Positions 1-35,475 of a stretch of DNA of 35,475 bases are shown piece after piece. Location: the NCBI GenBank assembly GCA_938075195.1, contig CALJGK010000057.1, forward strand, positions 1-35,475, written 5' to 3'. Both the position numbers and the translations under genes were made by a program. Under the pieces are notes generated by a model. That model did not search any database, was not told where the DNA came from, and saw only the letters and a list, made by a program, of their open reading frames with translations. How positions within the stretch are numbered: position 1 is the stretch's first letter; every line of letters starts with the position of its first letter. Source of the DNA: an uncultured SAR86 cluster bacterium (GTDB taxonomy: Bacteria; Pseudomonadota; Gammaproteobacteria; Magnimaribacterales; Magnimaribacteraceae).

Positions 1-84
1 GGTGATTATGATGATATTCCTGAACAAGCATTCTTCATGGCAGGCGGAATTGATGAAGTTGTAGAAAAGGCTAAACAAGCATAA
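1..84 (+). CDS. atpD: F1Fo ATP synthase subunit beta, C-terminal end (partial)
   Basis: The window opens inside this gene; only the last 27 codons are present, ending at a TAA. The tail reads ...QAFFMAGGIDEVVEKAKQA, which is the conserved C-terminus of the catalytic beta subunit of the F1 head. The epsilon gene follows after 2 nt, as in the gammaproteobacterial atp operon. Identification rests on this short tail plus the neighbour, both of which agree. Confidence 0.95.
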   Translation, partial: GDYDDIPEQAFFMAGGIDEVVEKAKQA

Positions 85-86
85 AG

Positions 87-500
87 ATGTCAGTAATCAG
101 TTGCAGCATAGTTAGCCCCGAAGGAGAGTTATTCTCGGGCGATATAGAAATGCTAATTGCTGATGGAGGTGCAGGCGAAGTCGCCATAACACCAAGGCAC
201 GCCCCGCTGCTAACCAGCTTAAAGCCAGGGCCATTAAGACTGACTATGGAAGGTGGAACCGAAGAAGTATTTTATGCTTCTGGTGGGTTCTTGGAAGTTC
301 AGCCTGGATCTATAACGGTTCTTACTGATACTGCAGAAAGAGCCTCCGATATTGACGAAGCAGAAGCTGAAAAAGCCAAAGAACTTGCAGAAAAAGAACT
401 TGAAGGCCAAAAAGCAGATTTGGATTATTCTTTAGCTGCAGCACAATTGGCAGAGGCTGCCGCTAGACTCAAGTCTCTTCAAAAACTCAGAAAAAAGTAG
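87..500 (+). CDS. atpC: F1Fo ATP synthase subunit epsilon
   Basis: This is the epsilon subunit of the F1 central stalk, which couples rotation to catalysis and can inhibit ATP hydrolysis. The 137 residues are close to the usual length of about 139. The N-terminal beta-sandwich covers roughly residues 1-86 (start MSVISCSIVSPEG, then the conserved GAGEVAITPRHAPLL segment). The remainder is the charged, Ala/Glu/Lys-rich helical hairpin. The ATG lies 2 nt after the atpD stop, so it is the distal gene of the atp operon and probably translationally coupled. Confidence 0.97.
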   Translation: MSVISCSIVSPEGELFSGDIEMLIADGGAGEVAITPRHAPLLTSLKPGPLRLTMEGGTEEVFYASGGFLEVQPGSITVLTDTAERASDIDEAEAEKAKELAEKELEGQKADLDYSLAAAQLAEAAARLKSLQKLRKK

Positions 501-554
501 ATAGCCCAGACCTTTTTTGAGGATGTTGGCATTTTGCTCTACTATAAACCTCCT

Positions 555-1901
555 ATGAATATAGATTTTATAATATTAGCAGCAGGTAAAGGCACTCGAA
601 TGGGAGGAGATTCTCCTAAAGTACTAGCTAACTTGGCTGGTAAGCCCATGATTCAGCACTTAATCAATACCATCGATTCTTTCCCAAAATCCCGCACCTC
701 CATTATTGTTGGCCATAAGGCAAAAGACGTAGAAGCAGGTATCTTATCTTCAAAAAAAATTAATTTTATTCACCAAAAAAAGCAGTTGGGAACAGCGCAC
801 GCTGTTAAACAAGCACTTCCCTTTCTTAAAAAGAACTCAATAAGTTTAATTCTTTATGGAGATGTGCCTTTAGTGCAAAAAACAACCTTAAAGAAATTGA
901 TCAATTCTGCCGCAAAGGGCAACTTGTCTTTATTAACTTTTATTAAGGACGATCCTACAGGTTATGGCAGGATCATAAGAGGATCTAAAAACAGCGTTCA
1001 AAAAATTACTGAACACAAGGATGCCACCAATCAAGAGAAACAAATTAAAGAAGTTAATTCAGGCATTATGGCGGTTAAATCAGATTTACTTCAAAAGCTT
1101 TTACCCGCTGTAAAAAATCAAAATGCCGCAAAAGAATACTATCTTACAGATCTGGTAGAGATTGCAAATATATCTTCAATCAAGGTTGGTGCAACCATTT
1201 GTGATGCCTATGAAGTTGGAGGGGCTAACAACAGACAAGAACTACATGACCTGGAAAGAGCTTTACAGAAAAAAAATGCCTCAACCCTTTTAGCAAAAGG
1301 GGTAACGGTTGCTGATACGGCAAGGTTGGATATACGAGGCGATACCAAAATCGGACAAGGTTCTTTTGTTGATATCAATAATGTATTCGAAGGAAACAAT
1401 GTCATTGGAAGAAATGTGACTATTGGACCAAACTGTTTGATTGCCAACTCAACGATCAAAGATAACACGACAGTATATGCAAATACCGTTATAGAAGATT
1501 GCATGGTTGGAAAAGATTGTAAGCTTGGACCTTTTACAAGAATAAGAGGCGGCACAGAATTAAGTGAAGGTGCGGAGCTTGGAAATTTTGTTGAGGCAAA
1601 TAGAAGTAATATAGGTAAAGGGTCGAAAGGCAAACATTTAACCTACCTTGGCGACGCTACGCTAGGACAAAAAGTGAATATTGGTGCCGGAACAATAACT
1701 TGCAATTATGATGGTAAAAATAAACACAAGACCATCATTGAAGATGGAACGTTTATTGGGTCTAATAGTTCACTCGTTGCGCCCTTGCACCTTGGAGAGG
1801 GCAGTTATACAGGAGCCGGTTCGGTAATAACTAAAGATGTCCCAAAAGGAAAATTAGCAGTAGGTCGAGGAAAGCAGGTAAACTTGCCAAAAAAGAAATA
1901 A
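555..1901 (+). CDS. glmU: Bifunctional GlmU: N-acetylglucosamine-1-P uridyltransferase / glucosamine-1-P acetyltransferase
   Basis: GlmU makes UDP-GlcNAc, the precursor of peptidoglycan and lipid A, in two steps. The N-terminal pyrophosphorylase domain carries LAAGKGTRM at residues 8-16 and a YGDVPL metal-site segment near residue 100. The C-terminal left-handed beta-helix has hexapeptide repeats and the acetyltransferase signature GAGTITCNYDG near residue 380. I chose the ATG at 555 (448 aa). An in-frame TTG at 534 would add seven residues; neither has a clear Shine-Dalgarno sequence, so the start is uncertain. It sits between atpC and glmS, the common gammaproteobacterial order. Confidence 0.95.
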   Translation: MNIDFIILAAGKGTRMGGDSPKVLANLAGKPMIQHLINTIDSFPKSRTSIIVGHKAKDVEAGILSSKKINFIHQKKQLGTAHAVKQALPFLKKNSISLILYGDVPLVQKTTLKKLINSAAKGNLSLLTFIKDDPTGYGRIIRGSKNSVQKITEHKDATNQEKQIKEVNSGIMAVKSDLLQKLLPAVKNQNAAKEYYLTDLVEIANISSIKVGATICDAYEVGGANNRQELHDLERALQKKNASTLLAKGVTVADTARLDIRGDTKIGQGSFVDINNVFEGNNVIGRNVTIGPNCLIANSTIKDNTTVYANTVIEDCMVGKDCKLGPFTRIRGGTELSEGAELGNFVEANRSNIGKGSKGKHLTYLGDATLGQKVNIGAGTITCNYDGKNKHKTIIEDGTFIGSNSSLVAPLHLGEGSYTGAGSVITKDVPKGKLAVGRGKQVNLPKKK

Positions 1902-1904
1902 AAA

Positions 1905-3740
1905 ATGTGTGGAATCATAGGTGTTGCGTCAAATAAACCTTCTGTAGACAAGTTACTCATCGGGTTATTGCGTCAAGAATACAGGGGTTACGATTCTGCT
2001 GGCTTAGCCATTTTCGATGAAAAAGAACAAATTCAGGTTTTTAAGAGCACCGGAAAAGTTGCAGAGCTCCAAAATTCAATTGGCTTAAATCCAGTTAATG
2101 GTAATACCGGGATCGCTCATACAAGATGGGCTACGCACGGGCTTCCAACAGAAGCCAACGCTCATCCGCACCACTCTAATAACAAAGTCTTCGTAATTCA
2201 TAATGGAATTATTGAGAACCATCAAGAAATTAGAACCACACTCAAGGCCTTAGGATATGTATTTGAATCAGAAACTGATACAGAGGTTATTGCCCATTTG
2301 ATCCACGCAAAAATGACCGACAGTAATTTGTCTTTGGTTGAATCCTTAAAGGCTGCCGTCAAAGATCTAAGGGGAGCATATGCCATAGGAGCTGTATGTA
2401 AAAGTGAACCAGGCATATTGGCCGCTGCAAGAAAAGGAAGCCCTCTGGTTATAGGTATGGGTTTTGGAGAAAACTTTATTGCCTCGGACCAACTGGCACT
2501 AGCTGATTTTGCAGAAAATTTTGTTTTTTTAGAAGAAGGTGATCTTGCGGAAATTTCAGCAACTGATGTCACATACTGGAATCTTGAAGATAAACAAGTG
2601 GATAGACCGGTAGTTGTTGCTAAATCCCTTGGTGAGACAGTAGATAAGGGTGAGTACCGACATTTCATGTTAAAAGAAATAAACGAACAGCCCGCTAAGA
2701 TTAAAGGGCTTTTGGAGGGTCAGCTGACTGAGTCTGGCGTCCAAGAAGAGATTTTCGGCCCTAACGCACCAGAGATTTTTAAAAATGTAGCAGCTGTTCA
2801 GATCGTCGCTTGTGGTACAAGCTTTCATGCGGGCACCGTAGCAAAATATTGGTTAGAAGGACTTGCAGGCCTGCCCTGTAGCGTTGAAGTAGCCAGTGAA
2901 TTTAGATATAGAAATAAGGTCGTGGCCCCGAATACCTTATTTGTAACCATATCTCAGTCTGGCGAGACGGCAGATACTTTGGCTTGCCTAAGCGCAGCCA
3001 AGGATGCCGGTTACCTTTCACGTCTAGGTATATGTAATGTCCCCTCGAGCTCACTTGCTCGTGAATCAGATTTGGTTTTCTTAACGAAAGCAGGGCCGGA
3101 AATAGGTGTGGCATCCACTAAAGCTTTCACTACTCAACTTGTTGGCTTATTGATGCTCACTCTAATCCTTGGAAGACATCATGGGCTTTCATCTGTAGCC
3201 GAGAACGCGATTAATAATTCATTAAGGGCACTTCCCGATTCTTTGGATGCGGTCATGAAATTAGAAGATCAAATAATAGAAATGGCAGAGGACTTTGATC
3301 AAAAAGAACATGCTCTTTTCTTGGGTCGCGGGATTCATTATCCAGTTGCCATGGAAGGTGCTTTAAAGTTAAAAGAAATATCTTATATTCATGCAGAAGC
3401 TTACCCTGCAGGAGAGCTTAAACATGGCCCATTGGCTTTGGTGGATTCAGAAATGCCTGTTGTGGCCGTAGCTCCAAATGATGATTTATTAGAAAAATTG
3501 CAGTCAAACTTGGAAGAGGTTAGAGCGAGAGGCGGAAAACTTTATGTATTTGGCCATTCAGAAGCACATCATGATGACGAATCCATCACTAAATTTATCG
3601 AACTTCCAGAAGTCCCGGAACTTATTGCTCCACTGATTTATTCTATTCCTCTTCAGCTTCTCGCTTACCATGTAGCAATACTGAAGGGTACAGACATTGA
3701 TCAGCCAAGAAATTTGGCCAAGTCAGTCACAGTTGAATGA
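1905..3740 (+). CDS. glmS: Glutamine-fructose-6-phosphate aminotransferase (isomerizing)
   Basis: GlmS makes glucosamine-6-phosphate from fructose-6-phosphate and glutamine, the first step towards UDP-GlcNAc. The protein begins MCGIIGV, so Cys2 becomes the N-terminal nucleophile of the class II glutamine amidotransferase domain (about residues 1-220). Two SIS sugar-isomerase domains follow, with CGTSFHAG and SQSGETADT in the first. The C-terminus DQPRNLAKSVTVE is canonical. The ATG is 3 nt after glmU. In many bacteria the glmS 3' end is the attTn7 recognition site; here its last 18 bp recur six times downstream. No upstream glmS ribozyme is expected or seen, since the gene abuts glmU. Confidence 0.98.
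   Translation: MCGIIGVASNKPSVDKLLIGLLRQEYRGYDSAGLAIFDEKEQIQVFKSTGKVAELQNSIGLNPVNGNTGIAHTRWATHGLPTEANAHPHHSNNKVFVIHNGIIENHQEIRTTLKALGYVFESETDTEVIAHLIHAKMTDSNLSLVESLKAAVKDLRGAYAIGAVCKSEPGILAAARKGSPLVIGMGFGENFIASDQLALADFAENFVFLEEGDLAEISATDVTYWNLEDKQVDRPVVVAKSLGETVDKGEYRHFMLKEINEQPAKIKGLLEGQLTESGVQEEIFGPNAPEIFKNVAAVQIVACGTSFHAGTVAKYWLEGLAGLPCSVEVASEFRYRNKVVAPNTLFVTISQSGETADTLACLSAAKDAGYLSRLGICNVPSSSLARESDLVFLTKAGPEIGVASTKAFTTQLVGLLMLTLILGRHHGLSSVAENAINNSLRALPDSLDAVMKLEDQIIEMAEDFDQKEHALFLGRGIHYPVAMEGALKLKEISYIHAEAYPAGELKHGPLALVDSEMPVVAVAPNDDLLEKLQSNLEEVRARGGKLYVFGHSEAHHDDESITKFIELPEVPELIAPLIYSIPLQLLAYHVAILKGTDIDQPRNLAKSVTVE
3723..3740 (+). repeat. glmS-terminus core repeat R1 (original site)
   Basis: The sequence tcagtcacagttgaatga is the end of glmS itself, encoding S-V-T-V-E-stop. 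It is the reference copy for the six degenerate downstream copies in the same orientation, and the left boundary of the first cassette. Confidence 0.85.
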
Positions 3741-4086
3741 ATTTGGGTGTTACCCTTTATGGGAAGTTTCTTCTCACTTAGAATTTACAATTACTCTCTC
3801 ATCCAACGATTTAATCCCAGATCGTAAATTCTCCAAGAAACAAGAACTTTTATACCAACTCATCAGGTATCTTCATGAGGAAAAGGGTTTAGGTTATAGG
3901 AAAATCTCATACAAACTCAATTCCTGGGGAATCAAAACTCCAAGAGGTAAGAAGTGGTTCAACACATCAGTTCATTCTGTTTTGAAAAGAAGAAACCAAA
4001 GAAATAATCGTATTGAGAAACAAAGAAATCAAAGATATCCAATTGAGATTGGAACATTAAAACTTAACCACCAACCCATGGATTGA
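3733..4086 (+). CDS. Recombinase-domain-like HTH protein, probably 5'-truncated at the glmS junction
   Basis: The open frame runs out of the glmS 3' end and has no ATG except two codons before its stop, so its start is unclear. The TTG at 3733 is a placeholder giving 117 aa; a TTG at 3697, deeper in glmS, is also in frame. The middle reads LGYRKISYKLNSWGIKTPRG followed by KKWFNTSVHSVLKRR. This resembles the first DNA-binding part of the 'Recombinase' domain of large serine recombinases (LN..GI.TPRG..W....V...L.R). The catalytic resolvase domain with its serine is absent. It may be a fragment cut by the insertion junction or a stand-alone DNA-binding protein. It is the only hint of a recombination gene in the array. 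Confidence 0.5.
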   Translation: MNEFGCYPLWEVSSHLEFTITLSSNDLIPDRKFSKKQELLYQLIRYLHEEKGLGYRKISYKLNSWGIKTPRGKKWFNTSVHSVLKRRNQRNNRIEKQRNQRYPIEIGTLKLNHQPMD

Positions 4087-4096
4087 AAAGATAGAA

Positions 4097-4102
4097 TATA
4101 AT
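4097..4102 (+). promoter_or_regulatory. Candidate -10 box (TATAAT) 6 nt before an ATG
   Basis: A perfect TATAAT is followed by cagaga and then the ATG at 4109, with no Shine-Dalgarno sequence. Transcription from this box would begin at or next to the start codon, giving a leaderless mRNA. I see no convincing -35 element 17 nt upstream. Confidence 0.4.
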
Positions 4103-4108
4103 CAGAGA

Positions 4109-4477
4109 ATGACCATTAAAGATAGTTTTGGATTAGAAACAAATTCAGTTCTCTGGAGATTAAATGTTCTTTTACAAAATGGTTATTCTGTCGATTTAAG
4201 TAACGGTAGGGTTTATTATCGTGAGACTGACTCTTTTGAAGAAGGAGGACCTTATGAATTCGTAAGTTTGATTCATACATTTAAAAGAGAACTAAACTTA
4301 TTCCTGAATCCAGATGGAATGATTGTTCAACAGAGAATGATACCGTTAGGTGAAAAAGATCCTAATGAAATAAGAATTCATGAAGAAGAACATGAGAAAT
4401 TTGTAAAATTCGTTAGTGAATTACCAAAAGTAAGGTTTTACCACAAAATATTTTCTTTCTATCTGAGATTGAGATAG
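4109..4477 (+). CDS. Hypothetical protein (122 aa)
   Basis: I do not recognise a family. The protein is soluble-looking: an N-terminal part (LWRLNVLLQNGYSVDLSNGR), a mixed middle, and an acidic stretch around IRIHEEEHEKF near residue 95, ending in an aromatic and basic tail (FYHKIFSFYLRLR). It has no signal peptide or membrane segment. Its stop codon abuts the ATG of the next gene, so the two are probably co-translated. A TATAAT lies 6 nt before the start. Long open frame, tight packing and + strand collinearity support a real gene. Confidence 0.7.
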   Translation: MTIKDSFGLETNSVLWRLNVLLQNGYSVDLSNGRVYYRETDSFEEGGPYEFVSLIHTFKRELNLFLNPDGMIVQQRMIPLGEKDPNEIRIHEEEHEKFVKFVSELPKVRFYHKIFSFYLRLR

Positions 4478-5338
4478 ATGAGTCTACTGACCAAAATTAA
4501 AACACTTTTTCTAAAGAATAAAGATAAAGAAGTTGTTTCTTCGAGTGAAGATATAAAACCACGATGGGATCAAAACCCTTCTGAGTTAGAAGTAATCCCA
4601 GATGGTGAATATCTTTATTTAGATGAAGAAGAAGAAAGTTTTATTAGACAAAACTACAAGAACGGGAAACTTCATGGACCCTCTTGTTTCCATTATGTTT
4701 CAGGAGAGTTGTGGATAGAAACAAACTTTAAAGACGGATTAGAACACGGAACCTTAACCTACTATGAGAAGGACGGTTCCATTATAAGAACTGAAACTTG
4801 GGAAAATGGTGAGTGTATTTCTACCAACAAACCTGAAAAAACCAATCAACCTGAAAGAAGTGTAAAAAAGAGTTTTAGAGACGATGATTTTGATAAGTTA
4901 ATGTTGTTTGATGAGAATGTTGATGGAGTAGAGTGTTTTGGTTACTTCTTTCATTCCAAAAAATATGACGACTATAGTTTTGGGGTTTATGAAATATATC
5001 TCAGTGATGAATTTAGAACAGAAATTAGTTTAAAACTTAAACCCTCAGAATTTTTAGAACAAGATGTTGATTTAGAACACTTTAAATCATACCTACATAC
5101 TAATATTGAAAAGGGTCAATATGACTTTAGTGAACCGAGAAAGATTTGGGAGAAATACACTTGTAGATATCAATCTAAAGTGGATGAAACCGGTACCTAT
5201 GTACCCAAATACACCGAAGAGGAGTTAACAAAAATAGAACAAGAAGAATATTTAACACCCATAGAATGGACAACACGTTTTTGTAACTGGAAAGAGTTAA
5301 AACAACGTAAGTTTAAAGTTCAGACCTATGATGATTAA
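4478..5338 (+). CDS. MORN-repeat (YwqK-like) protein, 286 aa
   Basis: Residues about 45-105 hold MORN-like units (YKNGKLHG, FKDGLEHG, then a weaker WENGE unit), the pattern found in YwqK-family proteins, often annotated as toxin-antitoxin 'antitoxins', and in other surface or scaffold proteins. The acidic N-terminal stretch includes DEEEES. The C-terminal region, about 130-286, is charged and unrecognised. No signal peptide is visible. The ATG follows the previous stop with no gap, and the gene ends with codons for Asp-Asp-stop just before the next start. The molecular role is unknown; the MORN call itself is fairly safe. Confidence 0.7.
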   Translation: MSLLTKIKTLFLKNKDKEVVSSSEDIKPRWDQNPSELEVIPDGEYLYLDEEEESFIRQNYKNGKLHGPSCFHYVSGELWIETNFKDGLEHGTLTYYEKDGSIIRTETWENGECISTNKPEKTNQPERSVKKSFRDDDFDKLMLFDENVDGVECFGYFFHSKKYDDYSFGVYEIYLSDEFRTEISLKLKPSEFLEQDVDLEHFKSYLHTNIEKGQYDFSEPRKIWEKYTCRYQSKVDETGTYVPKYTEEELTKIEQEEYLTPIEWTTRFCNWKELKQRKFKVQTYDD

Positions 5339-5352
5339 ATTGAGTATGAATA
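5330..5352 (+). repeat. Gene-junction repeat, copy A
   Basis: The 23 bp spanning the Asp-Asp-stop end of one gene and the ATG of the next recur at 7396-7418 with one difference (22 of 23 match). Key parts are gatgattaaat, then gag, then tatgaata. It includes TTAAAT 5 nt before the ATG at 5346, a possible -10 element or coupling signal. Confidence 0.6.
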
Positions 5353-5750
5353 AAATATCGATGTCATTTTTTATCTTTCTATCAATTCTAAGTTTTTCTG
5401 TTTTTTCTGAAACAAAAACACTGTATTTTTCTTGTGATACCTTGTCATTAAGTAAAGACTATATTGAAGTTCAAACATTTCAAAAAGGTGAAAGAATAAG
5501 AGGACTAGAAATTAATCGAAGTAAAGATAAGGTGGTATTCGACGGGAATGAGATGGATTTCGTAGAGGATTACAATAATGACAATATATACGAACTAGGT
5601 ACAAGTGGTACATCTCAATACAGAGACTATGATTTTCATAGGATAACCGGAAGATTGGATGAAAAATTAGTTTATACGGAACCAGACGGAGAAATTATCT
5701 TTACGTATGATTATGAGTATCAATGTTATAAGACCGAACCTTTATTCTAA
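5346..5750 (+). CDS. Hypothetical secreted protein (134 aa)
   Basis: The first 22 residues form a signal peptide: MNK, a hydrophobic core (FFIFLSILSFSVF), and a likely cleavage after FSE or nearby. The mature part has two cysteines, in YFSCD and YQCY, which could form a disulfide in the periplasm. It is rich in Asp, Tyr and Glu. I recognise no family. I chose the ATG at 5346 rather than the ATG at 5328, because 5328 overlaps the upstream gene and puts charged residues before the signal peptide. The junction repeat at 5330-5352 covers this start. Confidence 0.65.
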   Translation: MNKISMSFFIFLSILSFSVFSETKTLYFSCDTLSLSKDYIEVQTFQKGERIRGLEINRSKDKVVFDGNEMDFVEDYNNDNIYELGTSGTSQYRDYDFHRITGRLDEKLVYTEPDGEIIFTYDYEYQCYKTEPLF

Positions 5751-5768
5751 ACTCTCATTACTAAACCT

Positions 5769-5774
5769 GATAAT
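5769..5774 (+). promoter_or_regulatory. Candidate -10 box (GATAAT) 9 nt before an ATG
   Basis: GATAAT inside ctgataatct precedes the ATG at 5784 by 9 nt. The same ten-base string occurs before the next gene at 6084-6093. There is no Shine-Dalgarno sequence and no clear -35 element. Confidence 0.35.
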
Positions 5775-5783
5775 CTAGTTAGT

Positions 5784-6056
5784 ATGAAAAAAATTATTAT
5801 TTCAATAAGTTCTCTTTTTCTTTTAGTTTCATGTTCTATTGAAGACAAAGATGAATTAACTAGTTTTGTAGAATCAAGTAATAGTCAAAAGGATTCAGTC
5901 TGGATGGAACAAGAAGATAGGATTACTTCAGGTGAATGGTACAAAGTATTATTGGTTTTTGGTTGGATAGATGATGGGATTGAATGTGAAAGAATTGTTC
6001 AACAGTACAAGGAAACTTACCCCGAGATAAACTATCGATGTAATCCAGTTAAATAA
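5784..6056 (+). CDS. Small putative lipoprotein (90 aa)
   Basis: The N-terminus MKKIIISISSLFLLVSCSIE is a lipoprotein signal peptide with lipobox LVSC, placing the acyl-modified Cys at residue 17. The mature protein is short and acidic, with two further cysteines (GIECERI and NYRCNP) that may pair. No family recognised. It lies in the + strand run of cassette 1 with a 33-nt gap from the upstream gene that holds the GATAAT box. Confidence 0.7.
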   Translation: MKKIIISISSLFLLVSCSIEDKDELTSFVESSNSQKDSVWMEQEDRITSGEWYKVLLVFGWIDDGIECERIVQQYKETYPEINYRCNPVK

Positions 6057-6085
6057 TATTTTTCGTAATAGTTTTCACTGAATCT

Positions 6086-6091
6086 GATAAT
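6086..6091 (+). promoter_or_regulatory. Candidate -10 box (GATAAT) 8 nt before an ATG
   Basis: GATAAT, again inside ctgataatct, lies 8 nt before the ATG at 6100. TTTCGT at 6061-6066 is at best a weak -35 element. No Shine-Dalgarno sequence is present, as before several genes of this cassette. Confidence 0.35.
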
Positions 6092-6099
6092 CTCAACCT

Positions 6100-7083
6100 A
6101 TGAGTGATAAAGATTACCCCGAAAAACTCAAACTTTTCAAAGAAGAAGGTTCAAGAAACCAAGACTATTATTTCATCATTGTAGATGAACAAGGGGAGAC
6201 ACTATCTACTAAAAAATGGTACCCAATAAGAGAATATGGTTCTTTAGTAATCTCATTATCCTCTCTCTCATTTAATACACACTTTCGACAAGAAGTTGAA
6301 AAATTCCTTACTGTAAAACAGGAAAACACATTAGATAGTCTTGAGTTCATCTCTGGAGAAGGGTTTTTAGAAGAAGGAACAGTTAACTCTAGAGGTACAC
6401 CATCACTTTCAATTTTTGGAAGTTCTCACAAACAAAAAACATTAAGTGTGAACATACGACCAAGAGGAGATGACGGAGAAGAATACTTTACTCTTGGAGG
6501 AATAAGAGGTGATGTAGGTGTGGATATAAATAACGAAGAAGAATTTTTTCTTGAATTCAATTTAACTAACGAAAGATTTAAGGAGTTGAAAGAGATTTGT
6601 TTAGGTGGAGGATTAGAAAGAATTCGTATCAGGACTACTTTAACAAAAGTTAATGGTCTCTATTCTGAGTGGTCAGAATATATAGGAACTGAATTTGGAG
6701 AAATAAAGATTTTTAATAACGACAGAGACATCATAAACAAAGAAGAATTCGATGAAAAATTATTAGAATCCGTTTCAATGAGAAATGGTTTTGGACAAGT
6801 TTTCTCGATAATGACAGAAAAAAAAGTAGGTAACTTTGATCTGACAGAAACAGGATTTGAAAGAGAACAACGTGAAATGGAAGAATTCATTAGTGATCAC
6901 GATGATGATAAAAGTTATGAAGATGATGATCATCATGAAGAGAGTTTAATGAAAGAAAGAATGGAAGAAGTAAGAACAAATCAAGAGAGATTTATAGAAG
7001 AACAAAAACTCTCAACACTAGTGAGTATTTTTTGGGGAATGATAATTCTTGGATCTCTTCTTATATTAACTCTCTGGTTGTAA
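6100..7083 (+). CDS. Hypothetical tail-anchored protein (327 aa)
   Basis: No family recognised. The first 200 residues look like a soluble beta-rich domain (GGIRGDVGVDINNEEEFFLE, then RIRIRTTLTKV). Residues about 265-300 are strongly acidic and His/Asp-rich (SDHDDDKSYEDDDHHEES), followed by a charged helix. A single hydrophobic segment close to the end (SIFWGMIILGSLLILTLWL) would anchor it in the inner membrane with the bulk in the cytoplasm. There is no signal peptide. The Asp/His cluster could bind metal, but that is speculation. Confidence 0.7.
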   Translation: MSDKDYPEKLKLFKEEGSRNQDYYFIIVDEQGETLSTKKWYPIREYGSLVISLSSLSFNTHFRQEVEKFLTVKQENTLDSLEFISGEGFLEEGTVNSRGTPSLSIFGSSHKQKTLSVNIRPRGDDGEEYFTLGGIRGDVGVDINNEEEFFLEFNLTNERFKELKEICLGGGLERIRIRTTLTKVNGLYSEWSEYIGTEFGEIKIFNNDRDIINKEEFDEKLLESVSMRNGFGQVFSIMTEKKVGNFDLTETGFEREQREMEEFISDHDDDKSYEDDDHHEESLMKERMEEVRTNQERFIEEQKLSTLVSIFWGMIILGSLLILTLWL

Positions 7084-7104
7084 CTATACGAATTCAGATT
7101 CTAA

Positions 7105-7404
7105 ATGGAAAAACTAGAAAAAATATTATTAAAGATCAAAGAAGATAATATTGTTTGTCCTGAACCAGGTCGTTGGAGTGTTTTTTACAAAAGAATTGGT
7201 GGGTTTGAAGAAAAAGGTGATGACTATGATCATCGAAGACACTTCCCTCTCATACTCAATGGTTGGTTCCCTTCGAGTAAGGAAGATAAACACAAAAGAT
7301 TTATAGATTCAGTTGACTATTTTTATTCAAAATATCCAAATAAGAGGAATTTCATTGAGAGTTTTTTTGAAAAAAATAATAAATGGTATAGATGGGATGA
7401 TTAA
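7105..7404 (+). CDS. Hypothetical protein (99 aa)
   Basis: A small soluble protein, rich in aromatic and basic residues (RWSVFYKRIGG, RRHFPLILNGWFPS, NNKWYRWDD). No signal or membrane segment, and no family recognised. It ends with Asp-Asp-stop in the second copy of the junction repeat (7396-7418), directly before the next gene, so the two are probably coupled. It follows the 327-aa gene after 21 nt. Confidence 0.6.
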   Translation: MEKLEKILLKIKEDNIVCPEPGRWSVFYKRIGGFEEKGDDYDHRRHFPLILNGWFPSSKEDKHKRFIDSVDYFYSKYPNKRNFIESFFEKNNKWYRWDD

Positions 7405-7418
7405 ATCGAGTATGAATA
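7396..7418 (+). repeat. Gene-junction repeat, copy B
   Basis: This is the second copy of the 23-bp junction at 5330-5352, with 22 of 23 identical. It covers the Asp-Asp-stop of the 99-aa gene and the ATG at 7412, with TTAAAT 5 nt before that ATG. Confidence 0.6.
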
Positions 7419-7684
7419 TGACACTGAATGATTTGTTTATCAAAATAAAAGAATTCTTTATTTCATTGATCAATACTCCTATCCAAGAAATCATTTTATT
7501 TATTGTTGTTATATTTGGTGGTTTATTTCTATTAGTTTATTTTTTTGATAGATTCGATAGATACTTTAGTGGACCAGAAGGAAGTAGAAGATTTTTGAAG
7601 TTTGGAAAATGGTTCCTTATCGTCTTAATAAGTTTTACAATTTTAATTTGGATCTTGGTTGGAATAAGGGAACTATTCTCATGA
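7412..7684 (+). CDS. Small membrane protein (90 aa, two TM segments)
   Basis: Two hydrophobic helices are visible: EIILFIVVIFGGLFLLVYFF and WFLIVLISFTILIWILVGI, joined by a charged loop containing DRYFSGPEGSRR. The N-terminus (MNMTLNDLFIKIKEFF) is amphipathic. No family recognised. The start at 7412 was chosen because it sits at the same place in the junction repeat as the start at 5346; a longer frame upstream overlaps the previous gene. It is the last substantial gene of cassette 1. Confidence 0.6.
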   Translation: MNMTLNDLFIKIKEFFISLINTPIQEIILFIVVIFGGLFLLVYFFDRFDRYFSGPEGSRRFLKFGKWFLIVLISFTILIWILVGIRELFS

Positions 7685-7712
7685 AGAAGAAAACAGTTAC
7701 ACCCAAAAACAA

Positions 7713-7730
7713 TCAGTCACTGTGGAGTAA
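7713..7730 (+). repeat. glmS-terminus core repeat R2
   Basis: tcagtcactgtggagtaa reads S-V-T-V-E-stop in one frame and matches the glmS end at 14 of 18 positions. It contains the small palindrome CAGTcACTG. It is the right boundary of cassette 1. Confidence 0.75.
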
Positions 7731-7760
7731 TTCACAACAGTAAATTAACAGGAGATAATT

Positions 7761-7880
7761 ATGGAAATAAATTTTTACATTTGGTTAATTCTGACGATTG
7801 CGGTGACAGCATATTCTTGGATTTTGATCGCAAAATGGGCAAAGAAAAAAGATACGAAACAACAATCCCTCGAAAACTAA
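7761..7880 (+). CDS. Single-TM small protein (39 aa)
   Basis: A short gene with a good Shine-Dalgarno sequence (aggag at 7750-7754) before the ATG. The product starts MEINFYIWLILTIAVTAYSW: one membrane helix with a basic tail (AKWAKKKDTKQQSLEN) that should face the cytoplasm. No family recognised. It is the only gene of its cassette. The ribosome binding site, helix-plus-basic-tail design and exact fit between the terminal repeats support translation. Confidence 0.6.
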   Translation: MEINFYIWLILTIAVTAYSWILIAKWAKKKDTKQQSLEN

Positions 7881-7898
7881 TTGACTGTTGTAAAACAC

Positions 7899-7916
7899 TC
7901 AGTAACTGTGGAGTGG
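7899..7916 (+). repeat. glmS-terminus core repeat R3
   Basis: tcagtaactgtggagtgg reads S-V-T-V-E-Trp, so the stop codon position has become TGG. It contains the palindrome CAGTaACTG. With R4 it shares flanks on both sides (aaaacac before, a T-rich trinucleotide after). Confidence 0.7.
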
Positions 7917-7925
7917 ATTTGAATC

Positions 7926-8111
7926 GTGATTAAAAAATTAACTCTCAAAAAAATGATGTTTTACCTTAATTTAGGGTGTGTGCTATTTTTAATTGGATAC
8001 GGTATCAACGATTACATTTCCGGTAAATCATTAGGTGGCGATTATTGGGGAACATTAATAATACTAATAGCAATTTTGCCAGGCACGCTGCACATCCAAA
8101 ATAAAGGGTGA
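7926..8111 (+). CDS. Two-TM small membrane protein (61 aa)
   Basis: Two helices are visible: MMFYLNLGCVLFLIGYGI and WGTLIILIAILPGTLHI, separated by a short loop (NDYISGKSLGGDY). The start is taken as GTG 7926, which lies in the left arm of the cassette repeat; ATG 7953 is the alternative and would still keep both helices. No clear Shine-Dalgarno sequence precedes either. No family recognised with confidence. Confidence 0.5.
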   Translation: MIKKLTLKKMMFYLNLGCVLFLIGYGINDYISGKSLGGDYWGTLIILIAILPGTLHIQNKG

Positions 8112-8135
8112 AATTAAATCACTGCTCGAAAACAC

Positions 8136-8153
8136 CCAGTAACAGTAGAGTGG
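8136..8153 (+). repeat. glmS-terminus core repeat R4
   Basis: ccagtaacagtagagtgg reads P-V-T-V-E-Trp. It is the closest relative of R3 and lies 31 nt before the start of the amine oxidase gene. Confidence 0.65.
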
Positions 8154-8173
8154 TTTATAGTCATTATTCAGTT

Positions 8174-8178
8174 GGAGG
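8174..8178 (+). promoter_or_regulatory. Shine-Dalgarno sequence that selects an ATT start
   Basis: GGAGG is followed by six T residues and then ATT at 8185 in the reading frame of the amine oxidase. No ATG, GTG or TTG lies in frame at a suitable distance, so this site decides the start. Confidence 0.65.
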
Positions 8179-8184
8179 TTTTTT

Positions 8185-9600
8185 ATTAAGATTTTTATAA
8201 AAGTTCTATTTGCATATATTTTGCTGCAACCTTTTTATGCTTTTTCTGAAAGCGAAGGCTTAAAAATACTGGTTGTTGGAGCAGGAATATCAGGACTGGG
8301 CGTGGCAAGAGATTTACAAGACTCAGGTTATAAAGTAACTGTTCTTGAGGCTAGAAATAAAATTGGTGGAAGAATAGACACAGACAGATCTTTAGGATTT
8401 CCATTGGAAAGAGGAGCAAACTGGATTCATAGCAATCAGGTAGAGGGCAATTTACTCATGTCTCTGAAAGATGAGTTGGGCTTAAAAACAAATATCAGCA
8501 CATTAGATACATCGGACTTCAAATTATTCAACAAAGAAGGAAAAGTCGTAACATTATCAGAAGAGGACATTGAAAAAATTGAATTCAGGGTAGGGCTTGC
8601 TGCTTACATTGCTTCATACGTCAAGCCATCTTCGACTTTAGGGGATGTTATAGGTTTATTAAAAAGCCTGGGCTTATTATCATTTGCTCCAGATGTTGTT
8701 CTTAAGGCATTTCTCCAGCAGCTAGAGTTAGGAGCCGCAGAAGATGAAGAAAATATACCTGTTAGTGCTTTAATATCTGAATACGCATACATGGAGGATG
8801 CTGGAGATGATGAAGAGGTTTTCGGCGGCTTTGATCAATTTACCAATCATTTATCTAAGGGCCTTGATATAAAGCTGAACAGCCCTGTTTCTAAAATTAA
8901 TTATTTATCTGACAAGATAGAGGTTTTTGCAAATGACAAAGCCTATATGGCTGATGTAGTGGTTATAAGTGTTTCTCTTGGCGTTTTACAAAAAAACCTT
9001 ATTGAGTTTATCCCTGATTTGCCGGTGGAAAAGAAGGAAGCCATTAATAGCATAAGCTGGGGAAGCGTAAATAAAGTTATATTTAAATTTCCATATAACT
9101 TCTGGGGCAATGTGGAAAACTTTTTTATAGAGAGGGAGGACAGGCATGCCTTCACCACCTGGTTTAGCAGTGAGGTAATGGTAAATGAGCCAGTAGTTTA
9201 TTCTTTCTTTTCTGGAGAGTTCTCAAGAAATATGGAAAAAGAAACAGATGATTATATTCTAGAAGAGGCTATGAAATCGTTAAAAGTAGCTTATGGTAAT
9301 GATATTCCTGAACCAGAAGCACATTTAATTTCGCGGTGGGGAATGGAGCCATACATACTAGGATCTTACTCGGCTCCTGGGCACAATCAAGACGACTTAA
9401 AATTGCGAACCGAATTAGCCAGCCCAGTTCAAAATAAAATATTTTTTGCCGGCGAGGCAACAAGCGTCCTAGAGTATGCCTTTACTCATGGTGCTTTAAA
9501 CACAGGGCTAAGAGAAGCCAAAAAAATTAAAGAATTGTATCCATTGGACCAACAGTCTTACCCAGTAACGGCTATAAACAACTCCGTAACCGTGAAGTAA
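8185..9600 (+). CDS. Exported flavin-containing amine oxidase, ATT start
   Basis: A FAD-dependent amine oxidase of the polyamine oxidase / LSD1-like family, expected to oxidise an amine to an aldehyde with H2O2. The dinucleotide motif VVGAGISGLGVARDL and the following LEARNKIGGRIDT are present, as is the C-terminal FAD motif FAGEATSVLEYAFTHGALN. With the ATT at 8185 as start (471 aa) the N-terminus becomes a good signal peptide: KIFIKVLFAYILLQPFYAF. Starting at TTG 8221 would cut the signal in half and lose the GGAGG site. The last residues (AINNSVTVK) are encoded by the array repeat. The substrate is unknown. Confidence 0.85.
   Translation: MKIFIKVLFAYILLQPFYAFSESEGLKILVVGAGISGLGVARDLQDSGYKVTVLEARNKIGGRIDTDRSLGFPLERGANWIHSNQVEGNLLMSLKDELGLKTNISTLDTSDFKLFNKEGKVVTLSEEDIEKIEFRVGLAAYIASYVKPSSTLGDVIGLLKSLGLLSFAPDVVLKAFLQQLELGAAEDEENIPVSALISEYAYMEDAGDDEEVFGGFDQFTNHLSKGLDIKLNSPVSKINYLSDKIEVFANDKAYMADVVVISVSLGVLQKNLIEFIPDLPVEKKEAINSISWGSVNKVIFKFPYNFWGNVENFFIEREDRHAFTTWFSSEVMVNEPVVYSFFSGEFSRNMEKETDDYILEEAMKSLKVAYGNDIPEPEAHLISRWGMEPYILGSYSAPGHNQDDLKLRTELASPVQNKIFFAGEATSVLEYAFTHGALNTGLREAKKIKELYPLDQQSYPVTAINNSVTVK
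9583..9600 (+). repeat. glmS-terminus core repeat R5
   Basis: tccgtaaccgtgaagtaa reads S-V-T-V-K-stop and forms the end of the amine oxidase gene in the same reading phase that glmS uses. A partial extra unit, P-V-T-A, lies 21 nt upstream (9562-9573). Confidence 0.7.
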
Positions 9601-9706
9601 TTCCTCAGCTCATTATTTCTTAAAACGCTATAAATAAAGGGTTGTGATTTCTATTTATTCTGAGATTATAGTAAATTAAATTAAATTCATTTTTCAGGGA
9701 AAGATT

Positions 9707-10087
9707 ATGATAAAAAAAGAATCCTTTTTTTTAGTATTTGTAGCTATTGGTGTATTTTCTGTTTCTTTGGGATACGGATTTTTACCAAGCCTTACAATGC
9801 CTTTTTTGTACGATATAGAAGTAACTAATACAAATTTATTAAATATTTTAAGAGCAATTTCAGGTTTATATATAGCCTTAGTAATTTTTTGGATATCAGG
9901 TGCATATAACTCTAATCTCCAATTACCTGCCCTATGGAGTTTAACAATCTTCATGGCCGGAATAGCCTCAGGAAGGGTTGCAAGCATCTTAATTGACGGT
10001 TTACCTAGTCCAATCTTTATTTTTTATCTATTTACAGAAATTATTTTCGGCTTAATAGGTTACGCGCTTTTGAAGAGGAAATTATGA
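9707..10087 (+). CDS. DUF4345-like membrane protein (126 aa)
   Basis: Four hydrophobic segments are visible. The layout matches my knowledge of the DUF4345 family: an N-terminal helix with GYGFLPSLTMP, a middle LRAISGLYIALVIFWISGA, then GRVASILIDGLPSPIFIFY with the conserved Arg and Asp-Gly-x-Pro. Function in the family is unknown. A ggga Shine-Dalgarno sequence sits upstream of the ATG. It is followed 64 nt later by a small ferredoxin-fold gene. Confidence 0.7.
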   Translation: MIKKESFFLVFVAIGVFSVSLGYGFLPSLTMPFLYDIEVTNTNLLNILRAISGLYIALVIFWISGAYNSNLQLPALWSLTIFMAGIASGRVASILIDGLPSPIFIFYLFTEIIFGLIGYALLKRKL

Positions 10088-10151
10088 AGCTTCTATTTAA
10101 TCAGCATCAGTAAAATGGCTCACAATAGAAAATTAAAAAGGAGAAGATATA

Positions 10152-10421
10152 ATGCTAATAGCAATAAGAGCAGAAGTAGAAAGTGTTGATCATTGGAGAG
10201 AAAAATTTAAAACACATGCAGATTTATTTAAGAGCCAGGGTGTGTCTTTTGCTTATATGGGCGCAGCAAATGATAAAACAGTAATTTCTGTTTTTGAAAC
10301 TAACAATCCTGACGAGTTCGTAAGAATATTTAATGATCCTGCAACAGCGGAAGCAATGTCACAAGATAAAATAACAGGCGGTGTTGAGATGTTTCTTCTA
10401 GATGAGATATTCAAATTATAA
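10152..10421 (+). CDS. Small alpha/beta-barrel protein (ABM / DUF3764-like), 89 aa
   Basis: The pattern MLIAIRAEVESVDHWREKF, then AYMGAANDKTVISVFETNNPDEFVRIFNDPATAEAM in short strands and helices, is that of dimeric ferredoxin-fold proteins such as antibiotic-biosynthesis monooxygenases and DUF3764. No catalytic residue can be assigned. The gene has a strong Shine-Dalgarno sequence (aaggaga) ending 8 nt before the ATG. The family-level call is moderate and the function unknown. Confidence 0.6.
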   Translation: MLIAIRAEVESVDHWREKFKTHADLFKSQGVSFAYMGAANDKTVISVFETNNPDEFVRIFNDPATAEAMSQDKITGGVEMFLLDEIFKL

Positions 10422-10444
10422 ATTCTTGGTTGGGCTAAGTATCC

Positions 10445-10462
10445 TCTGTTACGGGAGAGTAG
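10445..10462 (+). repeat. glmS-terminus core repeat R6 (diverged)
   Basis: tctgttacgggagagtag reads S-V-T-G-E-stop. It matches the consensus tcagtaactgtggagtaa at 12 of 18 positions. It is accepted because of its orientation, coding phase and spacing to a weak inverted-repeat arm, but chance cannot be excluded. Confidence 0.45.
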
Positions 10463-10503
10463 AAAATTTGGCCTAATATTCTTATTGGAATTGGGAGAAA
10501 CTA

Positions 10504-10905
10504 ATGGAAAAAACTTTTATCACTATTGGAAGAGGATTGCTCGGCCTTTATTTCTTGTATCCAGGCATCACAAAAATACCAAGTTATGGTTTTATGGTTG
10601 AATATATGACCCTTCACAACATACCTTTTGTAACCATTCTCTTACCAATAACAATTCTATTGCAGGTTGTTTTGGGGTTAATGCTCGTCACAGGTTATCG
10701 CATAAAAGAGTCTGCCGTAATTCTTGCTGTCTTAACCCTCTTTATAAACTTTGGGATGCATGATTTCTGGAATCAGTACCCAAATACAGATGCGGGACAT
10801 GAATTACAAAACTTTGTTAAAAATTTAGGAATTTTTGCTGGATTGCTTGTGCTGAGTGCAAGTAGCAATGTCCAGCAATGGAAGCTTTTTAATAAATCTC
10901 TTTAG
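10504..10905 (+). CDS. DoxX family membrane protein (133 aa)
   Basis: A four-helix membrane protein of the DoxX type: GRGLLGLYFLYPGITKIPSY at the start is the family signature (helix with G..F...G..K), followed by LPITILLQVVLGLMLVTGY and the HDFWNQYP loop with His and Trp, then a last helix GIFAGLLVLSAS. Members are linked to quinone or thiol redox chemistry, but most are uncharacterised. A gggaga Shine-Dalgarno sequence precedes the ATG. Confidence 0.8.
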   Translation: MEKTFITIGRGLLGLYFLYPGITKIPSYGFMVEYMTLHNIPFVTILLPITILLQVVLGLMLVTGYRIKESAVILAVLTLFINFGMHDFWNQYPNTDAGHELQNFVKNLGIFAGLLVLSASSNVQQWKLFNKSL

Positions 10906-11027
10906 TGAATTAATAATCACAGAATAGTTTAAAGAAAAGGGATTTAGAAAGAGAGTGGGTAAATGAGAGTCTGGCTTGCTCTACATACAAAATAAATCAT
11001 AAGATTTAATTCTCTATTTTGTTAAAG

Positions 11028-11045
11028 TCAGTGGCTGTAGAATAA
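11028..11045 (+). repeat. glmS-terminus core repeat R7 (distal end)
   Basis: tcagtggctgtagaataa, preceded by aag, reads K-S-V-A-V-E-stop and matches the glmS end at 16 of 21 positions including the aag. It is not the end of any gene. It shares the preceding aag with glmS itself rather than with R2-R4, as expected if it is the displaced original end of the target. Confidence 0.65.
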
Positions 11046-11065
11046 TTTCATTGGGGAAATAACAC

Positions 11066-12292
11066 ATGACGGAGATAACGGAGAACAAAGCAACTAGTTT
11101 AGAGTTGCCCAAGGTAGATTGGTTGGACCGAGAATCAAATCCTGATCGATTTTTTAAAGATCTCTCTTATGCGTTGTCTGAATATGGATTTATGGTGCTT
11201 ACTAATGCGCCTGGATTGTCTGATGAATTTCAACAGCGGGCATTTAGCGAAGTTCGAGGATTTTTCGACTCACCCATGGATTTAAAAAAAACCGCACATA
11301 TCTCTAATACGCCTTACTTCCGTGGTTACAGTTTGCCAACTCCAGCTGATCGTGGTCATGGACAGGTCATAGAGGCTTTTCAGTATGGTTTTGAACAAGA
11401 ACCTTTGTGTGACTACGATGATAAAACTCAACCAATCCACCGACGCCTCTTTCGCGGACCTAATACATGGCCGGAGTCAGGTTCAATACCAGGCTTTAAG
11501 CCATTAATCGATGAGCTGAATGCTTGTTACCACCGTTTAACTCATGAGTTGGGCGAGGCTATTGTCGAGTCCTTGGGGGAAGACGTAACTTCATTTCGAG
11601 AATATTTCGACTTTGATAATCCAGATCTGGCAGCCAGTCTTAATCACAATTATGGTCTCGATGCTTTTGCAGAAAAAGATCAAGAAAATGTTCGACAAGA
11701 GTACAAAAAGTTTGAAAGTAATAATGTAGGTGCACATATCGACGGACCTCCGTTTATGGCTCTTTTGATCAATGATAGACCTGGTCTACAGGTAGTTGCC
11801 GGGGAAGGGCAATGGATAGATGCTCCTGTTACTTGTCGAACAGCGCCTGGTAACTACGATGTACCTGTAATTCCTGGTTCAGTCATAGTTAATACTGGCG
11901 GAACCCTAATGCATTTAAGCGAGGGACGATATTCGGCAACACTACACAGAGTGAATACTACGCTGATTCCTGAAGGCGAAACACGAGTGTCCATGCCTTA
12001 CTTTCTATTACCTAAAATGGAAGGAGATCTAGTGCCCTTCGGAAAATTGGAGGCAGACTCAATGGGAGCTGCGGGTTACGAGTCAGGGCGAGATAGAGGA
12101 GCTAATGCTAGTGTAAATAGGATGGGCACCTTTCCACAGGTTACTCGACGTTGGTGGGCTGACGAATACTCAGAGATGCGTCAGAAGCAAAGAGATGAGG
12201 TTGAGGCTGAGACACAAGCAGCACTTAAGCTTGCCAAAGAACGTGGCGAACGTTTTAAAAAACAATCTGAAAGAGACAATTCGGAAGCTTAA
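11066..12292 (+). CDS. Isopenicillin N synthase-like 2OG-Fe(II) oxygenase (408 aa)
   Basis: A 2-oxoglutarate/Fe(II)-dependent oxygenase of the IPNS/ACCO-like family. The N-terminal DIOX_N part (YGFMVLTNAPG, then RGYSLPTPADRG) is followed by the iron facial triad: His-x-Asp in AHIDGPP near residue 225 and the distal His in LHRV near residue 295, with the 2OG-binding Arg-x-Ser in ETRVSMPYF. The C-terminus is a charged helix. The substrate is unknown. It starts 20 nt after repeat R7 behind a gggga site. The sampled GC content (38-48% per 60 bases) is higher than in the flanking genes I sampled, which hints at a separate origin. Confidence 0.85.
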   Translation: MTEITENKATSLELPKVDWLDRESNPDRFFKDLSYALSEYGFMVLTNAPGLSDEFQQRAFSEVRGFFDSPMDLKKTAHISNTPYFRGYSLPTPADRGHGQVIEAFQYGFEQEPLCDYDDKTQPIHRRLFRGPNTWPESGSIPGFKPLIDELNACYHRLTHELGEAIVESLGEDVTSFREYFDFDNPDLAASLNHNYGLDAFAEKDQENVRQEYKKFESNNVGAHIDGPPFMALLINDRPGLQVVAGEGQWIDAPVTCRTAPGNYDVPVIPGSVIVNTGGTLMHLSEGRYSATLHRVNTTLIPEGETRVSMPYFLLPKMEGDLVPFGKLEADSMGAAGYESGRDRGANASVNRMGTFPQVTRRWWADEYSEMRQKQRDEVEAETQAALKLAKERGERFKKQSERDNSEA

Positions 12293-12336
12293 TAAAGACC
12301 CGGGTAAATATAAATTAGATCTTCATAATATAGATA

Positions 12337-12624
12337 ATGAAAAAATCTCTGTCTAATATAAAAAAGAAAGCGTTAAAGGCAAAAGCACACGCACTAAAAC
12401 CAACCGTCATGATTGGCCAACATGGCCTTACGGATGCGGTCCTCGCCGAGATTGATATAGCTTTAAACGCCCACGAATTGATTAAGATTGGAATCCGAGG
12501 GGCTGATAAAAATGAACGTTTCGAGCAAGGAAAAAAAATAGAAGCTCAGCTTAATGCTGACGTCATTGATCAGATTGGCGGTGTCACCGTCCTTTATCGT
12601 CCTCTTGCAGCCGCTTCTCGGTAG
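12337..12624 (+). CDS. yhbY: YhbY family ribosome-assembly RNA-binding protein
   Basis: A 95-aa CRS1/YhbY-domain protein with an IF3-C-like fold. The signature stretch is LKPTVMIGQHGLTDAVLAEI with a GxxG-like loop, then LIKIGIRGADKNER and IGGVTVLYRP. Family members bind pre-50S ribosomal subunits. Length agrees with E. coli YhbY (about 97 aa). The N-terminal Lys-rich segment is usual. Confidence 0.93.
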   Translation: MKKSLSNIKKKALKAKAHALKPTVMIGQHGLTDAVLAEIDIALNAHELIKIGIRGADKNERFEQGKKIEAQLNADVIDQIGGVTVLYRPLAAASR

Positions 12625-12650
12625 GCACCAAAAACTTAATAAAAGGATTT

Positions 12651-13196
12651 ATGAAAAAATTTAATAATCTAATTGTCTTGGGACCGTTGTTATATGCTAT
12701 TCATCATTTTGAAGAACACATAATATTCAATTTTATAGAATGGAAATTAAAGTATTTTAATCACTCTGCTGCTGCCTTATCAACTGAAGCAATCCTATCT
12801 ATATTAGTTTGTGTATTGGTAGTTTTTGCTCTTCTTCACCTGGTCAAAGATAATAGAGCAAGCGCTTATGTAATTTTGTATGTACTCTTTACTATTGAAG
12901 TTATTAATGCATTTTTTCATATATTTTTTAGCTTCTACTTCAATGATTTTAGTCCCGGCTTAATTACTTCGATTCTTGTGTATCTGCCAGGGAATTATTT
13001 AATCGTTAGAGCTGCATTTCAAGAGGGCTATTTAAAGAGTTATGCTGAATACGGTTTGATTGCTCTATTAGGCACTGTAACTTTTGTTTTATTCGAAATA
13101 TATGGCCCATTAGTGATTGCTTTATCAATAATTTCTAGCCTTCTTTATTTCGCTTGGTTCAACAAAAGACTAGCGGACAAAGGAGAGCTTTCTTAA
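12651..13196 (+). CDS. HXXEE-domain membrane protein (181 aa)
   Basis: The hallmark motif is HHFEEHI near residue 20, right after a first helix, followed by further hydrophobic helices (LSILVCVLVVFALLHLV, FTIEVINAFFHIFFSFY, SILVYLPGNYLIVRA, YGLIALLGTVTFVLFEI). The conserved His and Glu residues of HXXEE proteins are presumed functional, but no activity is established. The gene has an aaagga ribosome binding site. A small soluble gene follows after 16 nt. Confidence 0.75.
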   Translation: MKKFNNLIVLGPLLYAIHHFEEHIIFNFIEWKLKYFNHSAAALSTEAILSILVCVLVVFALLHLVKDNRASAYVILYVLFTIEVINAFFHIFFSFYFNDFSPGLITSILVYLPGNYLIVRAAFQEGYLKSYAEYGLIALLGTVTFVLFEIYGPLVIALSIISSLLYFAWFNKRLADKGELS

Positions 13197-13212
13197 TATT
13201 AAATTAAGCAGT

Positions 13213-13539
13213 ATGGAACAAAAGAACTTAAAAAAATGGGAAATGGTATTTGGAGATCATGCCATTTTAGTTACCAACTGGTGGGATTGGAACATGACTG
13301 GTTCTGCAGATCTTTACATTGACGGTCAACTTTTGGACCAAAGTACAGAAATGCTACCTGACACAAAAAAACCTATGCTAAAACATGATGGTTTTTCAGA
13401 AAGTATTCAATCGATCGAAGTTTTCGTAGCAGGAGCCTTTTCCGTAAAAATCTCAGTTTTAGTTAATGGAGAGAGTATCTACAGTGATCGACTTAATATC
13501 GTTGATAAATTCCTTTTAGCCAGAAAGAATTACCAATAA
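13213..13539 (+). CDS. Hypothetical protein (108 aa)
   Basis: A soluble, beta-rich small protein (VTNWWDWNMTGSADLYIDGQ, then SIQSIEVFVAGAFSVKISVL). It has no signal peptide, cysteines or membrane helices. The alternating hydrophobic pattern suggests a beta-sandwich. I do not recognise a family. It follows the HXXEE gene after 16 nt, so it may share its transcript. Confidence 0.65.
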   Translation: MEQKNLKKWEMVFGDHAILVTNWWDWNMTGSADLYIDGQLLDQSTEMLPDTKKPMLKHDGFSESIQSIEVFVAGAFSVKISVLVNGESIYSDRLNIVDKFLLARKNYQ

Positions 13540-13595
13540 TATTATTTGTAATCTTAAACTTAATAAATTAAGGTTCTTCGTCCTAGTTTAAAAAT

Positions 13596-13994
13596 ATGAG
13601 AACAACACAAGAATACTCTGACAAAACTGCAATTAGTTTATCAGTTCTATGCTTATTGCACTGCCTGTTAGTTCCTTCTTTTTTAGTCTTTCTTTCAGGT
13701 TACTTATCACTTTCCTACAATAATGAACTAATACATTACGGTATTTTATTTATAGCTATTCCCGTTAGTATTTATGCTTTAGTCGCCGGCGTAAGAAATC
13801 ATTACTCATATAGATATTTATGTTTTGGTCTTTTAGGGACGCTAAGTCTTATTCTTGCAGTCACTTTAGGAGCACAGATCTGGGGTGAAGTAGGGGAAAA
13901 GATTCTGACTACCATTGGTGCATTATTAGTGGCTATCTCTCACTATAAAAACTACAGACTTTGCAGAAAAGTTGAATGCGATTCCTGCCATTAA
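13596..13994 (+). CDS. MerC-domain membrane protein (132 aa)
   Basis: A MerC-like four-helix membrane protein. The family's first-helix cysteine pair is visible in LCLLHCLLVP, and the tail NYRLCRKVECDSCH carries the C-terminal cysteines and His. MerC of mercury resistance transports Hg(II), but most chromosomal relatives have no known mercury link and no mer genes lie nearby. The assignment is at domain level only. Confidence 0.8.
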   Translation: MRTTQEYSDKTAISLSVLCLLHCLLVPSFLVFLSGYLSLSYNNELIHYGILFIAIPVSIYALVAGVRNHYSYRYLCFGLLGTLSLILAVTLGAQIWGEVGEKILTTIGALLVAISHYKNYRLCRKVECDSCH

Positions 13995-14085
13995 AGCCGT
14001 AAACTAAGTCTATTTTATTACCTGAGCGCATTTAATTTGTGGTTCCATGCTTACATGGTTAATATAATTTTAAGGGAGAAAAAAA

Positions 14086-14607
14086 ATGAGAAGAATCGTA
14101 ACGGGACATAATGAGAACGGAAAGTCTGTGGTTTCAATTGATGGGCCTCCATCTAGATCACTTGGTGAAGATGCCGGCGGGCTATATGAGATATGGAATA
14201 CTGATGGAGAGGGCTTTGATACGAAGTCTCTAAAAGATAGGGCTGATATAGATGTTTTATTGTCACCTTCTAAGGGTGGTACAAAAATTAGATATTTTCA
14301 AATTAACCCCATCCCAGAGGGTGTGCCACAAGAAGTAATCGAGGCTTCGACGGCTGCTGCTTTTGAAAAAATGGGTGCCGCTCATCATCGTGTAGATACT
14401 TCTAGAAATGCAGCTATGCATGAAACTGATACTATTGATTACATTATCCTACTAAAGGGAGATGTGACTCTGATTCTCGACGAAGAGGAAATTAAAGTAA
14501 ATCCTCATGATATTGTAGTCCAAAGAGGAACTAATCACGCCTGGGTCAATAATGGCACTGAACCTGCTTTACTAATAGCTGTTCTAATAGATAGTAGTTT
14601 GGTTTAG
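14086..14607 (+). CDS. Cupin domain protein (173 aa)
   Basis: A single-cupin protein. Motif 1 is recognisable around AAHHRVDTSRNAAMHETDTIDYIILLKG (His and Glu candidate metal ligands), and motif 2 around VNPHDIVVQRGTNHAWVNNG (His ligand). The N-terminal part (DGPPSRSLGEDAGGLYEIWN) resembles small cupins often found with aromatic-compound genes. A gggaga ribosome binding site precedes the ATG. It converges on the FAD monooxygenase gene at 14638-15855. Substrate and metal are unknown. Confidence 0.8.
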   Translation: MRRIVTGHNENGKSVVSIDGPPSRSLGEDAGGLYEIWNTDGEGFDTKSLKDRADIDVLLSPSKGGTKIRYFQINPIPEGVPQEVIEASTAAAFEKMGAAHHRVDTSRNAAMHETDTIDYIILLKGDVTLILDEEEIKVNPHDIVVQRGTNHAWVNNGTEPALLIAVLIDSSLV

Positions 14608-14637
14608 GTCGAAGGAAAGGCATCTAAGTACACAAGG

Positions 14638-15855
14638 TTAGATTTTTAATTTTACTTCACTAAACCCGCGAGACATTCTTTTTATTGTTGCCTCTCTCAA
14701 AGCAGTCATGAAATTAAACCTGAAAACGAACCTTAAAATGGGGACTATTAATTGAACTGAAAACTCACTCAGCGTGATAAATTTTGGAGGTCTGGACTGA
14801 ATTTCCTGTACTTGCCTTACTTCACTTATCCTCTCCCTTTCGATTGCATCAAAAGCTTTATCCAAGGAGGCACTAGACGGATTGCCACTCATCAAAGGAA
14901 CAAGATGATTTGCGCACACAACGGCATCCCTTAAGGCAATATTTAAACCTTGCCCTCCAACAGCATTCATAGTGTGAGCAGCATCTCCTAGTAATAAGGC
15001 GCCTTTCTTGTTCCACTTCTTTACTCTATCAAGTGTCATTTTTAAGATAAAAGGGTCTGAAATTAATTTTTCATCTAGACATTTTTGGAGATGATCGGCA
15101 AAGCCCTTAGGAGATTTCTCTTTAATATACTGTATCCATTTCTCTTGACCCTTTTTTCTTAATTCCCCATAACTACCTGCAGGAATTATCCACCCCACTT
15201 GTAATTTTTCGTCATACACTGGAACGGCAACTAAAAAGGATTTAGGAAATAAACTAAAAAAAGCCTGAGATCCAGGTAAGAATTTTTTAGGATACGGAAT
15301 TTTAAACCACAAAACATCCGGCTGAAGCTTGTATTCTTTTACTTCAAACTTTAGTTTTCTGCGCACCATTGAAGTTCTTCCATCAAAGCCTATGACTACT
15401 TTCGCTTTTATAGAAACCTCATGGTTGCCACTCGCTATCAACACTCCATCAACTCTATCTTCGTTATAAATTAAATCTTGTGCTTTGTATCCTCTATAGA
15501 AGATAAAATTATCAAAACCGGAAGCATTTTTTATTAATTTTTCTAGTAACTGAGGTTGGGAGACCCATCGAAGTTCTCCTTTTTTTAAAAATTCTATTTC
15601 GGGATTAGCCTCTAGCTCACCTTTATAAAAAAGATTTATTTCCTCTACCTTTCTATAATCTACATCATCTAAATTAAAACCAATTTGTTCTAATACTTCA
15701 TTGCCGCTCGGCATTAATCCCTCGCCCCTAAACTCCTTAGAAAAATCTTTTTGTCTCTCAACCAGCGCTGTAGAAATCCCTCTTGAGGCTAAGATATTGG
15801 CTAAAGTAGCTCCGCCAGGACCGCCCCCAATAATTGCAACATCAACTTTTTCCAC
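14638..15855 (-). CDS. FAD-dependent monooxygenase / hydroxylase (405 aa)
   Basis: A group A flavoprotein monooxygenase-type protein. The N-terminal Rossmann motif is IIGGGPGGATLANILASRG, with the second-strand acidic residue in VERQ. The middle DG motif is IGFDGRTSMVRRKL near residue 160, and the C-terminal FAD motif is LLGDAAHTMNAVGGQGLNIA near residue 290. Relatives hydroxylate aromatic or quinone substrates; the substrate here cannot be inferred. The start MEKVDVAI is the only one that fits the Rossmann fold. It is divergent from the gene at 15914. Confidence 0.85.
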   Translation of the reverse strand: MEKVDVAIIGGGPGGATLANILASRGISTALVERQKDFSKEFRGEGLMPSGNEVLEQIGFNLDDVDYRKVEEINLFYKGELEANPEIEFLKKGELRWVSQPQLLEKLIKNASGFDNFIFYRGYKAQDLIYNEDRVDGVLIASGNHEVSIKAKVVIGFDGRTSMVRRKLKFEVKEYKLQPDVLWFKIPYPKKFLPGSQAFFSLFPKSFLVAVPVYDEKLQVGWIIPAGSYGELRKKGQEKWIQYIKEKSPKGFADHLQKCLDEKLISDPFILKMTLDRVKKWNKKGALLLGDAAHTMNAVGGQGLNIALRDAVVCANHLVPLMSGNPSSASLDKAFDAIERERISEVRQVQEIQSRPPKFITLSEFSVQLIVPILRFVFRFNFMTALREATIKRMSRGFSEVKLKI

Positions 15856-15913
15856 AATAAGTACTTTATAATAATTTTTTGCTTAATAGAGAATTTAAAA
15901 GAAAGAATTAATA

Positions 15914-16333
15914 ATGACTAAGTATTTAACAACCCTTTGCTTGATTGGCGGAGGTATTCTTCCTGTCTTAGTTGACGTTAATACCTCACATTTATTAAAT
16001 CCAGATTGGGACTCCCATGCTAGGGTCCATGAAGCATGGCGTCTCTCTACTAATTTTTTAGTTTTTTCTTTGGGTATCTTTTTACTATGGTCTAAGAATA
16101 AAGAAATGCTTGGAGGTTTATTAAGTCTGTGTATCCATTTTGGTTTTGTTTTAGGAGCTGCTTTTATGCCTCTTTATGGTGGAGAGCCAGTAGGAGAGGG
16201 TATTCCTGAGCCAGAAATTTTGATGTTGCCATTAAATGTATTCTTTTTTGGTTCTATGTTCCTTTTACAAAGTGTAGTCCTCATAGTCGCATTTAAAAAA
16301 AATAATTTATCCCTTTCAGGCGAATTGAGATAA
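15914..16333 (+). CDS. Hypothetical four-TM membrane protein (139 aa)
   Basis: Four hydrophobic helices: LTTLCLIGGGILPVLVDV, LSTNFLVFSLGIFLLW, LLSLCIHFGFVLGAAFMPLY and NVFFFGSMFLLQSVVLIVAF. A conserved-looking polar segment, PDWDSHARVHEAW, with two His and a Trp, sits in the first loop. I do not recognise the family. It is divergently placed 58 bp from the FAD monooxygenase, so the two may share a control region. Confidence 0.65.
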   Translation: MTKYLTTLCLIGGGILPVLVDVNTSHLLNPDWDSHARVHEAWRLSTNFLVFSLGIFLLWSKNKEMLGGLLSLCIHFGFVLGAAFMPLYGGEPVGEGIPEPEILMLPLNVFFFGSMFLLQSVVLIVAFKKNNLSLSGELR

Positions 16334-16336
16334 AGG

Positions 16337-16352
16337 CAAACAAGCTTGTTTG
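16337..16352. terminator. Perfect 16-bp palindrome between convergent genes
   Basis: CAAACAAGCTTGTTTG lies between the stops of the 139-aa membrane gene and the DUF885 gene. As RNA it would form a 6-bp stem with a 4-base loop but no T run, so a bidirectional terminator is plausible rather than shown. A protein-binding palindrome is the alternative. Confidence 0.35.
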
Positions 16353-16365
16353 TATGTAGAAGAAA

Positions 16366-18195
16366 TCAGCTTTGAGAAGTTTCTCTTTCTATCCATTCGT
16401 CTATTAAGTCTTCTAAAATAAATAATGGGACAATCCCTTGATCTAAAACAATAGAATGAAATTGTTTGAGGTCAAATTTACCTCCCATTTTATTTTTAGC
16501 TTTATCTCTTAACTCTAATATTTGCAACATACCCATTTTGTAACTTGTGGCTTGCGCAGGCCAAACTATGTACCGCTCTATCTCAACCCTCACTTCAGTA
16601 TCTGACATTCCGGTAGTTTTCTTCATATAGTCCATAGCTTTTTCTCTAGTCCATCTTTTGTAGTGCATGCCTGTATCCACTACCAACCTATTGGCCCTGA
16701 ACATTTCACTTTGCAGCACACCCAATTCATCGTATAGATTTTTTGTCATCCCCACTTCAACAGCTAATTGCTCAGAGTATAGTGCCCACCCCTCGGTATA
16801 AGCTGAAGTCCTATAGCCTAATTTTCTGTATAAAGTTAAATTTTCATTCTCTTGATTTAGGGCAATTTGAAAATGATGCCCAGGAACCGCTTCATGGAAT
16901 GTAAGCGTTCTCATCCCAAACTTTGGAGTTTGTTTTATGTCGAATAAGTTTGCATAAAAAACACCTGGTCGTGATCCATCAAGGCTTGGTGCTTGATAAT
17001 AGCCCCCTGCAGCTGTTTTTTCTGAATACTCAGGGACAGCTCTGACCTCAACTGGACTCTTAGGAAATTTTTTAAAGTAAGGTCTTACATCTTCTTCGGC
17101 TTCTTTTACCATCTTGTTGTAATCTTTAATGACAATTTCTTTTCTGTCGGGAGTGTCCGCATATAGGAACTCTGGATTCTCATTCAATTCGTTCATCATT
17201 TGACCAATAGGCTTACTTACTTCATAGCCTAACTCTAAAAATATTTGCTTCATTCTTTTGGCTATTCTGGCCACTTCATTAAGCCCTATTTGATGTATTT
17301 CTTCAGCCGTATAATTGGTTGTAGTGTAAGTCCTCAATCTTAACGCATAGAATTCATCGCCATTTGGTAAAGACCACACACCATGATTTTTATTAGAACT
17401 TTCATAGTTTTCCTCCATGAAGTTTAAGATCAATTGAAACCCTGGCTTCACATCAGATTCAATAACTGCACTCAGTTCAGAGATAAGTTTAGTTTCGGTA
17501 CCTTCATCCAGGCCCAAAGAGCTAATTTTTTCTATAAAAATCTTCATGAGTGGATTTTCTTTATCTTTATACCCAATTAACTCATATAGCTGTTTTATGA
17601 CATGATCAACAACAAATATTGGTGCATAAATATCGAGTTCCTTTTGTTTTTCAAGCCAAACTAGATTCGCACTCAATGATTCATCAAAAAGTTTTACTCT
17701 TTCAATATAGTCTGACGCTTCTCTTTCAGTTCTTATGGGATGAGTATCAGTCATAAATTCAACTAAGCCGAGGTGATTGCCACTGATCTGATTAAACGGA
17801 TATGAGTGATATCTAAACTCTTCAAATTCTTTTATGTCATTTTCAGTATCGAAAACAGCTATTTTATGGGTTATTTTTTGATTTTCAGTTAGGTCATTAA
17901 CGTTATATCTTTTAAGCGTAGCGAGAGTTTCCAGACTTTCCCGATAGTCAGATTCACTATCTTCTAGTGAATTTATTGAAAGTTTTTTGTTATGACCTAA
18001 GACTTGGCCATAATTATCAAAGACACCTAAATAGGTCATATACTCTGGAGAATCTAAGACATTTATGATTAGTTCCTTTGCAAGAAAATGATCCAATGAG
18101 AAAGGCTTCTTAGAGAATAAGTTCATTAGATAGAGCGAGGTAACTACCACTCCTAAAAAAATTAGGTATGTAATATATCGAAAGGTTATTTTCAT
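16366..18195 (-). CDS. DUF885 family protein, putative membrane-anchored metallopeptidase (609 aa)
   Basis: The N-terminus has a single hydrophobic anchor (YITYLIFLGVVVTSLYLMNL), placing the bulk in the periplasm. The C-terminal half carries the DUF885 signature TFHEAVPGHHFQIAL near residue 425, with His and Glu in an HEAxxGHH arrangement like a zinc-peptidase site, and then SAYTEGWALYSEQLA with a further Glu. Length of about 600 is normal for the family. Substrate unknown. The gene is read away from the divergent + strand cluster starting at 18300. Confidence 0.85.
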   Translation of the reverse strand: MKITFRYITYLIFLGVVVTSLYLMNLFSKKPFSLDHFLAKELIINVLDSPEYMTYLGVFDNYGQVLGHNKKLSINSLEDSESDYRESLETLATLKRYNVNDLTENQKITHKIAVFDTENDIKEFEEFRYHSYPFNQISGNHLGLVEFMTDTHPIRTEREASDYIERVKLFDESLSANLVWLEKQKELDIYAPIFVVDHVIKQLYELIGYKDKENPLMKIFIEKISSLGLDEGTETKLISELSAVIESDVKPGFQLILNFMEENYESSNKNHGVWSLPNGDEFYALRLRTYTTTNYTAEEIHQIGLNEVARIAKRMKQIFLELGYEVSKPIGQMMNELNENPEFLYADTPDRKEIVIKDYNKMVKEAEEDVRPYFKKFPKSPVEVRAVPEYSEKTAAGGYYQAPSLDGSRPGVFYANLFDIKQTPKFGMRTLTFHEAVPGHHFQIALNQENENLTLYRKLGYRTSAYTEGWALYSEQLAVEVGMTKNLYDELGVLQSEMFRANRLVVDTGMHYKRWTREKAMDYMKKTTGMSDTEVRVEIERYIVWPAQATSYKMGMLQILELRDKAKNKMGGKFDLKQFHSIVLDQGIVPLFILEDLIDEWIERETSQS

Positions 18196-18299
18196 AAATA
18201 TCTCCTAGACTGTAGTCAGCTCATCCTTTAAAAAATAAAATTATTTCTCACCGTACTATAGATTAGAATTTAGGGATCACTAATCACTTTATTTGAATT

Positions 18300-18668
18300 A
18301 TGGAATACTGGTATCTAATAATCGCAAGTCTTTTATCTTTCGTGGGTATGCTTTTCCACGGCATTGCAGGTCATTTAAAATATATAGGCGCTATTAATGA
18401 TAGTAATTTAGAGCCATTAACTAAGTCCCTTAGTCTGGTTAGTTGGCATGTTTTCACTATTTATCTTTTTGTAGGGTCGGCGGTATTGCTTTGTGTTGCC
18501 TACAACCCTGCAACAACTCTTGCCCTGTACCCAGTAATTGGCCTGAATCTTTTAGGGGCGCTACTTTTTATATTCCTTGGATTAGGGAGACACAAAGCTT
18601 TATTAAAAATGCCAGGGGCCTATTTGATGGGGTTTACAGCAATTTTTGCTTACTTGGGTATTGGTTAA
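18300..18668 (+). CDS. Hypothetical four-TM membrane protein (122 aa)
   Basis: Helices are visible at WYLIIASLLSFVGMLFHGIA, LVSWHVFTIYLFVGSAVLLC, LALYPVIGLNLLGALLFIFL and AYLMGFTAIFAYLGIG. Conserved-looking polar residues inside helices (His in FHGIAGH and SWHVF) could be functional. No family recognised. It starts a run of + strand genes up to 23580 with short gaps, so it may be their first co-transcribed member. Confidence 0.65.
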   Translation: MEYWYLIIASLLSFVGMLFHGIAGHLKYIGAINDSNLEPLTKSLSLVSWHVFTIYLFVGSAVLLCVAYNPATTLALYPVIGLNLLGALLFIFLGLGRHKALLKMPGAYLMGFTAIFAYLGIG

Positions 18669-18689
18669 CTTTATTAATACGGAGAAAAA

Positions 18690-19085
18690 ATGAAAAGGAT
18701 CTTAATTTTAAGTTTTTTAATATCTTTTGGCTTAAAAGCTGAAATTTATGAAATAAGGGATTACACAATAGAGGCAGAGTGGTTTGATGAATATGTGTAT
18801 TGGGCTGAAAATCATTTCATGCCCTACGGCAGTGAGAGAATAGAAATTATTGATTTTTGGGTAAGCACAGGAGAAGAGGCAATAGTAGAGGGAACTAATC
18901 CTATTGTTTCTCCAAATGGACAGCCCAATATCACTTGGGTTGCAAAATATAGTAATAGGGAGGAAAGAGATGCTTTTTTTGCAAATTTAGATGTAGATCC
19001 GGAATGGGAAAAAGTTTGGTCAAAACATCCTAATCCTGACGCCTATATTCATTCTAATGCTAGATTTTTTGGTTCAGTCAAATAA
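18690..19085 (+). CDS. Secreted NIPSNAP-like protein (131 aa)
   Basis: An N-terminal signal peptide (MKRILILSFLISFGLKAE) precedes a NIPSNAP-type ferredoxin-fold domain, recognised by YEIRDYTIEAEWFDEYVYWAE at its start and the NREERDAFFANLDVDPEWEK segment later. NIPSNAP proteins are of uncertain biochemical role; exported bacterial versions often lie near catabolic enzymes. A ggaga site precedes the ATG, and the next gene follows after 14 nt. Confidence 0.75.
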   Translation: MKRILILSFLISFGLKAEIYEIRDYTIEAEWFDEYVYWAENHFMPYGSERIEIIDFWVSTGEEAIVEGTNPIVSPNGQPNITWVAKYSNREERDAFFANLDVDPEWEKVWSKHPNPDAYIHSNARFFGSVK

Positions 19086-19099
19086 CAAGAGATAAAGAA

Positions 19100-20137
19100 A
19101 TGTTTTATGTATATTTAATAACTCTATTTTTAAAGCTTCCTAGTAAGATTCTAATCTGGCTCTCTGGTAAAGAGCAGATTATCACCAAAGGAGGCAGGAA
19201 ACTTGATCCAGGTTTTCAATTTCTATTAAACCGCTTGGGGGGTATTTTTTCTGAAAAAGTTGATTTTTCATTAACAGCCTCAGAAATTAGAAGAAAGCTT
19301 GCAGAAGCCCAGGAGCCCGCAAAGGCCTTAAATCCATCTCTTCCTAAGGGGGTGAGTTATGTAGATCATGAAGTGGCTAGTGGAGATGGTTTTATTAGGG
19401 TTAGAGAATATTCAACAAATGAGATTAATAAAAATGCCCCCGCATTGATTTATCTCCATGGAGGAGGATGGGTGTTATTTAGTATTGAGGACCATCATAT
19501 ATTCACAGGATTTTTATCAAAGACATTAGAGGCAAAAGTTTTCTCTGTTGACTATAGACTAGCACCAGAAAATCCTTACCCCGCAGCACTTAATGACTAC
19601 GATTCTGTGTTCGAGTGGATAGAACAAAATCATAAGGAGCTGGGAATAGACCCAAAAAGAATTTCCGTTGGTGGAGATAGTGCAGGGGGAAATTTGTCAG
19701 CAGCTATATCTATAAGAAGGCAATCTGAAAGTAAAAGCCCCCCTAAAGCCCAATTATTGATATATCCAGTTACGGATTTAACATTTTCCTCTGATTCCAT
19801 AGAAGAGCTAGCTGATGGATTTTTCTTAACCAAAGAATCAATGTATTGGTTTAGAGATCAATATCTTGAAGACCAAGACTTGGTAAAAGATCCGCTGGTT
19901 TCTCCCTTATTTTCTAAAGATTTATCCGGCCAGCCTCCTGCTGTAGTAATTACTGCCGGTTTTGATGTGCTTAGAGACGAAGGTGATGCGTATGCTGACT
20001 TATTGAAAAGTTTTGATGTACAAACATACCATCACACGTTTGATGGCTATATTCATGGATTTGTAAATATGGACATGGTGAGCGGTGTAAATCAATCCAT
20101 TGAGAAGTTTTGTAAGGATTTTAAGAAAATTTACTGA
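19100..20137 (+). CDS. HSL-family alpha/beta hydrolase (345 aa)
   Basis: A carboxylesterase of the hormone-sensitive-lipase family. The oxyanion-hole motif is YLHGGGWVLF, the nucleophile elbow GGDSAGGN near residue 193, the catalytic Asp in DVLRDEGDAY and the His in GYIHGF near the end. The length is normal. The N-terminal 20 residues are hydrophobic (FYVYLITLFLKLPSKILIWL), which suggests membrane association. Gaps of 14 nt before it and 2 nt after it point to an operon. Confidence 0.88.
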   Translation: MFYVYLITLFLKLPSKILIWLSGKEQIITKGGRKLDPGFQFLLNRLGGIFSEKVDFSLTASEIRRKLAEAQEPAKALNPSLPKGVSYVDHEVASGDGFIRVREYSTNEINKNAPALIYLHGGGWVLFSIEDHHIFTGFLSKTLEAKVFSVDYRLAPENPYPAALNDYDSVFEWIEQNHKELGIDPKRISVGGDSAGGNLSAAISIRRQSESKSPPKAQLLIYPVTDLTFSSDSIEELADGFFLTKESMYWFRDQYLEDQDLVKDPLVSPLFSKDLSGQPPAVVITAGFDVLRDEGDAYADLLKSFDVQTYHHTFDGYIHGFVNMDMVSGVNQSIEKFCKDFKKIY

Positions 20138-20139
20138 CC

Positions 20140-20802
20140 ATGAATTGCCCATCAAGTCTGGGATCTAATACTGGTCCCTGTCCAGTTTGCAAAGGATCGG
20201 ATACAGAGTTATTTGACCAAATCGATAACAAAGACTACTTTAGGTGTAACACTTGCCTTGTTGTATTCTTAGATAGGAAAAGTTATCTACCTTTTGAAGA
20301 TGAAAAGGAAAGGTATGCTCAACATAATAATGATATTTATGATTCAGAATACAGAACATTTCTATCAAGGCTGTATAACCCCATAGTTAAAAAGTTGCCA
20401 GCAGGAGCAATGGGACTAGATTATGGGTGTGGTCCAGGACCTGCCCTAGTGCATATGTTTAGAGAGGCGGGTTTTACGATGGAATTATACGACCCTTATT
20501 TTTTTCCAGAAAAATCTCATTTAGATAAAAAATATCAATTCATTACCTGCACCGAAGCTGTAGAGCACTTTTATAATCCGCATCAAGAATTCAATACAAT
20601 TGACGATTTGCTAGAGACAGGAGGTTGGCTTGGAGTCATGACAAATTTTTTTGATGAATCTATCAATTTTAAAGATTGGTATTACCGGAAAGATCCAACC
20701 CATGTTGTTTTTTATACAGAAGAGACTTTCGAAGTAATTGCTTCTGCTAGATCCTGGCAATGTGAAATACCAAGCAAAAATATTGTGTTATTTAAAAAAT
20801 AA
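20140..20802 (+). CDS. Class I SAM-dependent methyltransferase with zinc-ribbon N-terminus (220 aa)
   Basis: Residues 14-40 contain two Cys pairs (CPVC and CNTC), a likely zinc ribbon. The methyltransferase core follows, with SAM motif I in MGLDYGCGPGPALVH and a later EAVEHFYNP segment. The family belongs to the Methyltransf_23 type; the substrate is unknown. It starts 2 nt after the hydrolase stop, which implies translational coupling. Confidence 0.8.
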   Translation: MNCPSSLGSNTGPCPVCKGSDTELFDQIDNKDYFRCNTCLVVFLDRKSYLPFEDEKERYAQHNNDIYDSEYRTFLSRLYNPIVKKLPAGAMGLDYGCGPGPALVHMFREAGFTMELYDPYFFPEKSHLDKKYQFITCTEAVEHFYNPHQEFNTIDDLLETGGWLGVMTNFFDESINFKDWYYRKDPTHVVFYTEETFEVIASARSWQCEIPSKNIVLFKK

Positions 20803-20842
20803 ATATGCTTGAATCTATCAATAATTTCAATAAGGAGATGCT

Positions 20843-21718
20843 ATGAAAAAAATTATTTTATTAATTGCGGCGATGATTCCGCTTTCATCAATCTACCCTA
20901 TGCACCATGAGGGCATGAATGGCGATAACCCTTTTATTTTGATTGCCAGAATTCAGGTCAAACCTGGAATGATTGAAGACTATTTAGAGATTGCTAATGA
21001 TGTAGATTTAGTCACCAAACAAGAAGAGCCAGGGATGCTCATGCATAATTTTGATCAGGATCCAACAGATCCGTTGAAGTTTACATGGAGCGAAGTTTAT
21101 GAAAACAGCGAGGCTCTATTAGTTCATTTTGGGGCATCTTATGCCGGAGAGTATGTGGCAAAAAGCAATGAACTGGCAGATAGTTTTGAAATAGAAATTT
21201 ATGGAGATTTATCTAACGAAGCAATAGAGACAGTGAAGTCCTTTGGCCTTCCTTTTACACACTTCACAACCAGCCGGGTTGGATTTGCAAGAAGCAATAT
21301 CCTTAGTAATAAGCGAAGCGAGAACATCTCCAAAGCGAATCAGTTTTTAAATACTGCATTTGTTGATCCTGAAACCGCCAGATCACTTCTTCATGAAGAT
21401 TTTTCTTTTCAGTTTATGGGAATTTGCACTATCTGCACTAGAGAAGATGCAGATAGCTTTTTTAATGAGTTTCTTCCTGAAGTCGGGAGACTTATACCTG
21501 ATGGCATAGCCTTAGAAGTGACAGATACCATAGGAGATAGTGATAATGTTGTACTAAGGGTAGCTGGAACAGCACAAGGAATAAACGGCTCTTATAACAA
21601 TAATTATGCTATGGTTTATACATTCAAAGATGGAAGGATTATTGCGCTCAATGAGTACAATAGTGATCTATTAGCGGAAACACGATTGTTTAATAGACAA
21701 GTTATACCAACAAATTAA
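20843..21718 (+). CDS. Exported two-domain protein: ABM-like plus SnoaL/NTF2-like (291 aa)
   Basis: A signal peptide (MKKIILLIAAMIPLSSIYP) leads into a ferredoxin-fold antibiotic-biosynthesis-monooxygenase-like domain (IARIQVKPGMIEDYLEIAN near residue 35, then EEPGMLMHNFDQDP). The second half, from about residue 160, reads like a SnoaL/NTF2 fold (LNTAFVDPETARSLLHEDF, and later FKDGRIIALNEYNS). The fusion of two small-molecule-binding folds in an exported protein is unusual. It has an aaggag ribosome binding site and sits within the enzyme cluster. Confidence 0.65.
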   Translation: MKKIILLIAAMIPLSSIYPMHHEGMNGDNPFILIARIQVKPGMIEDYLEIANDVDLVTKQEEPGMLMHNFDQDPTDPLKFTWSEVYENSEALLVHFGASYAGEYVAKSNELADSFEIEIYGDLSNEAIETVKSFGLPFTHFTTSRVGFARSNILSNKRSENISKANQFLNTAFVDPETARSLLHEDFSFQFMGICTICTREDADSFFNEFLPEVGRLIPDGIALEVTDTIGDSDNVVLRVAGTAQGINGSYNNNYAMVYTFKDGRIIALNEYNSDLLAETRLFNRQVIPTN

Positions 21719-21729
21719 GGGAGAAATAA

Positions 21730-22125
21730 ATGTTTAGTCACATAATGGTAGGGGCAAATGATATAGAGGAGTCGAAGAAATTTTACGACAGCACTTTAGG
21801 AGTATTGGGAGCAGAACCGGGTGTTCTTTCAGTCAACCCAACGGGTCATAAGAGATATATGTATTTCCTAGATGGAGGTGTTTTCTTAATCTCTGAACCT
21901 ATCGATGATCAAGAGGCAACCATAGGCAATGGAAGTACAATAGGGTTCTCTGTTACGAGTCCAGAACTAGGTGATGAATGGCATGAAGCTGGAATTAACA
22001 GTGGCGGTACTACCTGTGAGGATCCTCCTGGAATCAGAGAAGGCATGGGCATGAAATTGTACTTAGCCTATTTGAGAGATCCTTCCGGCAATAAGCTTTG
22101 CGGGATACTTCATCTGACACCCTAA
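21730..22125 (+). CDS. VOC family (glyoxalase/dioxygenase fold) protein (131 aa)
   Basis: A single vicinal-oxygen-chelate module pair: MFSHIMVGANDIEESKKFYD is the typical first beta-alpha unit, and YLAYLRDPSGNKLCGILH the last, with its R/DPxGN turn. Metal ligands cannot be fixed by eye; His4 is a candidate. Relatives include glyoxalase-I-like and bleomycin-resistance-like proteins. A gggaga site precedes the ATG. The next gene begins 5 nt after the stop. Confidence 0.82.
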   Translation: MFSHIMVGANDIEESKKFYDSTLGVLGAEPGVLSVNPTGHKRYMYFLDGGVFLISEPIDDQEATIGNGSTIGFSVTSPELGDEWHEAGINSGGTTCEDPPGIREGMGMKLYLAYLRDPSGNKLCGILHLTP

Positions 22126-22130
22126 CCTCT

Positions 22131-22865
22131 ATGGAAATAGAGCTTGATAAAGCCAAGCTATATTTCGAGATTCAAGGTAATCCTGATAATCCGCCTTTAG
22201 TGCTATGGCACGGGGCGGGTTGTACCTTGAGAATGTGGGATTTGGTTGTTGAGGAATTAAAAGATTTTTATTTCACAATAGCTTTTGATGTTCGCGGCGC
22301 TGGTAATAGCATCAACAATGATCTAAATGAAGACTCCTATTCTTTTAACAAATATTCTGAAGATCTTAATTCTATTCTTAATTATTTAAATATAGATCAG
22401 GTCCATCTTTGGAGCATGGCCTGGGGAACTAGAGCAGCTATTGCATATTCCTCATTGAACCCTACAAAAATTCTTTCTGCTGTTTTTAGTGATGCAAGTA
22501 TTGAGGGGGCTGACATTGATGCTCAAAGGCTTGGGCTTAAAAATGCATTGTCTAAACAGGAAGAGTTAGGAATAGAACGATTTAAGTTGCCAAAAGGTTG
22601 GAATATTCATGCCAATAAGGAAAGTGCTGCTAGGTCCTTGTCTGCTGCAGCAAAATTTGATTTACATGAGGCGTTTAACCAAATAAATTTTCCATTTTTG
22701 ATTATGACAGGAGATCATGATCCAAACTTGTCTTCCAGCAAAGATATGGTCAGTAGTTCAAGTACAGGGGAACTAAAAGTTCTTGAAAATGTTGGTCATG
22801 GTTCCGTTCTACAAAGACCAGATTTAACAGTAGAGAGCTTTTTAGAATGGCAAAAAAAATACTAG
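22131..22865 (+). CDS. Alpha/beta hydrolase (244 aa)
   Basis: The strand-turn LVLWHGAGCTLRMWDLV provides the oxyanion region, and FDVRGAGNS matches the family. The nucleophile elbow reads LWSMAWGTRAA, so the usual Ser is at S-M-A-W-G. The late TGDHDPN Asp and VGHGSV His complete a plausible triad. I chose the ATG at 22131, 5 nt after the VOC stop; an earlier in-frame start at 22098 would overlap that gene and add an unrelated leader. Substrate unknown. Confidence 0.8.
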   Translation: MEIELDKAKLYFEIQGNPDNPPLVLWHGAGCTLRMWDLVVEELKDFYFTIAFDVRGAGNSINNDLNEDSYSFNKYSEDLNSILNYLNIDQVHLWSMAWGTRAAIAYSSLNPTKILSAVFSDASIEGADIDAQRLGLKNALSKQEELGIERFKLPKGWNIHANKESAARSLSAAAKFDLHEAFNQINFPFLIMTGDHDPNLSSSKDMVSSSSTGELKVLENVGHGSVLQRPDLTVESFLEWQKKY

Positions 22866-22870
22866 GGGTG
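22864..22870 (+). promoter_or_regulatory. Shine-Dalgarno-like site before an ATT start
   Basis: aggggtg lies 5 nt before the ATT at 22876. The frame is closed by a TAG at 22843, and between that stop and the ATT there is no ATG, GTG or TTG in frame. Confidence 0.55.
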
Positions 22871-22875
22871 TAATT

Positions 22876-23580
22876 ATTAAAGATAAAACAATTCTCATAA
22901 CGGGAGCTGCAAGCGGTATAGGCAGAGCTTGGGCAGAAAATTTTCATGAGGAAGGAGCCATTGTCTTTGCTTGCGATATTCAAGTAGATAAATTATCTGA
23001 GTTAAAAGATATAGGCATAAATACGCTCAGCGCTGATGTTTCCGACCCACAGTCCGTTCAATCTTTTATAAACCTAGCTGTGGAAAAAACTGGCTCAGTA
23101 GATGTGTTATTTAACAATGCCGGTATGGGTTTTGGTTATAAGATGGATAGTTTTCCTGAGGGGTCTTTTGAACATCATGTGGCTGTTCATTTATTTGGAA
23201 CCATCTACGGGATGCGCTATGCGCTGCCTATCATGCAAGAACAAGGGCATGGCAGGATTATTAACACTATTTCTAGAAACGCGGAGACAAATGTTCAGCG
23301 GACTTCGGCTTATGCGGCTGCTAAAGCTGGTATATGGTCTGCATCGCGAGTTGCGGCGAACGAAAATCGTGATCAAGACATTCTTATCAATATGATTATT
23401 CCTGGCCCGACAAATACAAGTATTTGGGGCAAGGACATGCCGCATTTACAAAAACCAGAGGATACTTTTCCAACGGCTAAATTATTGGCCTCAATGGAAA
23501 CAGGAGGTCCAACAGGAAAGGTTTATTGGGATGAAAAAGAATATCCGATGTTCAATGGCAAAAATGAAATATTAAATTGA
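22876..23580 (+). CDS. Short-chain dehydrogenase/reductase, ATT start (234 aa)
   Basis: A classical SDR using NAD(P). From the ATT at 22876 the protein begins (M)KDKTILITGAASGIGRAWAE, with the TGxxxGIG cofactor motif at residues 9-16 in its usual place. NNAGMG follows, and the catalytic set is Ser in NTISRNAE and Tyr/Lys in YAAAK. Any start at ATG, GTG or TTG (the first is GTG 23080) would remove the whole cofactor-binding half. The last gene of the cluster, it ends 40 nt before a strong hairpin terminator. Confidence 0.85.
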   Translation: MKDKTILITGAASGIGRAWAENFHEEGAIVFACDIQVDKLSELKDIGINTLSADVSDPQSVQSFINLAVEKTGSVDVLFNNAGMGFGYKMDSFPEGSFEHHVAVHLFGTIYGMRYALPIMQEQGHGRIINTISRNAETNVQRTSAYAAAKAGIWSASRVAANENRDQDILINMIIPGPTNTSIWGKDMPHLQKPEDTFPTAKLLASMETGGPTGKVYWDEKEYPMFNGKNEILN

Positions 23581-23620
23581 ATGAAACTTCACTCAAGAAT
23601 AAAGCCGCAAAATTAATAAA

Positions 23621-23654
23621 AAAACCCCTTCTGAAAAAAAACAAAAGGGGTTTT
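23621..23654. terminator. Bidirectional rho-independent terminator
   Basis: A 10-bp perfect stem (aaaacccctt paired with aaggggtttt) with a 14-base A-rich loop, flanked by A and T runs. It lies between the convergent SDR gene and the secreted-protein gene at 23664, so it can serve both. Confidence 0.85.
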
Positions 23655-23663
23655 GCTTAATTT

Positions 23664-24110
23664 TTAATTAACTTGAAACACTTCAAACTTTAAAGTTCCT
23701 GCAATAAGATCAACGGTTCCTTGTGCGTGATTAATAACACCATTATTAATAGTATCGAAAGAGTACATAGTTAAAATTTTTCCATCACGAGTCCAAGACC
23801 CTTGCAACGAGGCATATTGCAATTCACCATCTTGATTTATTGTTCTTGCTTGCCCTGTGAATTCTCCAGAATTTCTATCATCAGTGCTTACTGTGAAATT
23901 ATGAGTAAGGTAAACCTTCCCATAGCCTTCTCCTACAATACCTTCAGAAGTAATCGTGCTTTGTCCATTACCAGCAGTCCAAGAAGTCATATTGAAATTA
24001 GCTGGAAAGCTTTCGCCTTGCACATCAAAAGAATAGACACCTTGAGAGATGAAAAGAAACAGAGAAGTTAACGCCCCTAAAGCTATTTTATTTTTAATTA
24101 TTTTTATCAT
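23664..24110 (-). CDS. Secreted hypothetical protein A of a paralogous pair (148 aa)
   Basis: A signal peptide (IALGALTSLFLFISQGVYSF) precedes a beta-rich mature domain. It shares a pattern with the gene at 24922-25344: GESF, then ITS(E), YGKV(Y/F)LT(H/Y)N, GSFTGR-like GEFTGQ, Q.AS.QG, W/F-R-D/E-G and S.D...(N/D)G..N, all in the same order. The two are therefore paralogs of an unrecognised family. The ribosome binding site is aaaagga before the ATG. The gene ends at the shared terminator. Confidence 0.75.
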   Translation of the reverse strand: MIKIIKNKIALGALTSLFLFISQGVYSFDVQGESFPANFNMTSWTAGNGQSTITSEGIVGEGYGKVYLTHNFTVSTDDRNSGEFTGQARTINQDGELQYASLQGSWTRDGKILTMYSFDTINNGVINHAQGTVDLIAGTLKFEVFQVN

Positions 24111-24130
24111 AATTTTTCCTTTTTAATTTA

Positions 24131-24154
24131 ACAGGTTAGTTCAATCTAACCTGT
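24131..24154. promoter_or_regulatory. Inverted repeat upstream of secreted protein A
   Basis: Two perfect 9-bp arms, acaggttag and ctaacctgt, are separated by six bases. The repeat lies 21-44 nt upstream of the start of the - strand gene at 24110. There is no T run on either side, so an operator or a 5' leader hairpin is likelier than a terminator. Confidence 0.45.
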
Positions 24155-24188
24155 AACTACTTTAATTGGTCTATTTTTATACACAACA

Positions 24189-24216
24189 AAAAAATAGGCC
24201 CTTAGGCCTATTTTTT
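24189..24216 (-). terminator. Rho-independent terminator of the lipoprotein gene
   Basis: A 12-bp perfect stem, aaaaaataggcc paired with ggcctatttttt, with a 4-base loop. It lies 16 nt past the stop of the - strand gene at 24232 and is A/T-run flanked on both sides, so it can act in both directions. Confidence 0.85.
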
Positions 24217-24231
24217 AAATACTATATTCGA

Positions 24232-24858
24232 CTACTTCGGTTCAGCACTTGGCTGATAGTCATAATAATTTTCGGTAGGAATCATAAGATGAACATAAGG
24301 AGAATCCTTAAACATGACGTAGGGTGCACCAGTATCAAAATCAGTGGTTTGAGTATCAATAGTTTTAGGATCTTTAGGTAAGAGCATTAAATGAGGACCT
24401 GACTCTATAAAGTGAATAGGATTTGATCCCTCTCTGTCGCCTTCAGAATAGGCTCTGAAATTATCTACTCCTGTATCTCCGTGAAGCATCCAGAGCCAGC
24501 CATCACTTTCCATCTCAGGAATTGTATTATTCATGTACGCATCTACCCAAGCCAAAGAGGCTGCATCCCCACAAGCAGGGTTTGCATCATGAGGAGTATT
24601 GAATCCTCCTTCTGGCATTGGATTAAAGGCAAGACAAACCCAACTATTTGATCCTTCTCTTATCACCTTTCCATTGCTATCTTTAACTGTAGCAAAATCA
24701 CCTATGAAATCAGGGGCGGCTGTTGAATAAGCCCAAATTTGCCATTCAGCTGATGCATGAGACCCATCTGGCTCTCCGTTATTTTCAGAATCATCCATAT
24801 TTGCTCCGCATGAGGCGAGAGAGATCAAAGCCAGAGCTAAACTTAAATTTTTTATCAT
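24232..24858 (-). CDS. Putative lipoprotein of unknown function (208 aa)
   Basis: From the ATG at 24858, which has a GGAGG ribosome binding site, the protein starts with a lipoprotein signal (MIKNLSLALALISLASC) and lipobox LASC. An in-frame ATG at 24903 would bury this signal 15 residues in and was rejected. The mature domain includes EWQIWAYSTAAPDFIGDFAT, CLAFNPMPEGGF and WLWMLHGDTGVDNF, with Trp, His and Asp-rich segments. I do not recognise a family with confidence. It is divergent from the paralog at 24922. Confidence 0.75.
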   Translation of the reverse strand: MIKNLSLALALISLASCGANMDDSENNGEPDGSHASAEWQIWAYSTAAPDFIGDFATVKDSNGKVIREGSNSWVCLAFNPMPEGGFNTPHDANPACGDAASLAWVDAYMNNTIPEMESDGWLWMLHGDTGVDNFRAYSEGDREGSNPIHFIESGPHLMLLPKDPKTIDTQTTDFDTGAPYVMFKDSPYVHLMIPTENYYDYQPSAEPK

Positions 24859-24921
24859 TTTTCCTCCATTGATTAATTTGATAAGGTCAGTATATCTTTT
24901 CATATAAAAAAGGAGAATATT

Positions 24922-25344
24922 ATGAAATTTCTAAAACTAGGTTTAACGATAATCCTATCTGTAACTTTTTCTTTGGCTGCACTAGCTCACAACCCAAAAG
25001 GAGAGTCTTTTTCTTTATCTGGAAAAATTACTTCCATTGAGTTGAAGGATAGCGGTGGCGTTATAACAGTATCTTCCGAAGCAGGAAGATACGGTAAAGT
25101 TTTCTTAACCTACAATGTAATGCTTAATTCAGCCCTCCCAGATCAAGGTTCGTTCACTGGCAGGGGTGTAGGTTTTAATGATGGAGTAAGACAATCTGCA
25201 AGTAGACAAGGTGTTTTTAGAAGGGAAGGTGCCACGATGAAGTTTTGGTCACTAGATGAAGTTACCGATGGCAACATGAACTATTGTGAGACCATCATGA
25301 ATTTAGAGACTGAAACGGTGGAGATGACTTTTTATCCTTTTTAA
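24922..25344 (+). CDS. Secreted hypothetical protein B of a paralogous pair (140 aa)
   Basis: A signal peptide (LGLTIILSVTFSLAALAH) leads into a beta-rich domain homologous in pattern to the protein at 23664-24110 (GRYGKVFLTYN, GSFTGRGVGF, SASRQGVFRREG, SLDEVTDGNMN). It has an aaggaga ribosome binding site. One mature Cys (NYCET) is unpaired. Function unknown. It starts 63 bp from the divergent lipoprotein gene and ends at its own terminator. Confidence 0.75.
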   Translation: MKFLKLGLTIILSVTFSLAALAHNPKGESFSLSGKITSIELKDSGGVITVSSEAGRYGKVFLTYNVMLNSALPDQGSFTGRGVGFNDGVRQSASRQGVFRREGATMKFWSLDEVTDGNMNYCETIMNLETETVEMTFYPF

Positions 25345-25360
25345 ATATTGCTAAGTCAAA

Positions 25361-25390
25361 AAAAAACCCTCTCCTCTGAGGGTTTTTTTT
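25361..25390 (+). terminator. Rho-independent terminator
   Basis: The stem ccctc/gaggg with a 6-base loop is extended by A and T runs, and eight T residues follow. It lies 17 nt after the stop of secreted protein B. Confidence 0.9.
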
Positions 25391-25440
25391 ATTCTTCATT
25401 CTTAACAAATTGTTTAAACTAAATCCTTTAAGGAGTATCT

Positions 25441-26037
25441 ATGGAAGCGAATGAATTACTAGAGTTAACTACTCTCTTAAAGGTTATTTTATGGATCGAG
25501 TTAATTGTTTATCTTGGCATAGGCATATTTGAAATTCTAGATTCCTTTTCTAAAGAAAAGCCCTGGAATTTGAGGAATGGAAAAATAAATAGCTATCTCG
25601 CCATGCGAGAAGTGACTAGTTATAAAATGCATGCATCAGTATGTTTTTTGCTAGGATTCGTAGCACTAAATGCTTTAATGGAAGGAGCCGTAACGCGATT
25701 TGAGTTAGAACTTATCTTTATAAGCTTGGCTCTTATTATGATGCTTTTGTGGATGATTATCCTTCCAGGAAGACTAGGCTTCATAGTACTTTTCTCTAAA
25801 CCTGAGACAACATTACAGATAATCATGTTTGTATTTTTTGCAGATTTGATAAGGCCTTGGGTACTTTATCTTTGTGTATTCCTGAACCTTTGGGGACTCC
25901 TCGTTTACTTTTTACATACTCGAAAGGAATCAATTTCTCCCTATGAGTATAAGACTATTAGAAATGATGCTTTAGAGGCAGGATTAGAAGAAAGCAAGGT
26001 AGAGACCATGGATAAAGCGGCCGGATTTATAAAATAG
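25441..26037 (+). CDS. Hypothetical membrane protein (198 aa)
   Basis: Four hydrophobic helices (VILWIELIVYLGIGIFEIL, ASVCFLLGFVALNALMEGA, LELIFISLALIMMLLWMIIL, LIRPWVLYLCVFLNLWGLLVYF shown in parts) and a charged soluble tail. No family recognised. An aaggag ribosome binding site precedes the ATG. Its stop is 2 nt before the start of the PMT-type gene, so it probably belongs to that transcription unit. Confidence 0.65.
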   Translation: MEANELLELTTLLKVILWIELIVYLGIGIFEILDSFSKEKPWNLRNGKINSYLAMREVTSYKMHASVCFLLGFVALNALMEGAVTRFELELIFISLALIMMLLWMIILPGRLGFIVLFSKPETTLQIIMFVFFADLIRPWVLYLCVFLNLWGLLVYFLHTRKESISPYEYKTIRNDALEAGLEESKVETMDKAAGFIK

Positions 26038-26039
26038 TC

Positions 26040-27392
26040 TTGCGTACCATAAAATTATATTTGCCAATTGGGTTTATACTTTTAATAGGTTCAATTCTTA
26101 GATTTTACAATTTAGGTCAAATACCTTGGCCTGTTTTTGACGAAGTCTTTTATCCTGTTTTTGCCTTCAATTATCTGGAAGGTAAAAATTTTTTCTCAGT
26201 TCATCCTCCGCTTGGATCTTATTTGTTGAGTCTGGGTATTTATTTATATCATTTACTTCCCTGGACAGAGGTCATTAATTTTGGGATTACTGATATTAAG
26301 GATATTAATCCATTGGCTTTTAGGTGGGTCAGTGCATTGTCTGGCGTAATGCTTATATATGTAGGCTATAAACTTGCTTTAGAGATCTTCAATCAAAGAG
26401 GATTTGCCTTGCTGGTAGCATTGTTTTTAACACTAGATGGCTCCCTTTTAGTTGATTCTAGGTTGGGATTAATAAACATATTTTTTAGCCTCTTTGGTTT
26501 GATGGCCATGTTATTTTTAATTAAAGGGATTAAGGGTAATAGCTTGAGTTACTTTGCTCTAGCAGGTTTTTTACTAGGGGCCGCGGTGTCTGTTAAATGG
26601 AATGGACTTGGGTTTTGGTTATCGGGTCTTCTAGTGATATTACAATTTTTTATATTACATAAATACATTACTCACCATCAGGATGTGAAAGAAGTAATTG
26701 CAATATTTCACTTCAAGGCATTAGGTTTAGTTTTTCTCTTTCCTTTCTTAGTGTATCTAGCATTCTGGCTTCCCGATTTATTACACAACAACAGCAATCT
26801 AATAGATCAACATTCTCAAATGATTTCATATCACTTCGAGAACACCGATCAAAAGTTACACCCTTACAGTTCCCCATGGTATACCTGGCCTATGATGATA
26901 AGACCCATAGCTTATTTTTTTGAATCAGGCGCCCAGTCAGGATCTATGATTATTGATGTTGAGGTCTTTAAGGCCATACATCTTTTCCCGAATCCAGCCC
27001 TGAATTTCTTTTCATTGATAGCTGTTGTGATTCTTTCATTGAAGTGGATCGGCTACCTTTCAGAATCTTTGGGTAATAGAAAAATTCGAGAGGAGCTATA
27101 TTTATCAAGCTTTATTCTGTTTGGCTTTTACGCAAATTTTCTACCTTGGGTCCTCGCTTCAAGATCAACCTTTATCTATCATTACCAGCCCGCAGCAATC
27201 TTTTCATTTTTTGCCTTGGCTTATTTTATATATCGTTTAATTCAAAGAAATACCTTTGAAACCAAGCTCCTATATAGTTTTGCCCTTGTCCTTATTTTGC
27301 TCTCAAGCATTTATTGGCTTCCCATACAACTGGGATTGGAAATTTCAGATGAAAGTTTTTATTCAAAAATGTGGTTTGATTCATGGATCTAA
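26040..27392 (+). CDS. Dolichyl-phosphate-mannose-type (PMT, GT-C) glycosyltransferase (450 aa)
   Basis: A multi-spanning GT-C enzyme. The first periplasmic loop carries the catalytic Asp-Glu in PVFDEVFYPVF, followed by the HPPLGSYLL and DSRLGLINIFFSLF motifs typical of protein mannosyltransferases, and SVKWNGLG. The last third has the four-helix PMT C-terminal domain. It would transfer mannose from a polyprenyl-phosphate donor to a protein or lipid in the periplasm. It starts with TTG 2 nt after the previous gene and overlaps the next gene, a polyprenyl-phosphate mannose synthase candidate, by 10 nt. Confidence 0.85.
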   Translation: MRTIKLYLPIGFILLIGSILRFYNLGQIPWPVFDEVFYPVFAFNYLEGKNFFSVHPPLGSYLLSLGIYLYHLLPWTEVINFGITDIKDINPLAFRWVSALSGVMLIYVGYKLALEIFNQRGFALLVALFLTLDGSLLVDSRLGLINIFFSLFGLMAMLFLIKGIKGNSLSYFALAGFLLGAAVSVKWNGLGFWLSGLLVILQFFILHKYITHHQDVKEVIAIFHFKALGLVFLFPFLVYLAFWLPDLLHNNSNLIDQHSQMISYHFENTDQKLHPYSSPWYTWPMMIRPIAYFFESGAQSGSMIIDVEVFKAIHLFPNPALNFFSLIAVVILSLKWIGYLSESLGNRKIREELYLSSFILFGFYANFLPWVLASRSTFIYHYQPAAIFSFFALAYFIYRLIQRNTFETKLLYSFALVLILLSSIYWLPIQLGLEISDESFYSKMWFDSWI

Positions 27393-28510
27393 ATTCTGCA
27401 GACACACTAAGCAATATTTGTTTTGTGCTGCCAACTTATAACGAAGCAGGCAATATAAGAAATATTATTGATGAGATTCTGCATCAACAATCTGATCAAC
27501 CTGCATCAAACTTTTCTATTTTAGTAGTAGATGATAATTCATCAGATCAAACACAAGAGATTGTTAAAGACATTATTAAGACCAAAGATTCTGTTAATTT
27601 AATCACTGGCAATAAAAGAGGCCTTGGAGATGCATACAAAAGAGGGTTTAAGTATGCCTTAGATCATTTAAATGCAGATGTTATTTTCCAAATGGATTCA
27701 GACGGCCAACATGACGCTTCTTTAATCCCTGTTTTTTTGAAAGAAATTAACAAGGGAAGAGATGTTGTTATTGGTTCAAGATTTGTAGAGGGAGGCTCCA
27801 CGCCAGATTTTTCTGCAAGAAGATTAGTAATAAGCAAGATAGGTAATTTTTTAGTTAGATATGTGGGTGGAGTTTCTGACCTCAAGGACTGCACATCAGG
27901 TTATCGAGCTATAAGAGCATCTTTACTAGAAGGCTGTAACTTAAACTTTTTATCTACTAGAGGTTATTCTTTTCAATCCTCGTTAATATGTGATCTTGCC
28001 TGGAGAGGGGCGGATATTTCAGAAATACCCATTATATTTAACTCAAGAAAAGAAGGAGACTCTAAGCTCTCTTTGCATGATCAGATCGAATTTCTAATGA
28101 ACATTCCAAGACTTGGTTTTAGGAATATGGAAGACTTTATTAAATACTCTTTAGTAGGACTGTCTGGCGTGGTAATTAATCTTGGTTTGTACGCATTACT
28201 AACAAGATACTTTGAATTGTCACAGCTAATAGCTCCAATAATATCTATTGAGTCGGCATTGATATCTAATTTCATTCTTAATAATTACTGGACCTTCGGT
28301 CGTAGGTTTTCTGTGAGTAGAATTAGAGTGAAATTTATAAAGTTTCATCTGGTTAGCGGACTGGCTGCAATTATTAATTATCTAATTTTTTTAATCCTTT
28401 TATTATCCTTCGGGATGTATGATATTTATGCAAACTTAATAGGAATTGCGATTGCAGCCGTCTTCAACTATCTCATTAATTCAAACTGGACATGGAAGGA
28501 AATAAGATGA
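27383..28510 (+). CDS. GT2 polyprenyl-phosphate mannose synthase fused to a GtrA-like membrane domain (375 aa)
   Basis: Residues about 1-235 form a Dpm1-like GT-A domain: FVLPTYNEAGNIRNII, VVDDNSSDQT, then FQMDSDGQHD with the metal-binding acidic residues. Residues about 245-375 are a four-helix GtrA-like domain (IKYSLVGLSGVVINLGLYAL and after). Such fusions are known among bacterial and archaeal dolichol-phosphate-mannose synthases. Activity expected is sugar transfer from GDP-mannose (or UDP-glucose) to a lipid phosphate. The 10-nt overlap with the PMT gene argues that it makes the PMT donor. Confidence 0.88.
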   Translation: MDLNSADTLSNICFVLPTYNEAGNIRNIIDEILHQQSDQPASNFSILVVDDNSSDQTQEIVKDIIKTKDSVNLITGNKRGLGDAYKRGFKYALDHLNADVIFQMDSDGQHDASLIPVFLKEINKGRDVVIGSRFVEGGSTPDFSARRLVISKIGNFLVRYVGGVSDLKDCTSGYRAIRASLLEGCNLNFLSTRGYSFQSSLICDLAWRGADISEIPIIFNSRKEGDSKLSLHDQIEFLMNIPRLGFRNMEDFIKYSLVGLSGVVINLGLYALLTRYFELSQLIAPIISIESALISNFILNNYWTFGRRFSVSRIRVKFIKFHLVSGLAAIINYLIFLILLLSFGMYDIYANLIGIAIAAVFNYLINSNWTWKEIR

Positions 28511-29232
28511 TTTATAAAAAATTAATTTTAGTTACCGGGATATTTGTTTTATTTTCTTGTGGCGAAGATATGCCACCTTCTTTGGAAAATTTTAATCTTG
28601 ACCAGGATGTATTTGAATCTGGTGAGTCCTTAACATCCTTGCCTTATGGGTTGTATGACCTGGAACGGAGCTCTTCTTCTGAAGAGACTCTTTTGATAGG
28701 CGTTCATGGCAGTAATAGCCGAGGTTATGAATGGGTATACCCATTGCAAAAACTTAATCATTCAACCAACTTAGTATCCTTTTTTCGTTGGGATGACGAT
28801 TCTTGCCCGAGCCCTAGTGTCAATAATTTACTGCTCTCTATCAAGTCCAAACTAGATCAAAGTCCCAACTTAAATAATGTTGTATTACTGGGTCATAGTT
28901 ATGGGGGGCTTTTAGTAACTATATTTTCTGAGGCATGGGATATAGATGTGCCATTACAAATTCATTCTATTGCTGGTCCGCTTAAAGGTATGGATGGATT
29001 GTCTTCATTCTGCGATTATCAAATTCCTAATTCTTTAAGAGCTGGAACTAACTTGCATCAATGGAGAACCATCCAAGAGCTAGATGGGGCCTTTAAGGAT
29101 TTGAGCTATGATCCACAAGTCGTTGAAATAAACGGCAGCACCGTGACTAGACTTCCTGAGACATACAAAGGCAATAAGCTCGGGCATAATTGGTCTATCA
29201 GTTGGGTGGCTGATGAACTCAATAAGAACTAA
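28507..29232 (+). CDS. Lipoprotein alpha/beta hydrolase (241 aa)
   Basis: The lipoprotein signal IYKKLILVTGIFVLFSCGED gives an acyl-Cys at residue 18. The hydrolase features are LLIGVHGSNSRG (oxyanion region), the nucleophile elbow LLGHSYGGL near residue 130 and a late His in KLGHNW. It would act at the outer or inner membrane surface, facing the periplasm. The ATG at 28507 has an aagga site and overlaps the GT2 stop (ATGA). An upstream in-frame ATG at 28492 was rejected because it spoils the signal. Confidence 0.78.
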   Translation: MIYKKLILVTGIFVLFSCGEDMPPSLENFNLDQDVFESGESLTSLPYGLYDLERSSSSEETLLIGVHGSNSRGYEWVYPLQKLNHSTNLVSFFRWDDDSCPSPSVNNLLLSIKSKLDQSPNLNNVVLLGHSYGGLLVTIFSEAWDIDVPLQIHSIAGPLKGMDGLSSFCDYQIPNSLRAGTNLHQWRTIQELDGAFKDLSYDPQVVEINGSTVTRLPETYKGNKLGHNWSISWVADELNKN

Positions 29233-29256
29233 CTCAATTAATAAGAGAGGTGCGCC

Positions 29257-30720
29257 ATGAAAGCAATTTCAAAAATTATTATTATAAGCGTCTTGGCCTT
29301 GATGACTTTAATGCTATTCAATGCATTTTTGCATACACCTTCAATTGATAAGAATCCCACACCCATCAATTTCACTATTGATGAGCAGCGAGCAATAAAT
29401 CATTTATCAAAGTCGATAGAATTTAAGACTATTTCTAATCAGAATGCCTCTAGCAAAGATTTAAAAGAATTTTTAGACTTTATTGATTGGATAAAAATTA
29501 GCTATAAATTGGTGGTAGAGAACACATCCTTGGAAATGTTTAATCAAACTCTTTTATTCCGATGGGAAGGTAAAGATTCTAACTTACAGCCCATTTTACT
29601 AACGGGGCATTACGATGTTGTGCCTGTCATTCCAGGTACGGAAAATAAATGGCAAGAACCTCCCTTTTCAGGAAAAATCGATTCAGGGTATATTTGGGGG
29701 AGGGGAGCTTTAGATGATAAGAGCGGCGTGATTGGGATACTAGAGGCAGTGACTTATCTTATGGAAGAAGGCTTTCAGCCCGAAAGGACAGTTTACTTAA
29801 GTTTCGGACACGATGAAGAAATTGGCGGAGTAAATGGAGCAGCTTTAGTTGCCAAACATCTAGCAGATAGAGAAATTCAACTTGAATGGTCTCTGGATGA
29901 GGGTTCTTTTTTACTTGGTGGTTTTATTCCAAACGTAGATAAGCTAGTGGCTGCAATAAACGTTGCAGAAAAGGGTAGTGTGACACTTCAGGTTGTTGGA
30001 AAGGCAGAAGGCGGTCATTCTTCAATGCCAACTTCTCAATCAGCGGTAGGTCATTTATCCAAGGCTCTTGCAAAACTGGAAGACAACAGAATGAGTGGAG
30101 AGCTGGAGGGTTTAAGTCTTCAGATGTTCGATGAGATGAGCAGGCATATGCCTTTTATTTATAAAATCGCTTTTGCAAATCGTTGGCTCTTTGGCGGCTT
30201 AATAGATTCTTATTTGGCTAAAATACCTGCGACAAATGCAATGATAAGAACTACTACTGCACCAACAATGCTCTCTGCAAGTATTAAAACAAATGTTTTA
30301 CCTATCGAAGCTGTAGGAACGGTAAATTTCAGAATACATCCTAGAAATTCTGTTGAGGATGTTTTTGATCATGTTCGGGAGTTGGTTGAAAGTGATGATG
30401 TGGAGATTAGAGAGATGTACTATTCCGGAAGGCCGGCTAGTGAAGTATCTAGTTGGGAATCGAGTGGTTATAAAGTTATCGAGAGTTCTGTTAGAGAAAT
30501 TTACGGAGATGTTGTTGTGGCTCCTGGGCTGATGATTGCCGGTTCTGATTCCCGTCATTATGGGAAAGTGGCTGATGATGCGTATAGATTTAATCCATTC
30601 CCTCTTTCAAATGAAGAGTTTGCGGGCTTTCATGGCACTAATGAAAGAATTGAAACTGATGCCTTTATAAAAGGTATAAAGACTTACATTAGAATTATAG
30701 AAGTTGGAGCTTCTAAATAA
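29257..30720 (+). CDS. M20 family metallopeptidase, PM20D1/carboxypeptidase S-like (487 aa)
   Basis: The N-terminal hydrophobic anchor (KIIIISVLALMTLMLFNAFL) places the enzyme in the periplasm. The di-zinc site is complete by eye: His in LLTGHYDVVP, Asp in GRGALDDKSG, the Glu pair in GHDEEIGG, a later Asp-Glu in LDEGSF and the His in MIAGSDSRHYG. Relatives hydrolyse peptides or N-acyl amino acids; the length fits the PM20D1-like branch. The ribosome binding site is agagagg. An MFS transporter starts 5 nt later, which suggests linked hydrolysis and uptake. Confidence 0.9.
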   Translation: MKAISKIIIISVLALMTLMLFNAFLHTPSIDKNPTPINFTIDEQRAINHLSKSIEFKTISNQNASSKDLKEFLDFIDWIKISYKLVVENTSLEMFNQTLLFRWEGKDSNLQPILLTGHYDVVPVIPGTENKWQEPPFSGKIDSGYIWGRGALDDKSGVIGILEAVTYLMEEGFQPERTVYLSFGHDEEIGGVNGAALVAKHLADREIQLEWSLDEGSFLLGGFIPNVDKLVAAINVAEKGSVTLQVVGKAEGGHSSMPTSQSAVGHLSKALAKLEDNRMSGELEGLSLQMFDEMSRHMPFIYKIAFANRWLFGGLIDSYLAKIPATNAMIRTTTAPTMLSASIKTNVLPIEAVGTVNFRIHPRNSVEDVFDHVRELVESDDVEIREMYYSGRPASEVSSWESSGYKVIESSVREIYGDVVVAPGLMIAGSDSRHYGKVADDAYRFNPFPLSNEEFAGFHGTNERIETDAFIKGIKTYIRIIEVGASK

Positions 30721-30725
30721 AAACC

Positions 30726-31958
30726 ATGAGCTTTATTGAAAATTTTTTGCAATCAAGAGACATTAATTATGGCTGGGTAATGGTGTTTGTTGTGTTTGTA
30801 CTGAGCGGCTTGGCTTTTGGATCTCTAGCATCTATCTCGGTATTTTTAAAACCCGTATCACTAGAGTTTGGCTGGTCACGTGGACAAACATCTTTTGCTT
30901 ATACTCTTGCTTCTTTTGCTTCAGCGGCTTTCGGCGTTATGTGGGGCCAGTTAGCTGATAAATATGGGACTAAATGGTTTGGCACTATCGGTGCAATTTG
31001 CATGAGTTTAACTTTAGTTTCCTTGAGTAGCTTAGATTCAATTATTCAGTTTTATATTTTATATTTTCTATTTGGGGCTTTTGGTTGCGCCCTTCTTTTT
31101 TCGCCTCTTTATGCCAATGTAGGATTTTGGTTCAGAGAGAATCCAGGACTTGCACTGGGTATTGCAGCTTCTGGAGGTGCTATCGGGCAAGCATTTATAC
31201 CTCATATCAGCGGAGTACTTATAGAGAGTGGGGGTTGGGAGGATGCCTATATTAAATTGGCTATTATTTATATCATTATTGCTTTCCCTGTATCGCTATT
31301 GATAAAAGAGTCTCCATGGAGAATTACTGCTCGAACCGAAGATGAATCAGAATCTAGAGATTTCCCGCTATCTGAAAAAGAAGTAGTTGCTTGGATAAGC
31401 TTTGCGGTAATTTTTTGTTGCGTCTGTATGTCTGTTCCCATTATGCATTTAGTTCCTTTATTAACTGATGCTGGATTCACTCTCGAATTTGCTACCTCAG
31501 TTTTAATGGTTTTAATGATCTGCGGAGCATTTGGAAGAATTTTTGGCGGGATACTTGGAGATAGAATAGGCGCCTTGCCTGGCTATATTTTGATGTCGTT
31601 GGGTCAAACTGTCTTTGTAGTTTGGTTTCCTCATCTTAGCTCCCCCGCAGGCATTTATTTATTGGCAGCATTCTTTGGGTTTACCTATTCGGGTGTCATG
31701 TCTAGTATTTTAGTCTGTACCAGGATGATGGTCTCTGCCAAATATGGCGCAAGAGCCATGAGCTTAACCTCCTTTTTTGGTTGGATTGGTATGGGCCTTG
31801 GCGGATTCTTAGGAGGTTATTTCTTTGATATTTATGGAGATTATTCCTGGGCATTTACATTTGCTGGAATAATGGGATTAATCAATCTTGTGATTCTTTC
31901 TCAATTTTGGCTTCGCATACGAAATGCAAAAAAAGGACTCGAAGGCCTAGAATCCTAG
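30726..31958 (+). CDS. MFS transporter, monocarboxylate/OFA-like (410 aa)
   Basis: Twelve hydrophobic segments in two six-helix halves. The signature GQLADKYGTKWFG in the loop after the second helix corresponds to the MFS motif GxLaDrxGrk, and the second half repeats it (GGILGDRIGALPG). The start YGWVMVFVVFVLSGLAFG resembles the oxalate/formate and monocarboxylate families. Substrate unknown; given its neighbour, an organic acid or N-acyl amino acid product is one option. Confidence 0.88.
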   Translation: MSFIENFLQSRDINYGWVMVFVVFVLSGLAFGSLASISVFLKPVSLEFGWSRGQTSFAYTLASFASAAFGVMWGQLADKYGTKWFGTIGAICMSLTLVSLSSLDSIIQFYILYFLFGAFGCALLFSPLYANVGFWFRENPGLALGIAASGGAIGQAFIPHISGVLIESGGWEDAYIKLAIIYIIIAFPVSLLIKESPWRITARTEDESESRDFPLSEKEVVAWISFAVIFCCVCMSVPIMHLVPLLTDAGFTLEFATSVLMVLMICGAFGRIFGGILGDRIGALPGYILMSLGQTVFVVWFPHLSSPAGIYLLAAFFGFTYSGVMSSILVCTRMMVSAKYGARAMSLTSFFGWIGMGLGGFLGGYFFDIYGDYSWAFTFAGIMGLINLVILSQFWLRIRNAKKGLEGLES

Positions 31959-31990
31959 TCCCTGTGCAGAGAAGCCTTTCTACTCAATAT

Positions 31991-32034
31991 AAATGCGCTT
32001 ATTTTATTTAAAAGAGTATACTGCGAGCGCATTT
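31991..32034 (+). promoter_or_regulatory. 9-bp inverted repeat in the leader of the DEAD-box gene
   Basis: aaatgcgct (31991-31999) and agcgcattt (32026-32034) are perfectly complementary with 26 bases between them that include TATACT. The repeat lies 83-126 nt before the helicase start. It could be an operator around a -10 box or a structured leader; neither is proven. Confidence 0.4.
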
Positions 32035-32116
32035 CTTATAAACCCACAGTCTTACTTGAAATAGAGTAAAAAAAGTTGGTTAATTTTTTATCTTAAAGGC
32101 CAACTAATACAGCATT

Positions 32117-33403
32117 ATGTCATTCAACAATCTAGGTTTATCTGCAGCTCTCTTAAAATCGATTCAAGAAAAAGGCTACAGCAAGCCATCTGAAATTCAG
32201 GAACAGGCTATTCCAGAAATCCTTAAAGGGAACGATATATTGGCAGGTGCACAGACAGGCACGGGTAAAACGGCAGCTTTTGCTTTACCTCTTCTCAATA
32301 GATTACAAAATGCAGAATCTAAAAGAAGAAGAGTTCGTGTGTTGGTTCTTGTTCCAACGAGAGAACTGGCTTCTCAGGTAGGTGAAAGTTTCAGAGATTA
32401 CGGCAGTAACCTGAGATTTAAGACTTCTACTCTTTATGGCGGTGTCAGTATTAACACCCAAATAGATAAGCTCAAGAAAGGAGTTGATATCGTTGTTGCC
32501 ACACCCGGAAGACTGCTTGATCATTTAAATCAGAAAACATTAAATCTCTCCGAATTAGAAACTTTTGTTCTAGATGAAGCTGACAGGATGTTGGATATGG
32601 GATTTATAAGAGATATTAAAAAGATTTTAAATTATTTGCCAGATGAAAAACAAAATCTCTTGTTTTCGGCTACTTTCCCAAAAGAAATAAAGTCTTTAGC
32701 TGATAGTCTTTTGAACTCGCCAAAAAGAATTCAAGTTAGATCCAATAATTCTACTGCCGATAAAGTTATCCAAGTGGTTTATCCTGTAGATAAATCCAGA
32801 AAGAGGGAATTACTTGCCCACTGCATTAAAGAGGAAGGCTGGTTTCAGGTTCTCGTTTTTTCCAGAACCAAGCATGGCGCTAACAAATTAGCTCAACAAC
32901 TGAATAAAGAAGGAATTGATGCAGATGCATTTCATGGCAATAAATCTCAGGCGCAAAGAACCAGAGCACTAAAGGATTTTAAAGATTCAAAGACTCAGGT
33001 TTTAGTTGCCACTGATATTGCTGCTAGAGGTATAGATATCAATTTATTACCGCAGGTTGTTAACTTTGATTTACCTTATGTACCAGAGGACTATATTCAT
33101 AGAATCGGTAGAACGGCAAGGGCAGGAAAGGAGGGTAAGGCTATATCTTTAGTGAGTGCCGATGAACACAAATTACTATTTGATATAGAAAAGCTATTGA
33201 AATCTCCAATTCCAAGAGAAACTATAGAGGGTTTTGAGCCAACACAAAACTTAAGTACCGAACCTCCTAAATCTAAAGGCAATAACAGAAGACGGTCTTC
33301 GAGCGCTAAGGGTGGAGACAAAACTAGATCTTCCAAAGGCAGACCCTCTTGGAACAAAAAAAGAAACAAAAATACTTCTTCTAAGAACAAGAGAAGGTCT
33401 TAA
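32117..33403 (+). CDS. DEAD-box ATP-dependent RNA helicase, RhlE-like (428 aa)
   Basis: All core motifs are visible: Q motif ([14 protein letters not shown]), Walker [24 protein letters not shown], the DEAD box in [21 protein letters not shown], and in the second RecA domain [20 protein letters not shown] and [14 protein letters not shown] short Lys/Arg/Ser-rich tail follows, as in RhlE. It unwinds RNA in ribosome assembly or decay. The 158-bp gap upstream has an inverted repeat that may regulate it. The exact paralog (rhlE or another) is not certain. Confidence 0.92.
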
Positions 33404-33454
33404 CTTTATTTTTTTCCTTATATACCTGCTGTATTATGGGTTTTGGCTGGCAGA

Positions 33455-34579
33455 ATGAATATCAAAACAATCAAATCAAAAACTAACCTTTTAGGCCTTA
33501 GTAAAAGGCAATTAGAAGACTTTTTTATTTCAATAGGTGAAAAACCTTTTCGCGCTACTCAGATCATAAAATGGGTACATCAAAGAGGTGTCGCAGATAT
33601 TTCCTTGATGACAGATTTATCTAAGCAATTAAGAGAAAAATTGGAAGAAAACTGTGAAATTCGAGCCCCAGATGTTGTTTATGAAAAACTTTCTAATGAC
33701 GGAACAAAAAAATGGGTTATCAAGGTTGGCGAAAAGGATCTAATCGAAATGGTTCTTATACCTGAAAAAAATAGGGCTACTTTGTGCGTATCTTCACAAG
33801 TTGGGTGTGCAGTAGATTGTAGTTTCTGCGCTACAGGCAAGCAGGGTTTCTCAAGAAATTTGAATCTAGACGAAATCATAGGCCAAGTCTGGGTAGCTGC
33901 AAATTCATTTGGTCTGCCTAGAGAACCAAATTCTAGACATATCACCAATGTAGTAATGATGGGTATGGGCGAGCCTCTTTTAAATTTTGAACCTGTAGTA
34001 AATGCTATGAATTTAATGACAGATGATAATGCGTATGGCCTATCCAAAAGGAAAGTTACCTTAAGCACTTCAGGTATCGTTCCTAAGATAGATGAGCTGA
34101 GTAAGGTCAGTGATGTGGCTTTAACCATTTCCTTGCATGCCCCAAATGACGAATTAAGAAATGAGCTGGTACCGATTAATAAAAAGTATCCTATTCAACA
34201 GCTTTTAGATTCTGTGAAGCGTTATGTAGATTCCTGTGATGATAAGAGAGTAACAACGATTGAGTATATTCTTATAGATGGTATTAATGATGAGCTATCT
34301 CATGCCAAGGAGTTGGGCGAGTTATTAAAGCAATTGCCTAGCAAGATAAACTTAATTCCCTTTAACGCCTTTGAAGGATCTGACTATTTGAAACCCTCAG
34401 GCAATAGAGTAAAAAGATTTCAACAATATCTACAAGAACAAGGGTATATAACTACCATCAGATCTACTAGAGGGGATGACATCATGGCAGCCTGTGGCCA
34501 GTTAGTAGGGCAGGTTAATGACAAGACGCGCAGAAAGGAAAGGGCGAAAAAAAATCTAATCCAAACTAAGGCAATCTAG
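33455..34579 (+). CDS. rlmN: Dual-specificity 23S rRNA A2503 / tRNA A37 C2-methyltransferase RlmN
   Basis: A radical SAM enzyme that methylates C2 of A2503 in 23S rRNA and of A37 in some tRNAs. The cluster motif CxxxCxxC is in [15 protein letters not shown] near residue 110. The methyl-carrying Cys is in MAACGQL near the C-terminus, and SSQVGC and GMGEPLLN also fit. The ATG at 33455 gives 374 aa; an in-frame TTG at 33443 would add four residues and cannot be excluded. Its stop overlaps the next gene's GTG by one base. Confidence 0.96.
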
Positions 34580-35475
34580 TGTTGAAGCGTGTTGCGGTAG
34601 TAGGTGCTGGAATATCTGGTTTAACGGCAGGGTATGCATTACAGAAAATTGGGTTAGAAGTAGATATATTTGAAAGATCTCAATCCGTAACAGAATTTGG
34701 TGCAGGAATTACACTTTCTAGGAATGCCACATCGTTACTGAAAGAACTTGGATTGATGGAGTCACTATCTAAGAAAGGTTATTTTCCTATGGCTTCATAC
34801 ATTCGCGACTATAAAAACGCTAATGTCATTAGCACAATGAAATTTGATAAAAGTTTTATTACTCTGGATAGAAGAGATCTTGTAGATCAATTGGCCCAAA
34901 GTTTTGAAGAAAATGGTGGCAAGATTCATTATGGCACTGAAGTGCAATCAATCAATCCTTCTTCAGGAGCAATCCAAATCTCCGATGAAAACATCAATAC
35001 CTATGAGTTAATTCTGTTAAGTGATGGAATAAAATCTTGCTTCAGAAAAGAATATTTTGATGATCAAGAACCCCAATTCACTAACTACGTAGCTTGGAGG
35101 GGGATGACAACTTCGGACCTGCTTCCACAATTTGAAGGAAGTGAGAAAGTAAATGTTTATCATGGACCTGGAGGGCATTGCGTGCATTATCCTACTGGAC
35201 GAGAAGGGCTGATCAACTTTGTTGCGATTGAACATAATCGATCTTGGGCTGAAGAATCATGGAAAGTAGAAGGCAATAAATCTGATTTTCTCAAGTGTTT
35301 TCAGGGGTGGAATGAAGAATTACTTTTAATGCTTAACTCAACTGAAAAGCTTTACAAATGGGGAATATTTGAAAGACCTTTGCCTGGCACCTTGCATCAA
35401 GGTAAGTGTGTCTTGCTGGGAGATGCCGCACATCCAATGGTCCCATTTCTAGGACAGGGCGGATGCCTCGCGATA
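34579..35475 (+). CDS. FAD-dependent monooxygenase, salicylate hydroxylase-like (5' 299 codons; runs off the window)
   Basis: A group A flavin monooxygenase. The Rossmann motif VVGAGISGLTAGYALQKIG starts at residue 6. Next come FGAGITLSRNATSLLKELG, the DG motif in LLSDGIKSCF and, near the cut end, the FAD ribityl motif LLGDAAHPMVPFLGQGG. The order and spacing match salicylate or 6-hydroxynicotinate hydroxylases. The start is GTG 34579, sharing one base with the rlmN stop; TTG 34582 is the alternative. The frame is open to the last base of the window, so the C-terminus is missing. Confidence 0.85.
   Translation, partial: MLKRVAVVGAGISGLTAGYALQKIGLEVDIFERSQSVTEFGAGITLSRNATSLLKELGLMESLSKKGYFPMASYIRDYKNANVISTMKFDKSFITLDRRDLVDQLAQSFEENGGKIHYGTEVQSINPSSGAIQISDENINTYELILLSDGIKSCFRKEYFDDQEPQFTNYVAWRGMTTSDLLPQFEGSEKVNVYHGPGGHCVHYPTGREGLINFVAIEHNRSWAEESWKVEGNKSDFLKCFQGWNEELLLMLNSTEKLYKWGIFERPLPGTLHQGKCVLLGDAAHPMVPFLGQGGCLAI

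Follow-up and report, generated by a model that had tools for sequence, protein, structure and literature searches.

Described integration systems and the glmS locus of SAR86

Staphylococcal and enterococcal cassette chromosome elements (SCC and ECC) are inserted at the 3′ region of rlmH by large serine recombinases (CcrAB). Their att sites are direct repeats with a short central motif, and the attachment site of the circle displays inverted repeats with dyad symmetry (PMC6222049). In islands of the Methylophilaceae, the final 20 nt of a tRNA have been reported to recur in several copies (PMC10872708), and additive flexible genomic islands occur in Alteromonas as well (PMC4119200).

The window analysed here, a stretch of 35,475 nucleotides from an uncultured SAR86 cluster bacterium, contains glmS followed by 18-bp copies of the glmS end (cores) that separate a series of small cassettes. 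SAR86 bacteria are among the most abundant of the surface ocean and have small genomes. A large serine recombinase is the most likely agent moving the cassettes stacked behind glmS. SCC-like integration at glmS, in which an enzyme supplied in trans stacks recombinase-free cassettes in the manner of an integron, would very probably account for the locus.

As in SCC/ECC, the 3′ end of a conserved gene is the target, and the att sites of the SAR86 arrays are direct repeats accompanied by inverted repeats (arms) with dyad symmetry. One complete SAR86 element, in genome G155, encodes a large serine recombinase. Unlike in SCC/ECC, the target is not rlmH but glmS in all 120 loci, each of which ends with SVTVE-stop, and the hosts are Gammaproteobacteria. 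The 332 mobile cassettes delimited by cores have a median size of 610 bp, compared with tens of kb for SCC; most of them, including those in the window, lack a recombinase, and a locus contains up to nine internal cores, with dozens of arm types surrounding one shared core. The SAR86 stack resembles an integron in its small, co-oriented cassettes, mostly with one gene each, beside a fixed site, and also in the position of the presumably newest cassette nearest to that site, the shuffling from strain to strain and the cassettes devoid of their own enzyme. However, PF00589 is represented by just two proteins, both of XerC/XerD length, in the genome of the window and in most complete relatives, which thus have no IntI. 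Moreover, the SAR86 site is a double-strand dyad with a 2-bp AC exchange, in contrast to the folded attC of integrons (RYYYAAC/GTTRRRY), and it is the end of an essential gene, restored at each insertion, that serves as the fixed site. Marine flexible islands and tycheposons likewise add cassettes at one chromosomal target whose 3′ end is regenerated, but their targets are tRNA genes, their cassettes are much larger and an integrase or an XerD-type tyrosine recombinase has been reported from some of these islands. The open-licence literature yielded no paper that connects SAR86 with insertion at glmS, none that treats serine recombinases together with genomic islands in SAR86, and nothing relevant on SAR86 with tycheposons or flexible islands.

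Cores and cassettes in the window and in other SAR86 genomes

The features of the window are as follows (scores are those of a core matrix trained on the glmS loci of SAR86).

1905-3740, +, glmS ORF; the last codons (S-V-T-V-E-stop) are the predicted chromosomal attachment site
3723-3740, +, core 1, the current glmS end (attL); score 20.7; central AC at 3729-3730
3730-7719, +, cassette 1, 3990 bp; 14/18 pairing between arms 3741-3758 and 7691-7708
3742-4086, +, first gene of cassette 1, stand-alone recombinase-domain mini protein (PF07508 / phrog_95)
7713-7730, +, core 2; score 28.7
7720-7905, +, cassette 2, 186 bp, with a single small ORF; 15/18 pairing between arms 7731-7748 and 7877-7894
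7899-7916, +, core 3; score 25.0
7906-8142, +, cassette 3, 237 bp; 12/18 pairing between arms 7917-7934 and 8114-8131
8136-8153, +, core 4; score 15.1
8143-9589, +, cassette 4, 1447 bp; 13/18 pairing between arms 8154-8171 and 9561-9578
8221-9600, +, flavin amine oxidase gene of cassette 4
9583-9600, +, core 5, formed by the final codons of the amine-oxidase gene (NNSVTVK-stop); score 17.7
9590-10451, +, segment 5, 862 bp; arms unmatched (2/18)
10445-10462, +, core 6, flanks without matching arms; score 19.0
10452-11034, +, segment 6, 583 bp; arms unmatched (6/18)
10504-10905, +, DoxX-like gene in segment 6
11028-11045, +, core 7, closing the array distally; score 17.3

All seven same-strand (+) 18-bp copies of the glmS end reported in the first-pass annotation were recovered at their positions, with segments of 186-3990 bp and genes on the + strand between them. 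The copy at 10445 is not the weakest, as had been thought; the matrix places that at 8136 lowest. The scores of the seven cores, 15.1-28.7, compare with a nearly empty reverse-strand control of 1.40 Mb (one match of 25.0, two near 12-13 and none of the rest above 11), so that all seven lie beyond chance. A plain consensus with three mismatches was useless as a test within the window (11 matches observed vs 9.9 expected, not significant). In the entire 1.39-Mb genome, four exact matches and a single one-mismatch match were obtained, all in the array and on one strand. An Rfam search of the window returned no match.

The glmS genes of relatives are 90-94% identical to that of the window. In the related genome G017, cassette 1 is missing and glmS is joined straight to cassette 2, which is also present in G016 and G032; the right part of core 2 and the G017 glmS end have the same sequence. 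A homologue of the amine-oxidase cassette in G023 (locus L052) also has a core at its end, with another right neighbour. At the distal end, core 7 has GC rather than AC at its centre, and G032 (locus L053) contains a degenerate core at the equivalent position. Segment 5 is probably a composite or has an eroded boundary.

Further core copies are present in 107 of the 120 SAR86 glmS loci, and the matrix finds 316 forward vs 2 reverse matches in 1.40 Mb; outside SAR86, in Gammaproteobacteria, the stringent core normally occurs once. Among array ORFs of at least 100 aa, 317 of 369 are on the + strand. The cargo comprises restriction, nuclease and other defence-like genes together with unknown one-gene cassettes. 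Most of the genomes compared are draft single-cell or metagenome assemblies. Comparisons of occupied and empty sites numbered 49, the window vs G017 among them, and demonstrate that the boundaries vary among relatives; nor is core-like sequence equally dense elsewhere, be it in the same genome, on the SAR86 reverse strand or in other Gammaproteobacteria. Invariant boundaries and equal density, which the first-pass annotation had set beforehand as grounds for abandoning its reading, thus failed to appear. Cassettes are 94-100% identical where the DNA identity of glmS is just 57-64%, and in one case the same cassette occurs in two families with 100% identity. These near-identical copies in different families suggest that the cassettes spread horizontally.

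Exchange point, arms and recombinase

Each internal core is a junction in which the left third comes from the left neighbour and the right part from the right neighbour. Sites that share the right flank have core positions -10 to -1 in common but not -16/-13, whereas those that share the left flank have -16/-13 in common but not -10 to -1; exchange therefore occurs inside a 4-bp interval around AC. The wobble positions -13 and -10, one base to each side of AC, vary freely, as would be expected for a 2-bp overlap. The crossover mapping agrees with the earlier proposal of repeated site-specific insertion that restores the gene end each time.

The arms are centred exactly on the AC of the shared core, TCNGTNACNGTGGARTAR, and lie about 12-29 bp to each side of it. 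Their sequence differs between cassettes and agrees within one cassette: the identity of a cassette's own pair is 0.602 vs 0.375 for shuffled pairs at offset 0, and 0.26-0.33 at every other offset. With one cassette per family, such pairing was reached in 0 of 20,000 permutations. Arms match better in glmS-proximal (0.667) than in distal cassettes (0.571), in keeping with an order of insertion that places the newest cassettes beside glmS. About half of the cassettes, segments 5 and 6 of the window included, have no matched arms at 12/18, which is assumed to be due to erosion or fusion. The CAGTnACTG palindrome noticed earlier exists in some cores only; the relevant symmetry is the larger one of the inverted repeats around AC. 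Mapping from sequence placed the exchange at a central dinucleotide with a dyad half-site on either side, the mark of large serine integrases, and the geometry of the cassette ends is that of serine-integrase attP sites.

A dedicated recombinase was found neither in the window nor in its genome, and the genome contains no resolvase. The mini protein of cassette 1 lacks the catalytic domain; such stand-alone recombinase-domain proteins at cassette ends may have a role in arm selection. An integrase gene near glmS or a core was not found in this genome; one relative, G155, has such a gene inside the cassette at glmS. The first cassette of the G155 array is a 6-kb autonomous element that encodes a large serine recombinase of 551 aa (PF00239, 6e-24; PF07508, 1e-11; a Zn ribbon; phrog_95, 3e-78), only distant kin of known phage and plasmid integrases. 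Between the end of the gene and that of the cassette's closing core lie 43 bp. The arms of the element match each other and, as GGASTAAGTTTARTCGGTCTTTC, flank the core in the predicted circle junction (attP); three enzyme-free cassettes elsewhere have the same arms. This recombinase is present in only 1 of 203 SAR86 genomes, and for dozens of other arm families no enzyme is known. Other SAR86 large serine recombinases were dismissed as array enzymes: those of G031 and G034 have no core nearby and that of G034 adjoins a tRNA gene, so that they belong to other elements. IMG/VR contains no matches to the G155 recombinase or to three arm patterns, phage records contain nothing resembling the element at the DNA level, and neither source yielded a circular form or a carrier of the cassettes. 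A phage origin was rejected, as the four exact-core matches from IMG/VR are in unrelated sequence, within structural genes wherever these could be read, and no array accompanies them.

In the proposed mechanism, a circular cassette would carry attP, consisting of an SVTVE-like core and inverted arms of about 17 bp with the dyad centred on AC. A large serine recombinase would catalyse the exchange between this attP and the glmS end, which acts as attB, with AC as the 2-bp overlap. In this way the cassette would land directly behind glmS and provide its new last codons, while the old codons would be pushed to the far end of the cassette and stay there as the next core. Repeated rounds would create a stack, mostly in glmS orientation, with the newest cassette beside glmS. 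As most cassettes have no recombinase, rarer autonomous elements, for example that of G155, would supply the enzyme that moves them in trans. Recombinases of the same class presumably act on all arm families, and the cassettes may be co-transcribed with glmS.

Alternative mechanisms and the meaning of the locus

Small co-oriented one-gene cassettes look integron-like, XerC and XerD are universal and some genomes contain a few phage-type integrases. Insertion by a tyrosine recombinase, be it an integron integrase, XerCD or a phage or satellite integrase as in tycheposons, is nevertheless unlikely. The two PF00589 proteins of XerC/XerD length found in most genomes led to rejection of IntI and XerCD, no tyrosine recombinase gene was seen in the arrays, and an identical overlap of 6-8 bp would forbid the free variation at -13/-10 with clean left/right segregation. 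Casposons combine variable terminal inverted repeats with target-derived direct repeats at the 3′ end of a gene, a pattern that the arrays share. Duplication of an approximately 18-bp target by a transposase or a Cas1-like enzyme would, however, yield equal full-length copies, whereas the observed core is split at AC between neighbours, with precisely this point as the centre of the inverted repeats; contradicted by the crossover mapping, this explanation is very improbable.

Tn7 uses the same glmS end, which is recognised by TnsD, and decayed Tn7-like transposons at attTn7 might have left the cassettes behind. Tn7 inserts about 25 bp past the stop codon and is not known to carry a copy of its target, whereas exchange in SAR86 falls inside the coding end and the element carries that end. 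In agreement with the first-pass annotation, no tns gene was seen among the array genes examined; a TniQ search without a match in 41 genomes is uninformative since control genomes were equally negative. Decayed Tn7-like elements are very improbable. The draft state of most genomes would favour an assembly artefact, or short homologies shuffled by homologous recombination, over any dedicated system. Yet the same pattern is seen in complete one-contig and independent genomes of four families, and exchange by homology does not explain dyad arms in exact register, which leaves this explanation with a negligible probability. On the strength of sequence comparison, insertion by a large serine recombinase remains the preferred reading. 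That the locus represents a distinct integration system had rightly been flagged as inference and is now well supported for SAR86.

Stated with more reserve, the locus may well be a serine-recombinase counterpart of the integron, in which a conserved gene end receives tiny recombinase-free cassettes, order-wide, through rare enzymes acting in trans. The large cassette pool so viewed would combine a single shared core with dozens of att-arm types, and its members would be captured, stacked and exchanged. The arrays supply over 300 natural att sites, in which a single core occurs with numerous arm types, and are a resource on how large serine recombinases read their sites. If the proposed mechanism is true, a serine recombinase together with an essential gene whose end is restored each time can give rise to integron-style stacking. 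As each insertion would rebuild the glmS end and leave a copy behind, SAR86 cells would carry an integron-like stack of swappable genes, and this gene-capture locus, in nearly every SAR86 genome, would be a main route of gene exchange for these streamlined cells.

Core copies at the glmS end

The seven 18-bp copies of the last glmS codons (S-V-T-V-E-stop; the core) that the first-pass annotation placed at 3723 to 11028, all on the + strand, were confirmed at their positions. Within the window a loose core consensus was not significant; with a matrix derived from SAR86 glmS ends the seven cores score 15.1-28.7, and the reverse-strand control (1.40 Mb, same matrix) yielded one match above 13. 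Core-like sequences at equal density elsewhere, which would have spoken against the first-pass reading, did not appear in the source genome (1.39 Mb, 67 contigs), in which matches with zero or one mismatch (four exact, one with a single mismatch) all lie inside the array.

glmS loci were gathered across the order, about 12-19 kb downstream being read where the contig was long enough, which gave 120 usable loci, the window included; those close relatives that carry a name belong to the SAR86 cluster, and many of their genomes are single-cell assemblies. SVTVE-stop terminates glmS in 120/120 loci, core matches downstream number 316 forward versus 2 reverse, and at least one internal core copy, at most nine, occurs in 107 loci. 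A stringent-core search covered four SAR86 genomes and 272 genomes of Gammaproteobacteria from outside SAR86. The 272 usually contain a single match, rare second ones being far off or on different contigs, and no core array was seen in them. Another contig of the SAR86 genome G120 (C14, L224, position 166) carries a further, distinct glmS end at which an array starts, possibly through a mixed genome bin.

Cassette mobility and the point of exchange

The 332 closed cassettes between successive cores have a median size of 610 bp (middle half 439-1206, largest 7816), and 317 of their 369 ORFs of at least 100 aa are co-oriented with glmS. The predicted presence/absence variation at core boundaries among related genomes was found in 49 comparisons of occupied and empty sites. 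Among these is that of the window with G017, where window cassette 2 (96% identical) directly follows glmS, whereas in the window cassette 1 intervenes. Frequent cassettes adjoin many different left neighbours. Cassettes of 94-100% identity are shared by families between which the DNA identity of the glmS 3' part is 57-64%, and judged by these identities their transfer is horizontal and recent; window cassette 2 also occurs, 95% identical, in G032, from a different family.

Wobble positions within the core served as markers for mapping the crossover. In site pairs with the same right flank and differing left flanks, positions -10, -7, -4 and -1 are shared above background and -16 and -13 are not; with the left flank the same and the right differing, -16 and -13 are shared and -10 to -1 are not. 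This split, which holds at stricter thresholds and per family, places the exchange between -13 and -10, bracketing the conserved AC of TCNGTN-AC-NGTGGARTAR. An 18-bp target duplication does not fit this segregation. Repeated insertion with restoration of the gene end, as proposed in the first pass, agrees with the mapping: the old glmS end would be displaced downstream and the new last codons would come from the incoming element.

Dyad arms and the probable recombinase

Each cassette begins with the reverse complement of its own terminal sequence. At positions 12-29 from the AC centre, identity between these arms is 0.602 versus 0.375 with shuffled partners, and at all other offsets it is 0.26-0.33. 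When each family was represented by one cassette, the identity between own arms was reached in 0/20,000 permutations. Arm sequences vary by type (GTTTGAACAGAGAATTA, TTCACAACAGTAAATTA, TCTTGAGTGCAGAATT and others). Arm match is 0.667 in glmS-adjacent and 0.571 in distal cassettes, as expected if insertion occurs at glmS and older units decay.

Arms of the window units, numbered outward from glmS
Cassette 1: 14/18 matched; also recovered by an independent repeat search (I21)
Cassette 2: 15/18 matched
Cassette 3: 12/18 matched
Cassette 4: 13/18 matched
Segments 5 and 6: no match between own two ends

The search for an integrase in the rest of the source genome, envisaged in the first pass, turned up no resolvase and, of PF00589 proteins, only two, both of XerC/XerD length. 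A complete element is the first cassette behind glmS (0-6047) in the SAR86 genome G155. Besides a short N-terminal ORF and small genes, it contains the genes of a Rep carrying the REP_ORF2-G2P domain and of a large serine recombinase of 551 aa. The recombinase gene ends 43 bp short of the next core's end, and its product is distantly related to phage integrases and to the SPbeta, TP901-1 and PhiC31 structures. GGASTAAGTTTARTCGGTCTTTC flanks the core at both ends of the element, and arms of this type occur on three recombinase-free cassettes in other genomes. The recombinase is rare (1/203 genomes). A large serine recombinase is the probable enzyme, directly supported by one example, G155; for the remaining arm types the 2-bp exchange and the dyad geometry point to it. 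Given its gene for a G2P-type replication protein (L170, 445-906 bp past glmS), this autonomous element may replicate by rolling circle, either as a small plasmid or in a form like that of a filamentous phage. Unrelated large serine recombinases in G034 (C2, L215; adjoining a tRNA gene) and G031 (C1, L217), of 525 and 526 aa, are probably part of separate integrative elements.

Window cassette 1 opens with an ORF (3742-4086) for the serine-integrase recombinase domain alone (PF07508), without the catalytic domain. By coordinate comparison, 18 of the 23 PF07508 matches in the order lie inside glmS arrays. For most of these ORFs the distance between the start and a core is about 33-39 bp; some ORFs stand inverted at the cassette's far end, reading inward. 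The mini protein also occurs in G018, G123, G173, G092, G126, G057, G059, G007, G104, G102, G151, G056, G116 and G198. Window-type copies often have no conventional start codon, and reading may begin within the core or arm. The structure predicted for the mini protein consists of three helices, with a pLDDT at or above about 90 across the helical core; several of its top structural matches, with weak E-values, are to this domain in the SPbeta, Bxb1 and 4kis serine integrases.

Cargo and relation to known systems

Among 128 representative cassette proteins are HNH nucleases, NucS, restriction and methylation proteins of types I, II and IV, the candidate defence proteins MADS and PDC, an amine oxidase and many unknowns. 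One glmS cassette (L040, 0-5286 from the glmS stop) holds entire type I restriction-modification genes between matched arms GTTCTACAGAGGGG. Where a cassette reading frame continues into the core, the protein ends in S-V-T-V-E or S-V-T-V-K (L045 222-626 and L051 3176-3616 from the glmS stop; window 8221-9600), as if the core served also as the last codons of some cassette proteins. Several cassettes start, right behind the core, with a terminator-like hairpin (CCGCATTCTGCGGGGG-TTTT; from the glmS stop, L056 663-2416, L058 601-1565, L052 1128, 3343 and 8646), at which glmS transcripts would be halted.

The array resembles staphylococcal and enterococcal cassette chromosome elements (SCC/ECC) in function and geometry, and integrons in stacking, but does not share all the features that define either; additive islands with repeated tRNA ends are the closest marine precedent. 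From sequence comparison, the source of all the evidence here, we infer that cassettes would pass through circular intermediates, be mobilised in trans and be transcribed from glmS.

What the first reader, a model, noticed from the sequence alone, without database searches (positions are those of the whole stretch)
3742..10441. Each cassette carries its own inverted repeat at its two ends, next to the core
Inverted-repeat arms differ between cassettes but pair within one: 3742-3753 with 7696-7707 (11 of 12), 7734-7747 with 7878-7891 (13 of 14), 7915-7932 with 8116-8133 (11 of 18), 8153-8168 with 9564-9579 (13 of 16), and weakly 9602-9612 with 10431-10441 (8 of 11). The arms lie within a few nt of the cores. 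If a cassette were a circle, the core would sit in the loop between two complementary arms, like a recombinase core site or a folded integron attC. Private arms mean either different recombinases or recognition of structure rather than sequence.
Basis: seen in the sequence. Interest (0 to 1): 0.88.

Follow-up and report, generated by a model that had tools for sequence, protein, structure and literature searches.

The report
Serine-recombinase gene cassettes stacked behind glmS
In a very common group of ocean bacteria, small mobile gene cassettes pile up one after another at the end of one essential gene, and the mirror-image DNA tags at each cassette's two ends look like the docking half-sites of a serine recombinase, which makes this an integron-like gene-capture site apparently built with a different enzyme.

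Summary
The window holds glmS of a SAR86-order gammaproteobacterium followed by six cassettes. Each is bounded by copies of the glmS 3' end (S-V-T-V-E-stop, variable at wobble positions). In 390 cassettes behind 120 of 141 glmS genes of the order, the two ends of a cassette match each other far beyond chance (258 non-redundant; permutation z = 36), while arms across one core do not. The arms have a fixed dyad axis at a nearly invariant AC; homologous cassettes in new contexts place the crossover there. The private stretch peaks 16-26 bp from the axis, where the published zinc-domain motif (16-24) of a serine-integrase attP lies. One array carries a 551-aa large serine recombinase in a 6-kb element; 12 recombinase-less cassettes share its arm family. 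"Private" arms form about 20 families shared by unrelated cargo, and arm mismatches are not of the wobble kind, so several sequence specificities explain them better than folding. Best reading: attP half-sites of trans-mobilised cassettes, like staphylococcal cassette chromosomes and Dehalococcoides ssrA islands but with tiny units. No circle or recombinase activity was shown; recombinases for most arm families are missing.

The parts
1905..3740 (+). glmS; its last codons (S-V-T-V-E-stop) form the first core and the inferred attB
   Evidence: Pfam SIS and GATase domains; lies behind an ATP-synthase epsilon gene and a glmU-like gene
3721..3740 (+). core 1 (glmS end); inferred crossover dinucleotide AC at 3729-3730
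3730..7719 (+). cassette 1 (3990 bp): small PF07508-HTH protein (3736-4086) and several ORFs without strong family matches
   Evidence: in L042 (same genus) glmS is followed directly by cassette 2, so this unit looks inserted between them
3740..3757 (+). cassette 1 left arm (+11 to +28 from the dyad axis)
   Evidence: score 11 with its right arm; member of the 19-cassette arm family
7692..7709 (-). cassette 1 right arm
7711..7730 (+). core 2; AC at 7719-7720
7720..7905 (+). cassette 2 (186 bp), one 39-codon ORF at 7761-7880 (read by eye)
   Evidence: interior 97-100% identical in three other genomes, one of them in another family, where the glmS 3' ends match only 74-78% over the aligned stretch
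7730..7747 (+). cassette 2 left arm
   Evidence: score 13; member of the 71-cassette arm family
7878..7895 (-). cassette 2 right arm
7897..7916 (+). core 3; AC at 7905-7906
7906..8142 (+). cassette 3 (237 bp)
   Evidence: arms 7916-7933 / 8115-8132 not above chance
8134..8153 (+). core 4; AC at 8142-8143
8143..9589 (+). cassette 4 (1447 bp), flavin amine oxidase (8221-9600)
   Evidence: relative in L054
8153..8170 (+). cassette 4 left arm
   Evidence: score 10, p < 0.004
9562..9579 (-). cassette 4 right arm
9581..9600 (+). core 5; AC at 9589-9590
9590..10451 (+). cassette 5 (862 bp): DUF4345 protein (9707-10087) and an 89-aa ORF; arms not paired
10443..10462 (+). core 6; AC at 10451-10452
11026..11045 (+). 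core 7, last of the array; centre reads GC instead of AC (decayed)

Best explanation
The region is a tandem array of mobile gene cassettes inserted one after another at the 3' end of glmS by large serine recombinases (LSRs). Each cassette starts and ends with one half of an attP site: a half-core matching the glmS end plus a private arm of about 18 bp that is probably the LSR's zinc-domain motif. In an excised circle the halves would join into a dyad-symmetric attP (arm - ANTC NGTNA|CNGTN GARTAR - arm'). The LSR would pair it with attB (the glmS end), cut at the central AC and integrate the cassette next to glmS; the new left half-core restores the V-E-stop codons and the old cores move outward. 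Most cassettes carry no recombinase and would be moved in trans by LSRs that recognise their arm family. Shown here: the arrays, the arms and their statistics, the fixed dyad axis, the crossover position inferred from linkage, one LSR-bearing element in an array with matching arms, sharing of near-identical cassettes across genera and families. Inferred: that the LSR acts at these sites, that circles exist, that cassettes are moved in trans, and how they pass between cells.
For: (1) Core scan over 141 loci: 553 forward against 19 reverse hits at score 4, 525 against 8 at score 8; 390 cassettes, median 608 bp. (2) Arms pair within cassettes, z = 36. (3) One dyad axis at A|C: 141 of 150 cassettes scoring 10 or more, and 96 of 98 scoring 14 or more, lie at zero shift. 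(4) Linkage in homologous cassettes with different neighbours: wobble positions -2, 1 and 4 travel with the right end (0.78, 0.72, 0.77), positions 7, 10, 13 and 16 with the left end (0.47, 0.44, 0.75, 0.73); right-end linkage falls to 0.10 at position 7 (35 and 24 clusters). The two bases between, A5 and C6, are A in 104 of 106 and C in 102 of 106 downstream cores of the first 41 loci. A short crossover on the dyad axis is what a serine recombinase needs. (5) Within-cassette identity is 0.85-0.92 at +16 to +24, lower at +13 to +15 (0.69-0.77), and back to background beyond about +30; the LI integrase attP has its zinc-domain motif at 16-24 (passages of PMC3783163). (6) A 551-aa LSR (Resolvase + Recombinase, weaker Zn_ribbon_recom) lies in the 6047-bp cassette next to glmS in L151, with matched arms; the public record of that contig names a SAR86 genome. 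Its arm family has 13 members; tblastn of this LSR against all array DNA finds no other LSR. [quoted passage not shown] (8) In 43 of 46 nested differences the extra cassettes lie directly behind glmS.
Against: Only one LSR was found in 141 arrays, and only 3 LSRs and 2 small resolvases (plus one fragment) in 203 genomes of the order; the largest arm families (71 and 19 cassettes) have no known recombinase. 124 of 258 non-redundant cassettes do not reach the arm score of 9. Within arm families the two arms of one cassette still match better than arms of different members (z 17.4, 7.8, 4.3), finer than a handful of specificities would need. Positions 7 and 10 follow the left end only at 0.47 and 0.44, so the crossover is not razor-sharp. 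Typical LSR attP and attB sites share little beyond the centre (recalled), whereas here they share an 18-bp core. No circle and no phage or plasmid with such an attP was found.
Confidence: 0.78

Rival explanations
1. A tyrosine recombinase (integrase or XerC/XerD) moves the cassettes; the arms are its inverted core-binding sites.
For: XerC/XerD-type genes are in nearly all genomes (59 of 61 have PF00589); tyrosine integrases often use gene 3' ends (recalled).
Against: No PF00589 match lies in or near a glmS array in the 61 genomes searched (places compared by eye with glmS places). An overlap of 6-8 bp centred on the axis would put positions 4 and 7 both inside it and blur both, but 4 follows the right end (0.77 against 0.19) and 7 the left (0.47 against 0.10). 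The inverted private arms start about 11 bp from the axis, outside a usual 11-13 bp half-site (recalled).
Confidence: 0.1
2. The circle junction folds into a hairpin (single strand or cruciform) and a recombinase recognises the structure, as IntI does with attC; the core is the loop.
For: Arms covary finely even within a family: 239 shared non-consensus bases against 91 expected; two window circle junctions fold better than most shuffles (7 and 4 of 200 as good).
Against: Arm mismatches are 37% transitions (of 425) against 65% in cassette interiors (of 512), so G-T-compatible changes are not favoured; identical arm motifs recur in unrelated cassettes (85 of 134); no integron integrase nearby.
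Confidence: 0.08
3. A Tn7-like or casposon-like transposition system targets glmS and duplicates the core as a target-site duplication.
For: Tn7 uses the glmS end (recalled); cores are glmS-end copies.
Against: Half-cores travel with cassette ends, unlike fresh target duplications; no Cas1 above cut-off in 202 genomes, one broken sub-threshold match; no TniQ in 202 genomes, but that search's controls were silent too, so it is inconclusive.
Confidence: 0.02
4. Chance or dead sequence: arms are by-products of A+T-rich DNA and the array is no longer mobile.
For: Half of the window's cassettes have unpaired arms.
Against: z = 36; 97-100% identical cassettes beside glmS ends that are 74-78% identical; 20 non-order glmS loci have one strong core each plus 3 weak hits, against 97 cores in 20 order loci.
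Confidence: 0.02

Closest known systems
Staphylococcal and enterococcal cassette chromosomes (SCC, ECC; CcrA/CcrB/CcrC at the rlmH 3' end)
   Same: 3'-end gene target, large serine recombinase, inverted repeats in the circle site, several att copies in a row (passages of PMC6222049). The L151 LSR scores best in NCBIfam with the CcrB model, then XisF, CcrA and CcrC.
   Different: Target is glmS; units are 83 bp to about 8 kb with median 608 bp instead of 21-78 kb for ECC; most units lack a recombinase; many arm families share one core; LSR scores 80.8 bits against a CcrB cut-off of 900.
Dehalococcoides ssrA genomic islands (DsiB serine recombinase)
   Same: Tandem islands behind one essential gene bounded by 20-bp copies of its end; a CcrB-like recombinase; 15 islands without an integration module, suggested to be mobilised otherwise (passages of PMC3146451).
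   Different: Target is an RNA gene; units are large; no private inverted arms are mentioned (the word 'inverted' does not occur in the held text).
Integron gene cassettes (IntI/attC)
   Same: Arrays of small, mostly single-gene units, mostly one orientation (509 of 580 ORFs of 60 aa or more read away from glmS), new units near one fixed end.
   Different: No IntI; palindrome formed by both ends of a unit instead of one attC; crossover on a dyad axis; sequence-specific arm families.
Tn7 at attTn7 (glmS end)
   Same: Same target gene and codons (recalled).
   Different: Tn7 inserts downstream of the stop and leaves no copy of the glmS end at its far side (recalled); here each unit carries half-cores.

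Membership tests
Large serine recombinase integrative elements | Recombinase with N-terminal resolvase domain, recombinase domain and zinc ribbon | tested here: met
   L151 LSR: PF00239 6e-24, PF07508 1e-11, PF13408 3e-4 (below its curated cut-off); found in 1 of 141 arrays
Large serine recombinase integrative elements | Short crossover at the centre of a dyad-symmetric attP | tested here: met
   Dyad axis and linkage breakpoint coincide at AC; by comparison of sequences only
Large serine recombinase integrative elements | Zinc-domain motif about 16-24 bp from the centre in attP | tested here: met
   Private identity peak at +16 to +26 against PMC3783163; position only, no binding shown
Large serine recombinase integrative elements | Recombinase catalyses attP x attB | not testable with these tools
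   needs an assay
SCC cassette chromosomes | Insertion in rlmH | tested here: not met
   glmS
SCC cassette chromosomes | ccr recombinase genes at curated score | tested here: not met
   80.8 bits against 900 for CcrB, 60.3 against 700 for CcrA, 45.2 against 900 for CcrC
Integron | IntI-type tyrosine recombinase beside the array | tested here: not met
   No PF00589 match beside glmS in 61 genomes
Integron | attC imperfect palindrome at one end of each cassette | tested here: not met
   Complementarity is between the two ends of a cassette
Tn7-like transposon | TnsD/TniQ target selector | tested here: inconclusive
   0 of 202, control genomes also silent
Casposon | Cas1 integrase | tested here: not met
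   0 of 202 above cut-off; control positive in 9 of 14

The most novel reading that the evidence does not exclude
A serine-recombinase counterpart of the integron: a lineage-wide gene-capture site in SAR86 where hundreds of different small, mostly single-gene cassettes, with arm tags that select among several orthogonal recombinases, share one wobble-tolerant docking core on an essential gene and are moved in trans and exchanged between genera.
Probability: 0.6. Interest if true: 0.9.

Novelty: new variant of a known kind. Interest (0 to 1): 0.82.

Why it matters
SAR86 is among the most abundant surface-ocean bacteria (recalled) and uncultured with streamlined genomes; how it gains genes is an open question. 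A site present in 120 of 141 examined genomes, holding restriction-modification and other cargo and carrying near-identical cassettes across families, would be a main gate for gene exchange. Natural arm families on one shared core would also give a set of candidate orthogonal serine-integrase sites for testing.

Tried and rejected
Tyrosine integrase near glmS: none in 61 genomes. Free attP in viral contigs: the exact core pattern gave 45 stretches; none has palindromic arms (best score 8), and none of 10 candidate stretches encodes a relative of the L151 LSR. Relatives of that LSR in genome contigs: only its own contig. The LSRs of G041 and G044 are not beside a convincing core; the best hits near them score 6.0 and 5.1. 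The small resolvases of G074 and G061 sit beside integrase-like ORFs near a guaA-like gene (by eye) and have no core; not followed. Taxonomic extent: an exact-pattern count in 369 class and 398 phylum genomes has low power, since it sees only 1 of the 7 window cores; only G550 showed two copies within 1 kb, with unpaired arms. The better control was 20 glmS loci of other gammaproteobacteria: 1 strong core each, 3 weak extras, against 97 in 20 order loci. My first core scan (3 mismatches) made false chains in L040, L043, L055, L056 and L070; I replaced it by a weight matrix, whose threshold of 7 still gives 534 forward and 11 reverse hits; missed cores merge some cassettes. Literature: and 70 of the held open-access library (search listings) found no report of glmS cassette arrays in SAR86; subscription papers and preprints were not searched.
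Full report
WHAT WAS CHECKED. The window carries an ATP-synthase epsilon gene, a glmU-like gene and glmS, then a row of cassettes. The 'core' between cassettes is a copy of the last codons of glmS: TCN GTN ACN GTN GAR TAR, i.e. S-V-T-V-E-stop. Seven copies lie on the + strand of the window (0 of 100 shuffles had as many).

THE SAME ARRAY IN THE ORDER. I searched glmS in 61 relatives and in all 203 held genomes of the order and fetched the DNA behind glmS from 140 other genomes, of the 154 of 203 with a match. One of them (G169) is named by its public contig as SAR86 cluster AH-326-D05; I call the group the SAR86 order on that basis. A weight matrix for the core found 525 forward and 8 reverse hits at score 8 in 1.89 Mb. 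At threshold 7, 140 of 141 loci have the glmS core and 120 have at least two cores, giving 390 cassettes (median 608 bp) in 258 clusters of unrelated cargo. Loci with one core include contigs that end soon after glmS, so they are not proof of empty sites. In 20 glmS loci of other Gammaproteobacteria the same matrix finds the glmS core and three weak hits; in 20 order loci of the same length it finds 97.

THE ARMS. For 258 non-redundant cassettes, the first 28 bases after the core match the reverse complement of the last 28 bases before the next core with mean score 10.36, against 6.12 for ends of different cassettes (z = 36, none of 5000 permutations close); arms that face each other across one core do not match (6.14). 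In the window it is significant for cassettes 1, 2 and 4, not for 3, 5 and 6.

GEOMETRY. Joining right end and left end as a circle, the two arms are symmetric about one axis, between A and C of GTN-AC-NGT. Of 98 cassettes with score 14 or more, 96 have exactly this axis. Going outward, the first 10 bp are common to all cassettes (the glmS-like part, symmetric only at GA.T), and +11 to +28 are private, with identity near 0.9 over most of +16 to +26 (0.79 at +25). The crystal structure of a serine integrase on attP places the zinc-domain motif at 16-24, with recombinase-domain contacts nearer the centre (passages of PMC3783163).

WHERE THE CROSSOVER IS. Homologous cassettes in different neighbourhoods show which core bases travel with which end. 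Wobble positions -2, 1 and 4 travel with the right end (excess identity 0.78, 0.72, 0.77), positions 7, 10, 13 and 16 with the left end (0.47, 0.44, 0.75, 0.73); 95% intervals at 4 and 7 do not overlap for the right end (0.55-0.93 against -0.13-0.34; an earlier unbootstrapped run is). Only A5 and C6 lie between. This fits a two-base crossover AC on the dyad axis. It also explains why the glmS end stays functional: the incoming left half supplies NGTN GAR TAR. The right half-core never becomes coding under this scheme yet keeps the codon-like pattern, so I infer that the recombinase tolerates wobble positions of its glmS target.

THE RECOMBINASE. Among 203 genomes PF00239 finds three large serine recombinases, two small resolvases and a fragment. 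One LSR lies inside a glmS array: L151, first cassette, 6047 bp, with a small ORF at the left end that looks HTH-like by eye (no Pfam match), a REP_ORF2-G2P-like protein, a weak RHH-like protein and the 551-aa LSR ending shortly before the next core. Its arms (GTTTAGTCGGTCTTTC / GTTTAATCGGTCTTTC) match each other and those of, for example, L062 cassette 2 and L158 cassette 2; its arm family has 13 members. tblastn of this LSR against all array DNA hits only itself. Its closest solved relatives are YokA of SPbeta and TP901-1 integrase; its best NCBIfam model is CcrB, far below cut-off.

WHY SEQUENCE RECOGNITION RATHER THAN FOLDING. The 134 paired cassettes form 20 arm families by single linkage (71, 19, 13, 5, 4, 4, 3, 2, 2, and 11 singles), and 85 share an identical left-arm 9-mer with an unrelated cassette. 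Mismatches between the two arms are 37% transitions, against 65% between homologous cassette interiors. Against this reading, arms of one cassette match better than arms of the same family (z 17.4, 7.8, 4.3), with 239 shared non-consensus bases against 91 expected in the largest family. That may mean many sub-specificities, or homogenisation of the two ends; I cannot tell which.

MOBILITY AND POLARITY. The interior of window cassette 2 (186 bp) is 98.8%, 100% and 97% identical in three other genomes whose glmS 3' ends match the window's at 78%, 78% and 74% (the last over only 80 aligned nt). In L042 it directly follows glmS; in the window cassette 1 lies between. In 46 nested differences, 43 extra blocks sit directly behind glmS (the criterion favours this case because glmS is in every locus). 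Of 550 locus pairs sharing a cassette cluster, 100 share the last and 32 the first; of 51 pairs sharing two or more, 26 keep the same order. Arm pairing and core quality fall slightly with distance from glmS (rho -0.17, p 0.0007; rho -0.16, p 0.002). All this fits insertion next to glmS and decay outward.

CARGO. Of 580 ORFs of 60 aa or more inside arrays, 509 read away from glmS; downstream of arrays 1545 of 1943 do too, so this bias is only modestly higher. Of 60 of the longest distinct cassette proteins scanned (214 distinct families of 110 aa or more were available), several are DNA methylases, HNH nucleases and restriction subunits, besides metabolic enzymes.

VERDICT. The arms are best read as the outer half-sites of serine-recombinase attP sites. 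The mechanism is known from SCC/ECC and proposed for Dehalococcoides ssrA islands; the miniature, mostly recombinase-less, many-tagged cassettes and the glmS site in SAR86 are, as far as the searches listed show, undescribed.

Noticed in passing
window 3736-4086; also L037, L041, L059, L073, L085, L091, L096, L111, L141, L158, L164, L166: Small proteins (about 64-136 aa) carrying only the helix-turn-helix part of the serine-recombinase 'Recombinase' domain; 14 members in 13 loci, 12 of them inside arrays, often the first ORF of a cassette. Possibly directionality or competitor factors.
   Followed up: partly
L151:13084-13545 (- strand): REP_ORF2-G2P-like replication protein in the LSR-bearing element, hinting at rolling-circle replication or transfer of the excised form.
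   Followed up: no
L055, L058, L060, L061, L062, L063, L072, L073, L074 (rows): A second class of ends that is not palindromic: left ends like AAGAAAGGTTTCTCGGTTGG and right ends whose reverse complement is like ATCCATAACCAAATTAT, each recurring in several cassettes.
   Followed up: no
window 11026-11045: The outermost core has GC in place of the nearly invariant AC at the centre, as if dead.
   Followed up: no
window 7761-7880: A 186-bp cassette whose only ORF encodes a 39-residue hydrophobic peptide and is spread almost unchanged between genomes.
   Followed up: partly
L236 (G550) 929-948 and 1909-1928: A genome outside the order has two glmS-end copies 980 bp apart; arms there do not pair.
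   Followed up: partly
L040, L042, L043, L044 (440-bp cassette): Homologous cassettes whose left arms differ; in L043 and L044 the left arm resembles its own right arm while L040 and L042 carry a common arm type there, suggesting that arms can be exchanged.
   Followed up: no
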